A stretch of DNA of 55,434 nt from Giesbergeria sp. Its GTDB lineage: Bacteria; Pseudomonadota; Gammaproteobacteria; Burkholderiales; Burkholderiaceae_C. The notes below the pieces were generated by a model, which was not told where the DNA came from, did not search any database, and saw only the letters and a program-made list of their open reading frames with translations. Shown one piece after another: positions 1 through 55,434 of this stretch. Positions within the stretch are counted from its first letter, which is position 1. Each line of letters begins with the position of its first letter. The stretch spans positions 1-55,434 of the forward strand of contig JAKLLE010000049.1 of NCBI GenBank assembly GCA_023150295.1. Reading direction: 5' to 3'. A program made the translations under genes and the position numbers.

Positions 1-299
1 GGTAGTATTCATGGGCGGGCACCAAGTTCAGACTTCGATACCCTGATCTTCCAGCCTTTTGGGCGGTGCCCGCAACTTTTTTTGCGCCTCACGCAGAGGC
101 AAATTCGGCTGGGTTGAGGAATTCTGCAAGTCCCTCCCCCTGTGCAGGGCGAGTTGCTGCGTTGCAACAAATTGTGTAATTTCCGCGGCCACCGGGTTCC
201 AGGTGGTTCCACAGCGGGCCCGGCAGGCGCAGAATTCGCCTTCCCAGGATCACGAATCCCCACCGATCGGAGCAGGCCGCCGCGTGGGGAAACAACACA
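1..299. other. Gene-free region upstream of kup
   Basis: I see no credible gene in these 299 bases. A short hairpin at 61-71 (GGGC-GGT-GCCC) followed by a run of seven T at 77-83 could be a weak terminator for a gene left of the window. A weak sigma-70-like pair, TTGCTG at 154-159 and TGTAAT at 175-180 (15-bp spacing), could drive kup. Both are low-confidence readings. Confidence 0.35.
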
Positions 300-2168
300 G
301 TGAACCACGCGAAGTCTTCCACGGCAGCTTTGACATTGGCTGCCATCGGTGTCGTTTACGGCGACATCGGCACCAGTGTGCTGTATGCCGTGAAGGAGGT
401 GTTCGGTTCGGGGCATGTCGAGTTCACGCCCGCCAACGTGTACGGCATTCTGTCCATCTTCTTTTGGACGCTGACCGTCATCGTGTCCCTCAAATACGTG
501 GTGCTGGTGCTGCGCGCCGACAACCATGGCGAAGGCGGCCTGGTGGCAATGCTGGCGCTGGCGTCCCAGTCGGTCAAGGACCGGCCGCGGTTGCGTGCCG
601 GCCTGCTGGCGGTGGGCATCTTCGGCACGTCGCTGTTCTATGGCGATGGGGTCATCACCCCGGCCATTTCGGTGCTGTCGGCGGTGGAGGGGCTGGAGGT
701 GGTCTCGCCCCATTTCAAACGCTTCGTGCTGCCGCTGACCCTGCTGGTGCTGTTCTGCCTGTTTGCCGTGCAAAAGCGGGGGACTGCGGGCATTGGCCGG
801 TTCTTCGGGCCCATCACCCTGGTGTGGATGCTGTCGATTGCGCTGCTGGGGGTGGCGCAGATCGTGCACCACCCAGAGATTCTGGCTGCGCTGAGCCCGC
901 ACTACGCATTGGCATTCATGTGGCAGCAGCCGGGCACCAGTTTCATCATTCTGGGCGCCGTCGTGCTGTGTGTGACCGGCGCCGAGGCCCTGTACGCCGA
1001 TCTGGGGCACTTCGGCAAGCGGCCCATCCGCATCGCGTGGTTCATGGTGGTCATGCCCTCGCTGGTGCTCAACTATTTTGGTCAAGGGGCCTTGTTGCTG
1101 GCCGACCCCGAAGCGGTGAAAAACCCCTTCTTCATGATGGCGCCGGACTGGGCGCTGCTGCCCCTGGTGGGCCTGGCCACCCTGGCGACGGTGATCGCCT
1201 CGCAGGCGCTGATCACCGGTGCCTTCAGCGTCACCAAACAGGTGATCCAACTCGGCTATCTGCCGCGGCTGAACATTCTGCACACCAGCGTGCGCGACAA
1301 GGGCCAGATCTACATCCCCTTCGTCAACTGGGGGCTGTTCGTGGCCATCGTGCTGGCCGTGGGCATGTTTCGCTCTTCCAGCAATCTGGCAGCGGCCTAC
1401 GGCATTGCGGTCACGCTGGACATGCTCATCACCACCGTGCTGACCTTCTTTGTGCTGCGCTACGGCTGGCGGTATCCCCTGGCGCTGTGCGTGGGTGCCA
1501 CGGGCTGTTTTTTCATGATTGACCTGGCCTTCTTCAGCTCCAACCTGCTCAAACTGTTCCAGGGGGGGTGGTTCCCCCTGCTCATCGGCGGTGCGGTGTT
1601 CTCCTTGATGATGACCTGGAAGCAGGGGCGCCACTTGCTCAACGAGAAGCTGCGCTCCGACGCGATCGACCTGCGCTCGTTTCTGGACGCGGTGTTCGTG
1701 AGCCCGCCCACGCGGGTGGAGGGCACCGCCGTGTTCCTCAGCGCCGAGCAGGGGGTGGTGCCCAACGCATTGCTGCACAACCTCAAGCACAACAAGGTGC
1801 TGCACGCGCAGAACCTGTTTGTCACCGTGTGCAACCACGAGGAGCCCTGGATCGGCCTGGACCGTCGCCTGCAGATCGAGGCGCTGGGGCACGATTGCTG
1901 GCAGGTCACCATCCACTATGGATTCAAGAACGACCCCGATGTGCCGCGCGCGCTGCAGTTGCTGCGCGGCCACGGTTGCGAGACCGAGCCCATGACCACA
2001 AGCTACTTTTTGTCGCGCGACACGGTCATCCCCTCACTGGGGGGTGGCATGGCGCTGTGGCGTGAAAAACTGTTCGCCCAGATGCACCGCAATGCCAGTG
2101 CCGCAGCGGACTTTCTGCACCTGCCCAACAACGCGGTGGTGGAGTTGGGCTCCAAGATCGAGTTGTGA
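300..2168 (+). CDS. kup: Kup-type low-affinity potassium uptake protein
   Basis: A 622-residue inner-membrane K+ transporter of the KUP/HAK family, which imports K+ probably with H+. The N-terminus has the family signature [13 protein letters not shown]. About 12 hydrophobic segments fill roughly residues 10-430, and a soluble C-terminal domain of about 190 residues follows, the usual family layout and length. The start is GTG at 300, which places the signature where the family has it, with a GGGGA stretch about 9 bases upstream. It stands alone: a 133-bp spacer carrying a family-2 repeat separates it from the next gene. Several very long open frames on the opposite strand are codon-bias shadows. 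Confidence 0.95.
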
Positions 2169-2212
2169 TGGCTTCTGCCGGGCGCCTGGAGGAAGAGTTC
2201 CTTGGGGCATTC

Positions 2213-2271
2213 TGATCAAATTGGCTTGTAACGCTCGTAGAATAATCGCTATAAGCTATCAAAATAATAGC
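2213..2271. repeat. Family-2 interspersed repeat, copy 1 (kup-CDF spacer)
   Basis: This AT-rich stretch in the 133-bp gap after kup matches the family-2 pattern: a (T)GATTCAAA-TTGGC end, a degenerate central inverted repeat, then AAGCTATCAAAATAATAGC. The central hairpin is decayed here. The same right-hand end recurs at 47553-47572. See copies at 24200, 29031 and 46564. Confidence 0.6.
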
Positions 2272-2301
2272 ATTTGAACGTTTGAGCCATCGCCCCGTGC
2301 C

Positions 2302-3252
2302 ATGTGGTCCCATGCCTCGCCCTCTCACCCCTGGTTCACGCCCGTCAACCTGCTGCGCGCTTCGGTGGGTGTGGCCCTGGCGACCATCCTGCTCAAGGCC
2401 CTGGCCTGGTACCTGACGGGCTCGGTGGGCCTGCTGTCCGATGCGCTGGAGTCCTTCGTGAACCTGGCCGGGGCACTGTTTGCGCTGACCATGGTGACGG
2501 TGGCGCAACTTCCCGCCGACGACAACCACCCCTACGGCCACCACAAGGCCGAGTATTTTTCCTCGGGCTTCGAGGGCCTGCTTATTGTGGGTGTGTCCCT
2601 CGCCATCCTGTGGGCGGCCGTGGAGCGCCTGGTATCGCCCCAGCCGCTGGAGCGTGTGGGTTGGGGCATGGGGCTGTCGGTGCTCAGTTCTGCGCTCAAC
2701 GGCCTGCTGGCCTGGCAGATGTTTCGCACCGCGCGGGAACACCGCTCCATCGCGCTGGAGGGCGATGCACGCCACCTCGTCACCGATGTGTGGACGTCGG
2801 CCGGGGTGCTGGTGGGCGTGGCGGGCGCCACCTGGACGGGTTGGCTGTGGCTCGACCCGCTGGCGGCCATGGTGGTGGCGCTCAACATCCTGCGCGAAGG
2901 GGTTGCGCTGGTCTGGCGCGCGTCGCAAGGCCTGATGGACGAGGCCGTGGATTCCGATGCGCAGGCCGCCATCGACACCACCTTGCAGCGGTTTGTGCAG
3001 ACCCTGCCGCCCGGTGCGCTGCGTTTTGACCATGTCTCCACCCGCCGTGCCGGACAGCGCCAGTTCGTGAGCCTGCACATGCACATGCCCGCCGACTGGA
3101 CCCTGCGCCAGGCGGCGGCGCTGCGCGGCCAGGTGGAGCAGGCCCTCATGGCCGCCGTGCCCGGCCTGCGTGCCACCATCGAACTGTTGCCCACCGACGT
3201 GGAGGCGCACCTGGACGAGCACCCCGATACCGGCAAGGGAGCAGCGCAATGA
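2302..3252 (+). CDS. Cation diffusion facilitator family metal transporter
   Basis: A 316-residue CDF-family (FieF/CzcD-like) inner-membrane exporter that swaps Zn2+, Fe2+ or similar divalent cations for protons. About six membrane segments lie in residues 15-215. The segment-2 metal site reads ESFVN rather than the classical DxxxD, a variant I recognise in a known CDF subgroup. The segment-5 site HLVTD is intact. A cytoplasmic C-terminal domain with a His-containing stretch (SLHMHMP) follows. The stop overlaps the dtd start in an ATGA, so the two are translationally coupled. Metal specificity cannot be read from sequence. Confidence 0.9.
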
Positions 3253-3701
3253 TCAGCGTCTTGCAGCGCGTGCGCGAAGCACGTGTCGATGTACAGGGCC
3301 GGACCGTGGGCGCCATCGGCGCGGGCCTGCTGGTGCTGGTGTGCGCCGAGCGCGGCGACACCGAAGCCGAGGCCGACAAACTGCTGGCCAAGATCCTCAA
3401 GCTGCGCATCTTCAGCGACGACGCGGGCAAGATGAACCGCAGCGTGCAGGATGTAAGTGGTGGCCTGCTGCTGGTGAGCCAGTTCACCCTGGCCGCCGAT
3501 ACCTCCAGCGGCAACCGCCCCGGCTTCAGCCAAGCGGCCGCGCCCGAGGAGGGGCGCCGCCTGTTCGACTACGTGGTGGAACGGGCGCGCGCCCTGCACC
3601 CCGTGGTGCAGACGGGCCAGTTTGCGGCCGACATGCAGGTGCACCTGGTCAACGACGGGCCGGTGACCATTCCGATGCGCATGGCGCCTACCGGCAGTTG
3701 A
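3249..3701 (+). CDS. dtd: D-aminoacyl-tRNA deacylase
   Basis: A 150-residue DTD-family enzyme that hydrolyses D-amino acids (and glycine on tRNA-Ala) mischarged onto tRNAs, a cytoplasmic proofreading step. Both family motifs are present: SQFTLAAD near residue 77 and the Gly-cisPro motif NDGPVTIPM near the C-terminus. Length is normal. The ATG overlaps the stop of the CDF exporter by four bases. A family-2 repeat begins at its stop codon and fills the gap to the convergent MFS gene. Confidence 0.95.
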
Positions 3702-3754
3702 TTCAAAAATGATAGCTGCTGACGCTTGATGGATAAGCGCCCGGGGTGGTTTTC
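3700..3754. repeat. Family-2 interspersed repeat, copy 2 (between convergent dtd and MFS genes)
   Basis: It starts within the dtd stop codon: TGATTCAAAAATGATAGCTG, then GACGCTTGATGGATAAGCGC, then a GGTTTTC end just before the MFS stop codon. The GCTT/AAGC hairpin followed by T-rich sequence could serve as a two-way transcription barrier. The orientation is opposite to copy 1. Confidence 0.55.
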
Positions 3755-5014
3755 TTATTTATTCTGTGCCAGCAATGGCGACTCCGGCAGCACGCGAAAC
3801 GCCACCGACGCCAGCGCCAGCCACCCCGCGATGGCCAGCATCACGGCAGTGTGCGGGTCTGCGCCGCGCTGCTGCGCCCAGGTGGCGACGATGCCGGTGA
3901 ACCACTGCATCAGCGCCACGCCCAGGAACATGGCCATGGTGAAGGCCGACAGGGCGCGGCCCGTCAGCGCGGGTGGGTAGGAGGCGCGCACGTCGGCGTA
4001 CTGCAGCACGCCATAGCCCGACAACAGGCCCATCAGCAGGATCAGCGCCACGCTGGCGCCCGTGTGTTGCCGCAGCAGCGCCAGCGCCACGAACAGCGCG
4101 GCCATCAGCAGCGAGGCGTTGGCGATCCAGAACCGGCGCTTGGCGGTGCCGGGGTCCAGCCGACCCGACAGGCCGGGCGCGAACAGCGCGATGAGCGACA
4201 GGGCGAGTGCGACGTTGCCGCTGTCCACCAGCGTGAAGTGGAAGCGGTCCATCAGCAGCGGCGCCAGCCACAGGCCGCGCAGGGACAGGAAGGCAGCGTA
4301 GCCCGACATGCCCAGCAGCAGGATGCCCCAGGTGTGGGGCAGGAGCAGCAGCTTGGCAAAGCCGCGCAGGGCCTGGCCCCAGGTTTCTTGCGCGGCTGCG
4401 GGCGGGGTGGGCAGTGGGGGCTCGTGCACGCGCAGGTAGATCAGCAGCCACGACAGCGCGCTCAGGCCGGCCAGCGCTGCGTATCCGGTGCGCCAGCCGC
4501 CGTGCTGCACCAGCCAGGCGAGCGGGGTGCCGGTGAACAGCAGGCCCAGCCCGCCCACGCCCATGGCCACGCCCGAGAGAAAAGCGAAGCGATCCGCCGG
4601 AAAGTGCCGCGCGATGAACAGCGTGCACGCCAGGAAGGCGGGCGAGCAGCCCATGCCGATCAGCAACTGGCCCGCCATCAGCCCGGCATAGCCAGGCGCC
4701 AGAGCGGAGAGTGTCGCACCGGCAATCGCCAGCGGAAAGGCGGTGAGCACGGTGCGGCGCAGACCGTACAGGTCCAGGCCCACGCCCATCAACAGTTGGG
4801 CCACTCCGAAGGAAAGACCGAACAGCCCGGCGAAGGCGCCCAGCGACTGGGCGGACAGCCCGAACTCCGCCGTCAGCCCCTGGGCCAGGATGGCGGTGGT
4901 GGTGCGGAACGCCTGGCTGAGCGCGAAGCCGCTGAGCAGCGCCAGCAGCATGACCCAGAGTGAGCGCTCGCTCGTGTGCCCTGGCCCGGGGGGATGCGTG
5001 GTGTGGCTGTTCAC
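3755..5014 (-). CDS. Major facilitator superfamily transporter
   Basis: A 419-residue membrane transporter with 12 predicted hydrophobic segments; the substrate is not inferable. The start was set to GTG at 5014, which overlaps the stop of the upstream TSUP gene (GTGA). The open frame extends 49 codons further, but that part is arginine-rich shadow sequence inside the TSUP gene. The first helix (SLWVMLLALLSGFALSQ) follows a short polar leader. The 4-base overlap makes this the second gene of a coupled pair. An orphan permease of the AraJ/YbfB type is possible. Confidence 0.85.
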   Translation of the reverse strand: MNSHTTHPPGPGHTSERSLWVMLLALLSGFALSQAFRTTTAILAQGLTAEFGLSAQSLGAFAGLFGLSFGVAQLLMGVGLDLYGLRRTVLTAFPLAIAGATLSALAPGYAGLMAGQLLIGMGCSPAFLACTLFIARHFPADRFAFLSGVAMGVGGLGLLFTGTPLAWLVQHGGWRTGYAALAGLSALSWLLIYLRVHEPPLPTPPAAAQETWGQALRGFAKLLLLPHTWGILLLGMSGYAAFLSLRGLWLAPLLMDRFHFTLVDSGNVALALSLIALFAPGLSGRLDPGTAKRRFWIANASLLMAALFVALALLRQHTGASVALILLMGLLSGYGVLQYADVRASYPPALTGRALSAFTMAMFLGVALMQWFTGIVATWAQQRGADPHTAVMLAIAGWLALASVAFRVLPESPLLAQNK

Positions 5015-5748
5015 TGCCGCCAGAAGAACAGCCCGGCCATCACCAGCCCTGTGGCCACGATGCCCCAGCGCAGCACCGGCGCAGGCAGCCTGCGCGCCAC
5101 GCGCGCGCCGCCGTAGCCGCCGGCCGTGGCGGCCAGCATCATCAGCAGTGCCTGGGGCCAATGCACCACGCCGCCTGCGGCGTAGATGGCCACGGCGATG
5201 GCTGTCAGCAAGGCCGACACCCAGTTCTTCAGGCCGTTCATGGCGTTGAGGTTGGTCTGGCCCAGCAGGCCGAACAGAGCCAGCAGCAGGATGCCCAGCC
5301 CGCCGTTGAAGTAGCCGCCGTAGCCCGCCACGGCCAGCACGCCGACGGTGGCGCGGGCGGTGGAGGGCTTGCCGCCCGCGAGCCGCGCGCGCAGCCAGGG
5401 CCCGAAGGCGAACAGCGCCGTGGCCGCCAGCAGCAGCCAGGGCACCACCTTGCGGAAGGTGGCGTCGGGGGTGACCAGCAGCAGCGCCGCGCCCGCCGCA
5501 CCGCCGATCAGCGAGAGCACCACCAGCAGCCGCATCGACAGGCCCGGTGGTGGCGCGGTGTCTTCGCGAAAGCCCCAGGCCCCGGCGATATAGCCCGGCA
5601 GCAGCGCCACCGTGCCCGTGGCATTGGCGGCCACGGGCGGCACGCCGGTGAACACGAGCGCGGGCAGGGTCAGAAAGCTGCCGCCTCCGGCGACGGCGTT
5701 GAGGGCGCCAGCGATGAAGGCGGCGGCGAGCAGCAGGATGGTGTCCAA
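5011..5748 (-). CDS. TSUP (TauE/SafE) family anion permease
   Basis: A 245-residue membrane protein of the sulfite exporter TauE/SafE family, which moves sulfite, sulfoacetate or related organosulfur anions. It has the repeated N-terminal signature of the family (GALNAVAGGGSFLTLPAL) and about eight hydrophobic segments. The start is TTG at 5748, set by a good Shine-Dalgarno (AAGGAG) 5 bases upstream and by the conserved DTILLL beginning. It overlaps the following MFS gene by 4 bases. Substrate unknown. Confidence 0.88.
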   Translation of the reverse strand: MDTILLLAAAFIAGALNAVAGGGSFLTLPALVFTGVPPVAANATGTVALLPGYIAGAWGFREDTAPPPGLSMRLLVVLSLIGGAAGAALLLVTPDATFRKVVPWLLLAATALFAFGPWLRARLAGGKPSTARATVGVLAVAGYGGYFNGGLGILLLALFGLLGQTNLNAMNGLKNWVSALLTAIAVAIYAAGGVVHWPQALLMMLAATAGGYGGARVARRLPAPVLRWGIVATGLVMAGLFFWRQ

Positions 5749-5890
5749 GGGTTCTCCTTCAGGCCCCGGTTGGCGAGCGGGTTCCGGGCCATTGCCTCCA
5801 TCTTAGGTGGAGATTTTTGAAGCTGATGGGTAGATTGGCACCTCAAAAGTACCAACTGCTTTGCCGGAGGGTGTGCGGTCGCGGGGCAGG

Positions 5891-6349
5891 CTATGGGGCG
5901 TAGGGGTCGGCGTAGCCCAGTTCCTGCAGGATGGCAGTTTCGTAGGCCTCCATCTCCTGTGCATCCTGCTCGCTGGTTTCGTGGTCCCAGCCCTGGGCGT
6001 GCAGCGTGCCGTGCACCAGCAGGTGCGCGTAGTGTTCTTCCAGGCTTTTGTTCTGCTCGCGTGCCTCGCGCTCGACCACGGGGGCGCAGAGCACCAGGTC
6101 GGCGGTGACCACCGGCTCCTGCGTGTAGTCGAAGGTCAGCACGTTGGTGGCGTAGTCCTTGTGCCGGTAGTCGCGGTTGAGCTGGCGGCCTTCGTCCTCG
6201 CCGACGATGCGCACGGTGATTTCGGCGTCCTGGGCGAGGGCGTGGCGGATCCAGCGCGCGACCTTGTGGCGCGGCAGCACGGCGCGGTGGGCCGCTGTGT
6301 CGTCGCTGCGGGCAAACTGCAGGGAGAGGGTGAGGTGGTTTAGAGCCAT
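5891..6349 (-). CDS. ybeY: YbeY endoribonuclease / rRNA maturation factor
   Basis: A 152-residue metal-dependent RNase for 16S rRNA 3'-end maturation and ribosome quality control. The zinc motif H3xH5xH is intact ([11 protein letters not shown]). It lies directly downstream of the PhoH-type ATPase, the usual phoH-ybeY pairing. The start codon sits inside the edge of a family-2 repeat (6349-6395), and the repeat's GGAGG forms the Shine-Dalgarno 5 bases upstream of the ATG, so the initiation region appears to be repeat-derived. Confidence 0.95.
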
Positions 6350-6395
6350 TTTGGCCTCCAGCGCCCGTCCTTATTGCGCGAGCAGCTATTGATTT
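6349..6395. repeat. Family-2 repeat, copy 3, forming the ybeY translation start
   Basis: Read on the minus strand this is AGCTGCTCGCGCAATAAGGAC, GGGCGCTGGAGGCC, AAAATGG. The terminal GGCCAAAATGG of the family, seen also at 46611-46620, contributes the ybeY ATG. The family's TAGAGGCC has become TGGAGGCC, a strong Shine-Dalgarno. It occupies most of the 63-bp phoH-ybeY gap. Confidence 0.55.
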
Positions 6396-6412
6396 GTGAG
6401 TATTTGTGGGTG

Positions 6413-7363
6413 TCAGTCGGCGCTGCGGCGGCCTCGCTGGGCGTCGTAGGCATCGACGATGCGCGCCACCAGCGGGTGGCGCACCACATCGGCGGTGGTG
6501 AAGCGCGTGACGGCAATGCCCTTGACGCGCTTGAGCACGCGCTCGGCGTCGATCAGGCCGCTCAGTGCGCCCTTGGGCAGGTCGATCTGGCTCACGTCAC
6601 CCGTGACCACGGCGCGTGAGCCGAAGCCGATGCGCGTGAGGAACATCTTCATCTGTTCGGGCGTGGTGTTTTGCGCCTCGTCCAGGATGATGAAGGCGTT
6701 GTTCAACGTGCGCCCGCGCATGAAGGCCAGCGGCGCGATCTCCAGCGTGTTGCGCTCGAAGGCCTTCTGCACCTTGTCGTAGCCCATGAGGTCGTACAGC
6801 GCGTCGTACAGCGGGCGCAGGTAGGGGTCCACCTTCTGCGTCAGGTCACCGGGCAAAAAGCCCAGGCGCTCGCCCGCCTCCACGGCCGGGCGCGTAAGCA
6901 CGATGCGCTGCACGTTGCTGCGCTCCAGCGCATCGACCGCGCAGGCCACGGCCAGGTAGGTTTTGCCCGTGCCCGCCGGGCCGATGCCGAAGGTGATGTC
7001 GTGCGTAGCGATGTTGTCCAGATACAGGGCCTGGGTGGGCGTGCGTGCGCGCAGGTCGGCGCGGCGCGTGGTCAGCGGCGCGGGGCTGGCGTCGGCCTCG
7101 GCGGCCAGGGCGGCGTCGCCAGCCAGCATGAGCTGCAATTGGGCCTCGCTGATCGGGTGGTCGGCCAGCTCGTACACCGCCTGCAGCACCTCCAGCGCCT
7201 GCGTGGCGCGGGCCTTGGGGCCATCGACCTTGAATTGCTCGTGCCGGTGGGCAATGCTCACCTGCAGCGCGGCCTCGATGGTGCGCAGATGGCTGTCGGC
7301 CGGGCCGCACAGATGGCCCAGGCGCAGGTTGTTGTGGGGGATGAAGGTGTGGCGCAGGATCAC
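6413..7363 (-). CDS. PhoH-like (PhoL/YbeZ) ATPase
   Basis: A 316-residue cytoplasmic ATPase of the PhoH family, a partner of YbeY in rRNA metabolism. Walker A is GPAGTGKT, Walker B is FIILDEAQN, and the family stretch [21 protein letters not shown] is followed by [12 protein letters not shown]. The start is GTG at 7363 (VILRHTFIP), the usual beginning in related bacteria. The frame extends 19 codons upstream without family similarity. Its 5' end faces ruvA across only 46 bp, so the two promoters share that gap. Confidence 0.9.
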
Positions 7364-7409
7364 GTTGATAATTCCGTCGGAATGCGCCGGACGGCGACAA
7401 AGGACAGCA

Positions 7410-7985
7410 ATGATAGGCAAATTGACCGGCCAGCTCCTGGAAAAAAACCCGCCCGAGGTGCTGGTGGACTGCCATGGCGTGGGCTACGAGGTGCAGGTCA
7501 GCATGAGCACCTTCTACAACCTGCCCGCCGTGGGCCAGCCGGTGAGCCTGCTCACGCAGTTCATCGTGCGCGAGGATGCGCAACTGCTGTACGGCTTTGC
7601 CACAGCGCGCGAGCGTGCGGCATTTCGTGAACTCATCAAGATCTCGGGCGTAGGCCCGCGCACCGCGCTGTCCATCCTCAGCGGCATGGACGTGGACGAC
7701 CTGACCCAGGCCGTGGCCCTGCAGGAAGCCGGGCGCCTCGTCAAGGTGCCGGGCATTGGCAAGAAGACGGCCGAGCGCTTGCTGCTGGAGCTCAAGGGCA
7801 AGCTGGGCGGCGACCTGACGGGAGTGCGCACCCATGCGGTCAGTGACGCGCAGGCCGACATCCTGCAGGCGCTGCTGGCCCTGGGATACAACGACAAAGA
7901 GGCCGCAATGGCTCTCAAGGCCCTGCCCGCCGATGTGGGCGTCAGCGAGGGCATCAAGCTGGCGCTGAAGGCGCTGGCGAAGTAG
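7410..7985 (+). CDS. ruvA: Holliday junction DNA helicase RuvA
   Basis: A 191-residue subunit that binds four-way junctions as a tetramer and loads RuvB. The start ATG at 7410 gives MIGKLTG, the canonical N-terminus. Two helix-hairpin-helix motifs are seen ([10 protein letters not shown] near 80 and [10 protein letters not shown] near 115), then the flexible linker and the RuvB-binding C-terminal domain. ruvB follows after 55 bp, as in most proteobacteria; ruvC is not adjacent. Confidence 0.97.
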
Positions 7986-8040
7986 GGATTGCCGCTGCGG
8001 GCTATAGTGCCCTCCAGCTTTCCCAGCGCAAGAACGCAAC

Positions 8041-9107
<1,067 letters not shown>

Positions 9108-9111
<4 letters not shown>

Positions 9112-10391
9112 CATGGCTGCGCGGGCGCCGCGCCCTGGTGGCGGGCGCGCTGGTACTGCTGCTGGCGGGCGCGGCCTGGCTGGCTGCCCGGCCCGCAGCG
9201 GTCGATGCCGTGCAGCCGCGCCAGGGGCCGCTGGTGCGCAGCCTGCAGTTTTCCGCACGCGTGGAAAGCCTGGCGCGCGTGGAATTGGGCAGCACCGTGA
9301 CTGCACGCGTGGCGCGCGTGGCGGTGGACGAGGGCGCGCGCGTGCGCGCTGGTCAGGTGCTGGTGCAACTCGAATCCGACGAGGCCCAGGCCGCCTTGGC
9401 GCAGGCCCAGGCGGCCGAGCAACAGGCGCGTGCGCGACTGGCAGGCCTGCGCGGCACCGGCCGCCAGGCGGCGCAGGCGGCACTGGCCCAGGCCGAAGCC
9501 AGCGTGCGGGCGGCACGCGCGCAGTTCGAGCGCGTGGAGCCGTTGGTGGCCCAGGGCTTCTACAGCCCGGCCCAGCGCGACGAAGCGCGCCGCGCGCTCG
9601 ATATGGCGCTGGCCCAGCAGGCCGCTGCCCAGGCCCAGTGGCAGGCCCAGGGCGACGCCGGTGCCGATACCGCGCAGGCCCAGGCCCAGTGGGACGCCGC
9701 ACGCGCCGCCACCCAGGCCGCCCAGGCCCGGCTGGCGCAGACTGCGTTGCGTGCCAGCGCTGATGGGCGCGTGATCCTGCGCAGCGTGGAGCCGGGCCAG
9801 GTCGTGCAGCCGGGCAAGGCCCTGCTGACGCTGGCGCTGGATGGCCCCACGCAGCTCGTGGCCCAGGTGGATGAGCGCTTCCTGCAGCAGTTGCAGCCGG
9901 GCCAGCCGGCCACCGTGCTGGCCGACGCCTTTGCCGGCCAGCCGTTCGCGGCCCGGGTGCAGTCCCTTGCCCCAGGGGTGGATGCGCAGCGGGGTGCTAT
10001 CGAGGTCAAGCTGGCGTTGGAACAGGCACCACCCGTTTTTTTGCGTGAAGACATGACGCTCTCCGTGGAGGTGGAAACCGGGCGGCGCGAGCGTTCCCTG
10101 GCACTGCCGCTGTCGGTGCTGCGCACGCCCATCGACGGCGATGTAGCGCAACTGCTGGTCGTCAGCGACGGCCAGGCCGAGCTGCGCCGCGTGCGTGTGG
10201 GCCTGCGCACGCTCGATGCGTTCGAGGTGCAGGAGGGGCTCTCGGCCGAGGACTGGGTGCTGCGTGCCGCTGCCGTGCAACCAGGCCAGCGCGTACGCCC
10301 GCGGGCCGTGCCCTGGGAGCAGGCCGCCGGGGTGCGCGTGGGTGAAGGCGGCGCGGCCGGTGCGGCCCTGGCGCAAGGCATGGGGCGCTGA
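9108..10391 (+). CDS. Membrane-fusion (MacA/HlyD-type) periplasmic adaptor of an ABC exporter
   Basis: A 427-residue adaptor. An N-terminal membrane anchor (residues 7-23) leads to a lipoyl/barrel-sandwich half, a very Ala/Gln-rich coiled-coil hairpin (roughly 75-185), the second half ([18 protein letters not shown]) and a beta-barrel domain. The start ATG overlaps the ruvB stop. It forms a set with the permease and ATPase that follow, linked by 1- and 6-base junctions. Together they resemble MacAB or DevBCA exporters, which move lipids, peptides or drugs to an outer-membrane channel. Substrate unknown. Confidence 0.88.
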
Positions 10392-11620
10392 TGCAGCGCT
10401 ACTGGCCGGGTTTTGAATGGCAGGTGGCCTGGCGCTTCTTGCGTGAAGGTCGCATGCAGACGTTGCTCATCATCGTGGGCGTGGCGGCCGGGGTCGCCGT
10501 GGTGGCCTACATCTCCGCGCTCATTGACGGGTTGCAGGCCAACACGCTGGCCAAGACGCTGGGGGCGCAGGCGCACATCAGCCTGCGTGCGCCCGAGGAC
10601 CTGGTGGCGCCAGCAGCCCGCCTGGAGGCAGCCACCACAGTGCTCAGCAACACCCAGCCGCGTGCCCAGCGCCTGCGCTCCGTGGCCAACTGGCAGGCGC
10701 TGCTGCCGGTGCTGCAGTCCACGCCGGGCGTGGCAGCGGTGTCGCCCATGGTGTCGGGCGCAGGCCTGGCGCTGCGCGGTGAGGCGGCGCTGGCCATTGC
10801 GCTGATGGGCGTGGAGCTGGAGCGCTACGACCGCATCGTCAACCTGCGCTCCAAGGTGGTGGCGGGGCGCGCCAGCCTGCAGCCGGGCGAGGCCATCATC
10901 GGCCGCGAGCTGGCCGCCGATCTAGGCCTGCGCGTGGGCGACCGCCTCACTCTGCGCACCGGCCTGGTGAGTGACTCCGCGCGTGTGACCGCGCTGGTGG
11001 ACCTGGGTGTGAAAGACCTCAACCGCCGCACCGTCATCGTGCCGCTGCGCGCGGCGCAAAGCCTGCAAGGCCTGCCCGGCGGCGCTACGCACCTGGATTT
11101 GACGGTGTCCGATGTCTGGGCCGCGCAGGCCTTGGCCGAAAGCCTGCGCCGCCAGCACCCGCTGCGTGTGGAAAGCTGGCAGGAGAGCAACGCCCAGCTC
11201 GTTTCGGCGCTCAACGCCCAGAGTGTCAGCACCACCATCATCCGCGCGGTGGTGCTGGTGGTGGTGGTGCTGGGTATTGCCAGCGTGCTGGTGGTGTCGG
11301 TGGTGCAAAAAGGGCGCGAAATCGGCATCCTGCGCGCCATGGGCGCCACGCGCGGGCAGATGTTGCGCGTTTTTCTGCTGCAGGGCGCGGTGGTGGGGGC
11401 ACTGGGATCGGTGCTGGGCATCGCACTGGCGGTGGCGCTGGTCTGGGCCTTCACCACGTTTGTGCGCGGTTCGGATGGGCTGCCGCTGTTCGCCATCACC
11501 GTGCCGGTGGACACCGCCCTGCGCGTGGCCCTGACGGCCACGCTGTGCGGCGTGCTCGCCGCCGTGGCGCCTGCGCGCCGGGCCGCAGCCATGGACCCGG
11601 CACAGGCGATACGCATGTAA
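10391..11620 (+). CDS. ABC exporter permease (MacB/LolE FtsX-like)
   Basis: A 409-residue permease with the MacB/FtsX topology: one helix near residue 20-45, a large periplasmic domain (about 50-275) and three C-terminal helices (285-400). The stretch GREIGILRAMGATRGQM, the coupling region of the family, sits before helix 3. The ATG overlaps the adaptor stop (TGATG). The nucleotide-binding domain is encoded separately by the next gene, so this is a split MacB-like system. Confidence 0.9.
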   Translation: MQRYWPGFEWQVAWRFLREGRMQTLLIIVGVAAGVAVVAYISALIDGLQANTLAKTLGAQAHISLRAPEDLVAPAARLEAATTVLSNTQPRAQRLRSVANWQALLPVLQSTPGVAAVSPMVSGAGLALRGEAALAIALMGVELERYDRIVNLRSKVVAGRASLQPGEAIIGRELAADLGLRVGDRLTLRTGLVSDSARVTALVDLGVKDLNRRTVIVPLRAAQSLQGLPGGATHLDLTVSDVWAAQALAESLRRQHPLRVESWQESNAQLVSALNAQSVSTTIIRAVVLVVVVLGIASVLVVSVVQKGREIGILRAMGATRGQMLRVFLLQGAVVGALGSVLGIALAVALVWAFTTFVRGSDGLPLFAITVPVDTALRVALTATLCGVLAAVAPARRAAAMDPAQAIRM

Positions 11621-11626
11621 TCGAGT

Positions 11627-12349
11627 GTGACGATGCTGATCGAACTGCACGACCTGCGCAAACGCTACAACCTGGGCCAGCCCAACGAGGCCGAGGTGTT
11701 GCATGGGCTGGATCTGCGCGTGCAGCGCGGCGAGTTTTTGGCACTGATCGGGCCTTCGGGCTCGGGCAAGAGCACCCTGCTCAACATCCTGGGCCTGCTG
11801 GAGCGCATGACCGAAGGCGACTACCGGCTGCTGGGAGACTCGGTGCGTGGTCTGTCGGATGCAGAACTCACGCTGCGCAGGCGCAGCACGCTGGGCTTTG
11901 TATTCCAGTTCCACCACCTGCTGCCCGCCTTCACGGCGCTGGAAAACGTCACCCTGCCCGCGCTGATGCACGCGGGCCGGGTCAGCGCCCAAGCCGACGC
12001 CAAGGCACGCGAACTGCTCGACGCCGTGGGCCTGGCGGCCGCCCTGCACAAGCGGCCGTCGGAACTGTCGGGCGGCATGCAACAGCGCGTGGCCATTGCG
12101 CGCGCGCTGGTCATGGACCCGCCGCTGGTGCTGGCCGATGAGCCCACGGGCAACCTCGACACCGCATCCTCCGATGACGTGTTTGCGCTGCTGCGCCGCA
12201 TCCACGCCGAGCGCGGCACGGCCTTCATCGTCGTTACCCACGACCCGCGTCTGGCGGCGCGTTGCGATCGGCTGGTGGAGCTGGTCGATGGCCGTGTCGC
12301 GCGCGACGAAGCGGTGGCGCAGGCTATGCCCGAGGCACCGCCACGGTGA
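11627..12349 (+). CDS. ABC exporter ATP-binding protein (MacB/LolD-type)
   Basis: A 240-residue ATPase with Walker A GPSGSGKST, Q-loop FVFQFHHLLP, signature LSGGMQQRVAIARAL, Walker B LVLADEPTGNLD and the switch His in VVTHD. It is closest in style to the LolD/MacB group. GTG at 11627 was taken as the start; ATG at 11633 is equally possible. Its last 26 bases overlap the convergent RidA gene tail-to-tail. It energises the permease encoded just upstream. Confidence 0.9.
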   Translation: MTMLIELHDLRKRYNLGQPNEAEVLHGLDLRVQRGEFLALIGPSGSGKSTLLNILGLLERMTEGDYRLLGDSVRGLSDAELTLRRRSTLGFVFQFHHLLPAFTALENVTLPALMHAGRVSAQADAKARELLDAVGLAAALHKRPSELSGGMQQRVAIARALVMDPPLVLADEPTGNLDTASSDDVFALLRRIHAERGTAFIVVTHDPRLAARCDRLVELVDGRVARDEAVAQAMPEAPPR

Positions 12350-12677
12350 ATACGATTTCCAGCAGATAGTCCGGGCTGGCCAGCTCGGCGCTCACGCAGG
12401 CCCGCGCCGGTGCGCAGCCCGCAGGTAGCCAGGCCTGCCACAGCGTGTTGAAGGCTGCTCGGTCGGTCATGTCTTTCAGGTAGATCGTCGCCATCAGAAT
12501 GTGGCGCTTGTCGGTGCCGCACAGCGCCATGGTGCGCTCGGCCTGCGCAAACAGGGCCTGCGTCTGGTTGGTGATGTCGGTGCCGCTCTCGGGCACCTCC
12601 ACAAAGTACGCAGTGTGCTGGTGCACCACGGCGTCCGACCATTGGGCCTGTGGGTGGATGCGGGTGATGGGGGTCAT
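12324..12677 (-). CDS. RidA (YjgF/YER057c/UK114) family protein
   Basis: A 117-residue protein of the RidA superfamily; members are imine/enamine deaminases or related small-molecule hydrolases acting as trimers. Family features include the FAQAERTMALCG stretch, KRHILMATIYLKDM and the C-terminal PDYLLEIVFTV. In RidA proper the key residue is an Arg in RACV-type motifs, and ARACVSAELA is present here. ATG 12677 was chosen because GGAAG lies 4 bases upstream. It overlaps the ABC ATPase gene at the 3' end. Confidence 0.85.
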   Translation of the reverse strand: MTPITRIHPQAQWSDAVVHQHTAYFVEVPESGTDITNQTQALFAQAERTMALCGTDKRHILMATIYLKDMTDRAAFNTLWQAWLPAGCAPARACVSAELASPDYLLEIVFTVAVPRA

Positions 12678-12754
12678 TGCTTCCAAGTCAATTCAACCTG
12701 TGTGTACAACGCCTGCGGCGCATGAGATGGGCGCCGACGATACCAGGGCTCCCG

Positions 12755-12853
12755 CGCAAGGGCCGCCCCGCCGCGCTGGGAGCGTCCCCCTGCCCGCATG
12801 GCGCAGCCATGCGAGAGCGGGGGGAAGGCCCGCAGGGCCACAGGGGGGTGCTC
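12755..12853 (-). repeat. Family-1 stop-associated hairpin repeat, copy A
   Basis: Read on the minus strand the element begins a few bases after the nirN stop. It contains CACCCCCCTGTGGCCCTGCG, CCTTCCCCCCGCTCTCGC, a variable hairpin loop, GGGGGACGCTCCCAGCG, then CGGCGGGGCGGCCCTTGCGC. The C-rich and G-rich tracts can pair, giving two or three stacked hairpins. Copies B, C and D have the same parts in the same order and polarity. Confidence 0.8.
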
Positions 12854-12859
12854 CCCAGC

Positions 12860-14470
12860 CTAATGCGATGTGCCTTCCGAACGCGTGATCTTGTTCCACA
12901 CGTTGTATTTGCCCACGGGCTTCTTCATGGGCAGGCGCTTGATTTCCTTGAGCGTCTGCGCGTCGTACACGATGATGGCGCCGTCCATCTCCCAGACGCT
13001 GGCCAGGGCGTAGCGCCCGTCCTTGGTGAACTCGATGTGCGCCAGCGTCTTGCCCGGCTCGCGCAGGCTGGCCACGGGCTCCAGCGTGGTCTTGTCGATC
13101 AGTGTGAGCGTGTCCTTGGCCTTGGGGCTCATCATGGAGTCGGTCCAGGCGTAGCGCGTGTGTTCGTGGCTGCGCATGAAGAAGCCCGGCCCCGGCGTGG
13201 GAATGGTCTTGACCGTGCGCCAGGTCTTCATGTCGATCACGTCGATGGCGCCATCCTTGAGGTTGGGGCTGGCCAGCACCGTGGTGCCGTTCCACGCGAA
13301 GGTGATGCCCGAGCCCAGGTGCGGCATACCGGCAATGGGCAGGTCGGCGATCTTGCGGCGCACATCCAGGTTCACCACCTGTGCGCTGGCGCCCTCGGTG
13401 CTGCCTGACTTGGGGCGTGTGGCGCCGAGCACATGGCGGTAGCTCTGGTCAAAGAAGAAGTCGTCCAGCGGTTCGTCCAGCGGCGTGCGGCGCACGTTGT
13501 GGAAGCCGGGCTTGGCGATGGCTTCGCCCATCTTGTAGTCGTGCACCAGGCCGTCGTAGATGGGTGCAGCCTGGGGGTCGTAGGAAACCTCCCAGACCTC
13601 GGGGATGTCCTTGAGCGCCACCACAAAGCTCTTGCGCGGTGCGGCGTCGTACACGGCGGAAGCGCGCGATGCGCTCTTGCCGTCCAGTGTGGTGGCCTCG
13701 ATGCGCTTGACCAATTGCAGCTCGGCGTCGAACAGCACCACCGTACGCGGCAGGTAGTTGGCGGCCATGACCCAGCGTCCGTCGCCACTCACGGCCACGT
13801 TGCGCATGTTCAGGCCCGCGCGCACCTCGGCCACCACGGCCAGGTTCCAAAGGTCGTACTTGGTGATCCAGCCATCGCGCGAGCCAAAGAACACGTAGCG
13901 CCCGTCAGGGGTGAACTTCGGGCCACCATGCAGGGCGTAGCGGCTGGCAAAGCGCGTGAGCACCTCAAAGCGGTCGCCGTCCAGCACCGAGACATGGTGG
14001 TCCCCGCCTTCCACCACCACAAACAGGTTCATCGGATCGGCCTTCCACTGCGGCTGGTTGGCCAGGGGCTTGTGCGGCGTGGGCACGGTGCGCGAGGCGC
14101 GGATGTCGGCATCGCTCCAGCCGGGCGCGGGCAGCACGGGCTGGTAGATCCAGCCCGCCAGCGCGCCGATCTCGGCCTGGGACAGCGTGGCGCCAAAGCC
14201 CGGCATCTGCGTGGCCGTGCGGCCCTCGGTGATGACCTTGAGCGCCTCGGGGCGGCGCAGGCGTTCCAGGCTTTCGGGAAGCAGGGCCGGGCCCATGGCG
14301 CCCGTGCGTTGTGCGCCATGGCAACTGGCGCAGTGCTGCTGGTACAGCGCCGCGGCGTCCACCGTGGCAGCCGTGGTCGGGGTGGTCTGGGCATGGGCCA
14401 ACTCGACACCCATCCACAGCAATCCGAGGGCCAACGCGGGACTGAACCAGCGGTAGAGGTGCTCACGCAT
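12860..14470 (-). CDS. nirN: NirN, cytochrome c/d1-propeller protein (dihydro-heme d1 dehydrogenase)
   Basis: A 536-residue periplasmic NirS paralogue that catalyses the last step of heme d1 synthesis. A signal peptide spans residues 1-28 (ending ELAHAQ). A c-type heme motif C47-A-S-C50-H51 opens the cytochrome domain, and an eight-bladed d1-type beta-propeller follows from about residue 150 (TPDGRYVFFGSRDGWI, FHNVRRTPLDEPLDDFF). The start ATG 14470 overlaps the nirJ end by 8 bases. NirS is about the same size, but I favour NirN because of the heme d1 gene context and the absence of the long NirS N-terminal segment. It is the last gene of the operon, with a family-1 repeat directly after it. 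Confidence 0.85.
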   Translation of the reverse strand: MREHLYRWFSPALALGLLWMGVELAHAQTTPTTAATVDAAALYQQHCASCHGAQRTGAMGPALLPESLERLRRPEALKVITEGRTATQMPGFGATLSQAEIGALAGWIYQPVLPAPGWSDADIRASRTVPTPHKPLANQPQWKADPMNLFVVVEGGDHHVSVLDGDRFEVLTRFASRYALHGGPKFTPDGRYVFFGSRDGWITKYDLWNLAVVAEVRAGLNMRNVAVSGDGRWVMAANYLPRTVVLFDAELQLVKRIEATTLDGKSASRASAVYDAAPRKSFVVALKDIPEVWEVSYDPQAAPIYDGLVHDYKMGEAIAKPGFHNVRRTPLDEPLDDFFFDQSYRHVLGATRPKSGSTEGASAQVVNLDVRRKIADLPIAGMPHLGSGITFAWNGTTVLASPNLKDGAIDVIDMKTWRTVKTIPTPGPGFFMRSHEHTRYAWTDSMMSPKAKDTLTLIDKTTLEPVASLREPGKTLAHIEFTKDGRYALASVWEMDGAIIVYDAQTLKEIKRLPMKKPVGKYNVWNKITRSEGTSH

Positions 14471-15713
14471 GGTGGTGCTCCGGAACGATTTCAATGGTGC
14501 GGCGGTGGCTGAAGGGCGTGACCGCCACGCGCTGTGCGTCGCTGCCTGTGGCCAGGCCGATCTCGTCGTCGCGCAGGTAGCAACCGGGGTCTTCGGCCCA
14601 GGCATCGCCGGTGAGCTGCTGGGCACGCACGCGCGTGTTGCCGCCGCAGATGCTGAAGTAATGGCACCCGGCGCAGCGCCCGCCCACCGGGCGCGGCTTG
14701 GCCTTGAGGCCCGCCATCAGCGGCTCGGAGGTGTCGGACCAGATGCTTGAAAACGGGCGCTGGCGCACGTTGCCCAGGTCGTGGTGCCACCACATGGTGT
14801 CGGGGTGCACGCTGCCCAGGTTGTCGATGTTGGCCACGTTCACGCCGCTGGAATTGCCGCCCCAGGCGACGAGGCGTTCGCGCAGCGGCGCCTCCCACTG
14901 CGGCATGCGATCGCGCACCCATTGCAGCAGGTAGGGGCCGTCGGCGTCGTTGTTGCCGGTCACGTAGTCTTCCTCGCGCCCCTCCAGCGCGGACTGCCAG
15001 GCGCGCTCGAACAGCAGGTCGAGCGCATCGCGCGTGGCCTGGAACTGCGCGTCCTTGCCGCGGTGGATGTTGCCGCGCCCGGCGTAGTTGAGGTGCGAGA
15101 AGTAGAACTTGTCCACGGCCTCCTCGCGCATCAGGTCGAGCAGCGCCGGGAAGTCGTGCGCGTTCATGGCCGTCATGGTGAAGCGCAGGCCCACCTTCAC
15201 GCCGCGCTGGTGCAGGTAGCGCACGGCGGCCAGGCTGCGGTCGAAGGCACCGTCCAGGCGGCGGAAGAAGTCGTGCGTTTCGCGCAGGCCGTCCAGGCTG
15301 ATACCGACATAGTCAAAGCCCATGGTGGCAATGCGGTCGGCCATGGGCTCGTCGATCAGCGTGCCGTTGGTGGAGAGGCCCGTGTAGAACTTCATGTCCC
15401 GCGCGCGCTCGGCGATCTCGAAGATGTCGGGCCGCATCAGCGGCTCGCCGCCCGAAAGGATGAGCACCGGCACCCGGTAGGCCTTGAGGTCGTCCATCAC
15501 GCCGAACACCTCCTGCGTGGACAGCTCGCCCTCGTAGTCGTGGTCGGCCGACAGCGCGTAGCAGTGCTTGCAGGTCAGGTTGCAGCGGCGGATCAGGTTC
15601 CAGATCACCACCGGGCCGGGTGGCTGGCCGCTGCCCCGGCGGGCGGGAACGGGGTAGGTGCCAGTCGCCTGGGCTTGCGCGAGCTCGCGCATGTATTGGC
15701 TGATGCGGAACAT
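14463..15713 (-). CDS. nirJ: NirJ, heme d1 biosynthesis radical SAM protein
   Basis: A 416-residue radical SAM enzyme that installs the carbonyl groups on rings A and B of didecarboxysiroheme during heme d1 synthesis. The radical SAM cluster is C44-NLT-C48-KH-C51, and the SAM-binding LSGGEPLMRPD follows. A C-terminal Cys-rich region (GRCAGCHYFSICGGN and PGCYL) binds the auxiliary cluster. Length matches the family. The gap to nirH is 2 bases, and the end overlaps nirN by 8. Confidence 0.95.
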   Translation of the reverse strand: MFRISQYMRELAQAQATGTYPVPARRGSGQPPGPVVIWNLIRRCNLTCKHCYALSADHDYEGELSTQEVFGVMDDLKAYRVPVLILSGGEPLMRPDIFEIAERARDMKFYTGLSTNGTLIDEPMADRIATMGFDYVGISLDGLRETHDFFRRLDGAFDRSLAAVRYLHQRGVKVGLRFTMTAMNAHDFPALLDLMREEAVDKFYFSHLNYAGRGNIHRGKDAQFQATRDALDLLFERAWQSALEGREEDYVTGNNDADGPYLLQWVRDRMPQWEAPLRERLVAWGGNSSGVNVANIDNLGSVHPDTMWWHHDLGNVRQRPFSSIWSDTSEPLMAGLKAKPRPVGGRCAGCHYFSICGGNTRVRAQQLTGDAWAEDPGCYLRDDEIGLATGSDAQRVAVTPFSHRRTIEIVPEHHHA

Positions 15714-15715
15714 GG

Positions 15716-16207
15716 TTAGCTTTCTTGGCTTTGCCGAAGACGCAGGCCGGTCTTCTTGAGGATGGCGGTGGAGTAAAGAATGTCGTGGCCCCGGCAGGCG
15801 CTGCCCAGCAGTTCGCGCAACTGCACGGCCTGCTGCTCGACCTCGGCGCGCGTGCGGCCATGCAGCATGGCGAACAGGTTGTAGGGCCAGCTCGGCAGTC
15901 GGCGCGGGCGGCGGTAGCAGTGGCTCACGCCGGGCAACTGGCCGATGCGTTCGCCGAGCTGGTCCACCAGCGCGTCGTCCACGTCCCAGACGCTCATGCC
16001 GTTGGCTGTGAAGCCCAGGCGGTAGTGGTTGGGCACGGCGCCGATGCGGCGGATGAGGCCGCTCTCCAGCATTTGTGCCAGGCGCTCGCGCACCTGCTGG
16101 CCGGAGACGCCGAGCTGCTGCCCCACGGCGTCGTAGGGGCGCGGCACCAGCGGCAGGCCGCCCTGGGTGGCGGCGATCAGCTGGCGGTCAAAATCGTCAA
16201 GCGCCAT
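15716..16207 (-). CDS. nirH: NirH, siroheme decarboxylase subunit (Lrp/AsnC fold)
   Basis: A 163-residue Lrp/AsnC-like protein that acts with NirD, NirL and NirG to decarboxylate siroheme to 12,18-didecarboxysiroheme. It has an N-terminal winged-helix part (LPLVPRPYDAVGQQLG) and the NirH-type C-terminal signature DILYSTAILKKTGLRL. It overlaps nirG by 11 bases. The assignment among the four paralogues rests on this C-terminal signature and on gene order. Confidence 0.88.
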   Translation of the reverse strand: MALDDFDRQLIAATQGGLPLVPRPYDAVGQQLGVSGQQVRERLAQMLESGLIRRIGAVPNHYRLGFTANGMSVWDVDDALVDQLGERIGQLPGVSHCYRRPRRLPSWPYNLFAMLHGRTRAEVEQQAVQLRELLGSACRGHDILYSTAILKKTGLRLRQSQES

Positions 16208-16667
16208 GCTGCACTCCGCTGGTCAGGGGGAGCTTGAGTTCAACGAAGAACTCGCGTTCCTTGGGGAAAGCCAGCACGGGGAGGCCCGTTTCGGCCTCGA
16301 TGCGTGCTATCGCGGCCGCGCACTGCGCCGGCGTCTCGGTGCCCAGCACGAACCACATGTTGAGCGCATGGTCGCGTCGGTAGTTGTGCGCGATCTCGGG
16401 GTGGGCGTTGACCTGGGCCGTGACCGCCTCGTAGCGTTCCTCGGGTACGGCCATGGCGGCGAGCACGAACAGGCCGCCCGCGCGCTCGATCTGGAACAGC
16501 GGGCCGAAGCGCGTGAGCATGCCGCTCTCCAGCAGGGCCGACAGCCGACCGATCACGTCGTCCTCGGTCCAGCCGAACTCCAAGGCCACGTCGGCGAAGG
16601 GCCGCTCGGTCAGCGGCAGATCGCCGTGCAGGCGCTCCAGCAGGCGGGCGTCATCCGGCGACAGCAT
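16197..16667 (-). CDS. nirG: NirG, siroheme decarboxylase subunit (Lrp/AsnC fold)
   Basis: A 156-residue Lrp/AsnC paralogue of the siroheme decarboxylase complex. The signatures NYRRDHALNMWFVLGTE and FPKEREFFVELKLPL are those I associate with NirG (AhbA-like) rather than NirH or NirL. It overlaps nirDL by 17 bases upstream and nirH by 11 bases downstream, as in a tightly coupled operon. Confidence 0.85.
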   Translation of the reverse strand: MLSPDDARLLERLHGDLPLTERPFADVALEFGWTEDDVIGRLSALLESGMLTRFGPLFQIERAGGLFVLAAMAVPEERYEAVTAQVNAHPEIAHNYRRDHALNMWFVLGTETPAQCAAAIARIEAETGLPVLAFPKEREFFVELKLPLTSGVQHGA

Positions 16668-17682
16668 CGAGCACCTCCGGTGTGGCGGCGCTGGGGGCAG
16701 CGGCTTCGGGCAGGGCGCGGAAGCGCCGGGGGCCGGTCTGCTTGAAGCGGCGGCACGAAAACAGTACCTCGTGCGAATACTGCGCGAGGCCGGCTTCGGC
16801 GATGGCGCGTGCGATCACATCGCGTACGGCGGCCCGGTCGCGGCCATGGACCATGCAGTACAGGTTGTAGGGCCAACCTTCGGCGCGCTCGCGCCGGTAG
16901 GCCAGGGTTACGCCGGTCACGCGCGCCAGCGCCTCGCCGCAGTTGTCGACTTCGGCATCGGGGATGTTGAATACCGTCATGGCGTTGGCGTCGAAGCCCA
17001 GTTCGTGGTGGCGCACGATGGCGCCGATGCGCCGCACCGTGCCCTGGTCCAGCCACTGCTGCAGCGTGTGCAGCACGGATTCGGGCGTGCGGTCCAGCGC
17101 CTGGGCCCAGGCGTCATAGGGGCGCGGCACCAGCGGCAAGCCGTCTTCGAGCAGGGCGGCGAGCGGTCGGTCGGCGTCGAGCACCGGCGTGGCCTCGCGC
17201 GCCGCCGCCATGGGCGCGGGGGCGGTGCTGCCGCGCAGGTCGAAGCCCAGGTCGATGCGGTAGGCGCGCTGCATGCGCAGTTGCAGTGCGCTCAATCCCG
17301 TGGCCTCTTCGAGCGAGCGCATGGCGGCGCGCACGGGGGCATCGTCCTGGCCGGTCATCACGAACCAGAGGTTGTAGTGGTGCTCGCGCTGGTAGTTGTG
17401 GTTCACGCCGGGGTGGCTGGAAACCACGGCGGCCACGGCGTCCAGCCGCTCTGGCGGCACGGCCATGGCGGCCAGCAGCGCGGCGCCGCCGGCATTGCCT
17501 GCGAACACGCCGCCGATGCGGCTCAGGGCGCCCTCCTGCCGCAGCCGGGCATAGCCGTCCAGCACCTCCTCGGTAGTCAGGCCCTGGGCATCTGCGATCT
17601 GTGCAAAGGGTTCGCGCACCAGTGGGAAGTCGCGCTGCCAGGGGTTGAGCAGGGTCAGGCGCAGGTCGGTGTGGGGGGGCAT
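16651..17682 (-). CDS. nirDL: NirDL, fused siroheme decarboxylase subunits
   Basis: A 343-residue protein made of two Lrp/AsnC-type modules. Residues about 1-155 are NirD-like (NYQREHHYNLWFVMTG, ending MQRAYRIDLGFDL). Residues about 170-325 are NirL-like (LPLVPRPYDAWAQ, ending VLFSCRRFKQTGPRRF). A low-complexity Ala/Pro linker joins them. The D-L fusion is known from Paracoccus and other denitrifiers. The ATG directly follows the nirF TAG with no gap. Confidence 0.9.
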   Translation of the reverse strand: MPPHTDLRLTLLNPWQRDFPLVREPFAQIADAQGLTTEEVLDGYARLRQEGALSRIGGVFAGNAGGAALLAAMAVPPERLDAVAAVVSSHPGVNHNYQREHHYNLWFVMTGQDDAPVRAAMRSLEEATGLSALQLRMQRAYRIDLGFDLRGSTAPAPMAAAREATPVLDADRPLAALLEDGLPLVPRPYDAWAQALDRTPESVLHTLQQWLDQGTVRRIGAIVRHHELGFDANAMTVFNIPDAEVDNCGEALARVTGVTLAYRRERAEGWPYNLYCMVHGRDRAAVRDVIARAIAEAGLAQYSHEVLFSCRRFKQTGPRRFRALPEAAAPSAATPEVLDAVAG

Positions 17683-18864
17683 CTAGAACCCCACCCGCGC
17701 GGCGCGGGACGTGAAGAAGATGCCGCTGGGCGAGTCGATCGTCATCGTTGCCTGGGTGGCGAAGGTCTGGGTGTCGATCACGCTGACGCGGTGGTCGTCG
17801 CGCGAGCTGATCCAAACCGACTCGCCGCGCGGCGTGAATTCCATGTGCAGCACGGCCTTGCCGGGCTCCAGCGTGCGCACGATCTTCTGCGTGGTGGTGT
17901 CGATGACCTGCACGCGGTGGTAGTCGGGCACGGAAAAGTTGACCCACACCTGGCGGCCGTCGGGCCGGGCCATCACGAACACGGGCTGGCCCGCCACCGG
18001 GATGCGGCCCACTTCCTGCCAGGTGTCGGTGTCCACCACCAGCACCTCGTGGCGGCCGATGGCAGGCAGGTAGGCGCGGCGCCCGGCCACGGCCCAGCCG
18101 CGCAGGTGCGGCATCTTGTACACCGGCAGCGGCTCCTGGCCCCGGCCGTAACCGGCCAGGATGCGGCGCACCTGGGGCTTTTCCTCCCACAGGTCCACCA
18201 TGGCCAGGCCGTCCTCGCCGAACAGGCCGGCGATGTAGTGGCGGCCGTTGGGTGTGACCAGCGCGTCGTAGGGCTGGCGGCCGATGTTCGGTAGCTTGGT
18301 GGTCACGGGGCGCGCGGGGTTGGACAGGTCGGTGATCCAGATGGCGTCGGCGTCGAACAGGCTGTAGGCAAAGCGCCGGCCCGGCAGGTCCACGAGGCCC
18401 ACCACGCGCGACAGGCGGCCGGGTTCGAACTCGGCGGGCACGTCGGCCACCAGTTCCAGCGTGGTAGTGTCGAAGGCCTTGATGCCGCCGGGTGTGTAGT
18501 TTTGTGCCACCACCAGGCTGCCGTCGGCGCTGATGGCGCCGCCGATGGAGTTGCCCGCCTGCATCACGCGGCCGACGATGCGCTGGGTCAGCAGGTCCAC
18601 CTTGGTCAGCGCGCCGTCGCGTCCGAAGACGAAGGCATGGCGCGCATCGCGCGAGAACACCACCGAGGCATGGGATAGGTCGCCCAGGCCCGGCACCAGC
18701 CCCAGCAGCTTGCGCTGGCTGGTGTTGACGACAGCCAGCGTGCCCGTGGAGCGTGCCACGATGACGCCCAGGTCGCCCGTGCCCATGGCGGGGGCGGTGC
18801 TGGCACAACCCGCCAGCACCAGCGAGGAAGCGCCCATCAGGGCCAGGCAATCGCGGCGGTTCAT
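17683..18864 (-). CDS. nirF: NirF, heme d1 biosynthesis lipoprotein
   Basis: A 393-residue periplasmic lipoprotein with a d1-type beta-propeller, required for a late step of heme d1 formation. The lipobox LAGC has its Cys at residue 20 after a twin-Arg-like start (MNRRDCLALMG). Propeller repeats of the type GRRAYLPAIGRHEVLVVDTDT run through the protein. The ATG overlaps the stop of the upstream cytochrome gene (ATGA). Confidence 0.92.
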   Translation of the reverse strand: MNRRDCLALMGASSLVLAGCASTAPAMGTGDLGVIVARSTGTLAVVNTSQRKLLGLVPGLGDLSHASVVFSRDARHAFVFGRDGALTKVDLLTQRIVGRVMQAGNSIGGAISADGSLVVAQNYTPGGIKAFDTTTLELVADVPAEFEPGRLSRVVGLVDLPGRRFAYSLFDADAIWITDLSNPARPVTTKLPNIGRQPYDALVTPNGRHYIAGLFGEDGLAMVDLWEEKPQVRRILAGYGRGQEPLPVYKMPHLRGWAVAGRRAYLPAIGRHEVLVVDTDTWQEVGRIPVAGQPVFVMARPDGRQVWVNFSVPDYHRVQVIDTTTQKIVRTLEPGKAVLHMEFTPRGESVWISSRDDHRVSVIDTQTFATQATMTIDSPSGIFFTSRAARVGF

Positions 18865-19238
18865 TCAGAGCCTTTCATGGGTTCGGGAAATCCGGCGAGC
18901 AACTGCCGGGCAATCCAGTGGGCCTCGTCCTCGGTCAGCATGGCCTTCCAGGGGGCCATGGGCGTACCGGGACGGCCACCGTAGATGGTCGATGCCATGG
19001 ATTCGAGCGGCTTGCCCGCCAGGGCTTCGCGCGTGAGCGCCGGGCCCAGGCCACCCGTCAGGTGCAGGCCGTGGCAGGAGCCGCAGTCCTGGCGCACCAT
19101 GCGCACCAGCTCGCGTTGGCGTTGTGCGCTGGGCTCGGGGGCGTCGGCCCGGGCGCCCAGTGAGGCCAGGGCCAGGCACAGCGCCACGGCCGGGCGCATA
19201 GCGGCGGGGCGGAGACGAAAAGGGGCATTTGCAGGCAT
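18861..19238 (-). CDS. nirC: NirC-like small c-type cytochrome
   Basis: A small periplasmic monoheme cytochrome c and first gene of the minus-strand heme d1 operon. It has a signal peptide (PAVALCLALASLGARA), one CGSCH heme site and a distal-Met candidate in GTPMAPWKAML. In other denitrifiers NirC supplies electrons for NirN or NirS. ATG 19238 gives 125 residues; ATG 19199 gives 112 residues and a shorter signal peptide. Neither has a clear Shine-Dalgarno. It overlaps nirF by 4 bases. Confidence 0.75.
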   Translation of the reverse strand: MPANAPFRLRPAAMRPAVALCLALASLGARADAPEPSAQRQRELVRMVRQDCGSCHGLHLTGGLGPALTREALAGKPLESMASTIYGGRPGTPMAPWKAMLTEDEAHWIARQLLAGFPEPMKGSE

Positions 19239-19288
19239 GGCAGCGGCGTGGGGGCTGGGAATTGCCGCAACCATTTGCGACAGGCCTG

Positions 19289-19294
19289 CATAAT
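19289..19294 (-). promoter_or_regulatory. Candidate -10 of the nirCFDLGHJN promoter
   Basis: On the minus strand GATTATG is read at 19295-19289. With the FNR-like box centred at 19324.5, a start site near 19283 puts the box at -41.5 and this hexamer at the -10 position, the class II activator geometry. The inferred leader is 45-84 bases depending on the nirC start. Confidence 0.5.
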
Positions 19295-19317
19295 CCGCCG
19301 AAACGTCGCCCATGTCC

Positions 19318-19331
19318 TTGACGTCAGTCAA
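19318..19331. promoter_or_regulatory. FNR/DNR/NNR-type box in the nirE-nirC divergent region
   Basis: TTGACGTCAGTCAA is a perfect dyad (TTGAC-N4-GTCAA) matching the FNR/CRP-family consensus TTGAY-N4-RTCAA. It lies between divergent heme d1 gene sets that are expected to be induced without oxygen or by NO. Its centre is 41.5 bases from plausible starts in both directions, with GATTATG for nirC and GACAAT (19355-19360) for nirE. Confidence 0.75.
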
Positions 19332-19419
19332 GGGCAATCAGGGTGATCCCTCGGGACAATCCCCCTCACCGTTTGATTGAACCGGCCGCAGCCTCACTGA
19401 CCCGTACCCCGGAGCTCCG

Positions 19420-20262
19420 ATGGATTTTCAGCACCCTCCCGTTCATGGCATGGATATCCACCGTGGCGAAGCGCCTTCTGCGGGCCCCGCAGACCTGCCC
19501 CCGGCGCAGTGGGGGCGCGTCACCCTGGTGGGCGCCGGGCCGGGCGACGCCGAACTGCTCACCCTGAAGGCGGCCAAGGCACTGGCACAGGCCAGCCTGG
19601 TGTTGTACGACAACCTGGTGTCCCAGGATGTGCTCCAGCTCGTGCCCGAAGGCGCAGAACGCATCTACGTGGGCAAGCAAAGCAGCAACCACAGCCTGCC
19701 GCAGGAGGGCATCATCGACCTGATGATCCGCCTGGCGCGGGGGGGGCGTTCGCTGGTGCGCCTCAAGGGGGGAGACCCGTACATCTTCGGGCGCGGCGGC
19801 GAAGAGGCACAGGCGCTGGCCGCTGCAGGCGTGGCCTGCGAAACCGTGCCCGGCATCAGTGCCGCCCAGGGGGCGGCGGCGTGCGCCGGCATACCGCTGA
19901 CGCACCGCGACCACGCGGGCATGCTGGTTTTTGCCACCGGTCACCTGCAGGGCGAAGAAGGCGAGCGCACCGTGGCCCTGGACTGGGCCGCATTGGCCCG
20001 CCCGCGCCAGACCGTGGTCATCTACATGGGCATGGGCACGCTGCCTACCATCTGCACCCAACTCATCGCCCACGGCCTGGACGGCGACACCCCCGCAGCG
20101 CTGGTGGAGCGTGCCACCCGACCCGATCAACGCACCATCGTGGGCACCTTGCGCACCCTGCCTGCGCTGAGCGAACAGCACGGCGTGCACCCGCCAGCGC
20201 TCATCATGATTGGCGGCACCGTGTCGCTGCAGGCGCATATCGGCGGGGCTGCCTTGCGCTGA
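19420..20262 (+). CDS. nirE: Uroporphyrinogen-III C-methyltransferase (NirE/CobA)
   Basis: A 280-residue SAM-dependent enzyme that methylates uroporphyrinogen III at C2 and C7 to precorrin-2, the entry into siroheme and heme d1. Motifs: VTLVGAGPGDAELLTLKA at the N-terminus, VRLKGGDPYIFGRGGEEA in the middle and the late PALIMIGGTV. The start ATG follows GGAG by 6 bases. The divergent partner is the nir operon, so NirE is the likely role rather than general siroheme synthesis. Its stop abuts the convergent LysR gene with no gap. Confidence 0.92.
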   Translation: MDFQHPPVHGMDIHRGEAPSAGPADLPPAQWGRVTLVGAGPGDAELLTLKAAKALAQASLVLYDNLVSQDVLQLVPEGAERIYVGKQSSNHSLPQEGIIDLMIRLARGGRSLVRLKGGDPYIFGRGGEEAQALAAAGVACETVPGISAAQGAAACAGIPLTHRDHAGMLVFATGHLQGEEGERTVALDWAALARPRQTVVIYMGMGTLPTICTQLIAHGLDGDTPAALVERATRPDQRTIVGTLRTLPALSEQHGVHPPALIMIGGTVSLQAHIGGAALR

Positions 20263-21177
20263 TTACGCGCCAGCCTGCCCCCAGCCCTGCGCAGCCATCC
20301 AGCCCAGCAGAACCTGCGTGAAGCGCTCCGTTGCCGGAGCGAGGGTGCCGCCGACGCGTTGGTAAACCTGAAAGCGCCGCTGCAGCGTGGGCCGGTGCAG
20401 GGGGCGCAGGTGCAAGTGGTGCATGCGCACCAAGTCGGCCGCATAGGGCAGGCACACGGTCACGCCCTCGCCCGCCTGTACCAGGCTCAGTGCGGTGCTC
20501 ATGAAGGCCACTTCGTGGCGCGGGCGCAGGGGCGCCTTGTGCACCACGCCGTGCAGGTCGCTGGCCAGCAACTCGGTGAACTGGCCCTGCAGCGCAATGA
20601 AGGGCTGCTCCAGCAACTGGGCCCAGGTCACGCGCTCGTGCTGCAGCAGTGGGTGCGCCGCAGGCAGCACCGCCATGAAGGGCCAGTCGCACAGCGGCTG
20701 TGCGTCCACGCCGGGCACGGTGGGGCGCTGCGGCCCCAGCCCCAGATCCACCTCGCCACTGGCCACGCAGGCCAGTACGCGGTCCACCGCGCAGTCCAGC
20801 AGCTGCACCCGCACGCCGGGATGCTGGGCGCGAAATGCCGCTATCACCTGTGGCAGCAGGGTGCAGGCCAGCAACTGCGGCGCGGCCACGCGCACCACGC
20901 CCTGGCGCAGGGCCTTGATGTCGTCCACCCCGTGCAGCACGGCTTCCAGGTCCTGCAGTATCTTGTCCACCAGCGGGTACAGGCCCTTGCCGGCTTCGGT
21001 CAGGCCGATACGGCGCGTGCTGCGCTCGACCAGGCGCACGCCCAGGGCGGCCTCCAGCTCCTTGATCTGCCCGCTGAGGGCCGACTGCGTGAGGTGCAGC
21101 GAGGCGGCCGCCTGCGTGAAGCTGCCCGAGCGGACCAGCGCCACCAGGGCGCGCAATTGGCGCAGCGTGATATTCAT
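20263..21177 (-). CDS. LysR-family transcriptional regulator
   Basis: A 304-residue regulator. The N-terminal winged helix-turn-helix (residues 1-60, SGSFTQAAASLHLTQSALSGQIKELEAAL) is followed by a two-lobed effector domain (90-295). It is divergent from the VOC-FAH-isomerase genes with 105 bp between start codons, so by the usual LysR pattern it probably controls them in response to an aromatic intermediate. The intergenic region has AT-rich LysR-like sequence near 21190-21230, but I cannot fix one T-N11-A site. Confidence 0.9.
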   Translation of the reverse strand: MNITLRQLRALVALVRSGSFTQAAASLHLTQSALSGQIKELEAALGVRLVERSTRRIGLTEAGKGLYPLVDKILQDLEAVLHGVDDIKALRQGVVRVAAPQLLACTLLPQVIAAFRAQHPGVRVQLLDCAVDRVLACVASGEVDLGLGPQRPTVPGVDAQPLCDWPFMAVLPAAHPLLQHERVTWAQLLEQPFIALQGQFTELLASDLHGVVHKAPLRPRHEVAFMSTALSLVQAGEGVTVCLPYAADLVRMHHLHLRPLHRPTLQRRFQVYQRVGGTLAPATERFTQVLLGWMAAQGWGQAGA

Positions 21178-21282
21178 GGGAAAACGTGATGAATCAATCG
21201 AAAAATACTGTTTGAATGATAGATGTTAACGCCGTGTAATGCGGGTCTGACTGACCGCCAACCCCACACCTGGAGACTGCAC

Positions 21283-21825
21283 ATGCGCATCCAGAAAATC
21301 CACCATGTGGCCTACCGCTGCAAGGACGCCAAGGAAACCGTCGAGTGGTACGGTAAATATCTGAACATGGGCTTCGTGCTCGCCATTGCCGAGGACAGCG
21401 TGCCCTCCACCGGCGAGCCCGACCCCTATATGCACATCTTTCTGGACGCGGGCCAGGGCAACGTGCTCGCCTTCTTCGAGCTGCCAGGCCAGCCGCCCAT
21501 GGACCGCGACCGCAATACCCCCGTCTGGACGCAGCACCTGGCGCTGCAGGTGGACACCATGGAGGAACTGCTGGCCGCCAAGGCGCGCCTGCAGGCCGAC
21601 GGCATCGAGGTCATCGGCCCCACCGACCACACGCTGTTCCAGTCCATCTACTTCTTCGACCCCAGCGGCCACCGGTTGGAACTGGCTGTGAACACCGGCA
21701 CGCCCGAGATGCTGCAAAAGCTCGACGAAGTGAAGTGGGACATGCTCAACGAATGGGCGCGCACCAAGAAAGCCCCCAAGCACGCCGCGTGGATGCACGA
21801 CGGCAGCCACCGCGCCAACACCTGA
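21283..21825 (+). CDS. VOC-family (glyoxalase/extradiol-type) metalloenzyme
   Basis: A 180-residue single VOC unit. The four canonical metal positions are present: H8 (IHHVAY), E66 (AFFEL), H85 (TQHLAL) and E133 (HRLELAV). This fits a lyase, isomerase or dioxygenase acting on an aromatic or thiol adduct. The start ATG 21283 has TGGAGA 8 bases upstream. It opens a three-gene set with an FAH hydrolase (18-bp gap) and a GST-zeta isomerase. The substrate is not known; a ring-cleavage role is an inference from context only. Confidence 0.8.
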   Translation: MRIQKIHHVAYRCKDAKETVEWYGKYLNMGFVLAIAEDSVPSTGEPDPYMHIFLDAGQGNVLAFFELPGQPPMDRDRNTPVWTQHLALQVDTMEELLAAKARLQADGIEVIGPTDHTLFQSIYFFDPSGHRLELAVNTGTPEMLQKLDEVKWDMLNEWARTKKAPKHAAWMHDGSHRANT

Positions 21826-21843
21826 CGGATCGGAACCACCGCC

Positions 21844-22866
21844 ATGAAACTCGCCACCCTCCAGCAAGGCGGCCGCGATGGCACGCTCGTCGTCGTCAGC
21901 CGCAACCTCACCCGCTGCCAGCCCGTCCCGGCCATCGCACGCACACTACAGGCCGCGCTGGACGACTGGGAGCGCTGCGCGCCCCAGCTCCAGCAGGTAT
22001 CCGACGCGCTCAACGCGGGCCAGGCGCCAGGCGCCCAGCCCTTCGACCCCGCGCAGTGCCATTCGCCCCTGCCGCGCGCCTACCAGTGGGCCGACGGCTC
22101 GGCTTACCTCAACCATGTGGAGCTGGTGCGCAAGGCGCGCGGCAGCGAGATGCCCGCATCGTTCTGGACCGACCCGCTGATGTACCAGGGCGGCTCGGAC
22201 AGCTTCGTGCCGCCGCAGGCACCCATCGATGCGCTCACCGAGGACTGGGGCATCGACTTCGAGGCCGAGGTGGCCGTGGTCACGGGCGATCTGCCGCTGG
22301 GCGCGGGCGTGGCGCGGTGCGCGCAGGCGATCCGTCTCGTCATGCTGGTGAACGATGTGAGCCTGCGCCATCTCATCCCGGCCGAGCTGGCCAAGGGCTT
22401 CGGCTTCTTCCAGTCCAAGCCCGCGAGCAGCTTCGCGCCCGTGGCCGTCACGCCCGACGAGCTGGGCGACGCCTGGCAGGACTGCAAGCTGCACCGCCCC
22501 CTGAACGTCCAGCTCAACGGCCAGCCCTTCGGCTGCCCCGATGCGGGCCAGGACATGGCCTTCAGCTTCGCCCAGCTCGTGGCGCATGTGACCAGGACGC
22601 GCGCCATGGCGGCGGGCTCCATCGTCGGTTCGGGCACGGTGTCGAACAAGCATGGCAGCCTGCATGGCTCGCGCATCGCGCACGGCGGCGTGGGCTACGC
22701 CTGCCTGGCCGAGCTGCGCATGGTCGAGACCATCGAGGGCGGTGCGCCCGTCACGCCCTTCCTGCGCTTTGGCGACCGCGTGCGCATCGAGATGTTCGAC
22801 GCCACCGGCCAGAGCATCTTCGGCGCCATCGACCAGACCGTGCGCCGCGTGCCAGCGCCCGAGTGA
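21844..22866 (+). CDS. Fumarylacetoacetate hydrolase family protein
   Basis: A 340-residue FAH-family hydrolase of the large, two-domain type, which cleaves fumarylacetoacetate or a related diketo acid such as fumarylpyruvate. Family motifs include DFEAEVAVVTGDLP (metal-binding Glu/Asp), LVNDVSLRHL, SSFAPVAVTPDELG and GSGTVSNKHG. It sits between the VOC enzyme and the isomerase gene, whose start is 2 bases after its stop. With that isomerase it forms the lower half of a homogentisate- or gentisate-type pathway. Confidence 0.9.
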   Translation: MKLATLQQGGRDGTLVVVSRNLTRCQPVPAIARTLQAALDDWERCAPQLQQVSDALNAGQAPGAQPFDPAQCHSPLPRAYQWADGSAYLNHVELVRKARGSEMPASFWTDPLMYQGGSDSFVPPQAPIDALTEDWGIDFEAEVAVVTGDLPLGAGVARCAQAIRLVMLVNDVSLRHLIPAELAKGFGFFQSKPASSFAPVAVTPDELGDAWQDCKLHRPLNVQLNGQPFGCPDAGQDMAFSFAQLVAHVTRTRAMAAGSIVGSGTVSNKHGSLHGSRIAHGGVGYACLAELRMVETIEGGAPVTPFLRFGDRVRIEMFDATGQSIFGAIDQTVRRVPAPE

Positions 22867-22868
22867 CC

Positions 22869-23516
22869 ATGCTGCGGCTCTACACCTACTTCCGCAGCTC
22901 GGCCGCCTACCGCGTGCGCATCGCGCTCGCGCTCAAGGGGCTGGCGTATGACAGCGTGCCCGTGCACCTGCTGCGCGGCGGCGGCGAGCAGCTCCAGGCC
23001 GCCTACCGCGCCGTGAACCCGGCCGCGCTCGTGCCCGCGCTGCAGGACGGGGGCGCCACGCTCACGCAGTCGCTCGCCCTCCTCGAATACCTGGAAGAGA
23101 CGCACCCCGCGCCCGCGCTGCTGCCGCAGGGCGCCGTGAGCCGCGCCCGCGTGCGCGCGCTGGCGCTCGGCGTGGCCTGCGACATCCACCCGCTGAACAA
23201 CCTGCGCGTGCTCAACTACCTCACCGGCACCTTGCAGGCCACCGACGCGCAGCGCACCGCCTGGATACACCACTGGATGGCGCTGGGCCTGGAAGCCATC
23301 GAGGCGCAGCTGGCGCGCGACGCGCAGACCGGCCTGTGCTGCCATGGCGACACGCCCACCCTGGCCGACTGCTGCCTGGTGCCCCAGGTGTTCAACGCGC
23401 GCCGCTTCGGCCTGGACCTGGCGCCGTACCCCACGGTGCGGCGCATCGCGGAGCATTGCGAGGGTCTTGTACCCTTCCAGGCTGCGCACCCGGCGCGCCA
23501 GCCCGACGCCGAATAG
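22869..23516 (+). CDS. maiA: Maleylacetoacetate/maleylpyruvate isomerase (GST zeta)
   Basis: A 215-residue zeta-class glutathione transferase that isomerises maleylacetoacetate or maleylpyruvate to the fumaryl form. The N-terminal SSAAYRVRIALALKG is the glutathione-activating Ser motif, and the helical C-terminal domain contains ADCCLVPQVFNARRF. The ATG is 2 bases after the FAH stop. No ring-cleaving dioxygenase of the cupin type (HmgA or gentisate dioxygenase) is in this window. Confidence 0.92.
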   Translation: MLRLYTYFRSSAAYRVRIALALKGLAYDSVPVHLLRGGGEQLQAAYRAVNPAALVPALQDGGATLTQSLALLEYLEETHPAPALLPQGAVSRARVRALALGVACDIHPLNNLRVLNYLTGTLQATDAQRTAWIHHWMALGLEAIEAQLARDAQTGLCCHGDTPTLADCCLVPQVFNARRFGLDLAPYPTVRRIAEHCEGLVPFQAAHPARQPDAE

Positions 23517-23591
23517 AGGTCTTCGTGACCCATCGCGTTGCGCTGTACGCGCAGCGCATCAAGTTGGCACGGCCCAGGCCAGCGGCCACCG

Positions 23592-23700
23592 TGCAAGGGC
23601 CGCCAGAAATCCCGCATGCAGGCACTGGTGGCGTCCCACCTCCCGCAGCGCGCAGCGGTGCGAGAGAGGGGGGAAGGAGCGAAGCGACACAGGGGGGTGC
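23592..23700 (-). repeat. Family-1 stop-associated hairpin repeat, copy B
   Basis: On the minus strand the element starts one base after the TGA of the lysoplasmalogenase gene: GCACCCCCCTGTGTCGCTTC, CCTTCCCCCCTCTCTCGC, loop, GCGGGAGGTGGGACGCCACC, then a diverged tail ending GGCGGCCCTTGCAC. It is the most diverged of the four copies in its tail. Confidence 0.78.
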
Positions 23701-23701
23701 T

Positions 23702-24403
23702 TCACTTCCTGCGCAGGCCAGCCACCATGCCGTGCACGATGAAGGCCTGCGCCGCGTAGTAGGTGGCCAGCACGCCCACCTGCGCCAGCGGCAGCGGCTG
23801 CACAAAGCGGTTGGTGGCCAGCAGCGAATCGCTGAGCATGAAAAAGCACGCGCCCAGCGCCACCTGGCGCGCCGCGCGGTCGCCCAGCACGCTGGCGCGG
23901 CCCAGGGCCTGCGCCGCCATGAGCGCGATCGCGGTGACATACACCGCCACCGGAATGCGCAGTTCGGCGGGCAGCCCGCCTTGCCACAGATAGGCATACA
24001 TGGCGCCGCCCACGCCCAGCGTGGCGGCCAAGGCGCCAGGCCGGGGCAGCCAGGCCACGCCCTGGCGGAACAGCACGATGTAGGCGATGTGTGCCAACAG
24101 AAAGCTCACCAGCCCTGGGATGAAGAAGCCCTCGACCACGAGGAAGGCGTCGCCCGCCAGCGAGCCCACCAGCGCCGCGCCGAGCAGCCACCAGGACTTT
24201 GAATCAAATTGGCCCCTGGCGCTTATGGGATAAGCGCTGGTAGCTACTAAAACAATAGCAATCACCATGGTGAGCGGCTTGAACAGCCAGTGCCAGTGCA
24301 GCAGACCGGCCTCGCTGGTGATGGTGGCCAGTGCTGCGCACAGCACCATCAGCGTCAGCAGGGTGCGGTGTTGGGGGTGGAGTGTGGGGTGGGACATGGT
24401 CAT
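23702..24403 (-). CDS. Lysoplasmalogenase-like YhhN family membrane protein
   Basis: A 233-residue protein with about eight membrane helices and the YhhN/TMEM86 signature (LVGSLAGDAFLV, FMLSDSLLATNRF). Homologues cleave the vinyl-ether bond of lysoplasmalogens; the bacterial substrate is uncertain. ATG 24403 was chosen; ATG 24397 is two codons later. Residues about 49-68 (IVLVATSAYPISARGQFDS) are encoded by an intact family-2 repeat in frame, so part of the loop after helix 2 is repeat-derived. The D-threonine-aldolase-like gene lies just upstream. Confidence 0.85.
   Translation of the reverse strand: MTMSHPTLHPQHRTLLTLMVLCAALATITSEAGLLHWHWLFKPLTMVIAIVLVATSAYPISARGQFDSKSWWLLGAALVGSLAGDAFLVVEGFFIPGLVSFLLAHIAYIVLFRQGVAWLPRPGALAATLGVGGAMYAYLWQGGLPAELRIPVAVYVTAIALMAAQALGRASVLGDRAARQVALGACFFMLSDSLLATNRFVQPLPLAQVGVLATYYAAQAFIVHGMVAGLRRK
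24200..24259. repeat. Family-2 repeat, copy 4, in frame inside the lysoplasmalogenase gene
   Basis: It has all family parts: TGAATCAAATTGGCC, the hairpin GCGCTTAT-GGG-ATAAGCGC with perfect 8-bp arms (24219-24237), TAGCTAC and AAAACAATAGC. The stretch is much richer in A+T than the surrounding coding DNA and contains no stop in the coding frame. Confidence 0.8.
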
Positions 24404-24415
24404 GGGCAACGGGGG

Positions 24416-25591
24416 TCAGCTCAGCGCGCCGCGCGCATCGACCGCGATGATGCGTTCCACCACGCCGCGCACCAGCCCACCGCGCACGCCGATCAGCGTG
24501 TCGTGCAGGTTCACCGTAGGGTCGCAGTGGCTGGGCACCAGCCACAGCATGCTGCCAATGGTGGGCAGCGGGGTTTCGTCGGTTTCGGCGGTGAGGATGC
24601 CGTGCTCGTCGCCCGCGCTGTGGTAGGCCAGGCCCTGGCCTTCGGGCAGGTGGGCCACCCAGGGTACGCCCGCGTCGATGGCATGGCTGGTGTGGCCTGC
24701 GTCGCACACGGCGCGCTCGCCCTGGCGCGAGATCACCTGTGTCTTGACGTACAGCGCGTGCTCGAAGGCGGGCTGGGCGGGCTCGCGCTCGTTGCGTGCG
24801 TAGTCGGCGTCCATGAACAAGAAGGTGCCCGCCTGCAGTTCGCCGTACACGCCGCTGGCGGCCTCGTGCACCAGCGTGCCGGTGCCGCCGCCGGTCACCA
24901 GCGGCACGCTCAGGCCTGCGGCCTGGATGCGTTCGCAGGTGGATCGCACCGATTGCACGCAGGCCGTGGCCACGCTGCGGCGCTGCGCCGCGCTGCGCAT
25001 GTGCTGCGCCCGGCCCTGGAAGGCCTGCAGCCCGGCAAAGCGCAACTGCGTGAGCCGCGCCACGGCCTGGGCCAGTGCCAGGGCGGGCTCGCCCGGCGGC
25101 ACGCCGCAGCGCCAGTGGCCCACGTCGATTTCCACCAGCACGTCGATGCGTGTCTGCGGTGCGGCCTGCGCCATGGCTTCGGCCAGGCGGGTGATGCCCT
25201 CCAGGCTGTCCACGGCCAGCGCCAGGCGCCCGCCCTGGGCCTGCAGGCGCGCGGCCAGGCGTGCCACACGCAGCAGCTTGGGGTAGGCGACCACCTGGTT
25301 GGTCAGGGTGATGTCGCGCACGCCGCCTGCGGCCAGCACCTCGGCCTCGGCAATCTTCTGCACGCAGGCGCCCACGGCACCGGCGCGCTGCATTTGCAGG
25401 GCCAGCTCGGCGCTGCGGTGGGCGTTGGCGTGGGGGCGCCACTGCACCTGGTGCTTGCGGGCAAAGTCGGCCATGCGGGTAATGTTGCGCTCCATCGCGT
25501 CCAGATCGACAACCAGCGCGGGGCTGTCGATCAGGTCCACGCGCTGGCCGACCAGTGGGTGTTGCAGTGCGGTGTCAGGTGACGGTTTCAT
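24416..25591 (-). CDS. D-threonine aldolase / DSD1-family protein lacking the PLP lysine
   Basis: A 391-residue fold-type III (alanine-racemase-like) protein. Family marks are VGHWRCGVPPGE, VTGGGTGT and a metal-site GDEHGIL near the C-terminus. The usual PLP site PHxKxHK reads PHANAHR: the Schiff-base lysine is Asn56 (codon AAC at 25426-25424, one base from AAG) and the second Lys is Arg59. It may be inactive, work without PLP linkage, or carry a sequence error. ATG 25591 overlaps the phosphatase gene upstream by 17 bases. Confidence 0.8.
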   Translation of the reverse strand: MKPSPDTALQHPLVGQRVDLIDSPALVVDLDAMERNITRMADFARKHQVQWRPHANAHRSAELALQMQRAGAVGACVQKIAEAEVLAAGGVRDITLTNQVVAYPKLLRVARLAARLQAQGGRLALAVDSLEGITRLAEAMAQAAPQTRIDVLVEIDVGHWRCGVPPGEPALALAQAVARLTQLRFAGLQAFQGRAQHMRSAAQRRSVATACVQSVRSTCERIQAAGLSVPLVTGGGTGTLVHEAASGVYGELQAGTFLFMDADYARNEREPAQPAFEHALYVKTQVISRQGERAVCDAGHTSHAIDAGVPWVAHLPEGQGLAYHSAGDEHGILTAETDETPLPTIGSMLWLVPSHCDPTVNLHDTLIGVRGGLVRGVVERIIAVDARGALS

Positions 25592-26213
25592 CGCGGGAGC
25601 CCGTGTCAAGGTGCTGTGTGTCGGCCCAGCCCACCAGGGTCAGCCCTTGGGGCGTCCAGAGCAGGCGGTTGATGGAGGCGTTTGTCACCAGCCAGGTGCG
25701 CGGCGCCTGCAGGTCTAGGCCCGTGGCCAGGCGGTAGAGCATGTCGAGCACGCCGCCGTGCGCCACCAGCACGATGAGCTGCTCCGTGTGCTGCGCCGCC
25801 AGCCGGTGTGTGGTGGCGGCTATGCGCTCGCGCAGTTGCACCAGGGTTTCGCCGCCCGTGGGCGCAAAGTGCGGGTCGCGCTGGCGCCAGCGCCGGGCCT
25901 GTTCAGGCAGCTCGGCCTCGATCTCGGCAAAGGTGCGGCCTTCGAGTTCGCCAAAGCTGCGCTCGCGCAGGCCGGGTTCGGCCACCAACGGGGCGCCGCT
26001 GGCCTGGGCGATGGCCTGGGCCGTGGCGTGGGCGCGCTGCAGGTCGCTGGTGTACACGGCGGCGAGCGGCTCGTCTGCCAGGGCACGGGCCACCTGGCGC
26101 GCTTGCCAGCGGCCGGTGTCGTTGAGGGCGATGTCCAGGTGGCCCTGGATGCGCGTGTCCACGTTCCAGGCGGTTTCGCCGTGGCGCACGGCAATGATGC
26201 GGGTGGCCTGCAT
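25575..26213 (-). CDS. Histidine phosphatase family protein (GpmB/CobC-like)
   Basis: A 212-residue branch-2H phosphatase. The catalytic RHGETAWN motif is at residues 9-16, the second histidine lies in LVAHGGVLDML, and the acid is in the GLRERSFGELEG stretch. It could be a phosphoglycerate mutase-like or a general phosphatase; substrate unknown. ATG 26213 was preferred because it places RHG at the usual distance; the frame extends about 98 codons upstream as arginine-rich shadow. It starts 8 bases after the lipoprotein gene stop. Confidence 0.87.
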   Translation of the reverse strand: MQATRIIAVRHGETAWNVDTRIQGHLDIALNDTGRWQARQVARALADEPLAAVYTSDLQRAHATAQAIAQASGAPLVAEPGLRERSFGELEGRTFAEIEAELPEQARRWRQRDPHFAPTGGETLVQLRERIAATTHRLAAQHTEQLIVLVAHGGVLDMLYRLATGLDLQAPRTWLVTNASINRLLWTPQGLTLVGWADTQHLDTGSRDETVT

Positions 26214-26221
26214 CGGCACGC

Positions 26222-26827
26222 TCAACGCGGGGCACCGGTGGGGGCCAGGGGCAGGCGCACCTGGCGCGGGCCCTGGGGCGGTTGCGGGAAGCCGCTGAGC
26301 GCGGCGTCGAACAGCACGCCAAACACGGCGGGGTCGTCGGTCCACACGTCCTCGAACAGGGCCGAGGTCTCGTACACCACCTGCTGCGTGCGCGCGTCGC
26401 GCAGTTCCACGCTCACTTCGCGCCGGTGCAGGGTGGGGGGCATCTCGCGCAGCATGGCGCCCGCGCGCATGCCGGGCCGCCAGCCACGGCCAGGGCCCCA
26501 GCCCCACCAGGCGGGCGGGTAGTGCGGCCAGTCGGGCAGGGCCTGGCCCGAGCGCACGCCCACTTCGGCAATCAGGCGGGGCTGTGCGTCGTCGCGCTGC
26601 AGCCCGGCGCGTTGCAGCGCGGCATGGGCCAGCGCCTCGATGGGGGCAAAGGCCTGGGCCGCCGCCTGCTGCGAGGGGAGCTTGTCGAGCCGGTAGGCGG
26701 GGGGCGCAGGCGGGGTGGTGAGGGTGGACCAGCTTTGCACCTGGCTGTCCACCACGCGGGTGGTGGAGCAGCCTGCGACCAGCGCGGTGCCCAGCAGTGC
26801 GAGACCGAGAGAGCGGCGGGAAAGCAT
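26222..26827 (-). CDS. DUF4136-type outer-membrane lipoprotein
   Basis: A 201-residue predicted lipoprotein with signal sequence MLSRRSLGLALLGTALVAGC (Cys20 lipidated). The mature part fits the DUF4136 family (RLDKLPSQQAAAQAFAPIEALAHAAL, RREVSVELRDARTQQVVYETSA) and has a Trp/Gly/Pro-rich central loop. Function unknown. Proteins of this family are usually small envelope proteins. It heads a three-gene minus-strand run with the phosphatase and the aldolase-like gene. Confidence 0.8.
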   Translation of the reverse strand: MLSRRSLGLALLGTALVAGCSTTRVVDSQVQSWSTLTTPPAPPAYRLDKLPSQQAAAQAFAPIEALAHAALQRAGLQRDDAQPRLIAEVGVRSGQALPDWPHYPPAWWGWGPGRGWRPGMRAGAMLREMPPTLHRREVSVELRDARTQQVVYETSALFEDVWTDDPAVFGVLFDAALSGFPQPPQGPRQVRLPLAPTGAPR

Positions 26828-26871
26828 GCTGTCCTCCTTGGGGGTGTGGCCGGTCGGCGGGCGGGCCCTGT

Positions 26872-27819
26872 TCAGCCTATGCGAACCACCTGCATACCGG
26901 GCAGCGGGGGCGGAACAGGGAACTCTTCTTCGTCAAAAGCCTTGTCGCCGTCCTCGCTGGCAACGCCGGTGGCACGCGCGTTCACAAAATCGTACAGCGC
27001 GCCGTCCAGCAAATGGCTGGGCACCACGTTTTGCAGGGCGTTGGCCATGTTTTCCACGCGGCCGGGGTATTTTTTCTGCCACTCGCGCAGCATTTCGCTC
27101 ACCTGCTTGCGCTGCAGGTTCTCCTGGCTGCCGCACAGGTTGCAGGGGATGATGGGGAACTGGCGCACCTTGGCCCACTGCGTGGTGTCCTTCTCGGCCA
27201 CAAAGGCCAGGGGGCGGATCACCACGTGGCGGCCGTCGTCGCTCACCAGCTTCGGCGGCATGCTCTTGAGCTTGCCGCCAAAGAACATGTTGAGCAGCAG
27301 CGTGGCCAGCATGTCGTCGCGGTGGTGGCCCAGGGCGATCTTGGTGGCGCCCAGTTCGTCGGCCACGCGGTACAGAATGCCCCGGCGCAGGCGCGAGCAC
27401 AGGCTGCAGGTGGTCTTGCCCTCGGGGATGAGGCGCTTGACGATGCTGTAGGTGTCTTCGTTCTCGATGTGGAAGGGCACGCCCACGCTGGTCAGGTAGT
27501 CGGGCAGCACATGCTCGGGGAAACCGGGCTGCTTCTGGTCCAGGTTCACGGCCACCAGGTCGAAATGGATGGGCGCACGCTTTTGCAGCTTGAGCAGGAT
27601 GTCCAGCAGCGCATAGCTGTCCTTGCCGCCCGACATGCAGACCATGACCTTGTCGCCTTCCTCGATCATGTTGTACTGCACGATGGCCTTGCCGACCTCG
27701 CGGCACAGGCGCTTTTCGAGCTTGTGCGCCTCGCGCTCGATCTTGAAGCTGTGGGGCGCGGGGCCGGCCTGCGGTGCGTCGGCGGCGGGGGTGTCGGTGT
27801 CGGGGGTCCAGGTGTTCAT
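26872..27819 (-). CDS. ttcA: tRNA 2-thiocytidine biosynthesis protein TtcA
   Basis: A 315-residue Fe-S ATPase that thiolates C32 in tRNAs. The PP-loop SGGKDS is at residues 63-68. Two CxxC pairs bind the [4Fe-4S] cluster: C138-C141 (CSLC) and C226-C229 (CNLC). GHHRDD is also conserved. Length is normal. The MITE-like element begins 13 bases upstream of its ATG, so the ttcA promoter must lie within or beyond that element. Confidence 0.95.
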
Positions 27820-27832
27820 TGTGTTGCTGTGT

Positions 27833-28052
27833 AGAACCTGTTTACGATCTTTTCATGGGGTACGCAAGGCAGTAAACCGTCACGATCTAGGCGCCTGCCG
27901 CAGCCCATGCTGGCGGCCTGGGCAAGGCGGGCAACAACGAGCGTGGCGGTTTGCTGCCTTGCCCGAAGGGTTGCCCCGCAAAAGCAGCGTCTGCGGCGTT
28001 GCAAATCCTCGCCGGGCCACCGTACCCCATGAAAAGATCGTAAACAGGTTCT
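27833..28052. mobile_element. 220-bp MITE-like element with 32-bp perfect terminal inverted repeats
   Basis: The left end at 27833-27864 and the right end at 28021-28052 are exact reverse complements over 32 bases, beginning AGAACCTGTTTACGATC. The 156-bp interior is GC-rich and has no credible gene. Size and ends fit a non-autonomous transposon relic. I see no obvious target duplication. The right end supplies one base of the folB stop codon, and the left end lies just before ttcA. Confidence 0.8.
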
Positions 28053-28423
28053 CACCACTGCCCGGCTTCCATGCGGATGGCGACTTCGCAGTCGCCGAAG
28101 ATTTCGAGTTTGGCGATTTTGACGCGCACGCCCTGTACGCCAGGCAGTTGCAGCAGCCGGTGCGCGAGCTTGCCGATCAGCGTCTCCAGCAGGTTCACAT
28201 GTTCGGCCGTGCATTCGTCGATGATGATCTGGCGCACCTTGCGGTAGTCCAGCACATGGGCGATATCGTCGTCGTGCGGCTCCAGGGGCTGTGCGCCCAG
28301 GCTCAGTTCGGCATCGACCTGGATGGGTTGGGGGGAGCTCTTCTCGTGCGCCAGAATGCCCAGGTTGGCGTCAAAGCGCAGCCCGGTCAGGGTCAGGGTC
28401 TGCAGGCCGGTCGTGGGTTTCAT
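28052..28423 (-). CDS. folB: Dihydroneopterin aldolase (FolB)
   Basis: A 123-residue folate-pathway enzyme that cleaves dihydroneopterin to 6-hydroxymethyl-dihydropterin and glycolaldehyde. Family features: LRFDANLGILAHEK at the N-terminus (tunnel-fold start), DDDIAHVLDYRKVRQII and NLLETLIGKLAHRLL. The stop codon TGA shares its last base with the end of the MITE-like element, yet the C-terminus (VAIRMEAGQW) looks intact. It overlaps the upstream reductase gene by 4 bases. Confidence 0.93.
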   Translation of the reverse strand: MKPTTGLQTLTLTGLRFDANLGILAHEKSSPQPIQVDAELSLGAQPLEPHDDDIAHVLDYRKVRQIIIDECTAEHVNLLETLIGKLAHRLLQLPGVQGVRVKIAKLEIFGDCEVAIRMEAGQW

Positions 28424-29226
28424 GGCGGGGTGGGGGTGTCTTGCATGAGGGAAAAGTCGCGCTCAAAGCGCATCAGGTGCTGGCCGCCATCGACCAGCAG
28501 CGTGGTGCCGGTGAGCGCGCGGTTCTCCAGCGCAAAGCGCACGGCCTGGGCCACGTCCTGCGCGGTGGACGAGCGCCCCAGCGGGCTGAGCGCATGCAGG
28601 CGCTGGAACTGCTCCTCGCTCAGGTAGTGGCTGGTGAGCGTGAGCCCCGGCGCCACACCCACGACGCGCACGCGCGGCGCCAGCGCCAGCGCCAGCATGG
28701 TGCCCGCGGCCTCCAGGGCGGCCTTGGAGAGCGTGTAGCTCAAAAAATCGGGGTTCTGGTTCCAAAGCTTCTGGTCCAGCAGATTGACCACCGCGCCCTG
28801 GGCGTCGGCCTCGCCCTGGGCGGCGCGCTCGTTCAGGTGCGCGTGCAGGGCCTGCGCCAGCACAATCGGTGCCGCCGTGTTGCTGGCCAGGTGCTGCTGC
28901 AGGCTGGCGTAGCCAAAGGTGGCGGGGTCGTCGTGCTCGAACAGCGAGGCGCTGTTGACCACCGCATCCACCGCGCCAAAGTGCGTCACCACGCGCGGCA
29001 ACAGGGCGCGCACGGCTGATTCATCTGTAAAATCAGCATCAAAATGGCCGCTAACGCGCGAAATACGGGCGCAAGCAGCTACTGTTTCGATAGCGTCCTG
29101 TTCTGCGCTGCGGTAGTGCACCGCCACCTGCCAGCCGTCTTCGGCCAGCGCCAGCGCAATGGCGCGGCCCAGGCGCTTGGCAGCGCCGGTGACCAGAACG
29201 GTGCGCGGGCGGGTGGGGGGGGACAT
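28420..29226 (-). CDS. folM: SDR-family pteridine reductase-like protein (FolM)
   Basis: A 268-residue short-chain dehydrogenase, probably a dihydrofolate/dihydromonapterin reductase given the adjacent folB. The Rossmann motif TGAAKRLGRA with its Arg (NADPH preference) is at residues 14-23, the active-site Tyr/Lys is in YTLSK, and the family stretch NSASLFEHDD follows strand 4. ATG 29226 was preferred over a TTG 18 bases upstream. A diverged family-2 repeat encodes residues about 45-66. It is coupled to folB by a 4-base overlap. Confidence 0.88.
   Translation of the reverse strand: MSPPTRPRTVLVTGAAKRLGRAIALALAEDGWQVAVHYRSAEQDAIETVAACARISRVSGHFDADFTDESAVRALLPRVVTHFGAVDAVVNSASLFEHDDPATFGYASLQQHLASNTAAPIVLAQALHAHLNERAAQGEADAQGAVVNLLDQKLWNQNPDFLSYTLSKAALEAAGTMLALALAPRVRVVGVAPGLTLTSHYLSEEQFQRLHALSPLGRSSTAQDVAQAVRFALENRALTGTTLLVDGGQHLMRFERDFSLMQDTPTPP
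29031..29094. repeat. Family-2 repeat, copy 5, in frame inside folM
   Basis: The order of parts matches the family: AATCAGCATCAAAATGGCC, a decayed central dyad (GCTAACGCGC...GGGCGCAAGC), AGCAGCTACTG and TTTCGATAGC. It is A+T-richer than the flanking gene and is read without a stop as AIETVAACARISRVSGHFDA. Confidence 0.6.
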
Positions 29227-29295
29227 GGAGGTGTTGCGGGGCAAAGCGCAAAAGCCTGTAGTTTATGCCGCCCCCGTGGGGTTTGTGTGGCTGAT

Positions 29296-29317
29296 ATGGT
29301 TATACTGGTGCAACCAT
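29296..29317. promoter_or_regulatory. Operator/promoter of PIN toxin-antitoxin module 1
   Basis: A 22-bp inverted repeat ATGGTT-N10-AACCAT ends on the toxin ATG. TATACT at 29301-29306 (or TATGGT at 29295-29300) can act as -10, placing the start site within a few bases of the ATG. There is no Shine-Dalgarno. The same 22-bp layout is found at module 2 (38183-38204). Confidence 0.6.
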
Positions 29318-29738
29318 GCGAATCGTTCTGGACACCTCCGTGTTGGTGGCAGCGGCGCGGTCGCGCCAGGGGGCCAGCTTTGCCTTGGTCAGCAGTCTGC
29401 CTCACCCGCGCTTTGGGTTTGCCCTGAGCGTGGCGCTGTACACCGAGTGGCAGGCGGTGCTCACACGGCCAGAGCACCTGCCCCCAGGACTGCAGCCGCA
29501 GGACGCCCTGGCCTACCTGCGCTATCTGGCGTCCATCGCCCATCTGCAAGATGTGCACTACCTGTGGCGCCCCTTTCTGCGCGACCCCGATGACGATATG
29601 GTGCTGGAATGCGCCGTGGCCTCGGGCAGCCGCTACCTGGTGACCCACAACGTACGCGACTTTGCGCGCATCACCTCACTGGGGGTCAGCCCGGTGACCC
29701 CTGCTGAATTCCTGGACATGCTGAGGAGCCCGACATGA
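29316..29738 (+). CDS. PIN-domain ribonuclease toxin (COG1569 type), module 1
   Basis: A 140-residue PIN-domain protein, probably an Mg2+-dependent RNase toxin. The acidic active-site residues are D6 (VLDTSVLV), E44, D94 and D115 (THNVRDF). The toxin precedes its antitoxin and their ORFs overlap by 4 bases (ATGA). It is a paralogue of the toxin at 38203, sharing LDTxVLVAxxRSRxGASF, LWRPxLRDPxDxxVLE and YLVTHNxRDF. The start codon lies in the operator dyad and the mRNA is probably leaderless. Confidence 0.88.
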   Translation: MRIVLDTSVLVAAARSRQGASFALVSSLPHPRFGFALSVALYTEWQAVLTRPEHLPPGLQPQDALAYLRYLASIAHLQDVHYLWRPFLRDPDDDMVLECAVASGSRYLVTHNVRDFARITSLGVSPVTPAEFLDMLRSPT

Positions 29739-29965
29739 CTGCATTGACCGTCCGCCTGCCCCATTCGGTGCACGCCAAAATCCGCGAACTGGCAGCGCGC
29801 GATGCCATTTCCGTCAACCAGTTCATCGCCAGTGCTGCGGCAGAAAAGCTTGCCTCCATGCTGACCGTGGACTACCTGCGCCAGGAGGCTGCACAAGGCC
29901 AGCGCGAGGCCTTTGACCGCTACCTGCGGGCCGTTCCCGATGTGCCCGATGCGCAGGAGAGGTGA
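29735..29965 (+). CDS. Antitoxin of PIN module 1 (Arc/HicB-like ribbon-helix-helix)
   Basis: A 76-residue protein. The N-terminal LTVRLPHSVHAKIRELAARD looks like a ribbon-helix-helix DNA-binding strand and helix, with the ISVNQFIASAAAEKL helix next. The C-terminal tail (VDYLRQEAAQGQREAFDRYL) probably wraps the toxin. It is expected to neutralise the PIN toxin and repress the operon at the 22-bp dyad. It is paralogous to the antitoxin at 38631. Confidence 0.83.
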   Translation: MTALTVRLPHSVHAKIRELAARDAISVNQFIASAAAEKLASMLTVDYLRQEAAQGQREAFDRYLRAVPDVPDAQER

Positions 29966-29968
29966 GCT

Positions 29969-31084
29969 GTGTCCCTGAACGCAAGCCACCTTGGCTCCAC
30001 CGCCCTGCACTCCCACATCGCCCAGGCCATCGGCGCCGCTGGCGGCTGGATCGGATTCGACCGCTTCATGGCGCTGGCCCTGTACACGCCGGGCCTGGGC
30101 TACTACGCCGGCGGCCTGCCCAAGTTTGGCCACCTGCCCCAGTCGGGCAGCGACTTTGTGACCGCACCCGAGTTGACACCGCTGTTCGGCCAGGCCTTGG
30201 CCGTGCAGGTGCGCGAGGCGCTGGAGCGCACGCAGACCCGCGAGCTGTGGGAGTTTGGCGCGGGCTCGGGGGCGCTGGCATTGCAACTGCTGGACGCGTT
30301 GGGCGACGCGGTGCAGCGCTACACCATCGTGGACCTGTCGGGCAGCCTGCGCGCGCGCCAGCAGGAGCGCCTGGCCGCGCACGCGCACAAGCTGCGCTGG
30401 CTGGACGTCCTGCCCGACGCCATGGAAGGCGTGGTCGTGGGCAATGAACTGCTGGACGCCATGCCTGTGCAACTGCTGCTGCGCCAGGGTGGGCAGTGGC
30501 ATGAGCGTGGTGTGGCCTTGGCACAGGAGGCGTTTGTCTGGCAAGACCGGCCCACCCCCCTGAGGCCACCGATCCCCGTGGAAGGCGAGCACGATTACCT
30601 CACCGAAATCCACCCCCAGGCCGAGGCCTTTGTGCGCACCCTGGGCGAGAAGCTGCGGCGCGGCGCACTGCTGCTCATCGACTACGGCTTTGGCGAGCGC
30701 GAGTACTACCACCCGCAGCGCCACATGGGCACCCTGATGTGCCACCGCGCCCACCAGGCCGACGACAACCCGCTGGTGGACGTGGGCGCCAAGGACATCA
30801 CGGCGCACGTCAACTTCACCGGCATCGTGCTGGCCGCGCAAGAGCAGCCCTTGCCCGTGGGGCAGGAATGGCAGTTGCTGGGCTACACCACGCAGGCGCA
30901 TTTCCTCATCAACTGCGGCCTGCCGCAGGCCATGGAGCAGGCGCCGCTGCAAGAGCGCGCCCTGGCGGCCAAGCTGCTGATGGAGCACGAGATGGGCGAG
31001 CTGTTCCAGGTGCTGCTGCTGGCCAAGGGCGTGCCCTGGGAGGCCGTGGGCTTTGCGCACGGCGACCGCAGCCACAGGCTGTAA
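29969..31084 (+). CDS. MidA/NDUFAF7-family SAM-dependent methyltransferase
   Basis: A 371-residue class I methyltransferase of the MidA (DUF185) family; the mitochondrial relative NDUFAF7 dimethylates an arginine of complex I. The motif WEFGAGSGALALQLLDAL is the SAM-binding loop; GLGYYAGG and GNELLDAMPVQLL are family blocks. The start is GTG at 29969, 4 bases after the antitoxin stop, although the two are functionally unrelated. DUF2905 follows with a 3-base gap. Bacterial target unknown. Confidence 0.88.
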   Translation: MSLNASHLGSTALHSHIAQAIGAAGGWIGFDRFMALALYTPGLGYYAGGLPKFGHLPQSGSDFVTAPELTPLFGQALAVQVREALERTQTRELWEFGAGSGALALQLLDALGDAVQRYTIVDLSGSLRARQQERLAAHAHKLRWLDVLPDAMEGVVVGNELLDAMPVQLLLRQGGQWHERGVALAQEAFVWQDRPTPLRPPIPVEGEHDYLTEIHPQAEAFVRTLGEKLRRGALLLIDYGFGEREYYHPQRHMGTLMCHRAHQADDNPLVDVGAKDITAHVNFTGIVLAAQEQPLPVGQEWQLLGYTTQAHFLINCGLPQAMEQAPLQERALAAKLLMEHEMGELFQVLLLAKGVPWEAVGFAHGDRSHRL

Positions 31085-31087
31085 CGC

Positions 31088-31282
31088 ATGATCCGCTGGC
31101 TCATCGTCGTCTTCCTCGCGCTGGTGCTCATCAACGGGCTCACGCCCTGGTTGCAGCGCCTGGGGCTGGGCAAGCTGCCGGGGGATTTCCATTTCCGGCT
31201 GTTCGGGCGCGAGTGGTACATCCCGCTGGCCAGCACCGTGCTGCTCAGCTTTGTGCTGAGCCTGATCGTCAAGTGGCTCTGA
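31088..31282 (+). CDS. DUF2905 small membrane protein
   Basis: A 64-residue protein with two hydrophobic helices (residues 3-20 and 42-62) joined by a loop containing GKLPGDFHFRLFGREWYIPL, the DUF2905 signature. Function unknown. It follows the MidA-type gene by 3 bases, so it is probably cotranscribed with it. Confidence 0.85.
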   Translation: MIRWLIVVFLALVLINGLTPWLQRLGLGKLPGDFHFRLFGREWYIPLASTVLLSFVLSLIVKWL

Positions 31283-31318
31283 CTTGATTTTTTCGGGGTG
31301 CGGCCCGATGTCTGGGGC

Positions 31319-31753
31319 ATGACCGAATCCCTGCACATCGTCTGCCCCCACTGCCACACCACCAACCGCGTCCAGGCGGCGCAGCTCGGCAGCCAGCCCG
31401 ACTGCGGCAGTTGCCACCAGCCCCTGTTCATGGGCGCGCCGCTGGCGCTGGATGCCGCCAGCTTTGCCAAGCATGTGCAGCGCAACCACATTCCGGTGCT
31501 GGTGGACTTCTGGGCGCCCTGGTGCGGGCCGTGCCGCCAGATGGCACCGGCCTTTGCCCAGGCGGCGCGCACGCTGGAGCCCCAGGTGCGGCTGGCCAAG
31601 CTCGATACCGAGGCGCACCCGCAGCTGGCGGCGCCCTACAACATCCGCAGCATTCCGACCATGGTACTGTTCCAGGGCGGGCGCGAGGTGGCGCGCATCT
31701 CGGGCGCCTTGGGCGCGGCGGACATCGAGCGCTGGGTGCGCAGCGTGCTCTGA
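31319..31753 (+). CDS. trxC: Thioredoxin 2 (TrxC)
   Basis: A 144-residue cytoplasmic thioredoxin with the N-terminal zinc domain of TrxC: C9-x2-C12 and C29-x2-C32. The redox site is WCGPC with Cys69 and Cys72, and the cis-Pro is in SIPTMVLF. ATG 31319 gives the full zinc finger. It is convergent with the DoxX gene, with only 10 bp between stop codons. Confidence 0.93.
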   Translation: MTESLHIVCPHCHTTNRVQAAQLGSQPDCGSCHQPLFMGAPLALDAASFAKHVQRNHIPVLVDFWAPWCGPCRQMAPAFAQAARTLEPQVRLAKLDTEAHPQLAAPYNIRSIPTMVLFQGGREVARISGALGAADIERWVRSVL

Positions 31754-31763
31754 ACCAAAGGCC

Positions 31764-32246
31764 TCAGCGCAGGCGCAGAAAGTGGTCCAGCGACAGGCGG
31801 CCTGCGCCGCGCCCGGCCAGGTAGAGCATCAGCGCCGCCCACGACAGGTGCGTGGGCCAGGCGTCGGGGTACACAAAGACCTGGATCACCAGCGTCATGC
31901 CCAGCAGCGCCAGGGCCGACAGGCGCGTGAAAAGTCCCAGCACCAGCAGCACCGGGAACAGGTGCTCGGCCAGGGTGGCCATGGGCGCCGCCCATTCCGG
32001 GGGGATCAGCGGCAGCCTGTACTCCTCGCGGAACAGCAGGTAAGTGGTGTCGGTGATCGTGAAAACGCCCTCCACCTTGGTGCGGCCCGACATCCAGAAA
32101 ATGCCCGCCAGCGCCAGGCGCGCGGCCAGCGCGATCAGGCCGTGCGGTGTGCACTGCTCCAGCCGCTGGGCCAGGCCGTTCCACAGCCCCCGCACGCCGG
32201 GGAGGGATGCGGGCGCAGGGCCGACAGGGGAATGGGTGGTGTGCAT
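31764..32246 (-). CDS. DoxX-family membrane protein of the bufferin operon
   Basis: A 160-residue protein with four membrane helices and the DoxX signature ([19 protein letters not shown]). DoxX genes commonly end bufferin operons; the role there is thought to be in membrane redox or maturation steps but is not settled. ATG 32246 follows GAGGAG by 6 bases, and the 14-bp gap to bufC indicates one operon. It is the last gene of bufA-bufB-bufC-doxX. Confidence 0.87.
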
Positions 32247-32260
32247 GGGGTGCTCCTCGT

Positions 32261-33028
32261 TCAACAGGGTTCGGGGGCGCGCAGGGCGCCGGTGCGCAGC
32301 AGCAGTGCGACGAGCGCGGGCAGGTTGGTGGCGGGGGCGGCCTGCAGGGCCTGGGCGGCGGCGTCTTCAAAAGTGGCGCCGGCAGCGCAGGCGTCCAGCA
32401 GCGCGCAGCCCGCGTGCGGCAGGGGCGCCCATTGCACGGCGTCGTGCGGGCGGGTCAGCAGGGCGCCTTCACCCTTCCAGGGCAGGTTGGCATCCCAGGG
32501 CAGCCCCTCGCGCTGGCATTGCCACAGGCGGTAGGCCGGGTGCTCCGCGCACCACTGCCAGCGCGCGGCCGGGTGGGGTTGCAGGCGCAGCAGCGCCAGG
32601 GTCTTGGGCGCTTGCTGGGCCAGCCAGGCGACTTGCAGCGCGGGCGCGTCGGCGGCCAGGTGGGACTCGGTCCAGCAGCGGTCCAGCCGCGCCACGGCGC
32701 CCAGGTAGGGCAGGTTGGCGGCCGGGCCAAAGCCTTCCAGAAAATCGGCAAAGCCCGCGCCATAGCCCATGAGTCGCCCGTCCGTCGGCGGGTGCTGGTG
32801 CACGAAGGCATGTGCCGTGGCGCGCAGCCAGTCGGTGCCCACCAGGGCGTGCACGGCGGGGTAGTTGGCCTGCAGCGCGTCGATGCAGCCCTTGGCCACG
32901 GTGTTGCGGTACACGGCAAAGCCGGGCTGGGCGAGCAGCGCATCCAGCCAGGCGGGCGGCGGTGCGCTGGCGCCGGGTGGGGGCATCAGGGCACTGGCCA
33001 GGCCGTCCTGGAAATCGCTCAGGCGCAT
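32261..33028 (-). CDS. bufC: BufC, DUF2063-type partner of the MNIO enzyme
   Basis: A 255-residue protein with the N-terminal DUF2063 (HvfC/BufC) domain: [41 protein letters not shown], and [19 protein letters not shown]. Known partners bind the precursor peptide and present it to the DUF692 enzyme. ATG 33028 follows GGAGG and overlaps bufB by 10 bases; the open frame extends 48 arginine-rich codons further, which is shadow. Confidence 0.88.
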
Positions 33029-33861
33029 GGCAGGGCCTCCGGGGTGGTGAGCATGCGGTGCGCGCGCTCGCGCTCGGCCAGCAGCTCGGGCAGGGGCGGG
33101 ATGGCGTCGTCGCGCTCGATCAGCGTGGGCCGGGGGCCGGTGCGCGCGATCAGGCGCTCGTACAGTGCCCACACGGGCTCGGCCACGGGGGCGTCGTGGC
33201 TGTCGATGAGCAGCGCGTCGCCCAGGCGCGGGTCGGCATGGTGGCCCGCGAGGTGGATTTCGGTGATGGCCTGCACCGGAAACGCGTCCAAATAGTCGTG
33301 GGCGCGGGTGCCCAGGTTGTGCGCGCTGAGGACCACGTTGTTCACGTCCAGCAGCAGGCTGCAGCCGGTGCGGCGCACCAGCGCGGCCAGGAAATCGGTC
33401 TCAGACCAATTGTGCCCGTCGATGTGCAGGTAGTGTGTGGGGTTCTCGATGGTGATGGTGCGGCCCAGGGCGTCCTGCGTGGCGCTGATGTTGGCCGCAA
33501 TGCGCGTCAGCGCCTCGTGCGTGCGCGGGAAGGGCAGCAGGTCGGGGTGGTAGCGCCCGCGCCAGGCCGACCATGCCAGGTGCTCGGACACCAGCGCGGG
33601 CTCGATGCGCCGCACCAGTTGCGCCAGGCGCCGCAGGTGCTCCGCATCGGGCGGCGCATCGGCCGCGAGCGAGAGCGACACACCGTGCAGCGACACCGGG
33701 TGCCGCGCCCGGATGGCTTCGAGCCAGGCCAGGCGCGGGCCACCGCCCGACAGGTAATTCTCGGGGTGCACCTCCCACCACAGGCCGCTGGCGGTGCAGT
33801 GCAGGGCCTCGTCGTAATGCTGGGGCTTGAGGCCCAGGCCTGCGGTGAGAAGGTGGGGCAT
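33019..33861 (-). CDS. bufB: BufB, multinuclear non-heme iron oxidase (DUF692)
   Basis: A 280-residue TIM-barrel MNIO enzyme that oxidises cysteines of a RiPP precursor. Candidate metal ligands are in place: H59 (SLHGVSLS), E93 (VSEHLAW), E139/N140 (IENPTHY), D172 and N174 (LDVNNV), H203 and H207 (EIHLAGHH), D220 and H222 (IDSHDAP). In bufferins the enzyme is reported to convert core cysteines to thiooxazoles. It lies between the precursor gene (19-bp gap) and bufC (10-base overlap). Confidence 0.93.
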
Positions 33862-33880
33862 GGTGCGTTCCTATCGGGGA

Positions 33881-34180
33881 TCAGGCCTTGATGGCGCTGA
33901 GTGAGCCCATGCCCTTGGGCGTCTGGATGCTAGTGCAGGTGCCCGCAGGCACATACTTCCAGGCGTTGCCCTGGTAGTCCACCTTGGATGTGCCCGCGCA
34001 GGTGGTGCCGGGGCCGGCGGCGCAGTCGTTCTTGCCGGCCATGGAGACGCCGTAGCACTTCTCCATGGTGGGTTTGGCCATGTCGCCGGACTTGTTCATG
34101 CTGTCGGACTGGGCGATGGCGGCACCAGAAGCGAGGGCGGCAAAAGCCAGGGCGCCGAGGGTGAGGGAACGGGTGGTCAT
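33881..34180 (-). CDS. bufA: BufA1-type bufferin precursor (DUF2282 copper-binding RiPP)
   Basis: A 99-residue secreted precursor. The signal peptide spans residues 1-23 ([18 protein letters not shown]). The mature part has the DUF2282 block with four cysteines, C42 (EKCYGV), C53 (KNDCAA), C61 ([16 protein letters not shown]) and C82 (GTCTSI). In studied bufferins the two central cysteines are modified by BufBC and the product buffers copper in the periplasm. ATG 34180 has AAGGAG upstream. It is first in its operon, downstream of a GTAACC-N16-CGAA promoter. Confidence 0.93.
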
Positions 34181-34253
34181 GCTGATAGCTCCTTGGGTGA
34201 TGAACGAGACCTCTGCCTGCAATGCCAACGCACCCGGCCGGTCTGCGCTGTAA

Positions 34254-34279
34254 TTCGCGGGCGCGGCGGTGCGGGTTAC
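34254..34279 (-). promoter_or_regulatory. ECF (SigF-type) promoter of the bufferin operon
   Basis: On the minus strand GTAACC (34279-34274), 16 bases, then CGAA (34257-34254). This equals the GTAACC-N16-CGAA motif reported, as I recall, for Caulobacter SigF promoters, which include a homologous DUF2282 operon. The start site would be near 34247, giving a leader of about 67 bases before bufA. Confidence 0.75.
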
Positions 34280-34312
34280 GCTGTGGTCGAAAATTTATTT
34301 TTCGGCCCCCGT

Positions 34313-34338
34313 GTAACCGGCCGCGCACCGGCCCCGAA
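34313..34338 (+). promoter_or_regulatory. ECF (SigF-type) promoter of the sigma/anti-sigma operon
   Basis: GTAACC (34313-34318), 16 bases, then CGAA (34335-34338), identical in both hexamers and spacing to the promoter on the other strand 60 bases away. The start site would be near 34346, about 12 bases before the sigma gene ATG and just leaving GAGGGAG as ribosome binding site. This predicts autoregulation. Confidence 0.75.
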
Positions 34339-34357
34339 TACCAGCGAGGGAGACGCC

Positions 34358-34900
34358 ATGGAGATAGAACAGCGGCTGCGCCCGCTGCTGCTGCAGGGCC
34401 TGGAGGGCGACAGCAACGCCTACCAGCGCTTCCTGAAGGAGCTGAGCGCGCATTTGCGGGCCTTTTTGCGCCGCCGCCTGGCCCAGCGGCCCGATGAAGT
34501 GGAGGACCTCGTGCAGGAGACCCTGCTCGCCGTGCACAACCAGCGCCACACCTACCGGCCCGACCTGCCGGTGACGGCCTGGGCTCATGCGATTGCGCGC
34601 TACAAGCTCATCGACTGGCTGCGCTCGCACGCGGTCAAGGGCGCGCTCGACGTGCCGCTGGACGATGCGCAGGAGCTGTTTTCCAGCAGCGACAGCGATG
34701 CCGCGCAGGCCCGGCGAGACCTGGGCCTGTTGCTGCAGACGCTGCCCGAGCGCCAGCGCCTGCCCATCGTGCACATGAAGCTCGAAGGCCTGTCGGTGGT
34801 GGAAACGGCGCGCCTGACGGGGCTGTCGGAATCGGCGGTCAAGGTGGGCGTGCACCGGGGGCTCAAGGCCCTGGCCGCCCGTATCAGGGGAACGGCATGA
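34358..34900 (+). CDS. ECF sigma factor (SigF-like) controlling the bufferin genes
   Basis: A 180-residue ECF sigma factor: region 2 at about 20-90 ([31 protein letters not shown]) and region 4 at about 120-175 ([41 protein letters not shown]). ATG 34358 has GGGAGA 6 bases upstream; the open frame extends upstream without family similarity. It overlaps the anti-sigma gene by 4 bases and is divergent from the bufferin operon. Released by its membrane anti-sigma, it would transcribe both operons. Confidence 0.92.
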
Positions 34901-35538
34901 AAACGGACGATTTGATTGGTTTGCTGGCGCAGGACGCAGAGCCGGTGGCGTCGCACGCCATCGAGCAACGCTTTGCGGTGGCGGCGCTGGCCGGCCTGGG
35001 CGGGGGCCTGGTGTTGATGCTGGTGCTGTTTGGCGTGCGCCCTGGGGTGGTGCAGGACATGGCCCTGCCCATGTTCTGGGGCAAGCTGGTGTTTGCCGGC
35101 CTGCTGGCCGCTGGCGGCCTGGCCGTGTTGCGCCGCCTGGCGCGGCCCGGCATGGGCCTGGGGCACAGCCTGGCGTTGCTGGCCCTGCCGCCGCTGGTGC
35201 TGTGGGGTCTGGCCGCCGTGGCGCTAGGCCAGGCTGGGGCCGGCGAGCGTCTGCCTCTGGTGCTGGGCAGCACCTGGCGCAGCTGTGCCTTCAACATCGC
35301 GGCGCTGTCGCTGCCCGCCCTGGTGGCCAGCCTGTGGGCGCTGCGCGGCGCGGCGCCCACGCGGCTGGCCTGGGCGGGCGCCGGGGCCGGGCTGCTGGCG
35401 GGTGCCCTGGGCGCGCTGGCCTATGCGCTGCACTGCCCGGAAATGGCCGCGCCCTTTTTGGCCGTGTGGTACCTGGCGGGCATGGCCTTGCCCACGCTGG
35501 CGGGTGCCTGGCTGGGGCCGCGCGTGCTGCGCTGGTAG
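34897..35538 (+). CDS. NrsF-type (DUF1109) membrane anti-sigma factor
   Basis: A 213-residue protein with a short cytoplasmic N-terminus and six membrane helices. Two cysteines, C130 (RSCAFN) and C180 (LHCPE), fall almost exactly where I recall the essential C131/C181 pair of Caulobacter NrsF. That pair senses metal or oxidant stress and releases SigF. It is translationally coupled to the sigma gene (ATGA). No other anti-sigma candidate is near. Confidence 0.9.
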
Positions 35539-35545
35539 CCGGTTG

Positions 35546-36793
35546 TCAGCTGGCGGGCTGGGCCAGCCAGGCGGCCACGGCCTCCACGCGCGCGGCGTGG
35601 ATCAGTTCACCCACTTTTTGGCCTGTAACGCCCTTGGATGCTGCGTGAGCAGCTATCACACTGGTAGCAACCGATTGCACGGCAGCCAGCGCGGCGTTGA
35701 TCCGCGCGCGCTGCGGGTAGGGCGACTCTTCAAAGTGCAGGCGCCCGCGTGCATCGCACTCGCAGGCGAGCAGGATCTCGTCCAGGCGCGCCGGCTTGCG
35801 GATGGCGTCGCAGCGCTCCAGCAGCCGCACCAGGGCCGCCGCGCCCAGGTCGCCACTGCGGTGGATGTTGCCGTGCTCGCGCGCCACCACGTCGGCCAGT
35901 TCGCGGCAGTCCGTGGGCACGCGCAGGCGCTCGCACAGGCCCTTGAGGAGCTGGGCGCTGCGCTGCTCATGGCCGATGTGGCGCGGCAGTACATCCTGGG
36001 GCGTGGTGCCCTTGCCCAGGTCGTGCGTCAGGCAGGCAAAGCGCACGCCCAGCGGCGCCTGCAGGCGCGCGGCCATGTCCAGCACCATCATCAGGTGCAC
36101 GCCGGTATCGATTTCGGGGTGGTAGTCGGCGCGCTGGGGCACGCCCCAGAGGCGGTCCACCTCGGGCAGCACCACCTGGAGCGCGCCGCACTGGCGCAGC
36201 ACCTCGAACATGCGCGAGGGCTTTTCCTCCATGAGGCCACGCGCCAGCTCCTGCCACACGCGCTCGGCCACCAGGTGGTCGGCCTCGCCGTGCGCCACCA
36301 TGGAGCGCATCAGCGCCATCGTTTCAGGCGCCACGCTGAAGTCGGTGAAGCGCGCCGCGAAACGCGCCACGCGCAGGATGCGCACCGGGTCGTCGTGGAA
36401 GGCGTGGGTCACGTGGCGCAGCACCTTGTCGCGCAGGTCGCGCGCACCACCATGGGGATCAAAAACGGCCTTGGCCCCCGTGGAATCTGCGCCAAGCGCT
36501 ATCGCATTGATAGTGAGATCGCGCCGCGAGAGGTCTTCCTCCAGCGTCACGTCGGGCGAGGTCTGCACCACGAAGCCCCGGTAGCCGCGCCCGCTTTTGC
36601 GCTCGGTGCGCGCCAGCGCGTACTCCTCGCGCGTCTGGGGGTGCAGGAAGACCGGAAAGTCGCGCCCCACGGGCAGGTAGCCCTGGGCCACCATCTGCTC
36701 GGGTGTGGCGCCCACCACCACCCAGTCGTGGTCGTTCACGGGGCGGCCCAGCAGCCGGTCGCGCACGGCGCCCCCCACCATGTAGATTTGCAT
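35546..36793 (-). CDS. cca: CCA-adding tRNA nucleotidyltransferase (multifunctional, HD domain)
   Basis: A 415-residue class II nucleotidyltransferase that adds or repairs tRNA 3'-CCA. MQIYMVGGAVRDRLLG with the catalytic DHDWVVVG, RRDLTINAIA and EEYALARTERKSG are intact. A C-terminal HD phosphohydrolase domain follows (HLMMVLDMAARLQ, CLTHDLGKG). Two family-2-like stretches lie in frame: 36457-36514, just after RRDLTINAI, where the loop to DPHGG is about four residues longer than in E. coli; and 35613-35668 near the C-terminus. It is convergent with the anti-sigma gene, 7 bp apart. Confidence 0.95.
   Translation of the reverse strand: MQIYMVGGAVRDRLLGRPVNDHDWVVVGATPEQMVAQGYLPVGRDFPVFLHPQTREEYALARTERKSGRGYRGFVVQTSPDVTLEEDLSRRDLTINAIALGADSTGAKAVFDPHGGARDLRDKVLRHVTHAFHDDPVRILRVARFAARFTDFSVAPETMALMRSMVAHGEADHLVAERVWQELARGLMEEKPSRMFEVLRQCGALQVVLPEVDRLWGVPQRADYHPEIDTGVHLMMVLDMAARLQAPLGVRFACLTHDLGKGTTPQDVLPRHIGHEQRSAQLLKGLCERLRVPTDCRELADVVAREHGNIHRSGDLGAAALVRLLERCDAIRKPARLDEILLACECDARGRLHFEESPYPQRARINAALAAVQSVATSVIAAHAASKGVTGQKVGELIHAARVEAVAAWLAQPAS
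35613..35668. repeat. Family-2-like repeat, copy 6, inside the cca 3' region
   Basis: CACTTTTTGGCCTGTAACGC, a decayed centre, GTGAGCAGCTATCACACTGG and TAGCA follow the family order. On the minus strand it is read as VATSVIAAHAASKGVTGQKV. The stretch is A+T-rich compared with the rest of cca. The centre has lost its hairpin, so the assignment is moderate. Confidence 0.45.
36457..36514. repeat. Possible family-2 repeat, copy 7, inside cca
   Basis: GGATCAAAAACGGCCTTGGC, then GCGCCAAGCGCTATCGCATT and GATAG resemble the family ends, but part of the match coincides with a conserved cca motif (DLTINAIA). It may be partly coincidental. Confidence 0.25.
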
Positions 36794-36830
36794 GGGGGCA
36801 GTGTATCGGGGGTGGGGGGCGTTTGTGTAC

Positions 36831-37625
36831 CTACCGGGGAATAGGGCCGCGTGAAGCCTCCTCCCCCAGGGGGGTGTAGGTCACGCGGGTGTCCAGTTTG
36901 CTGTCTTTGTCGGTGTCCAAGTCGGCATGCAGCATCACGCCTAGATTGAAATACTCCACCCGCACGGGCAGGCCCGAGGTGGGGTTGATGTATTGCGTGG
37001 ACCGTTGAACGCCATGGACAAAGTGGGTTACCAGATCCGGGAGACCGTCTCCGTTGGTGTCTGTCCTTGTAGTCACGGCGTTGCCGTCACGAAAGCTCGT
37101 CGTGGTCTCGTATGTTCCGTCAAAGTTGTCGTCGCTTTTTGCGGACTCTGCCAACCCTCGTTTGTCGTATTGCACGATGTAGTCAATCTTGCCATCCAGG
37201 TTGCGGTCCACTTCCGTGCGTAGCAGATTGCCGCGCGCGGTGTAGCTCCATCGCTCATCCAACACTCCGTCCCAGTTGTGGTCAATGCCATCGCTGGAGA
37301 CCGGTGTCCGCACGAAGGCGTACAACAAACCCGCCCCCAGGAGCATGCCGCCCACGAAGTACCACAACCCACCGGCGCGCCGGGAGTGCTGCGGTATGGG
37401 GGCAGTTTCGCTGGGCTGGTCCGCCTCCCAGCGCGCGATGATTTCGCGGGCTTTCGCTTGTTCTGGCTCTGGAACCTCCAGTCGGACGAGCCCGGCAGCA
37501 GGCAGTTCGCCCATGGCGCCCTGCAGATGCTCGCCCTGGATGACGGGCGAAAGCCCCTCCTGGGCCAGCAGGTCGCGCAACATATGCGCTTCGATGGCGT
37601 TGGCCGCTTGGTAGATCGTCTTCAT
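36831..37625 (-). CDS. DUF2007 membrane protein with periodic EF-hand-like Asp loops
   Basis: A 264-residue protein of unknown function. Residues 1-65 form a DUF2007-type signal-transducing-like domain (IYQAANAIEAHMLRDLLAQEG). One membrane helix follows at about 86-105. The rest carries Asp loops of the form DxNxDG: starting at D115 (DHNWDG), D140 (DRNLDG), D165 (DDNFDG), D189 (DTNGDG) and D237 (DTDKDS). Spacings are 25, 25, 24 and 48 (two periods), with aromatic and Thr-rich strands between. These are like calcium-binding DxDxDG loops and suggest an extracytoplasmic Ca2+-dependent repeat domain. Confidence 0.75.
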   Translation of the reverse strand: MKTIYQAANAIEAHMLRDLLAQEGLSPVIQGEHLQGAMGELPAAGLVRLEVPEPEQAKAREIIARWEADQPSETAPIPQHSRRAGGLWYFVGGMLLGAGLLYAFVRTPVSSDGIDHNWDGVLDERWSYTARGNLLRTEVDRNLDGKIDYIVQYDKRGLAESAKSDDNFDGTYETTTSFRDGNAVTTRTDTNGDGLPDLVTHFVHGVQRSTQYINPTSGLPVRVEYFNLGVMLHADLDTDKDSKLDTRVTYTPLGEEASRGPIPR

Positions 37626-37679
37626 GGGTGCGTGGCGGGTGTGTTGGTTGCAGGCATGCGTTGCTACAGTACGCCCATC

Positions 37680-38150
37680 ATGTCCTTGTCTGATTCATTG
37701 ACCATTGTGCAGCCCCAACCCGATGGGAGCATTCCGGTGCCGCAGGCAGCGCCCTCGGCAGAGCAAGTGGCCGCCACCGAGCAGGCCGCGCAGGCCTTGC
37801 AGGCGCGGGCACAGGAACTGCAGAACCAACTGGAGGGATTGCAGCAAATCCTGAACAAGCCTCTGTCGGAAATCCTGGCCGACCGTGAAAAAGCCCTGGA
37901 GGCTGCTGGCGCATGGGATGCCTTCGGCGCCATGTGGGTGCTTTCGCAGCGCGCCATGCGCCGCGTGGCCATGGACCTGGCCGCGCAGCAGGGGGTGAGC
38001 GAGGCCGAGGTGGTGGCGCGCGCCATGCGCTACGCCAACGCGGTGCTCAACACCGAGGACGAGACCCTGGGCGGCTCCATCGCCCCCGCGCAACTGGCGC
38101 ACATCGCGCGGCATAAGCCGTTTTTGCGCAAGCAATTCCGGCAGGGGTGA
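37680..38150 (+). CDS. Conserved hypothetical protein, coiled-coil
   Basis: A 156-residue protein that I do not recognise. Residues about 25-75 are Ala/Gln/Glu-rich and probably form a coiled coil (EQVAATEQAAQALQARAQELQNQLEGLQQ). A helical domain follows (WDAFGAMWVLSQRAMRRVAMDLA), and a basic C-terminus LAHIARHKPFLRKQFRQG ends it. Its last 83 bases (38070-38152) are repeated in diverged form at 38918-39000, on the far side of the PIN module 2, in a truncated paralogue. Confidence 0.7.
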   Translation: MSLSDSLTIVQPQPDGSIPVPQAAPSAEQVAATEQAAQALQARAQELQNQLEGLQQILNKPLSEILADREKALEAAGAWDAFGAMWVLSQRAMRRVAMDLAAQQGVSEAEVVARAMRYANAVLNTEDETLGGSIAPAQLAHIARHKPFLRKQFRQG

Positions 38151-38182
38151 GGAGGGCGGTAGGTCGCCTCGCTGGATGAGAT

Positions 38183-38204
38183 ATGGTATTATGGGCAATA
38201 CCAT
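38183..38204. promoter_or_regulatory. Operator/promoter of PIN toxin-antitoxin module 2
   Basis: A 22-bp inverted repeat ATGGTATT-N6-AATACCAT with perfect 8-bp arms ends on the toxin ATG. TATTAT at 38187-38192 is the best -10, giving a start site within about four bases of the ATG. Geometry and half-site (ATGGT/ACCAT) match module 1 at 29296-29317. Confidence 0.65.
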
Positions 38205-38634
38205 GAAAGCTTGTCCCCAGATTGTGCTGGACACCAATGTGTTGGTGGCGGGGCTGCGTTCACGCAATGGTGCGTCGTTTGAATTGCTCCGGCGCTTGCC
38301 TACAGGGCAATATCGCTTGCATCTGACGGTGCCATTGGCCATGGAGTACGAGGATGTCTTGCACCGTTCCGGGCTGTTGCCCTTGCCTGTGGACGCGATC
38401 GACGCTGTTTTGGACATGGTGTGTGCCGTCGCGGTTCAGCAGCCGGTTCATTTTCTGTGGCGGCCTCAATTGCGTGACCCCCGCGATGAACTGGTGCTGG
38501 AGGCCGCAGTCAATGCCTCGGCAGACTATCTGGTGACGCACAACCTGCGCGACTTTGCTGCCGCAGGTGGGTACGCAGTCCAGGTGGTCACACCCGGCCA
38601 GTTCTTGAAGCTATTGGATGGAGGAGCACTATGA
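38203..38634 (+). CDS. PIN-domain ribonuclease toxin (COG1569 type), module 2
   Basis: A 143-residue PIN-domain toxin. Active-site acids are D10 (VLDTNVLVAGLRSR), E48, D95 and D117 (THNLRDF). It is a clear paralogue of the toxin at 29316 but well diverged. ATG 38203 is placed inside the operator dyad; the frame opens 27 bases earlier, but that would cross the promoter. It overlaps its antitoxin by 4 bases. The module has lower G+C than its neighbours, consistent with later arrival. Confidence 0.88.
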   Translation: MKACPQIVLDTNVLVAGLRSRNGASFELLRRLPTGQYRLHLTVPLAMEYEDVLHRSGLLPLPVDAIDAVLDMVCAVAVQQPVHFLWRPQLRDPRDELVLEAAVNASADYLVTHNLRDFAAAGGYAVQVVTPGQFLKLLDGGAL

Positions 38635-38870
38635 GCATACTCAGCCTGCGTTTACCGCAATCGATCCACCAGAACGCCAAGCTCTATGCCCAGCGGGAGG
38701 GCATTTCCGTCAATCAGTTGGCGGCGACGGCATTGGCTGAAAAACTGGCAGCGCTCGCCGCCGAGGACTACATCGCCCAGCGTGGCCAGCGCGCCAGCGC
38801 TGAAAAATATGCGGCTGCACTGGATCTGGTGCCTGATGTTCCGGCAGCTCCGGGGGATGTGTTGCCGTGA
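38631..38870 (+). CDS. Antitoxin of PIN module 2 (ribbon-helix-helix type)
   Basis: A 79-residue protein with LSLRLPQSIHQNAKLYAQREGISVNQLAATALAEKL, which aligns along its length with the module 1 antitoxin, and a tail LAAEDYIAQRGQRASAEKYAAAL that probably binds the toxin. Its TGA overlaps the ATG of the remnant reading frame at 38870. Confidence 0.83.
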   Translation: MSILSLRLPQSIHQNAKLYAQREGISVNQLAATALAEKLAALAAEDYIAQRGQRASAEKYAAALDLVPDVPAAPGDVLP

Positions 38871-38998
38871 TGGCTTCGCCATTTAAGTATCCATCCAGCC
38901 GCCGAGGGCGATCCCTCGGTAGCAGCATCACCTCCGAGCAACTGGCGCACATCGGGCGGCACAAACCGTTTTTGCGCAAGCAGTTCCGGCAGGGGTGA
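38870..38998 (+). pseudogene. Truncated paralogue of the 37680-38150 gene
   Basis: A 42-codon open frame. Its last 27 residues, LGSSITSEQLAHIGRHKPFL and onward to RKQFRQG, match the C-terminus of the 156-residue protein at 37680, with mostly silent differences (for example CAC/CAT, AAA/AAG, CAG/CAA). The first 15 residues are unrelated. It looks like the surviving 3' end of a tandem or second copy, cut by whatever brought in the PIN module. Confidence 0.65.
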
Positions 38999-39007
38999 GG
39001 CCGGGCC

Positions 39008-39301
39008 TCAGCGCTTGAAACCGGCCTCCCGCTGACTGCGCACCGCCAGCACGAACACGGTATCGATGGCAGCCACGTAGTGGTACAGCGTCACATAGCC
39101 GCGCGAGGCTTGACCTATCACCAGCTCCCGCTTTCCGCCCCGCACAGGGCGCCCGATCAGCGGGCTGAGGGTGAGGATCTGCAGGGCCTCCAGAATGGTG
39201 TCAATGTGCTCGGGTACGGATTCGGGGTCGTGTTGGGCGATGTGGTCGAAGAAGCGGTCGAAGTCGTCCAGGACTTCCGGGGCCAGCTCGATGCGGGTCA
39301 T
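39008..39301 (-). CDS. ParE/RelE-superfamily toxin
   Basis: A 97-residue toxin-like protein: IELAPEVLDDFDRFFDHIAQHD, then SPLIGRPVRGGKRELVI and GYVTLYHYVAAIDTVFVLAVRSQREAGF, the RelE/ParE beta-sheet pattern. ParE proteins poison gyrase, whereas RelE proteins cut mRNA; the lack of a clear RelE catalytic set favours ParE. ATG 39301 was chosen. It follows its antitoxin by 20 bp. Confidence 0.83.
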   Translation of the reverse strand: MTRIELAPEVLDDFDRFFDHIAQHDPESVPEHIDTILEALQILTLSPLIGRPVRGGKRELVIGQASRGYVTLYHYVAAIDTVFVLAVRSQREAGFKR

Positions 39302-39321
39302 GCGCAGGTGGGCGTGGCCGC

Positions 39322-39606
39322 TTACTTGCCCAGCGTGCCGGGAGTGGGCTTGCGCGGACGTTCGCCATGGGTGCGGGCGACCAGGTAGGCCTTGGCGTCG
39401 TCCCAGGCCACGGTCTGGCTCGTGGCGCGGATGCGGGCCCAACGCTCCTCGGCCACTGCGTGAAAGGCGTTGTCCAGTTCCACCTGCTCCACCGTCTGGG
39501 CCAGGGAGTCCAGGATGAAGGCATGGGCCGTTTTGCCCGCTTGCGCGGCAGCGGCGTTGATACGGGCTTTCAGCTCGTCTTCGAGGCGGATGGTGGTGGT
39601 GGGCAT
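39322..39606 (-). CDS. Ribbon-helix-helix antitoxin paired with the ParE-like toxin
   Basis: A 94-residue CopG/ParD-like protein. TTTIRLEDELKARINAAAAQAGKTAHAFILDSLAQTVEQ is a ribbon-helix-helix domain, and a toxin-binding tail follows. It is expected to repress the operon at the TGTAGCAC dyad 22 bases upstream of its ATG. Confidence 0.83.
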   Translation of the reverse strand: MPTTTIRLEDELKARINAAAAQAGKTAHAFILDSLAQTVEQVELDNAFHAVAEERWARIRATSQTVAWDDAKAYLVARTHGERPRKPTPGTLGK

Positions 39607-39628
39607 GGCGGCTCCGGTGGTGAATCAA

Positions 39629-39648
39629 TGTAGCACACAAGTGCTACA
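39629..39648. promoter_or_regulatory. Operator dyad upstream of the ParDE-like module
   Basis: TGTAGCAC-ACAA-GTGCTACA is a perfect inverted repeat with 8-bp arms, 22 bases upstream of the antitoxin ATG on the minus strand. It is a natural autorepression site for a ribbon-helix-helix antitoxin dimer. Confidence 0.65.
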
Positions 39649-39677
39649 AGTGCCATGCCGGGAGCGAAATCAGCGTC

Positions 39678-40361
39678 TCAGCGCCCCAGCCGGTACGGCT
39701 CCTCGAATTCGCGGAAATCCGCCTCGGCCAGGGCATCGTCGATCCAGGCCTTGACGCCGGGCAGTGCGCGCACGCGCTGCACATAGGCCTGGATGTGCGG
39801 CGGCACCGGCAGGCCGTAGCTGTGCAGGCGCATGCAGACCGGAGCGTAGAAGGCATCGGCGATGCTGAAGTCGCCGAACAGCATGGGGCCGCCGTGCTGC
39901 TCCAGCAGGCCGGTCCACATGTCCACCAGGCGCTGCACATCGGCGCGCACGGCGGGTTTGTCGCGCCAGATCAGTGCGCCCACCTCGGGCAGGTGCGCCT
40001 CGATGTTCATGGGGCAGGCGCCGCGCAGGGCGGTGAAGCCGCTGTGCATTTCGGCGCAGACGCTGCGGGCGCGGGCGCGGGCGGTCTTGTCCTGGGGCCA
40101 GAGGTGTTTTTCCGGGTAGGTTTCGGCCAGGTATTCGGCGATGGCCAGGGTGTCCCAGATGGCCAGGTCGCCATCGACCAGCACCGGCACCTTACCGGTG
40201 GGCGAGATGCCGGCGATCGTGGCCTTGAACTTCGAATCGGGGTCGAAGCTGTCGAAGCGCGCGAGCACTTCCTCGAAGGGAATGCCCGCCTGACGCAGCA
40301 GCACCCAGGGGCGCATGGACCAGGAGGAGTAGTTCTTGTTGCCGATGTAGAGCTGGAGCAT
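39678..40361 (-). CDS. Glutathione S-transferase family protein
   Basis: A 227-residue GST. The N-terminal thioredoxin-like domain has YIGNKNYSSWSMRPWVLLRQAG (Ser-type active-site region) and SPTGKVPVLVDGDLAIWDTLAIAEYLAE; a helical C-terminal domain follows with FGDFSIADAFYAPVCMRL. Substrate unknown. It is a single gene between the ParDE-like module and a family-1 repeat. Confidence 0.9.
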   Translation of the reverse strand: MLQLYIGNKNYSSWSMRPWVLLRQAGIPFEEVLARFDSFDPDSKFKATIAGISPTGKVPVLVDGDLAIWDTLAIAEYLAETYPEKHLWPQDKTARARARSVCAEMHSGFTALRGACPMNIEAHLPEVGALIWRDKPAVRADVQRLVDMWTGLLEQHGGPMLFGDFSIADAFYAPVCMRLHSYGLPVPPHIQAYVQRVRALPGVKAWIDDALAEADFREFEEPYRLGR

Positions 40362-40470
40362 GGTTCACCTGCTGAAGAAAAGGGGCCGCGAAAGAGCGGC
40401 CCATTGTGCGTCAATGCACTCCGGCGTGTGTAGCGGGCTTGTGCCAGGGCACCCGTGGAACCGGCTTTGC

Positions 40471-40537
40471 CGGGCCACTGGGTGCGTCCCCCCTCCCGCA
40501 GGAGAGGGGGGAAGGCGCGCAGCGCCACAGGGGGGTG
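40471..40537 (-). repeat. Family-1 stop-associated hairpin repeat, copy C (short form)
   Basis: On the minus strand it follows the TGA of the acyl-CoA dehydrogenase gene with no gap: CACCCCCCTGTGGCGCTGCG, CCTTCCCCCCTCTCC, TGCGGGAGGGGGGACGCACC. The central loop is reduced to a few bases, so CCCCCCTCTCCTGC pairs tightly with GCGGGAGGGGGG. The usual GGCGGCCCTTGCGC tail is replaced by other sequence (GCCCGGCAAAGCCGG). Confidence 0.78.
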
Positions 40538-42223
40538 TCACTGTATCCGTGGCGTGGCCCGCTCGATGATGGCGGCCACATCGACGCCGCGCGGCAGCGC
40601 GCCGTAGTTGAAGCTGCCCTCGGGCGCGAGGCGCGAGGCACAGAACGCGTCGGCCACGAAGGCGGGCGCGCCGCGCACCAGCAGCGAGGCCTGCAGCGCC
40701 AGCGCCATGCGCTCGACCACGTGGCGGGCGCGGTACTGCAGGTCGGTGGTGTCGGCGAACTCCTTGCCCAGGTCGCGCACATGCTGGTCGAGCAAGGTGT
40801 TCTGGCCCTGGGTGTGGCACAGTTCGGCGAAGAAGGCGTCCACCACCTCGGGCGTCTTGGCCATGGCGCGCAGCACGTCCAGGCACTGGATGTTGCCGCT
40901 GCCCTCCCAGATGGCGTTGACCGGCGCCTCGCGGTACAGGCGCGGGAACATGCTGTCCTCCATCACGCCGCTGCCGCCGATGCATTCCATGGCCTCGTAG
41001 GCGTGGCCGGGCGTGCGCTTGCAGATCCAGTATTTGCCCACGGCGGTCACCAGGCGCACCAGCAGGTCCTCGTGGCGGTTGTCGCGGTGGTCCAGCGCCC
41101 GCGCCACGCGCATCGACAGGGTCATGGCGGCCTCGCTCTCCAGCGCCAGGTCGGCCAGCACGTTCTGCATCAGCGGCTGCTGGTTGAGGCGGGCGCCGAA
41201 GGCGCTGCGGTGCGCGCAGTGGTGCAGTGCCTGCGACAGCGCCATGCGCATGCCCGCACTCGACCCCACCATGCAGTCAAAGCGCGTCATGGCCACCATC
41301 TCAATGATGTTGCGCACGCCGCGCCCTTCCTCGCCCACCATCCAGGCCAGCGCGCCGCGCAGCTCGGTCTCGCTCGACGCGTTGGAGGCGTTGCCCATCT
41401 TCTTCTTCAGGCGCAGCACCTGCAGCGGGTTTTTGGTGCCGTCGGGTCGCCAGCGCGGCAGCAGAAAGCACGACAGGCCCTTGTCGGTGTGTGCCAGCAC
41501 CAGGAAGGCATCGCACATCGGCGCCGAGACGAAATACTTGTGGCCCACCAGTTCATACGCCTGACCGGGGCCGCCCTGGCCCACGGGGTAGGCGCGCGTG
41601 CTGTTGGCCTGCACGTCGGATCCGCCTTGCTTCTCGGTCATCGCCATGCCGATGGTCACGCCCTGTTTCTGCTCCACGGGCACGTTGCGCGGGTCGTACA
41701 CGCGCGCGGTGATCTTGGGCTCCCACAGCGCGGCCAGGTCGGGCTGCAGGCGCAGCGCGGGGATGGCGGCGAAGGTCATGGTGATGGGGCAGCCGTGGCC
41801 GGCCTCCACCTGGGTTTGCAGGTAGTTGCCGGCGGCGCGCGCCACATGGGCGCCATGGCGTGGGTCGGTCCAGGGCGAGGAATGCAGGCCGTGCTCAATG
41901 GCCGTGCCCATGAAGCGGTGGTAGGCCGGGTGGAACTTGACCAGATCGATGCGGTTGCCGAAGCGGTCGTGCGTCTCCAGTTCGGGCTGGTGTTTGTTGG
42001 CGAGGTGGCCCTGCTCCAGGTACTCGGCCGAACCGGTGAGCTGGCCGAAGCGCAGCAAATCCGCATCGGCCCAGGCTGCGCCCTCGCGCTGCACGGCCTC
42101 GCGCAGCGCGGTGTCTTGCGCGTACATGTTGTAGTCGGCGAGTTCGCAGGACACGTTCTCGACCTGGTGGGTGTCGGCCAGGTAGCGGGTGTGCAGGGCG
42201 GTGGTGTTGTTCAGCGCGTTCAT
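40538..42223 (-). CDS. AidB-like acyl-CoA dehydrogenase family flavoprotein
   Basis: A 561-residue FAD enzyme of the acyl-CoA dehydrogenase superfamily, closest in style to AidB (the alkylation-response protein) by length and by motifs such as CPITMTFAAIPALR, MAMTEKQGGSDVQANSTRA, GHKYFVSAPMCDAFLVLAHT and ECIGGSGVMEDSMFPRLYREAPVNAIWEGSGNIQCLD. It could protect against alkylating agents or act in catabolism. A PaaX regulator precedes it by 29 bp in the same direction, which favours a catabolic role. Confidence 0.87.
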   Translation of the reverse strand: MNALNNTTALHTRYLADTHQVENVSCELADYNMYAQDTALREAVQREGAAWADADLLRFGQLTGSAEYLEQGHLANKHQPELETHDRFGNRIDLVKFHPAYHRFMGTAIEHGLHSSPWTDPRHGAHVARAAGNYLQTQVEAGHGCPITMTFAAIPALRLQPDLAALWEPKITARVYDPRNVPVEQKQGVTIGMAMTEKQGGSDVQANSTRAYPVGQGGPGQAYELVGHKYFVSAPMCDAFLVLAHTDKGLSCFLLPRWRPDGTKNPLQVLRLKKKMGNASNASSETELRGALAWMVGEEGRGVRNIIEMVAMTRFDCMVGSSAGMRMALSQALHHCAHRSAFGARLNQQPLMQNVLADLALESEAAMTLSMRVARALDHRDNRHEDLLVRLVTAVGKYWICKRTPGHAYEAMECIGGSGVMEDSMFPRLYREAPVNAIWEGSGNIQCLDVLRAMAKTPEVVDAFFAELCHTQGQNTLLDQHVRDLGKEFADTTDLQYRARHVVERMALALQASLLVRGAPAFVADAFCASRLAPEGSFNYGALPRGVDVAAIIERATPRIQ

Positions 42224-42252
42224 GGCGGTGTCTCCGGGGGGCAGAAAGTTGG

Positions 42253-43098
42253 TCAGGCCACACGCAGGCGGGCCTTGCGGGTGGTGGTGTCGGGGGTGGA
42301 AAGGGTGTCGTAGAAGCGGTCCCAGATGGCGCGGCCCGCCGCATCGAAGGCGTGCACGCTGTCGATGAAGGCGGCGCGCAACGCGCCGTCCACCATGGGT
42401 TCGGGCAGCAGCGGGTCGTACACGAGTTGGCGGATGGCCGCGCCACCCAGGAAGAACGACTCGCGCGCCGCCTGGTCGATGGGCAGGCGCGCCGCGCCAT
42501 CCAGCCAGCGTTGCAACTGCTCCTGCGTGGCGCGGTAGCCCTGGTTGAGGGCGACGCCATCCCACAGCGCGTCCACGGCGGCCTCGGTCGCGGCATCGAG
42601 CGAGGTGCAGCCGCAGACCACGGCCTGTGCCTCCAGGCCCAGTGCGTGCAGGCGCGCGCGGATGGCGGCAATGTCGGCCTCGATGTTGTCCGGGCGGAGC
42701 CAGAAGTCCCGTTGCAGCTCGGCAAAGCCCAGCAGGTGCAGCGCACGCTCGCGCTGCCGCGTGGCGGCGCGGTCGCTGCGCGCCAGCGCGCCGCAGTGCA
42801 CCGCCACGTACTGCCCGTTCCAGGGGCGCAGGCGCTGCGCGGTGTGGCGCCAGTGGGACACGTCCTGCGCCAGGCTCTGCGCCGCCGGCCCCAGGCGCCA
42901 GGCGCCGCGCTCGGTGGCCTGCGCCATGTCCTGCGCGGCCAGCCGCGCCAGCGTCACGCGCACATGGTTCTCGCTGATGCCGAACACCGCGCCCGCCGCC
43001 ACCGCGTGGCTGACGGGCAGGGCGTCGTCGCCGCTGGCGAGTAGCAGCTCCAGCAGCAGGTGTTTGGGTTGGACTTTGGCGTCGAGGGAAGAATGCAT
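42253..43098 (-). CDS. PaaX-family transcriptional regulator
   Basis: A 281-residue GntR-like repressor of the PaaX family. It has an N-terminal winged helix (KVQPKHLLLELLLASGDDALPVSHAVAAGAVFGISENHVRVTLARLAAQ), then the PaaX middle domain (GQYVAVHCGAL, LGFAELQRDFWLRPDNI) and C-terminal domain. PaaX proper represses phenylacetate genes and is relieved by phenylacetyl-CoA; no paa genes are here. It probably controls itself and the acyl-CoA dehydrogenase downstream. Confidence 0.88.
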   Translation of the reverse strand: MHSSLDAKVQPKHLLLELLLASGDDALPVSHAVAAGAVFGISENHVRVTLARLAAQDMAQATERGAWRLGPAAQSLAQDVSHWRHTAQRLRPWNGQYVAVHCGALARSDRAATRQRERALHLLGFAELQRDFWLRPDNIEADIAAIRARLHALGLEAQAVVCGCTSLDAATEAAVDALWDGVALNQGYRATQEQLQRWLDGAARLPIDQAARESFFLGGAAIRQLVYDPLLPEPMVDGALRAAFIDSVHAFDAAGRAIWDRFYDTLSTPDTTTRKARLRVA

Positions 43099-43106
43099 GT
43101 GTTAAA

Positions 43107-43145
43107 TATTACACAAATATCAAATCAAAGCAAATATGTGTAATA
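43107..43145. promoter_or_regulatory. Inverted repeat upstream of paaX-like gene, candidate operator
   Basis: TATTACACA (43107-43115) and TGTGTAATA (43137-43145) are perfect 9-bp reverse complements separated by 21 A+T-rich bases, starting 9 bases upstream of the regulator ATG. The centre-to-centre spacing of about three helical turns suits a pair of half-sites for an autoregulating dimer. Confidence 0.5.
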
Positions 43146-43230
43146 ACGCGGTGCGTGCGAAGCCACTGCGGGTTCGTCGGTTTTTGCTTATCGATGCAGC
43201 GGCGTCAGCAGCGGGGGCCACCAGACACCG

Positions 43231-43331
43231 CGCAAGGGCCGCCCCGCCGCGCTGGTGTCGTCCCCCTTCCCGAATTGCGCAGCAAGTCGAGAGAAGGGGG
43301 AAGGCGCCGAAGGCGACTCAGGGGGATGTGC
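43231..43331 (-). repeat. Family-1 stop-associated hairpin repeat, copy D
   Basis: On the minus strand it starts one base after the TAA of the cyclo-ligase gene: GGCACATCCCCCTGAGTCGC, CCTTCCCCCTTCTCTCG, loop, CGGGAAGGGGGACGACACC, then GCGCGGCGGGGCGGCCCTTG. The last block is identical to copy A over GCGCGGCGGGGCGGCCCTTG. Confidence 0.8.
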
Positions 43332-43332
43332 C

Positions 43333-43905
43333 TTATACCGGCCACACCACCCCGTTGTCATTCAGGATCGCATCCAGCGGCAGGTCGTGCGCCTCGGGCT
43401 CGAAGTCGTCGAGGTAGCCCTGGGTGTAGCCCAGGCCCACGGTGGTTGGGCGGGGCTGCAGGGCGGCCAGGGTGCGGTCGTAGAAGCCGCCACCGTAGCC
43501 CAGGCGGTAGCCGCCCGGTCCGTAGCCCACGCAGGGCACGAAGAGCAGCGTGGGCACGATCAGCTCGGTGTCCTTGGGCTTGGGGATGCCGTAGGCGTCT
43601 TCCTCCATGGGGCAGCCGGGGTACCAGGCGTGGAAGGTGAGGGTCTTGTGCTGCTTGTTCACCACGGGCAGGCCGATGCGGCGCAACTGCGGTTCGTCGA
43701 GCAGTTCGCCGTCTTCCTTCCAGCGGTGCAGTGCGGGCAGGGGGTCGAACTCGCCCTTGATGGGCCAGTAGGCGCCGATGATGGTGTCGGGCCGGTTCAC
43801 GAGCCAGATGCGCATGACCTGTTGCAATAGGTCTGCGCGCTGTAGGCGATCGGGCAGGTTCAGGCGTTGTTCCACCAGAGTGCGCCGCAGGGCTGCTTTG
43901 TCCAT
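43333..43905 (-). CDS. 5-formyltetrahydrofolate cyclo-ligase
   Basis: A 190-residue MTHFS-family enzyme that converts 5-formyl-THF with ATP to 5,10-methenyl-THF. Motifs: the N-terminal KAALRRTLVEQRLNL, PVVNKQHKTLTFHAW, VPCVGYGPGGYRLGYGGGFYDR (ATP/substrate loop). Start taken at ATG 43905; GTG 43908 is the alternative. Its start codon is only 15 bases from that of the divergent transglycosylase gene, so promoters must lie inside each other's genes. Confidence 0.93.
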   Translation of the reverse strand: MDKAALRRTLVEQRLNLPDRLQRADLLQQVMRIWLVNRPDTIIGAYWPIKGEFDPLPALHRWKEDGELLDEPQLRRIGLPVVNKQHKTLTFHAWYPGCPMEEDAYGIPKPKDTELIVPTLLFVPCVGYGPGGYRLGYGGGFYDRTLAALQPRPTTVGLGYTQGYLDDFEPEAHDLPLDAILNDNGVVWPV

Positions 43906-43920
43906 CACATAATTCCCCGA

Positions 43921-45903
43921 ATGTATTTATCGAAGATTCTGACACCGCTGGTGGCCTGTGCGCTGCTGGCCACGCCCACGGCCCCTGTTTTGGCCCAGCC
44001 CAAGGGGGACCAGGTGCTGCTGGACATGCAGCAGGCTTTTCGCAAGGGCGACCGCAAAAGGCTCGAACAGCTCCTTCCCCAGGCCAAGGGCCATGCGCTG
44101 GAGCCCTGGGCGGCCTACTGGGAGCTCAAGGCCCGGCTGAACGACGCCTCGGCACAGGAAGTGCAGGGCTTTCTGCAGCGCTGGGCGGGCACTTACCACG
44201 AAGACCGCCTGCGCAACGACTGGTTGCAATTGCTGGGCCAGCGCCGCGATTGGGCGCAGTTTGCCGAGCACCACGCCCAGTACCGCATGCAGGACGACAA
44301 GGAGGTGCGCTGCTACGCGCTGCTGATCGAAGACATCAAGGGCACTGCCGGCCCCAACGTGGGGGATGAAGTACGCCGCCTGTGGCACAGCCAGCGCGAC
44401 GCCGATGACGGCTGCGCCCACGCTGCGGCTGAGCTGCTGGCGGCGCGCAAGCTCAATGCGTTGGATGTGTGGCGCAAGGCGCGCCTGGCTGTGGAAGCCA
44501 ACCGCCCCGGTGTGGCGCGCAAGGCGGTGGAAATCGTGGCGCCCGATGCGCTGCCCACATTGCGCGAGGCCCTGGACGCGCCCAGCAAGTTCCTGCGCGC
44601 GCACTCCACGGCCCGCGGGCGAATGCGGCAGGAGCTGGTGTTGCTGGCCCTCATCAAGCTGGCGGGCAGCGATATCGAATCCGCCGCGTCGCAGCTGGAT
44701 GCCAAGTGGGGCGTGCACCTGTCGCCCGAAGAACGCAACTGGGCCTGGGGCGTGATGGGCAAGGTGGCGGCGCAAAAGCTCTCGCCCAGTGCCATGGGCT
44801 ATTACGCCAACGTATCGCGCGATACGGACCTGAACGACGACCTCCTGGCCTGGAAGGTGCGTGCCGCCCTGCGCGCCGGGCAGTGGAGGGAGGTGCGCCA
44901 TGCCATCGACGCCATGGGCGAGGAGCAGCGCCAGGACGCCACCTGGGTGTACTGGAAGGCCCGCGCGCTGCAGGCCGGCCGCCCCAACGACCACGAGCGC
45001 GCCCAGGCCCAGCGCCTGCTCGAAGGCATTGCCGGTACACGCGGCTTCTACGAACAACTGGCGCTGGAAGAACTGGGCCAGCGCGTGACGCTGCCCCCCG
45101 CCCCCGCACCGCTGACCGAGGAAGAGAAAGCCGCCGCGCGCGCCAACCCCGGCCTCAACCGGGGGCTGTACGCCATCCTCATCGGCCTGCGTGGCGAGGG
45201 CGTGCGCGAGTGGAACTACACCACCAACCTGCACCGCCCCGGCGGCATGAACGACCGCGAACTGCTGGCCGCCGCCGACTTTGCCTGCCAGCGCGAGGTG
45301 TGGGACCGCTGCATCAACACCAGCGAACGCACGCGCGGCACCATCGACATGGTGCAGCGCTTCCCCATGCCTTTCCGCGACGCGGTGGTGGAGCGTGCCA
45401 AGTCCATCGGACTCGACCCGGCCTACGTCTATGGCCTGATCCGGCAGGAAAGCCGCTTCATCATGGACGCCCGCTCGCACGTGGGTGCCTCGGGTCTCAT
45501 GCAGGTGATGCCCGCCACCGCACGCTGGACGGCCAAGCGCATCGGGCTGACGGACTTCCGTGCCGAGCAGATCACCGACCGCGACACCAACATCGCCATC
45601 GGCACGGCCTACCTCAAGCTCGCGCTGGACGACTTCGGCGGCTCCATGCCCATGGCCGCTGCCGCCTACAACGCGGGGCCCGGCCGCCCACGGGTGTGGC
45701 GCAACGGCACCGTGCTGGACGCTGCCATCTGGGCCGAGAACATCCCGTTCAGCGAGACGCGCGACTACGTGAAGAAGGTGCTGGCCAACACCACCAACTA
45801 CGCGGCGCTGATCACGGGGCAGCCGCAGTCGCTCAAGGCGCGGCTGGGGACGGTGGGGCCGCGGGGGGTTGCGGAGCCGGAGGTGAACAAGGAACTGCCT
45901 TGA
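43921..45903 (+). CDS. slt: Soluble lytic murein transglycosylase (Slt70-like)
   Basis: A 660-residue periplasmic exo-lytic transglycosylase. A signal peptide spans residues 1-26 (ILTPLVACALLATPTAPVLA). A long alpha-superhelical ring domain follows (about 30-470), then the SLT catalytic domain with Glu510 in IRQESRF, SGLMQVMPATA and AAAYNAGPGRP. There is no good Shine-Dalgarno before the ATG. The gene ends at the start of a 0.7-kb palindrome-rich region. Confidence 0.93.
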   Translation: MYLSKILTPLVACALLATPTAPVLAQPKGDQVLLDMQQAFRKGDRKRLEQLLPQAKGHALEPWAAYWELKARLNDASAQEVQGFLQRWAGTYHEDRLRNDWLQLLGQRRDWAQFAEHHAQYRMQDDKEVRCYALLIEDIKGTAGPNVGDEVRRLWHSQRDADDGCAHAAAELLAARKLNALDVWRKARLAVEANRPGVARKAVEIVAPDALPTLREALDAPSKFLRAHSTARGRMRQELVLLALIKLAGSDIESAASQLDAKWGVHLSPEERNWAWGVMGKVAAQKLSPSAMGYYANVSRDTDLNDDLLAWKVRAALRAGQWREVRHAIDAMGEEQRQDATWVYWKARALQAGRPNDHERAQAQRLLEGIAGTRGFYEQLALEELGQRVTLPPAPAPLTEEEKAAARANPGLNRGLYAILIGLRGEGVREWNYTTNLHRPGGMNDRELLAAADFACQREVWDRCINTSERTRGTIDMVQRFPMPFRDAVVERAKSIGLDPAYVYGLIRQESRFIMDARSHVGASGLMQVMPATARWTAKRIGLTDFRAEQITDRDTNIAIGTAYLKLALDDFGGSMPMAAAAYNAGPGRPRVWRNGTVLDAAIWAENIPFSETRDYVKKVLANTTNYAALITGQPQSLKARLGTVGPRGVAEPEVNKELP

Positions 45904-46047
45904 TGGTTCTTGGGGGCTGTGTTTGAGGGTGGCTGGCCGGGATGTGCGCCCGGCGGCGCAGTAACTTTCTTTTGCTTCGCCAAAAGAAAGTCACCAAAGA
46001 AAAGGCGACCCACTGTCTGCGACCCCTTCGCGGTGCGAAGGGGCACA

Positions 46048-46187
46048 CCTGCGGCGGGGCGCTTGCGGGGTGCGCCGCATAACTCACTGCGTGCCTGCGG
46101 CACTCCGTTCGGACAAATGCGGCGAGTCAGTTGACGAAGCATGCGCGCTCCGACGCGCATGCCACCCCGCAAGCGCCCCGCCGCAGG
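46048..46187. repeat. 25-bp perfect inverted repeat pair
   Basis: The arm at 46048-46072, starting CCTGCGGCGGGGCGCTTGCG, is the exact reverse complement of 46163-46187, starting CACCCCGCAAGCGCCCCGCC. The 90-bp interior contains a second dyad, GCATGCGCG-CTCCGA-CGCGCATGC. Confidence 0.85.
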
Positions 46188-46215
46188 CGCAGCCAGAAGG
46201 GGTTGGAAAAGAACA

Positions 46216-46293
46216 CGGGCCATTGCTGCGCTCGGCCCTATATTCGCCACGCGCAGCGCCTAAGTCATCCAGGCCGAGCGCAGCAATGGCCCG
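46216..46293. repeat. 22-bp perfect inverted repeat pair
   Basis: CGGGCCATTGCTGCGCTCGG (46216 onward, 22 bases in all) pairs exactly with 46272-46293, leaving a 34-base loop. It could form a stable RNA hairpin if transcribed or a cruciform in supercoiled DNA. Confidence 0.85.
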
Positions 46294-46563
46294 TGGGGCT
46301 GTTGGGCTGCCACCGTCCCTTCAGGATGCGCCGAGGAGCGCAGTGGCCAGCGGATCAGGGCTCGCGATTGTTTGAGCGCCGCAGGCGCGAGTTCGAGCGA
46401 GACCCCGCTGGTCGCGAGCACCGCAGGTTGCCCGCAGCGAAGCGGAGGGACGCATCCTGCAGGGTCGCCCTTTCTTTGCTTACTTTCTTTCGGCGAAGCG
46501 AAAGAAAGTGAGTCGCCCGCCGGGGCGAGACCCGGCCTCCGGCCTCTGCAAAAACGCGACGTT

Positions 46564-46632
46564 TGCTATGAAAAATATAGCTACTAGCGCTTGCCATATA
46601 AGCGCAAGAGGCCAAAATGGCCTCAAAGATTC
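46564..46632. repeat. Family-2 repeat, copy 8 (after the MBL gene)
   Basis: TGCTATGAAAAATATAGCTA, CTAGCGCTTGCCATATAAGC, GCAAGAGGCCAAAATGGCCT and CAAAGATTCA: all family parts with a GCGCTT/AAGCGC core. The stop codon and last residues of the MBL-fold gene (VNL-stop) lie in its right edge. Confidence 0.75.
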
Positions 46633-47552
46633 ACCAGCACGTCCCCCTCCCGCCGCGCTGCCCCAGAGCGCACCAGCTCGTCCATGAGCCCCTCCAGCCA
46701 TTCGGTCTGGCCGCGGTCGCCGAAATGCCGCTGGTGCATGGTGCCGAAGTAGGGCGTGGCGTCGGTCCAGGCGCGCAGGTCGGGCAGGCTGATGCGCTGC
46801 CACTCCAGCAGCTTGTACTTGAGCAACACCTTGGCGGCATAGAGCGCGTGCTTGCCGGGGTTGCTGGCGAAGCCATCGAGCCGCCTGCGTGCCACGCCCA
46901 GGGCGCGCGGGGCGTCTTGGAACACCGGGCCGTGGCCGGGGATCACGGTGCGCGGGGCCAGGCGCTCGATCAGGTCGAGCGTGCGCGCCACTTCCTCGAA
47001 GGCGTCGGCGCCATCGAGCTCGGGGAAGACCACGCCGAAGCCGTTTTCCCACAGTGCATCGGCCGAAATGAGGATGCGGTCCTGCGGCTCGAACAGCACG
47101 ATGGAGTGCGGGTCATGCCCCGGCGCGGCATGTACCTGCCAGGGGCGGTCGCCCAGCAGTTCCTCAGTGCCAGGCTGCAGCAGCGCATCGCAGCGGAATT
47201 GCGGGCATTCCTGGCCCGTGGGCGTGTAGCTCAGGGCGTAGGGGTCCCAGTTGCGCACATGGGCGGCCTGGCCGGGCGGGATGGCGGTGTGCACCTGTGG
47301 CCAGGCCTGCTGCAGCGCGGCGTTGCCACCGCAGTGGTCGCTGTGCAGGTGGGTGTTGAGGATGCGCTCCAGCGGCCGTCCGCCCAGCGCCGACTGCACC
47401 AGCGCCAGCGTCTGCGCACTGTGCGTGCAGTAGCCGGTGTCCACCAGCGCCGCCCCCGAACGCTTCCCCGTGAACAGGATGTTGTTGGACGACAGCCAAC
47501 CGCGTTCGAACACGGTCATTTCGGGCGGTAGGGCTGATGAATGGTGCGTCAT
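46623..47552 (-). CDS. MBL-fold metallo-hydrolase
   Basis: A 309-residue metallo-beta-lactamase-fold hydrolase. The zinc motif HxHxDH is THLHSDHCGG near residue 68; further ligands are in AAPGHDPHSIVLF and VIPGHGPVF. The C-terminal helical extension resembles LACTB2-like proteins. Substrate unknown. It follows fadD by 20 bases, and that spacer is a family-2 fragment with no Shine-Dalgarno, so ATG 47552 is uncertain; ATG 47519 is possible. Confidence 0.87.
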   Translation of the reverse strand: MTHHSSALPPEMTVFERGWLSSNNILFTGKRSGAALVDTGYCTHSAQTLALVQSALGGRPLERILNTHLHSDHCGGNAALQQAWPQVHTAIPPGQAAHVRNWDPYALSYTPTGQECPQFRCDALLQPGTEELLGDRPWQVHAAPGHDPHSIVLFEPQDRILISADALWENGFGVVFPELDGADAFEEVARTLDLIERLAPRTVIPGHGPVFQDAPRALGVARRRLDGFASNPGKHALYAAKVLLKYKLLEWQRISLPDLRAWTDATPYFGTMHQRHFGDRGQTEWLEGLMDELVRSGAARREGDVLVNL

Positions 47553-47572
47553 AAGCTATAAAAATAATAGCG
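47553..47572. repeat. Family-2 fragment, copy 9 (fadD-MBL spacer)
   Basis: The whole 20-base spacer AAGCTATAAAAATAATAGCG matches the right end of family 2 as seen in copy 1 (AAGCTATCAAAATAATAGCA). It replaces whatever ribosome binding site the MBL gene had. Confidence 0.5.
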
Positions 47573-49261
47573 TCATGTCTTGGTGGTTCTCAGCTCGCGG
47601 CGCAGGATCTTGCCCACGTTGGTCTTGGGCAGGTCTTCGCGGAACTCGATGTACTTGGGCCGCTTGTAGCCGGTGAGGTTCTCGTGGCAGAAGCGCTCCA
47701 CGTCACTTTCTTCGAGCGAGGGATCGCTGCGCACCACGAACACCTTGACGGCCTCGCCCGACTTCTCGTCGGGGATGCCGACGGCGGCGCATTCGAGCAC
47801 GCCGGGGCAGGTGGAGATGACGTTTTCGATCTCGTTGGGGAAGACGTTGAAGCCGCTGACCAGGATCATGTCCTTCTTGCGGTCGATGATGCGCGTGTAG
47901 CCCTCGGCGTCCATGATACCGATGTCGCCCGTGCGCATGAAGCCGTCGGGCGTGAAGGCCTTGGCGTTCTCCTCGGGCTGGTTGTAGTAGCCCGGCATGA
48001 CGTTGGGGCCACGGATGCAGATCTCGCCTGAGGCGCCCTGGGGCAGGCTGTTGCCGTCATCGTCCTTGATGGCGATCTCGATGCCCGGCAGCGGCAGGCC
48101 GATGGTGCCGGTGAAGGTGGTGTTGTTGACCGGGTTGTTGGTGCCGATGGCGCAGGTCTCGCTCATGCCCCAGCCCTCGATCATGGTGCTGCCCGTGACC
48201 TTCTGCCACTGTTTGGCCGTGCCCTCGGACGCCGCCATGCCGCCGGCCTGCGACACGCACAGGTGCGAGAAGTCCAGCGCGCGGAACTGCGGGTTCTGCA
48301 AGAGCGCGTTGAACAGCGTGTTCACGGCCGGCAGCATGTGGAAGGGGCGCTTCTTCAGCACCTCGACGAACTTCGGAATGTCGCGCGGGTTGGGGATCAG
48401 CGTCAGGCGCGAGCCCTGGCGGATGGCCAGCAGGCACAGCGTGAGCGCGAAGATGTGGTACAGCGGCAGCGCGGCAATGCTGTTGGCCTTGCTCAGGTCG
48501 CCAATTTTGGCGAGCGCCGGCGTGAACCAGGCCTCGGCCTGCAGCGTGGCGGCGATGATGTTGCGGTGGGTCAGCACGGCGCCCTTCGAAAGGCCCGTGG
48601 TGCCGCCCGTGTACTGCAGGAAGGCAATGGAGTCGTGGTTGGCCTGGCTGGGTTGCAGCGTGCGGCGCGCGCCCATCGCCAGCGCCTTCTTGAAGCTGGT
48701 GACCTGGCGGCCGCCGGTGAGCGGCAGCTCATAGGCGGGCACCATCTTGGCCAGGTGGCGCACGGCGAAGGTGATCCACTGGCCGTACCAGAAGCCCAGC
48801 ATGTCGCCCATGGAGGCCATCACCACATGCTTGACGTTGGTGCGGTCGATGACCTCGGACAGGGTGTGGGCAAAGTTCTCCAGGATGACGATGGCCGTGG
48901 CGCCGGAATCCTTGAGCTGGTGTTCCAGCTCGCGTGCGGTGTAGAGCGGGTTCACGTTCACGCAGGTGTAGCCCGCGCGCAGCACGGCGGCCATGGTCAC
49001 GGCGAACTGCGGCACGTTGGGCAGCATGATGGCCACGCGCGCGCCGGGCTCCAACCCCTGGCCCTGCAGCCAGGCACCCAGGGCGGCGGAGTGGCGGTCC
49101 AGCTCGCCATAGCTCATCCAGCGCTCCATGCACACCGAGAAGGGTTGGGCCGCATGCTTGCGCATCGCCTCTTCCAGCAGGTGGGCGGCCGAGCGGTATT
49201 GCTCGGGCTGCACCTCGTGCGGTACGCCCGCGGGGTAGTTCTTGAGCCAGATCTTGTCCAT
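47573..49261 (-). CDS. fadD: Long-chain fatty acid-CoA ligase
   Basis: A 562-residue AMP-forming acyl-CoA synthetase. Motifs: the P-loop YTGGTTGLSKGAVLTH, the adenylate site GWGMSETCA, the TGDIG Asp, the DRKKDMILVSGFNVFPNEIE hinge and the catalytic Lys in KTNVGKILRREL. ATG 49261 gives the family N-terminus MDKIWLKNYPAGVP. It activates fatty acids for beta-oxidation or phospholipid synthesis and is followed by an MBL hydrolase in the same direction. Confidence 0.95.
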   Translation of the reverse strand: MDKIWLKNYPAGVPHEVQPEQYRSAAHLLEEAMRKHAAQPFSVCMERWMSYGELDRHSAALGAWLQGQGLEPGARVAIMLPNVPQFAVTMAAVLRAGYTCVNVNPLYTARELEHQLKDSGATAIVILENFAHTLSEVIDRTNVKHVVMASMGDMLGFWYGQWITFAVRHLAKMVPAYELPLTGGRQVTSFKKALAMGARRTLQPSQANHDSIAFLQYTGGTTGLSKGAVLTHRNIIAATLQAEAWFTPALAKIGDLSKANSIAALPLYHIFALTLCLLAIRQGSRLTLIPNPRDIPKFVEVLKKRPFHMLPAVNTLFNALLQNPQFRALDFSHLCVSQAGGMAASEGTAKQWQKVTGSTMIEGWGMSETCAIGTNNPVNNTTFTGTIGLPLPGIEIAIKDDDGNSLPQGASGEICIRGPNVMPGYYNQPEENAKAFTPDGFMRTGDIGIMDAEGYTRIIDRKKDMILVSGFNVFPNEIENVISTCPGVLECAAVGIPDEKSGEAVKVFVVRSDPSLEESDVERFCHENLTGYKRPKYIEFREDLPKTNVGKILRRELRTTKT

Positions 49262-49327
49262 GCGTTGTTCTGCAGTCAGGTGGAGGAAAAAGGGAGCCCC
49301 CATTCTCTGTGTTGCAGTGCGCAAGGG

Positions 49328-50068
49328 CTACCGGGCAAGTCCCAGGGTGGCCTCCAATTGCGTCCCGCAGGCGACAGGGTCGCCGTCGAACAGCGCCTGC
49401 ATCAACGTGGACTCGCGCTCGTGCACGGTGGCCAGAAAATGCTCCACCGCACCGCGCCTGCGCGCCATCTCGCCGAAGGTGTCGAAGCCCGTTTCCAGGA
49501 AGTGCTGCAAGGCCCCCAGGCCAGCGGCCTGGGCGGGTTTGCGCATCATGCGCAGCATCATGCGCAGGCCGGGCATGCGCGTGAAGCGGGTGAGGTCTTG
49601 GCCCAGCTTCATCACGCTGGCCAGTTGTTGTTCGCGCTCGGCGCGCTCGCCCACGCCGCGCCAGGCGGCCACGTAGCGGGCGGCGTCGGCGGGGGTGGGG
49701 GGCAGGTGCACCCAGGCCAGCCCCATGGCGTGGTCCAGCCGCTCGGTTTGCATGTGCAGTAGCGCCAGGTCGGTGGCGGTCTGCACCACCGCCTGCGGAA
49801 ACACCGTCTGCAAGGTGCCCGCGATGCGACCGAATTGCGTGTCGCGCTCGCTGTAGTCGCCGGGGCTGTACAGCTCCTCCAGGAAAAATCGCGTGGCACC
49901 CTGGTACAGGGGGTCGGCCATCAGGTCGGCATAGGTGCCAGCGAAGCGGCGCGACTGCCATTGCTTGACGGCCAGTACGGCCTGGGCCAGCGATGGGTCG
50001 GCCTGCTGCTGCACGCGCAGCGCGGTCACGTCGGCAAGGCTGTGGCGGATGGTGTCGGCAGCGTCCAT
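49328..50068 (-). CDS. Conserved hypothetical protein (FFLEELY motif)
   Basis: A 246-residue, mostly helical, soluble protein that I cannot assign to a named function. A striking block is RRFAGTYADLMADPLYQGATRFFLEELYSPGDYSERD near residues 40-75. Arg/Met-rich helices follow (RMPGLRMMLRMMRKPA). No signal peptide or membrane helix is seen. It lies 66 bp upstream of fadD in the same direction and is divergent from an alpha/beta hydrolase gene, so a lipid-related role is possible but unproven. Confidence 0.75.
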   Translation of the reverse strand: MDAADTIRHSLADVTALRVQQQADPSLAQAVLAVKQWQSRRFAGTYADLMADPLYQGATRFFLEELYSPGDYSERDTQFGRIAGTLQTVFPQAVVQTATDLALLHMQTERLDHAMGLAWVHLPPTPADAARYVAAWRGVGERAEREQQLASVMKLGQDLTRFTRMPGLRMMLRMMRKPAQAAGLGALQHFLETGFDTFGEMARRRGAVEHFLATVHERESTLMQALFDGDPVACGTQLEATLGLAR

Positions 50069-50188
50069 GGCTGGAGGGGATGGTCTATGCTTTCGCCATT
50101 ACACCGAAAAACGGCGTTTTCCCCCTTGCGCCACCTCGAAAGCCCGCATGAATAGTCTTCCCTCTCTTCACTTCGCTGCAGGTACACC

Positions 50189-51088
50189 ATGATCGCGCGC
50201 ATGCAATTGCTGGCGCTGGTGTCTCTGGTGCTATCCCTGGCGGCCTGGTGGGCCTGGGCGCTGCCCCAGGGGCTGGATCTGGCCTGGGCAGGAATGGGTG
50301 TTTTTGCGGGGATGTATGTGCTGGGCCTGGGCCTGCCCTTTGTGCTGATGCATGCCGTCAACCAGGCTGATGTGGCGCCCCGGGCCACGCTGGCGCAGGT
50401 GTTGCGGGCGGCCGTGGCCGAGGCGCGCTGGGCGCTGGTGGTGTTTGGCTGGCGCCAGCCACTGCGCAGCACCAGCGTGCCCGACTGGCTGCCCGATGCC
50501 CCCACCGGCCATCGTGGCGTGGTGCTGGTGCACGGCTTTTTGTGCAACCGTGGGCTGTGGCTGTCCTGGATGCCGCTGCTGCGGTCGCGCGGACATGCCT
50601 ACGTGGCGGTGAATCTGGAGCCAGTGTTCGGCTCCATCGATGCCTATGCCGCCACGGTGGACGATGCGGTGCGCCGTGTGACGCAGGCCACCGGCCTGCC
50701 GCCCGTGATCGTGGCGCACAGCATGGGTGGCCTGGCCACGCGGGCCTGGCTGCGGGCGTTTTCTGCCGATGCGCGGGTACACCGGGTCATCACCTTGGGC
50801 ACGCCGCACGGCGGCACCTGGCTGGGCCGCTGGAGCCAGGCCACCAACGGGCGCCAGATGCAACAGGCCAGCCCGTGGCTGCAGCAACTACAGCTTGACG
50901 AACCCCTCACCCGCGCCCGCCTGTTCACCTGCTGGTATTCCAACTGCGACAACATCGTTTTCCCGGCGCGCACGGCGGCGTTGCCTGGCGCCCGCCAGCG
51001 CTTCGTGGCGGGTCTGGCGCATGTGGAAATGGCCTGTGATGAACAGGTGATGGCTGAATGCCTGGAAGAAATGGCGCAGGCGAATTGA
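50189..51088 (+). CDS. Alpha/beta-fold hydrolase (lipase-like), membrane anchored
   Basis: A 299-residue protein. Two N-terminal hydrophobic helices (residues 5-20 and 30-58) precede a lipase-type domain: oxyanion loop VVLVHGFLCNRGLW, nucleophile elbow VAHSMGGLATRAW and GTPHGGTW. The catalytic His is probably in AGLAHVEM. It resembles triacylglycerol lipases of the EstA/LipA-like soil type; substrate unknown. It is divergent from the FFLEELY gene and convergent with phhA, 6 bp apart. Confidence 0.85.
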   Translation: MIARMQLLALVSLVLSLAAWWAWALPQGLDLAWAGMGVFAGMYVLGLGLPFVLMHAVNQADVAPRATLAQVLRAAVAEARWALVVFGWRQPLRSTSVPDWLPDAPTGHRGVVLVHGFLCNRGLWLSWMPLLRSRGHAYVAVNLEPVFGSIDAYAATVDDAVRRVTQATGLPPVIVAHSMGGLATRAWLRAFSADARVHRVITLGTPHGGTWLGRWSQATNGRQMQQASPWLQQLQLDEPLTRARLFTCWYSNCDNIVFPARTAALPGARQRFVAGLAHVEMACDEQVMAECLEEMAQAN

Positions 51089-51094
51089 GGGCGT

Positions 51095-51988
51095 TCAGCG
51101 CTCCAGCATGCAGCGAAAACCGGGGTAGCTTTCGGCGTCCGTGGCGTTGTCGCCATCGTCCGGATCGCGCGCATTGGCTGCCAGTTCGGGTTGCTTGCGC
51201 AGGCGCTCGTACATCGGGCCGAAGTCCGGGTCGGTCATGGCAAACAATTGCTCGAAGCTGTCGATGACGAAGTAGGTCTGCTGGAAGCTGTCGATCTTGT
51301 AGCGCGTGCGCATGGTGCGCTCCAGCCGCAGCGGCAGGCGCTGTGGCTCGGGGCTTTGCACGGCGTAGCGCAGTTCGCCGGCCGAACTGAGGATGCCTGC
51401 GCCATACGCGCGCAGCCCCTCGGGCTGGCGGATCAGACCGAACTCGATGGTGTACCAGTACAGCCGCGAGAGCATCTCGCACGCGCCCAGGCGCTCGGCC
51501 TTGAGCCCCCCTTCGCCATAGCGCTGCACGTAGTCGGCAAACACCGGGTCGAACAGCAGCGGCACGTGGCCGAACAGGTCGTGGAAGATGTCGGGCTCGA
51601 CGATGTAGTCGAACTCCTCGGGGGTGCGAATCCAGTCGGTGACCGGGAATTTGCGGTGGGCCAGCAGGGTGAAGAAGGGCACCTCGGGGATCAGGCCGGG
51701 CACGGCTACCAGCTCCCAGCCGGTGGCGCGGTGCAGGTGCTCACTGATGTCGTCCAGCCGCGGAATGCGCTCGCGTGCGCCCAGCCGGGGCAGTGCGGCG
51801 ATGAAGGCATCGCAGGCCAGCCCGGGCAGTTGTGCGCTCTGGCGTTCGTACAGGCGGCGGTAGGTGTCGTGGTCCTGCGCGGTGTAGGCGTGCCAGTCCT
51901 GGGTGCAGGTGTAATCGGGGCGGGCGCGGGCGTAGTCGCCCCGCGGGGGGCGCTCACTCGCTCCATAGACGACGGGTTCGGCGGCCAT
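51095..51988 (-). CDS. phhA: Phenylalanine 4-monooxygenase
   Basis: A 297-residue tetrahydrobiopterin-dependent hydroxylase that converts Phe to Tyr. The Fe(II) ligands are two His in PDIFHDLFGHVPLL and the Glu in YWYTIEFGLI. VPGLIPEVPFFTLLAHRKFPVTDWIRTPEEFDYI is the pterin-binding stretch. Length fits the bacterial monomeric type. It lies 66 bp downstream of hpd in the same direction, so the pair channels Phe through Tyr towards homogentisate. Confidence 0.95.
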   Translation of the reverse strand: MAAEPVVYGASERPPRGDYARARPDYTCTQDWHAYTAQDHDTYRRLYERQSAQLPGLACDAFIAALPRLGARERIPRLDDISEHLHRATGWELVAVPGLIPEVPFFTLLAHRKFPVTDWIRTPEEFDYIVEPDIFHDLFGHVPLLFDPVFADYVQRYGEGGLKAERLGACEMLSRLYWYTIEFGLIRQPEGLRAYGAGILSSAGELRYAVQSPEPQRLPLRLERTMRTRYKIDSFQQTYFVIDSFEQLFAMTDPDFGPMYERLRKQPELAANARDPDDGDNATDAESYPGFRCMLER

Positions 51989-52054
51989 GGTGGGTCTCCT
52001 GAATTGTTCTTGTGGGCAGGCCGCTGCGGCAGCGGCCCGTGGCGTCGCGGCCCT

Positions 52055-53200
52055 TCAGGCCGGAGTCGGGGCGGTGAGCACGCCGCGCCGGATCTGGTCC
52101 AACTCGATGGACTCGAACAAGGCCTTGAAATTGCCGTTGCCAAAGCCCTCGTCACCCTTGCGCTGGATGAACTCGAAGAAGATGGGGCCGAGCTGGTTCT
52201 CGCTGAAGATCTGCAGCAGCAGTGTGTCCTTCTTGCCGTCGATCAGGATCTTGCGCTCGCGCAGCGCGTCGAGCGGCTCGCCGTGGCCGGGGATGCGCTT
52301 TTCCACGAGCTCGTAGTAGGTGTCGGGCGTGTCGAGCAGGCGCACGCCGCTGGCGCGCAGCTTGTCCACGGTGGTGTACAGGTCATCCGAGCCCATGGCG
52401 ATGTGCTGGATACCCTCGCCCTTGTACATGTCCAGGTATTCCTGGATCTGGCCCGGCTTGTCCTTGCCTTCCTCGTTGATCGGGATGCGGATCTTGCCGC
52501 AGGGGCTGGTCATGGCTTTGCTCTTGACGCCCGTGACCTGGCCCTCGATGTCGAAATAGCGGATCTCGCGGAAGTTGAACAGGCGTTCGTAAAAGTCAGC
52601 CCACTCGGCCATGCGGCCGCGGTGCACGTTGTGCGTGAGGTGGTCGATGTACGTCAGGCCATGGCCCACGGGGTTGAGTGCTTCTTGTGCGCTCACGCCC
52701 GGCAGGGGCTCGAAGTCCACGTCGTAAAAGCCGATGTTGCCGATGTCGCCGGGCTGCGCGCCGCCCTTGCCGCGCCAGCGGTCCACAAAATAGATCAGGC
52801 TGTCGCCAATGCCCTTGATGGCCGGGATGTTCAGTTCGCCAGGGCCCGCCTTGCCGGCATAGCCCCAGGCGCCCAGCGATACGGCGCGCTCGTAGGCGGC
52901 CTTGGCGTCGTGCACGCGAAAGGCAATGGCGCAGACGCTGGGCCCGTGCAGGCGCGCAAAGCGCTGGGCAAAGCTGTCGGGCTCGGCGTTGACGATGAAG
53001 TTGATGCTCCCCTGGCGGTACAGCAGCACGTTCTTGTGGCGGTGCCGTGCCACGGGTTGGAAGCCCATGGCCTGAAAGCTGCGTCCCAGTGCGGCTGGAT
53101 CGGGTGCGGCGTACTCGATGAATTCGAAGCCGTCGGTGCCCATGGGGTTGTCCCAGGCGTCTTGGGGGGCGGTGGCCGTTTCCGGCAGTGCAGCGTTCAT
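52055..53200 (-). CDS. hpd: 4-hydroxyphenylpyruvate dioxygenase
   Basis: A 381-residue Fe(II) VOC-fold enzyme that turns 4-hydroxyphenylpyruvate into homogentisate. Two VOC modules are seen. Ligands lie in [12 protein letters not shown] (first His), [15 protein letters not shown] (second His) and [29 protein letters not shown] (Glu). It is the first gene of hpd-phhA. Homogentisate dioxygenase is not in this window, although an FAH/isomerase pair is found 29 kb away. Confidence 0.96.
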
Positions 53201-53288
53201 GGTGTCTCCGTAGTTGCTTGACCTGAGTCATACACTGTAGGAGCGACGGCCTTCAGTATTCGGGCTAAGTGCGCAGTAAATGGCGATC

Positions 53289-53316
53289 TGTATGCAAAAA
53301 AGTTGCGTTACGTCAA
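53289..53316 (-). promoter_or_regulatory. Candidate sigma-70 promoter of hpd-phhA
   Basis: On the minus strand TTGACG (53316-53311), 16 bases, then CATACA (53294-53289), 88 bases upstream of the hpd ATG. The -10 is weak. The intervening GTAACGCAACTTTTTTGC has imperfect symmetry and might bind an activator. Confidence 0.35.
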
Positions 53317-53343
53317 AACAGCGGTCTCTGTGTGGATGTTGGT

Positions 53344-54294
53344 TCAGCGTGCGGCGGGGGTGGTGCGCGCAGCCAGCGCGCCTTCCAGGCGCAGCTGTTC
53401 TTCGGGGGTGAACAGGGTCTGACGCAGTTGTTCCAGGCGGGCGGCATCCTGCCCGGCGCTGCGCGCTTGCTGGTATTGGTCCAGCCGGGCGTTCCAGTCG
53501 CGCTCTTCCCGGTCCAGACGGGCCAGGCGCTCCGCCGCCTCGGCGCCGTAGGCGGCACTGCGCTGGGCAAAGCGGGTGGCATCGTCTGCGCCCTGGGCGT
53601 TGAAGGCGGCGGTCTGCTGGGCGGCGCCGACATGGACCACGGATTCGCTGCGCTGCGCGCGCAGTGGCGCAGGCAACTGGGTTTCGGTCTCGGCCAGAGC
53701 CTTGCGCTTTTCCTCTGCGCTCAGCGCGGTGTTGCGCTCGATTTCCAGGCGAGCCAGCAATGCCTGGTCCAGCAGTTGCTGCTGGCCGAACAGGGCTTCG
53801 TGTTCATCGCCGTCAAAGAACTGCATGCGCAGCTTCTGGCGCTGCTCCAGCGCCAGGCGCATGGCATGGGGGTCCAGCGGGTTGGTGGGTGGCTTCAGTT
53901 GGCCCAGCGCCACGCGGTAGTCCACATAGCGCCGCGCAATGGCCAGGGCGCGGGTGGCGAGTTCGGGGCTGAAGTGGCGGCCTACCAGCGCCTCCAGCCG
54001 CTGTTTGAGGGCTTCGGGGTCGCTGGTTTCCCCCGCGTCGTGCAGCAGGGCTTCTATGGCATCGCGCAGCCCCGGGGTCAGCAGCGGGTCGCTGCCCGCC
54101 GCGCCGGGCGCTGTGGGGCCTTTGCCGAGGGGGTAGGGCGTCAACCCAGCGTTGGCATGGGCCTGCACACTTCCCTGGCCTTGGGCGGCGGGGTGTCCGG
54201 TGTCCACGGGTGGGGTGCCCCCCAAGGAACCACCACAGTCCGGCCGCCCCTGCCAGGGCAGCGACCGCACCGCCGGCCCACACCGCCCTGTGCA

Positions 54295-54295
<1 letters not shown>
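53344..54295 (-). pseudogene. Lipase-specific foldase (LifO/LimK-like), frameshifted
   Basis: The ATG at 54295 overlaps the lipase stop (TGATG) and reads MHRAVWAGGAVAALAGAAGL plus WWFLGG, the expected single inner-membrane anchor. The rest of the protein (TPPVDTGHPAAQGQG to the C-terminal LEGALAARTTPAAR) is in another frame. The two meet at a tract of six G (54218-54223 as C on the plus strand); five G would restore one protein of about 317 residues. The helical body resembles lipase chaperones, but the usual RxxFDY motif is not visible. It may be a real mutation, phase variation or a sequence error. Confidence 0.7.
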
Positions 54296-55287
<992 letters not shown>

Positions 55288-55342
55288 TTATTGTTGGAGG
55301 GACTTGCAAAATTCAAAACCGCAACATGGCGGAAACACTTCG

Positions 55343-55361
55343 GTGCTCAATATTTGAGCAC
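55343..55361. promoter_or_regulatory. Inverted repeat in the lipase upstream region (2)
   Basis: GTGCTCAA-TAT-TTGAGCAC is a perfect dyad with 8-bp arms, about 115 bases upstream of the lipase ATG, at a distance suited to an activator. The remaining bases to the window end (55362-55434) show no gene. Confidence 0.5.
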
Positions 55362-55434
55362 TTTGCGGTTGTCAGGAAGAATGCGCAGCGCTATCGCATC
55401 GATTCCCCCGTGGGTGACCCGCAGTGCTCCCTCG

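Follow-up and report, generated by a model that had tools for sequence, protein, structure and literature searches.

A Buf1 bufferin gene cluster with a predicted ECF16-type sigma/anti-sigma switch in an Acidovorax-like bacterium

Introduction

Bufferins are a recently recognised and widespread copper defence. The pairing of a bufferin operon with an ECF sigma factor and an NrsF anti-sigma factor is not new, having been published for SigF of Caulobacter, RpoE7 of Sinorhizobium and the gig-rpoQ genes of Cupriavidus. In Caulobacter crescentus, CC3254-CC3257 comprise a DUF2282 gene, a DUF692 gene, a hypothetical third gene and doxX beside SigF/NrsF (PMC8224329), as in the locus described here, and the gene numbers indicate that the arrangement is likewise divergent. 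SigF-dependent promoters have been described in that species before both sigF and the bufferin operon, and MsrPQ belongs to the regulon. The regulon is reported to be induced by copper, and a sigF::Tn5 mutant to be copper-sensitive (PMC8224329). Caulobacter NrsF is described as holding the sigma factor and freeing it on stress, with chromate and cadmium given as inducers (PMC3511200).

The same divergent arrangement occurs in a betaproteobacterium, Cupriavidus metallidurans, as gigPABT-rpoQ-rsqA, where gig is described as one among many copper systems. According to the portions of the literature available to us, control of gig by RpoQ is undemonstrated in that species, and gig was still expressed after rpoQ had been deleted. 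In the alphaproteobacterium Sinorhizobium meliloti, RpoE7 (EcfR7) is divergent from an RpoE7-dependent four-gene operon (SMb20530-SMb20527) with DUF692 and DUF2063 proteins, although the only annotation given for its first gene is that of a conserved hypothetical membrane protein. ECF16-type promoters (TGTAAC...CGAA) have been printed for both units, with spacers of 17 and 16 as counted from the printed sequences, and H2O2, Cd and chromate all failed to induce the rpoE7 fusions tested. The ECF16 system BcrS/AbcS of Brucella, with bcrXQP, also has a six-helix, two-cysteine anti-sigma factor and the same promoter consensus, but it is described as producing a peptide rich in methionine together with a methionine-repair system, with no bufferin, and its inducer is hypochlorite (PMC8315932).

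Results

Positions 31764-35538 of the window (the whole stretch of DNA that was analysed, 55,434 nucleotides) hold six genes in two divergent operons. Their positions and order agree with an earlier sequence-only reading of this DNA, and family matches were above cut-off for all six:

31764..32246, minus strand: doxX (gigT-like), membrane protein gene (PF07681, 70.7 bits, cut-off 23.6)
32261..33028, minus strand: bufC, DUF2063 MNIO partner (PF09836, 74.7 bits, cut-off 27.2)
33019..33861, minus strand: bufB, predicted MNIO peptide-modifying enzyme (NF050167 MNIO_BufB, 362.2 bits, cut-off 310; PF05114, 323.9 bits)
33881..34180, minus strand: bufA, Buf1 (DUF2282) precursor; four Cys and an N-terminal segment resembling a signal peptide (PF10048, 92.6 bits, cut-off 22.4)
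34254..34280, minus strand: predicted ECF16-type promoter facing bufA, CGTAAC-N17-CGAA, with CGAA 73 nt before the bufA ATG
34281..34311, no strand: A/T-rich spacer between both -35 boxes (48% GC vs 68% GC in the window)
34312..34338, plus strand: predicted ECF16-type promoter facing the sigma factor gene, TGTAAC-N17-CGAA, with CGAA 19 nt before the ATG
34358..34900, plus strand: ECF sigma factor gene of the SigF / RpoQ / RpoE7 type (PF04542, 47.4 bits, and PF08281, 46.4 bits, both above cut-off; NF009188, 305.7, cut-off 250)
34897..35538, plus strand: nrsF, anti-sigma factor with six membrane helices and the cysteine pair Cys130/Cys180 (PF06532, 236 bits, cut-off 26.8)

The first operon encodes the Buf1 (DUF2282) precursor, BufB (MNIO), BufC (DUF2063) and DoxX, and thus contains every family of the complete bufferin operon that had been proposed, including the DUF2063 partner and DoxX; the second encodes the sigma factor and NrsF. 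The gene order is tight, as had also been claimed: the coordinates give gaps of 19 nt (bufA-bufB) and 14 nt (bufC-doxX) and overlaps of 10 nt (bufB/bufC) and 4 nt (sigma/nrsF). An in-frame TTG upstream of doxX, at 32264, is a possible alternative start. The whole genome contains a single MNIO, a single DUF2282 and a single NrsF match, all at this locus, and no second copy of any of the three was found there, whereas Caulobacter is reported to have a second SigF-controlled DUF692 cluster, CC2907-CC2905 (PMC8224329). All six gene types were present in 72 of 80 related loci; together with the single genome copies, this indicates that the gene set is not due to chance. The 80 loci were picked by BufB similarity and are the closest BufB relatives, so that conservation across them in part reflects shared descent. 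The assignment of the locus as a Buf1 bufferin gene cluster in an Acidovorax-like bacterium is well supported.

The BufA precursor is 99 aa long, with one hydrophobic segment (residues 4-24) and cysteines 42, 53, 61 and 82 exactly where they had been placed; these were kept in 78/79, 79/79, 79/79 and 79/79 loci, respectively. Membership in Buf2 (BufA2) was rejected, the NCBIfam model giving 19.8 bits against a cut-off of 60. In BufB, residues H94, E139, D172, N175, H203, D220 and H222 recur in both 3BWW and an MbnB chain in the alignments. The earlier claim of an MNIO enzyme with all expected metal ligands is supported for these seven residues. C214 of BufC was kept in 79/80 loci. Membership in the oxazolin (Hvf) group was rejected as well: DoxX scored 49.5 bits with the NCBIfam HvfX model (cut-off 80) and is therefore not an HvfX equivalog, and BufB scored 216.7 bits with the HvfB model (cut-off 360).

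In the sigma factor, regions 2 and 4 both scored above cut-off. For NrsF, the family mean shows six hydrophobic peaks, and the structural model (pLDDT 89.8) contains six membrane-length helices, one of them kinked at 138, bearing out the divergent pair of an ECF sigma factor and a six-helix DUF1109 protein described before. The cysteine pair 130/180 was likewise confirmed: both residues were found in 74/74 loci, at the positions known from Caulobacter (Cys131/Cys181). As a difference from Caulobacter, the protein scored below the cut-off of the NCBIfam equivalog "anti-sigma-F factor NrsF" (136.1 bits, cut-off 300); by that model it is a family member rather than an equivalog, and it need not share the signal specificity. 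The anti-sigma factor of C. metallidurans is 49% identical to it, and a search for PDB relatives returned none by sequence profile and none by fold at E <= 0.001.

The gene cca lay within the fetched flanks of 40/80 relatives and trxC in those of 39/80, which suggests, from gene neighbourhood, that the cluster has been vertically inherited among the nearer relatives; an older transfer, for example between classes, may have occurred. A mobile island, and with it the earlier description of the locus as an island, was unsupported. The gene trxC was rejected as an operon member, since it is convergent to doxX and neighbours the cluster in no more than about half of the relatives.

The two predicted promoters in the intergenic gap follow the ECF16 consensus (T/C)GTAAC-N17-CGAA as printed in PMC8315932; our pattern was first formed after viewing the sequence and was later found to equal this consensus. 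The window contains 2 exact sites vs 0.07 expected, and two sites occurred in 0/100 shuffles. An equivalent bufA-facing site was present in 75/79 related loci and an equivalent sigma-facing site in 71/74 related loci with the sigma gene, the motif bases being at or near 2 bits across loci and the spacer variable. Three loci (L063, L065 and L078) lacked a strict bufA-facing site despite an adjacent sigma gene. In 823 kb there were 5 other strict matches; among control patterns, spacers of 16, 18 and 22 gave 0, a spacer of 12 gave 1, and two scrambled patterns gave 3 and 7. The A/T-rich spacer between the -35 boxes had a lower GC content than its locus in 68/69 loci having both sites, but 1717 of 55403 same-size stretches of the window were equally GC-poor; it is possibly a shared UP-like element. 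In C. metallidurans, gigP and rpoQ carry the exact ECF16 consensus on both sides of the gap, promoters that may have been noticed earlier elsewhere in the literature.

Among 14 genomes with DUF2282 (our own included), a DUF2282-facing site was found in 7/8 with NrsF, the exception being G022, which had no strict site, and in 0/6 without NrsF. For loci without an adjacent sigma gene, 4/4 tested genomes fitted the prediction. A third ECF16 site of the same genome precedes msrPQ on a different contig, and within the genus a strict msrP site was present in 6/7 NrsF-bearing genomes vs 0/7 without NrsF (Fisher 0.005 for this and for the DUF2282-site comparison, each uncorrected for descent). Across genomes, the presence of the promoters tracks that of NrsF, a support for sigma control that does not depend on any single organism. 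The proposed control by the divergent sigma/NrsF pair is accordingly supported at the level of sequence, by two matching conserved promoters that are kept or lost together with NrsF. The switch had also been called self-contained, which is unsupported given the third promoter on another contig; the regulon is likely to consist of the bufferin operon plus MsrPQ, as in Caulobacter.

Our own genome contains four strict ECF16 sites in all vs 14 for the reversed control, and with the looser pattern used at first, 6 matches were obtained vs 16 for the control. Genome-wide counts are therefore not above control and are uninformative alone, and a wider regulon was rejected on the same figures. No copper exporter was found behind the four strict sites. 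One of the four precedes pyruvate kinase, out of keeping with the regulon; it reads GTAACT, not GTAACC, and a similar site is listed in the sister genome G003.

Discussion

These results make it very probable that the locus is a Buf1 bufferin cluster controlled by an ECF16-type sigma/anti-sigma switch of its own, which also drives msrPQ. Less in keeping with this are the different inducers reported for ECF16 relatives, the gig expression that persists in C. metallidurans without rpoQ, the three sigma-bearing loci and the NrsF-bearing genome that lack a strict bufA-facing site, and the site before pyruvate kinase. Our evidence consists of the genes, the conserved cysteines, and promoter sequences that are conserved and co-occur with NrsF; for promoter activity, the inducer, release of the sigma factor, thiooxazole formation, export and copper binding, relatives are our guide. 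By analogy with them, NrsF in the inner membrane would hold the sigma factor in the resting state. Periplasmic metal or thiol stress, most likely copper, would perturb Cys130/Cys180 and free the sigma factor, which would then fire three promoters: the back-to-back pair, with a rise of its own operon and of bufABC-doxX, and the one before msrPQ. BufBC would modify the two central BufA cysteines in the cytosol, and the peptide, exported via its signal peptide, would bind excess periplasmic copper, MsrPQ meanwhile repairing oxidised periplasmic methionines.

A less likely but still plausible alternative is that the switch mainly answers reactive chlorine or methionine/thiol oxidation, the bufferin and MsrPQ guarding the envelope and copper being one indirect trigger. 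This would fit the third promoter at msrPQ and the lack of a copper exporter behind the four strict genome sites. In addition, according to PMC8315932, methionine sulfoxide reductase genes are under the control of ECF16 systems that answer reactive chlorine in Brucella and Azospira, and Caulobacter SigF and Bradyrhizobium EcfF belong to the reactive-oxygen responders. However, according to PMC3511200, reactive-oxygen generators do not induce sigma-F-dependent genes of Caulobacter, the Caulobacter regulon is reported to be copper-induced (PMC8224329), and gig of C. metallidurans is described as induced by copper and gold. It is doubtful that the peptide is exported but unmodified or not copper-binding here, with the cluster serving gold, cadmium or mercury: fusions of bufferins with MerC do point to other metals in certain bacteria (PMC12452194), and the relatives have several known inducers, but conservation extends to all four Buf1 cysteines and to those BufB active-site residues that were checked. 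Most improbable is a buf operon read by a copper regulator or a different sigma factor, the adjacent sigma gene being a mere neighbour: an exact ECF16 promoter precedes bufA in 75/79 loci and comes and goes with NrsF, and such control has been shown for SigF in Caulobacter and for RpoE7 in Sinorhizobium.

The locus adds an Acidovorax-lineage example whose promoters are legible from sequence, and the tracking of promoters with NrsF makes MsrPQ part of one response with the bufferin, as in Caulobacter. For the well-studied gig operon of C. metallidurans a simple, mutable promoter prediction follows from the exact ECF16 sites of gigP and rpoQ. With moderate confidence, we propose more broadly that a copper-binding peptide and MsrPQ form a single regulon for envelope protection run by sigma/NrsF, that this regulon is gained and lost within the genus, that the promoters fade without the switch, and, by the same promoter logic, that RpoQ drives the gold-induced gig operon in C. 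metallidurans. One remnant msrP site was seen where the switch is absent.

The bufferin cluster and its conserved residues

The sequence-only reading had described a complete bufferin operon paired with a divergent ECF sigma factor and NrsF anti-sigma factor, and this description held, each of the six genes scoring above the curated cut-off of the Pfam family expected for it.

Genes of the cluster (positions in the window)
31764-32246 (-), doxX
32261-33028 (-), bufC (DUF2063)
33019-33861 (-), bufB (MNIO, DUF692), also matching the NCBIfam bufferin-maturase model (362 vs 310 bits)
33881-34180 (-), bufA (DUF2282 precursor)
34358-34900 (+), ECF sigma gene, divergent from the buf genes
34897-35538 (+), nrsF (DUF1109), divergent from the buf genes

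The cluster is part of contig C12 in a 142-contig genome of 3.69 Mb, which contains one match each to MNIO, DUF2282 and NrsF. None of the cluster proteins passed the NCBIfam models HvfB, HvfX or BufA2. NrsF scored below its NCBIfam equivalog cut-off (136 vs 300), so that the exact inducer may differ. Among the loci ranked by BufB similarity, the top scorers were mostly Acidovorax and other Burkholderiales, with Pseudomonas lower in the list; the closest named relative was Acidovorax sp. 210-6 (95% identical). This makes an Acidovorax-like betaproteobacterium the most likely host. Two of the loci (L038 and L044), in bins labelled with the alphaproteobacterial name Phenylobacterium, encode BufB proteins 72 and 71% identical to that of the window, with sigma and NrsF genes adjoining bufB; this reflects either an old between-class transfer or misbinned contigs.

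In alignments, residues H94, E139, D172, N175, H203, D220 and H222 of BufB were common to an MbnB chain and to the solved chain 3BWW. Twenty-seven acidic, His, Asn or Cys positions of BufB were invariant in 80/80 loci and two more in 79/80, counts that are biased upward because the loci were retrieved with peptide patterns from the window's BufB. The expected four cysteines of BufA (42, 53, 61 and 82) are present, and were kept in 78, 79, 79 and 79 of 79 related loci, respectively; in Buf1 peptides it is the central cysteines that carry the modification, and the outer pair is joined as a disulphide (PMC12452194, in excerpt). NrsF likewise shows the six helices and two cysteines claimed for it, with six hydrophobic peaks and, in a model built from 33 sequences (mean pLDDT 89.8), six helices of membrane length, with a kink at 138 in one of them. 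Its cysteines, 130 and 180, were kept in 74/74 loci and, judging from the helix count, would both be periplasmic provided that the N terminus is cytosolic. Their counterparts in Caulobacter NrsF are C131 and C181, and exchanging those residues for Ser increases target expression (PMC3511200, in excerpt).

A pair of predicted ECF16 promoters between bufA and the sigma gene

The 177-bp gap between bufA and the sigma gene contains two outward-pointing copies of GTAACC-N16-CGAA. These are the 2 copies observed in the window against 0.07 expected, and 0/100 shuffles had two, although this first count is post hoc, the pattern having been set once the gap had been read. Both sites exactly match the published ECF16 consensus, (T/C)GTAAC-N17-CGAA (PMC8315932, in excerpt). 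Scanning the best 80 of 241 loci by BufB similarity, in position windows that we set, retrieved the bufA-facing site in 75 of the 79 bufA-bearing loci, its sigma-facing counterpart in 71/74 loci with the sigma gene, and both in 68/74. Five strict matches occurred elsewhere in the 823 kb scanned; control spacers of 16, 18 and 22 gave none, a spacer of 12 gave one, and two scrambled patterns gave 3 and 7. Motif columns reached about 2 bits (67 and 57 distinct sites), the leading T/C excepted, while spacer columns varied, and the inter-site stretch was lower in GC than its own locus in 68/69 loci. Since the 80 loci are close relatives, this conservation is partly due to descent. The site was missed on the bufA side in L063, L065, L066 and L078, and on the sigma side in L055, L059 and L064, the first two of which do have an outward gap site beyond the position window.

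Presence of the site follows NrsF

DUF2282 was found in 14/30 genomes (own included). A strict site within 600 nt and facing it occurred in 7/8 NrsF-bearing genomes (the exception being G022) and in 0/6 NrsF-less ones. Genome G017 has two DUF2282 matches, on contigs C88 and C173, each with a promoter pair beside it; as its stated contamination is 7%, this genome may combine two strains.

In five of the 80 loci bufA has no sigma gene next to it; one (L053) ends at a contig edge, and the genomes of the other four were searched. Three of these (L054, L058 and L073) keep the bufA site, and their genomes encode a full NrsF away from the locus, close to a GTAAC-N17-CGAA site of its own. The fourth, L066, has no bufA site, and all that its genome showed of NrsF was a sub-threshold fragment containing two stop codons.

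A predicted regulon that includes msrPQ

Across the whole genome four strict ECF16 sites were found: the two at bufA and the sigma gene, one at msrPQ (contig C78) and one at pyruvate kinase (C77). The reversed control pattern gave 14 matches, so that site counts alone prove nothing and position carries the weight. MsrP and MsrQ both exceed their own NCBIfam cut-offs, and MsrP was found in 23/30 genomes. Within the genus, a strict site precedes msrP in 6/7 NrsF-bearing and 0/7 NrsF-less genomes (7/7 vs 1/7 with one mismatch allowed), with NrsF absence not certain per genome as some are incomplete (G009 is 64% complete). Fisher's test, which ignores descent, gave 0.005 for this association. Outside the genus the strict site was found in 0/9 genomes, including the NrsF-bearing G020, and a one-mismatch site in the NrsF-less G028. 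The MsrP tree requires three changes of the NrsF label, be they gains or losses; the NrsF-less G004, which has the one-mismatch site, pairs with the NrsF-bearing G016 with good support, the pattern that a recent loss with decay would leave.

The pyruvate kinase site (L099, the own-genome locus, 1797-1823 (-); G000:C77:78796-78822) lies 28 nt before the start codon, and a near-identical one is listed for the sister genome G003; it is either a chance match or an odd regulon member. Another match, TGTAACGGGGCTAAGCCAGTTACCGAA, recurs in several relatives (e.g. G012:C1:103835 and G014:C33:2017), in several copies in some; our guess is that it probably represents ribosomal RNA rather than a promoter.

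Based on the promoter results, bufABC-doxX, the sigma operon and msrPQ most likely form one regulon, whose expression would be raised by the freed sigma factor. By analogy with relatives, the most likely course is that periplasmic copper or thiol stress would disturb the NrsF cysteine pair and free the sigma factor, that BufBC would modify the two central BufA cysteines, and that the exported peptide would buffer copper. In Caulobacter, copper induced the SigF regulon, which includes bufferin genes and MsrPQ, under every condition tested, and a strain mutated in sigF was sensitive to copper (PMC8224329, in excerpt).

Relation to known systems

Buf1 clusters containing sigma and NrsF genes have been reported (PMC12452194), and the same divergent arrangement occurs in Sinorhizobium RpoE7, for which both promoters are printed, with spacers that we counted as 17 and 16 (PMC6180224), and in gigPABT-rpoQ-rsqA of C. 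metallidurans, also a betaproteobacterium (PMC10304878), whose gig operon encodes bufferins (PMC13192273; all in excerpt). The present locus therefore adds one more example of a known arrangement. What may be new is that the gigP-rpoQ gap of C. metallidurans CH34 (L090) has exact, predicted ECF16 sites on both sides, at 4211-4237 (-) toward gigP and 4270-4296 (+) toward rpoQ; we found no earlier mention of them in a literature search that largely covered papers outside subscription, and in part of their text. These sites bear on the question of how the gold-induced gig operon is controlled.

Toxin-antitoxin-like neighbours

Flanking the buf cluster, one per side and ~8 kb apart, are two similar two-gene modules (29316-29965 (+) and 38176-38870 (+)), each encoding a PIN_3-domain protein and then a HicB-family small protein, which look like paralogous toxin-antitoxin pairs. 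A third toxin-antitoxin-like pair, at 39008-39606 (-), consists of a protein of the ParE toxin family (PF05016 over cut-off), preceded by a small protein whose matches to ribbon-helix-helix and antitoxin models all stayed below cut-off.
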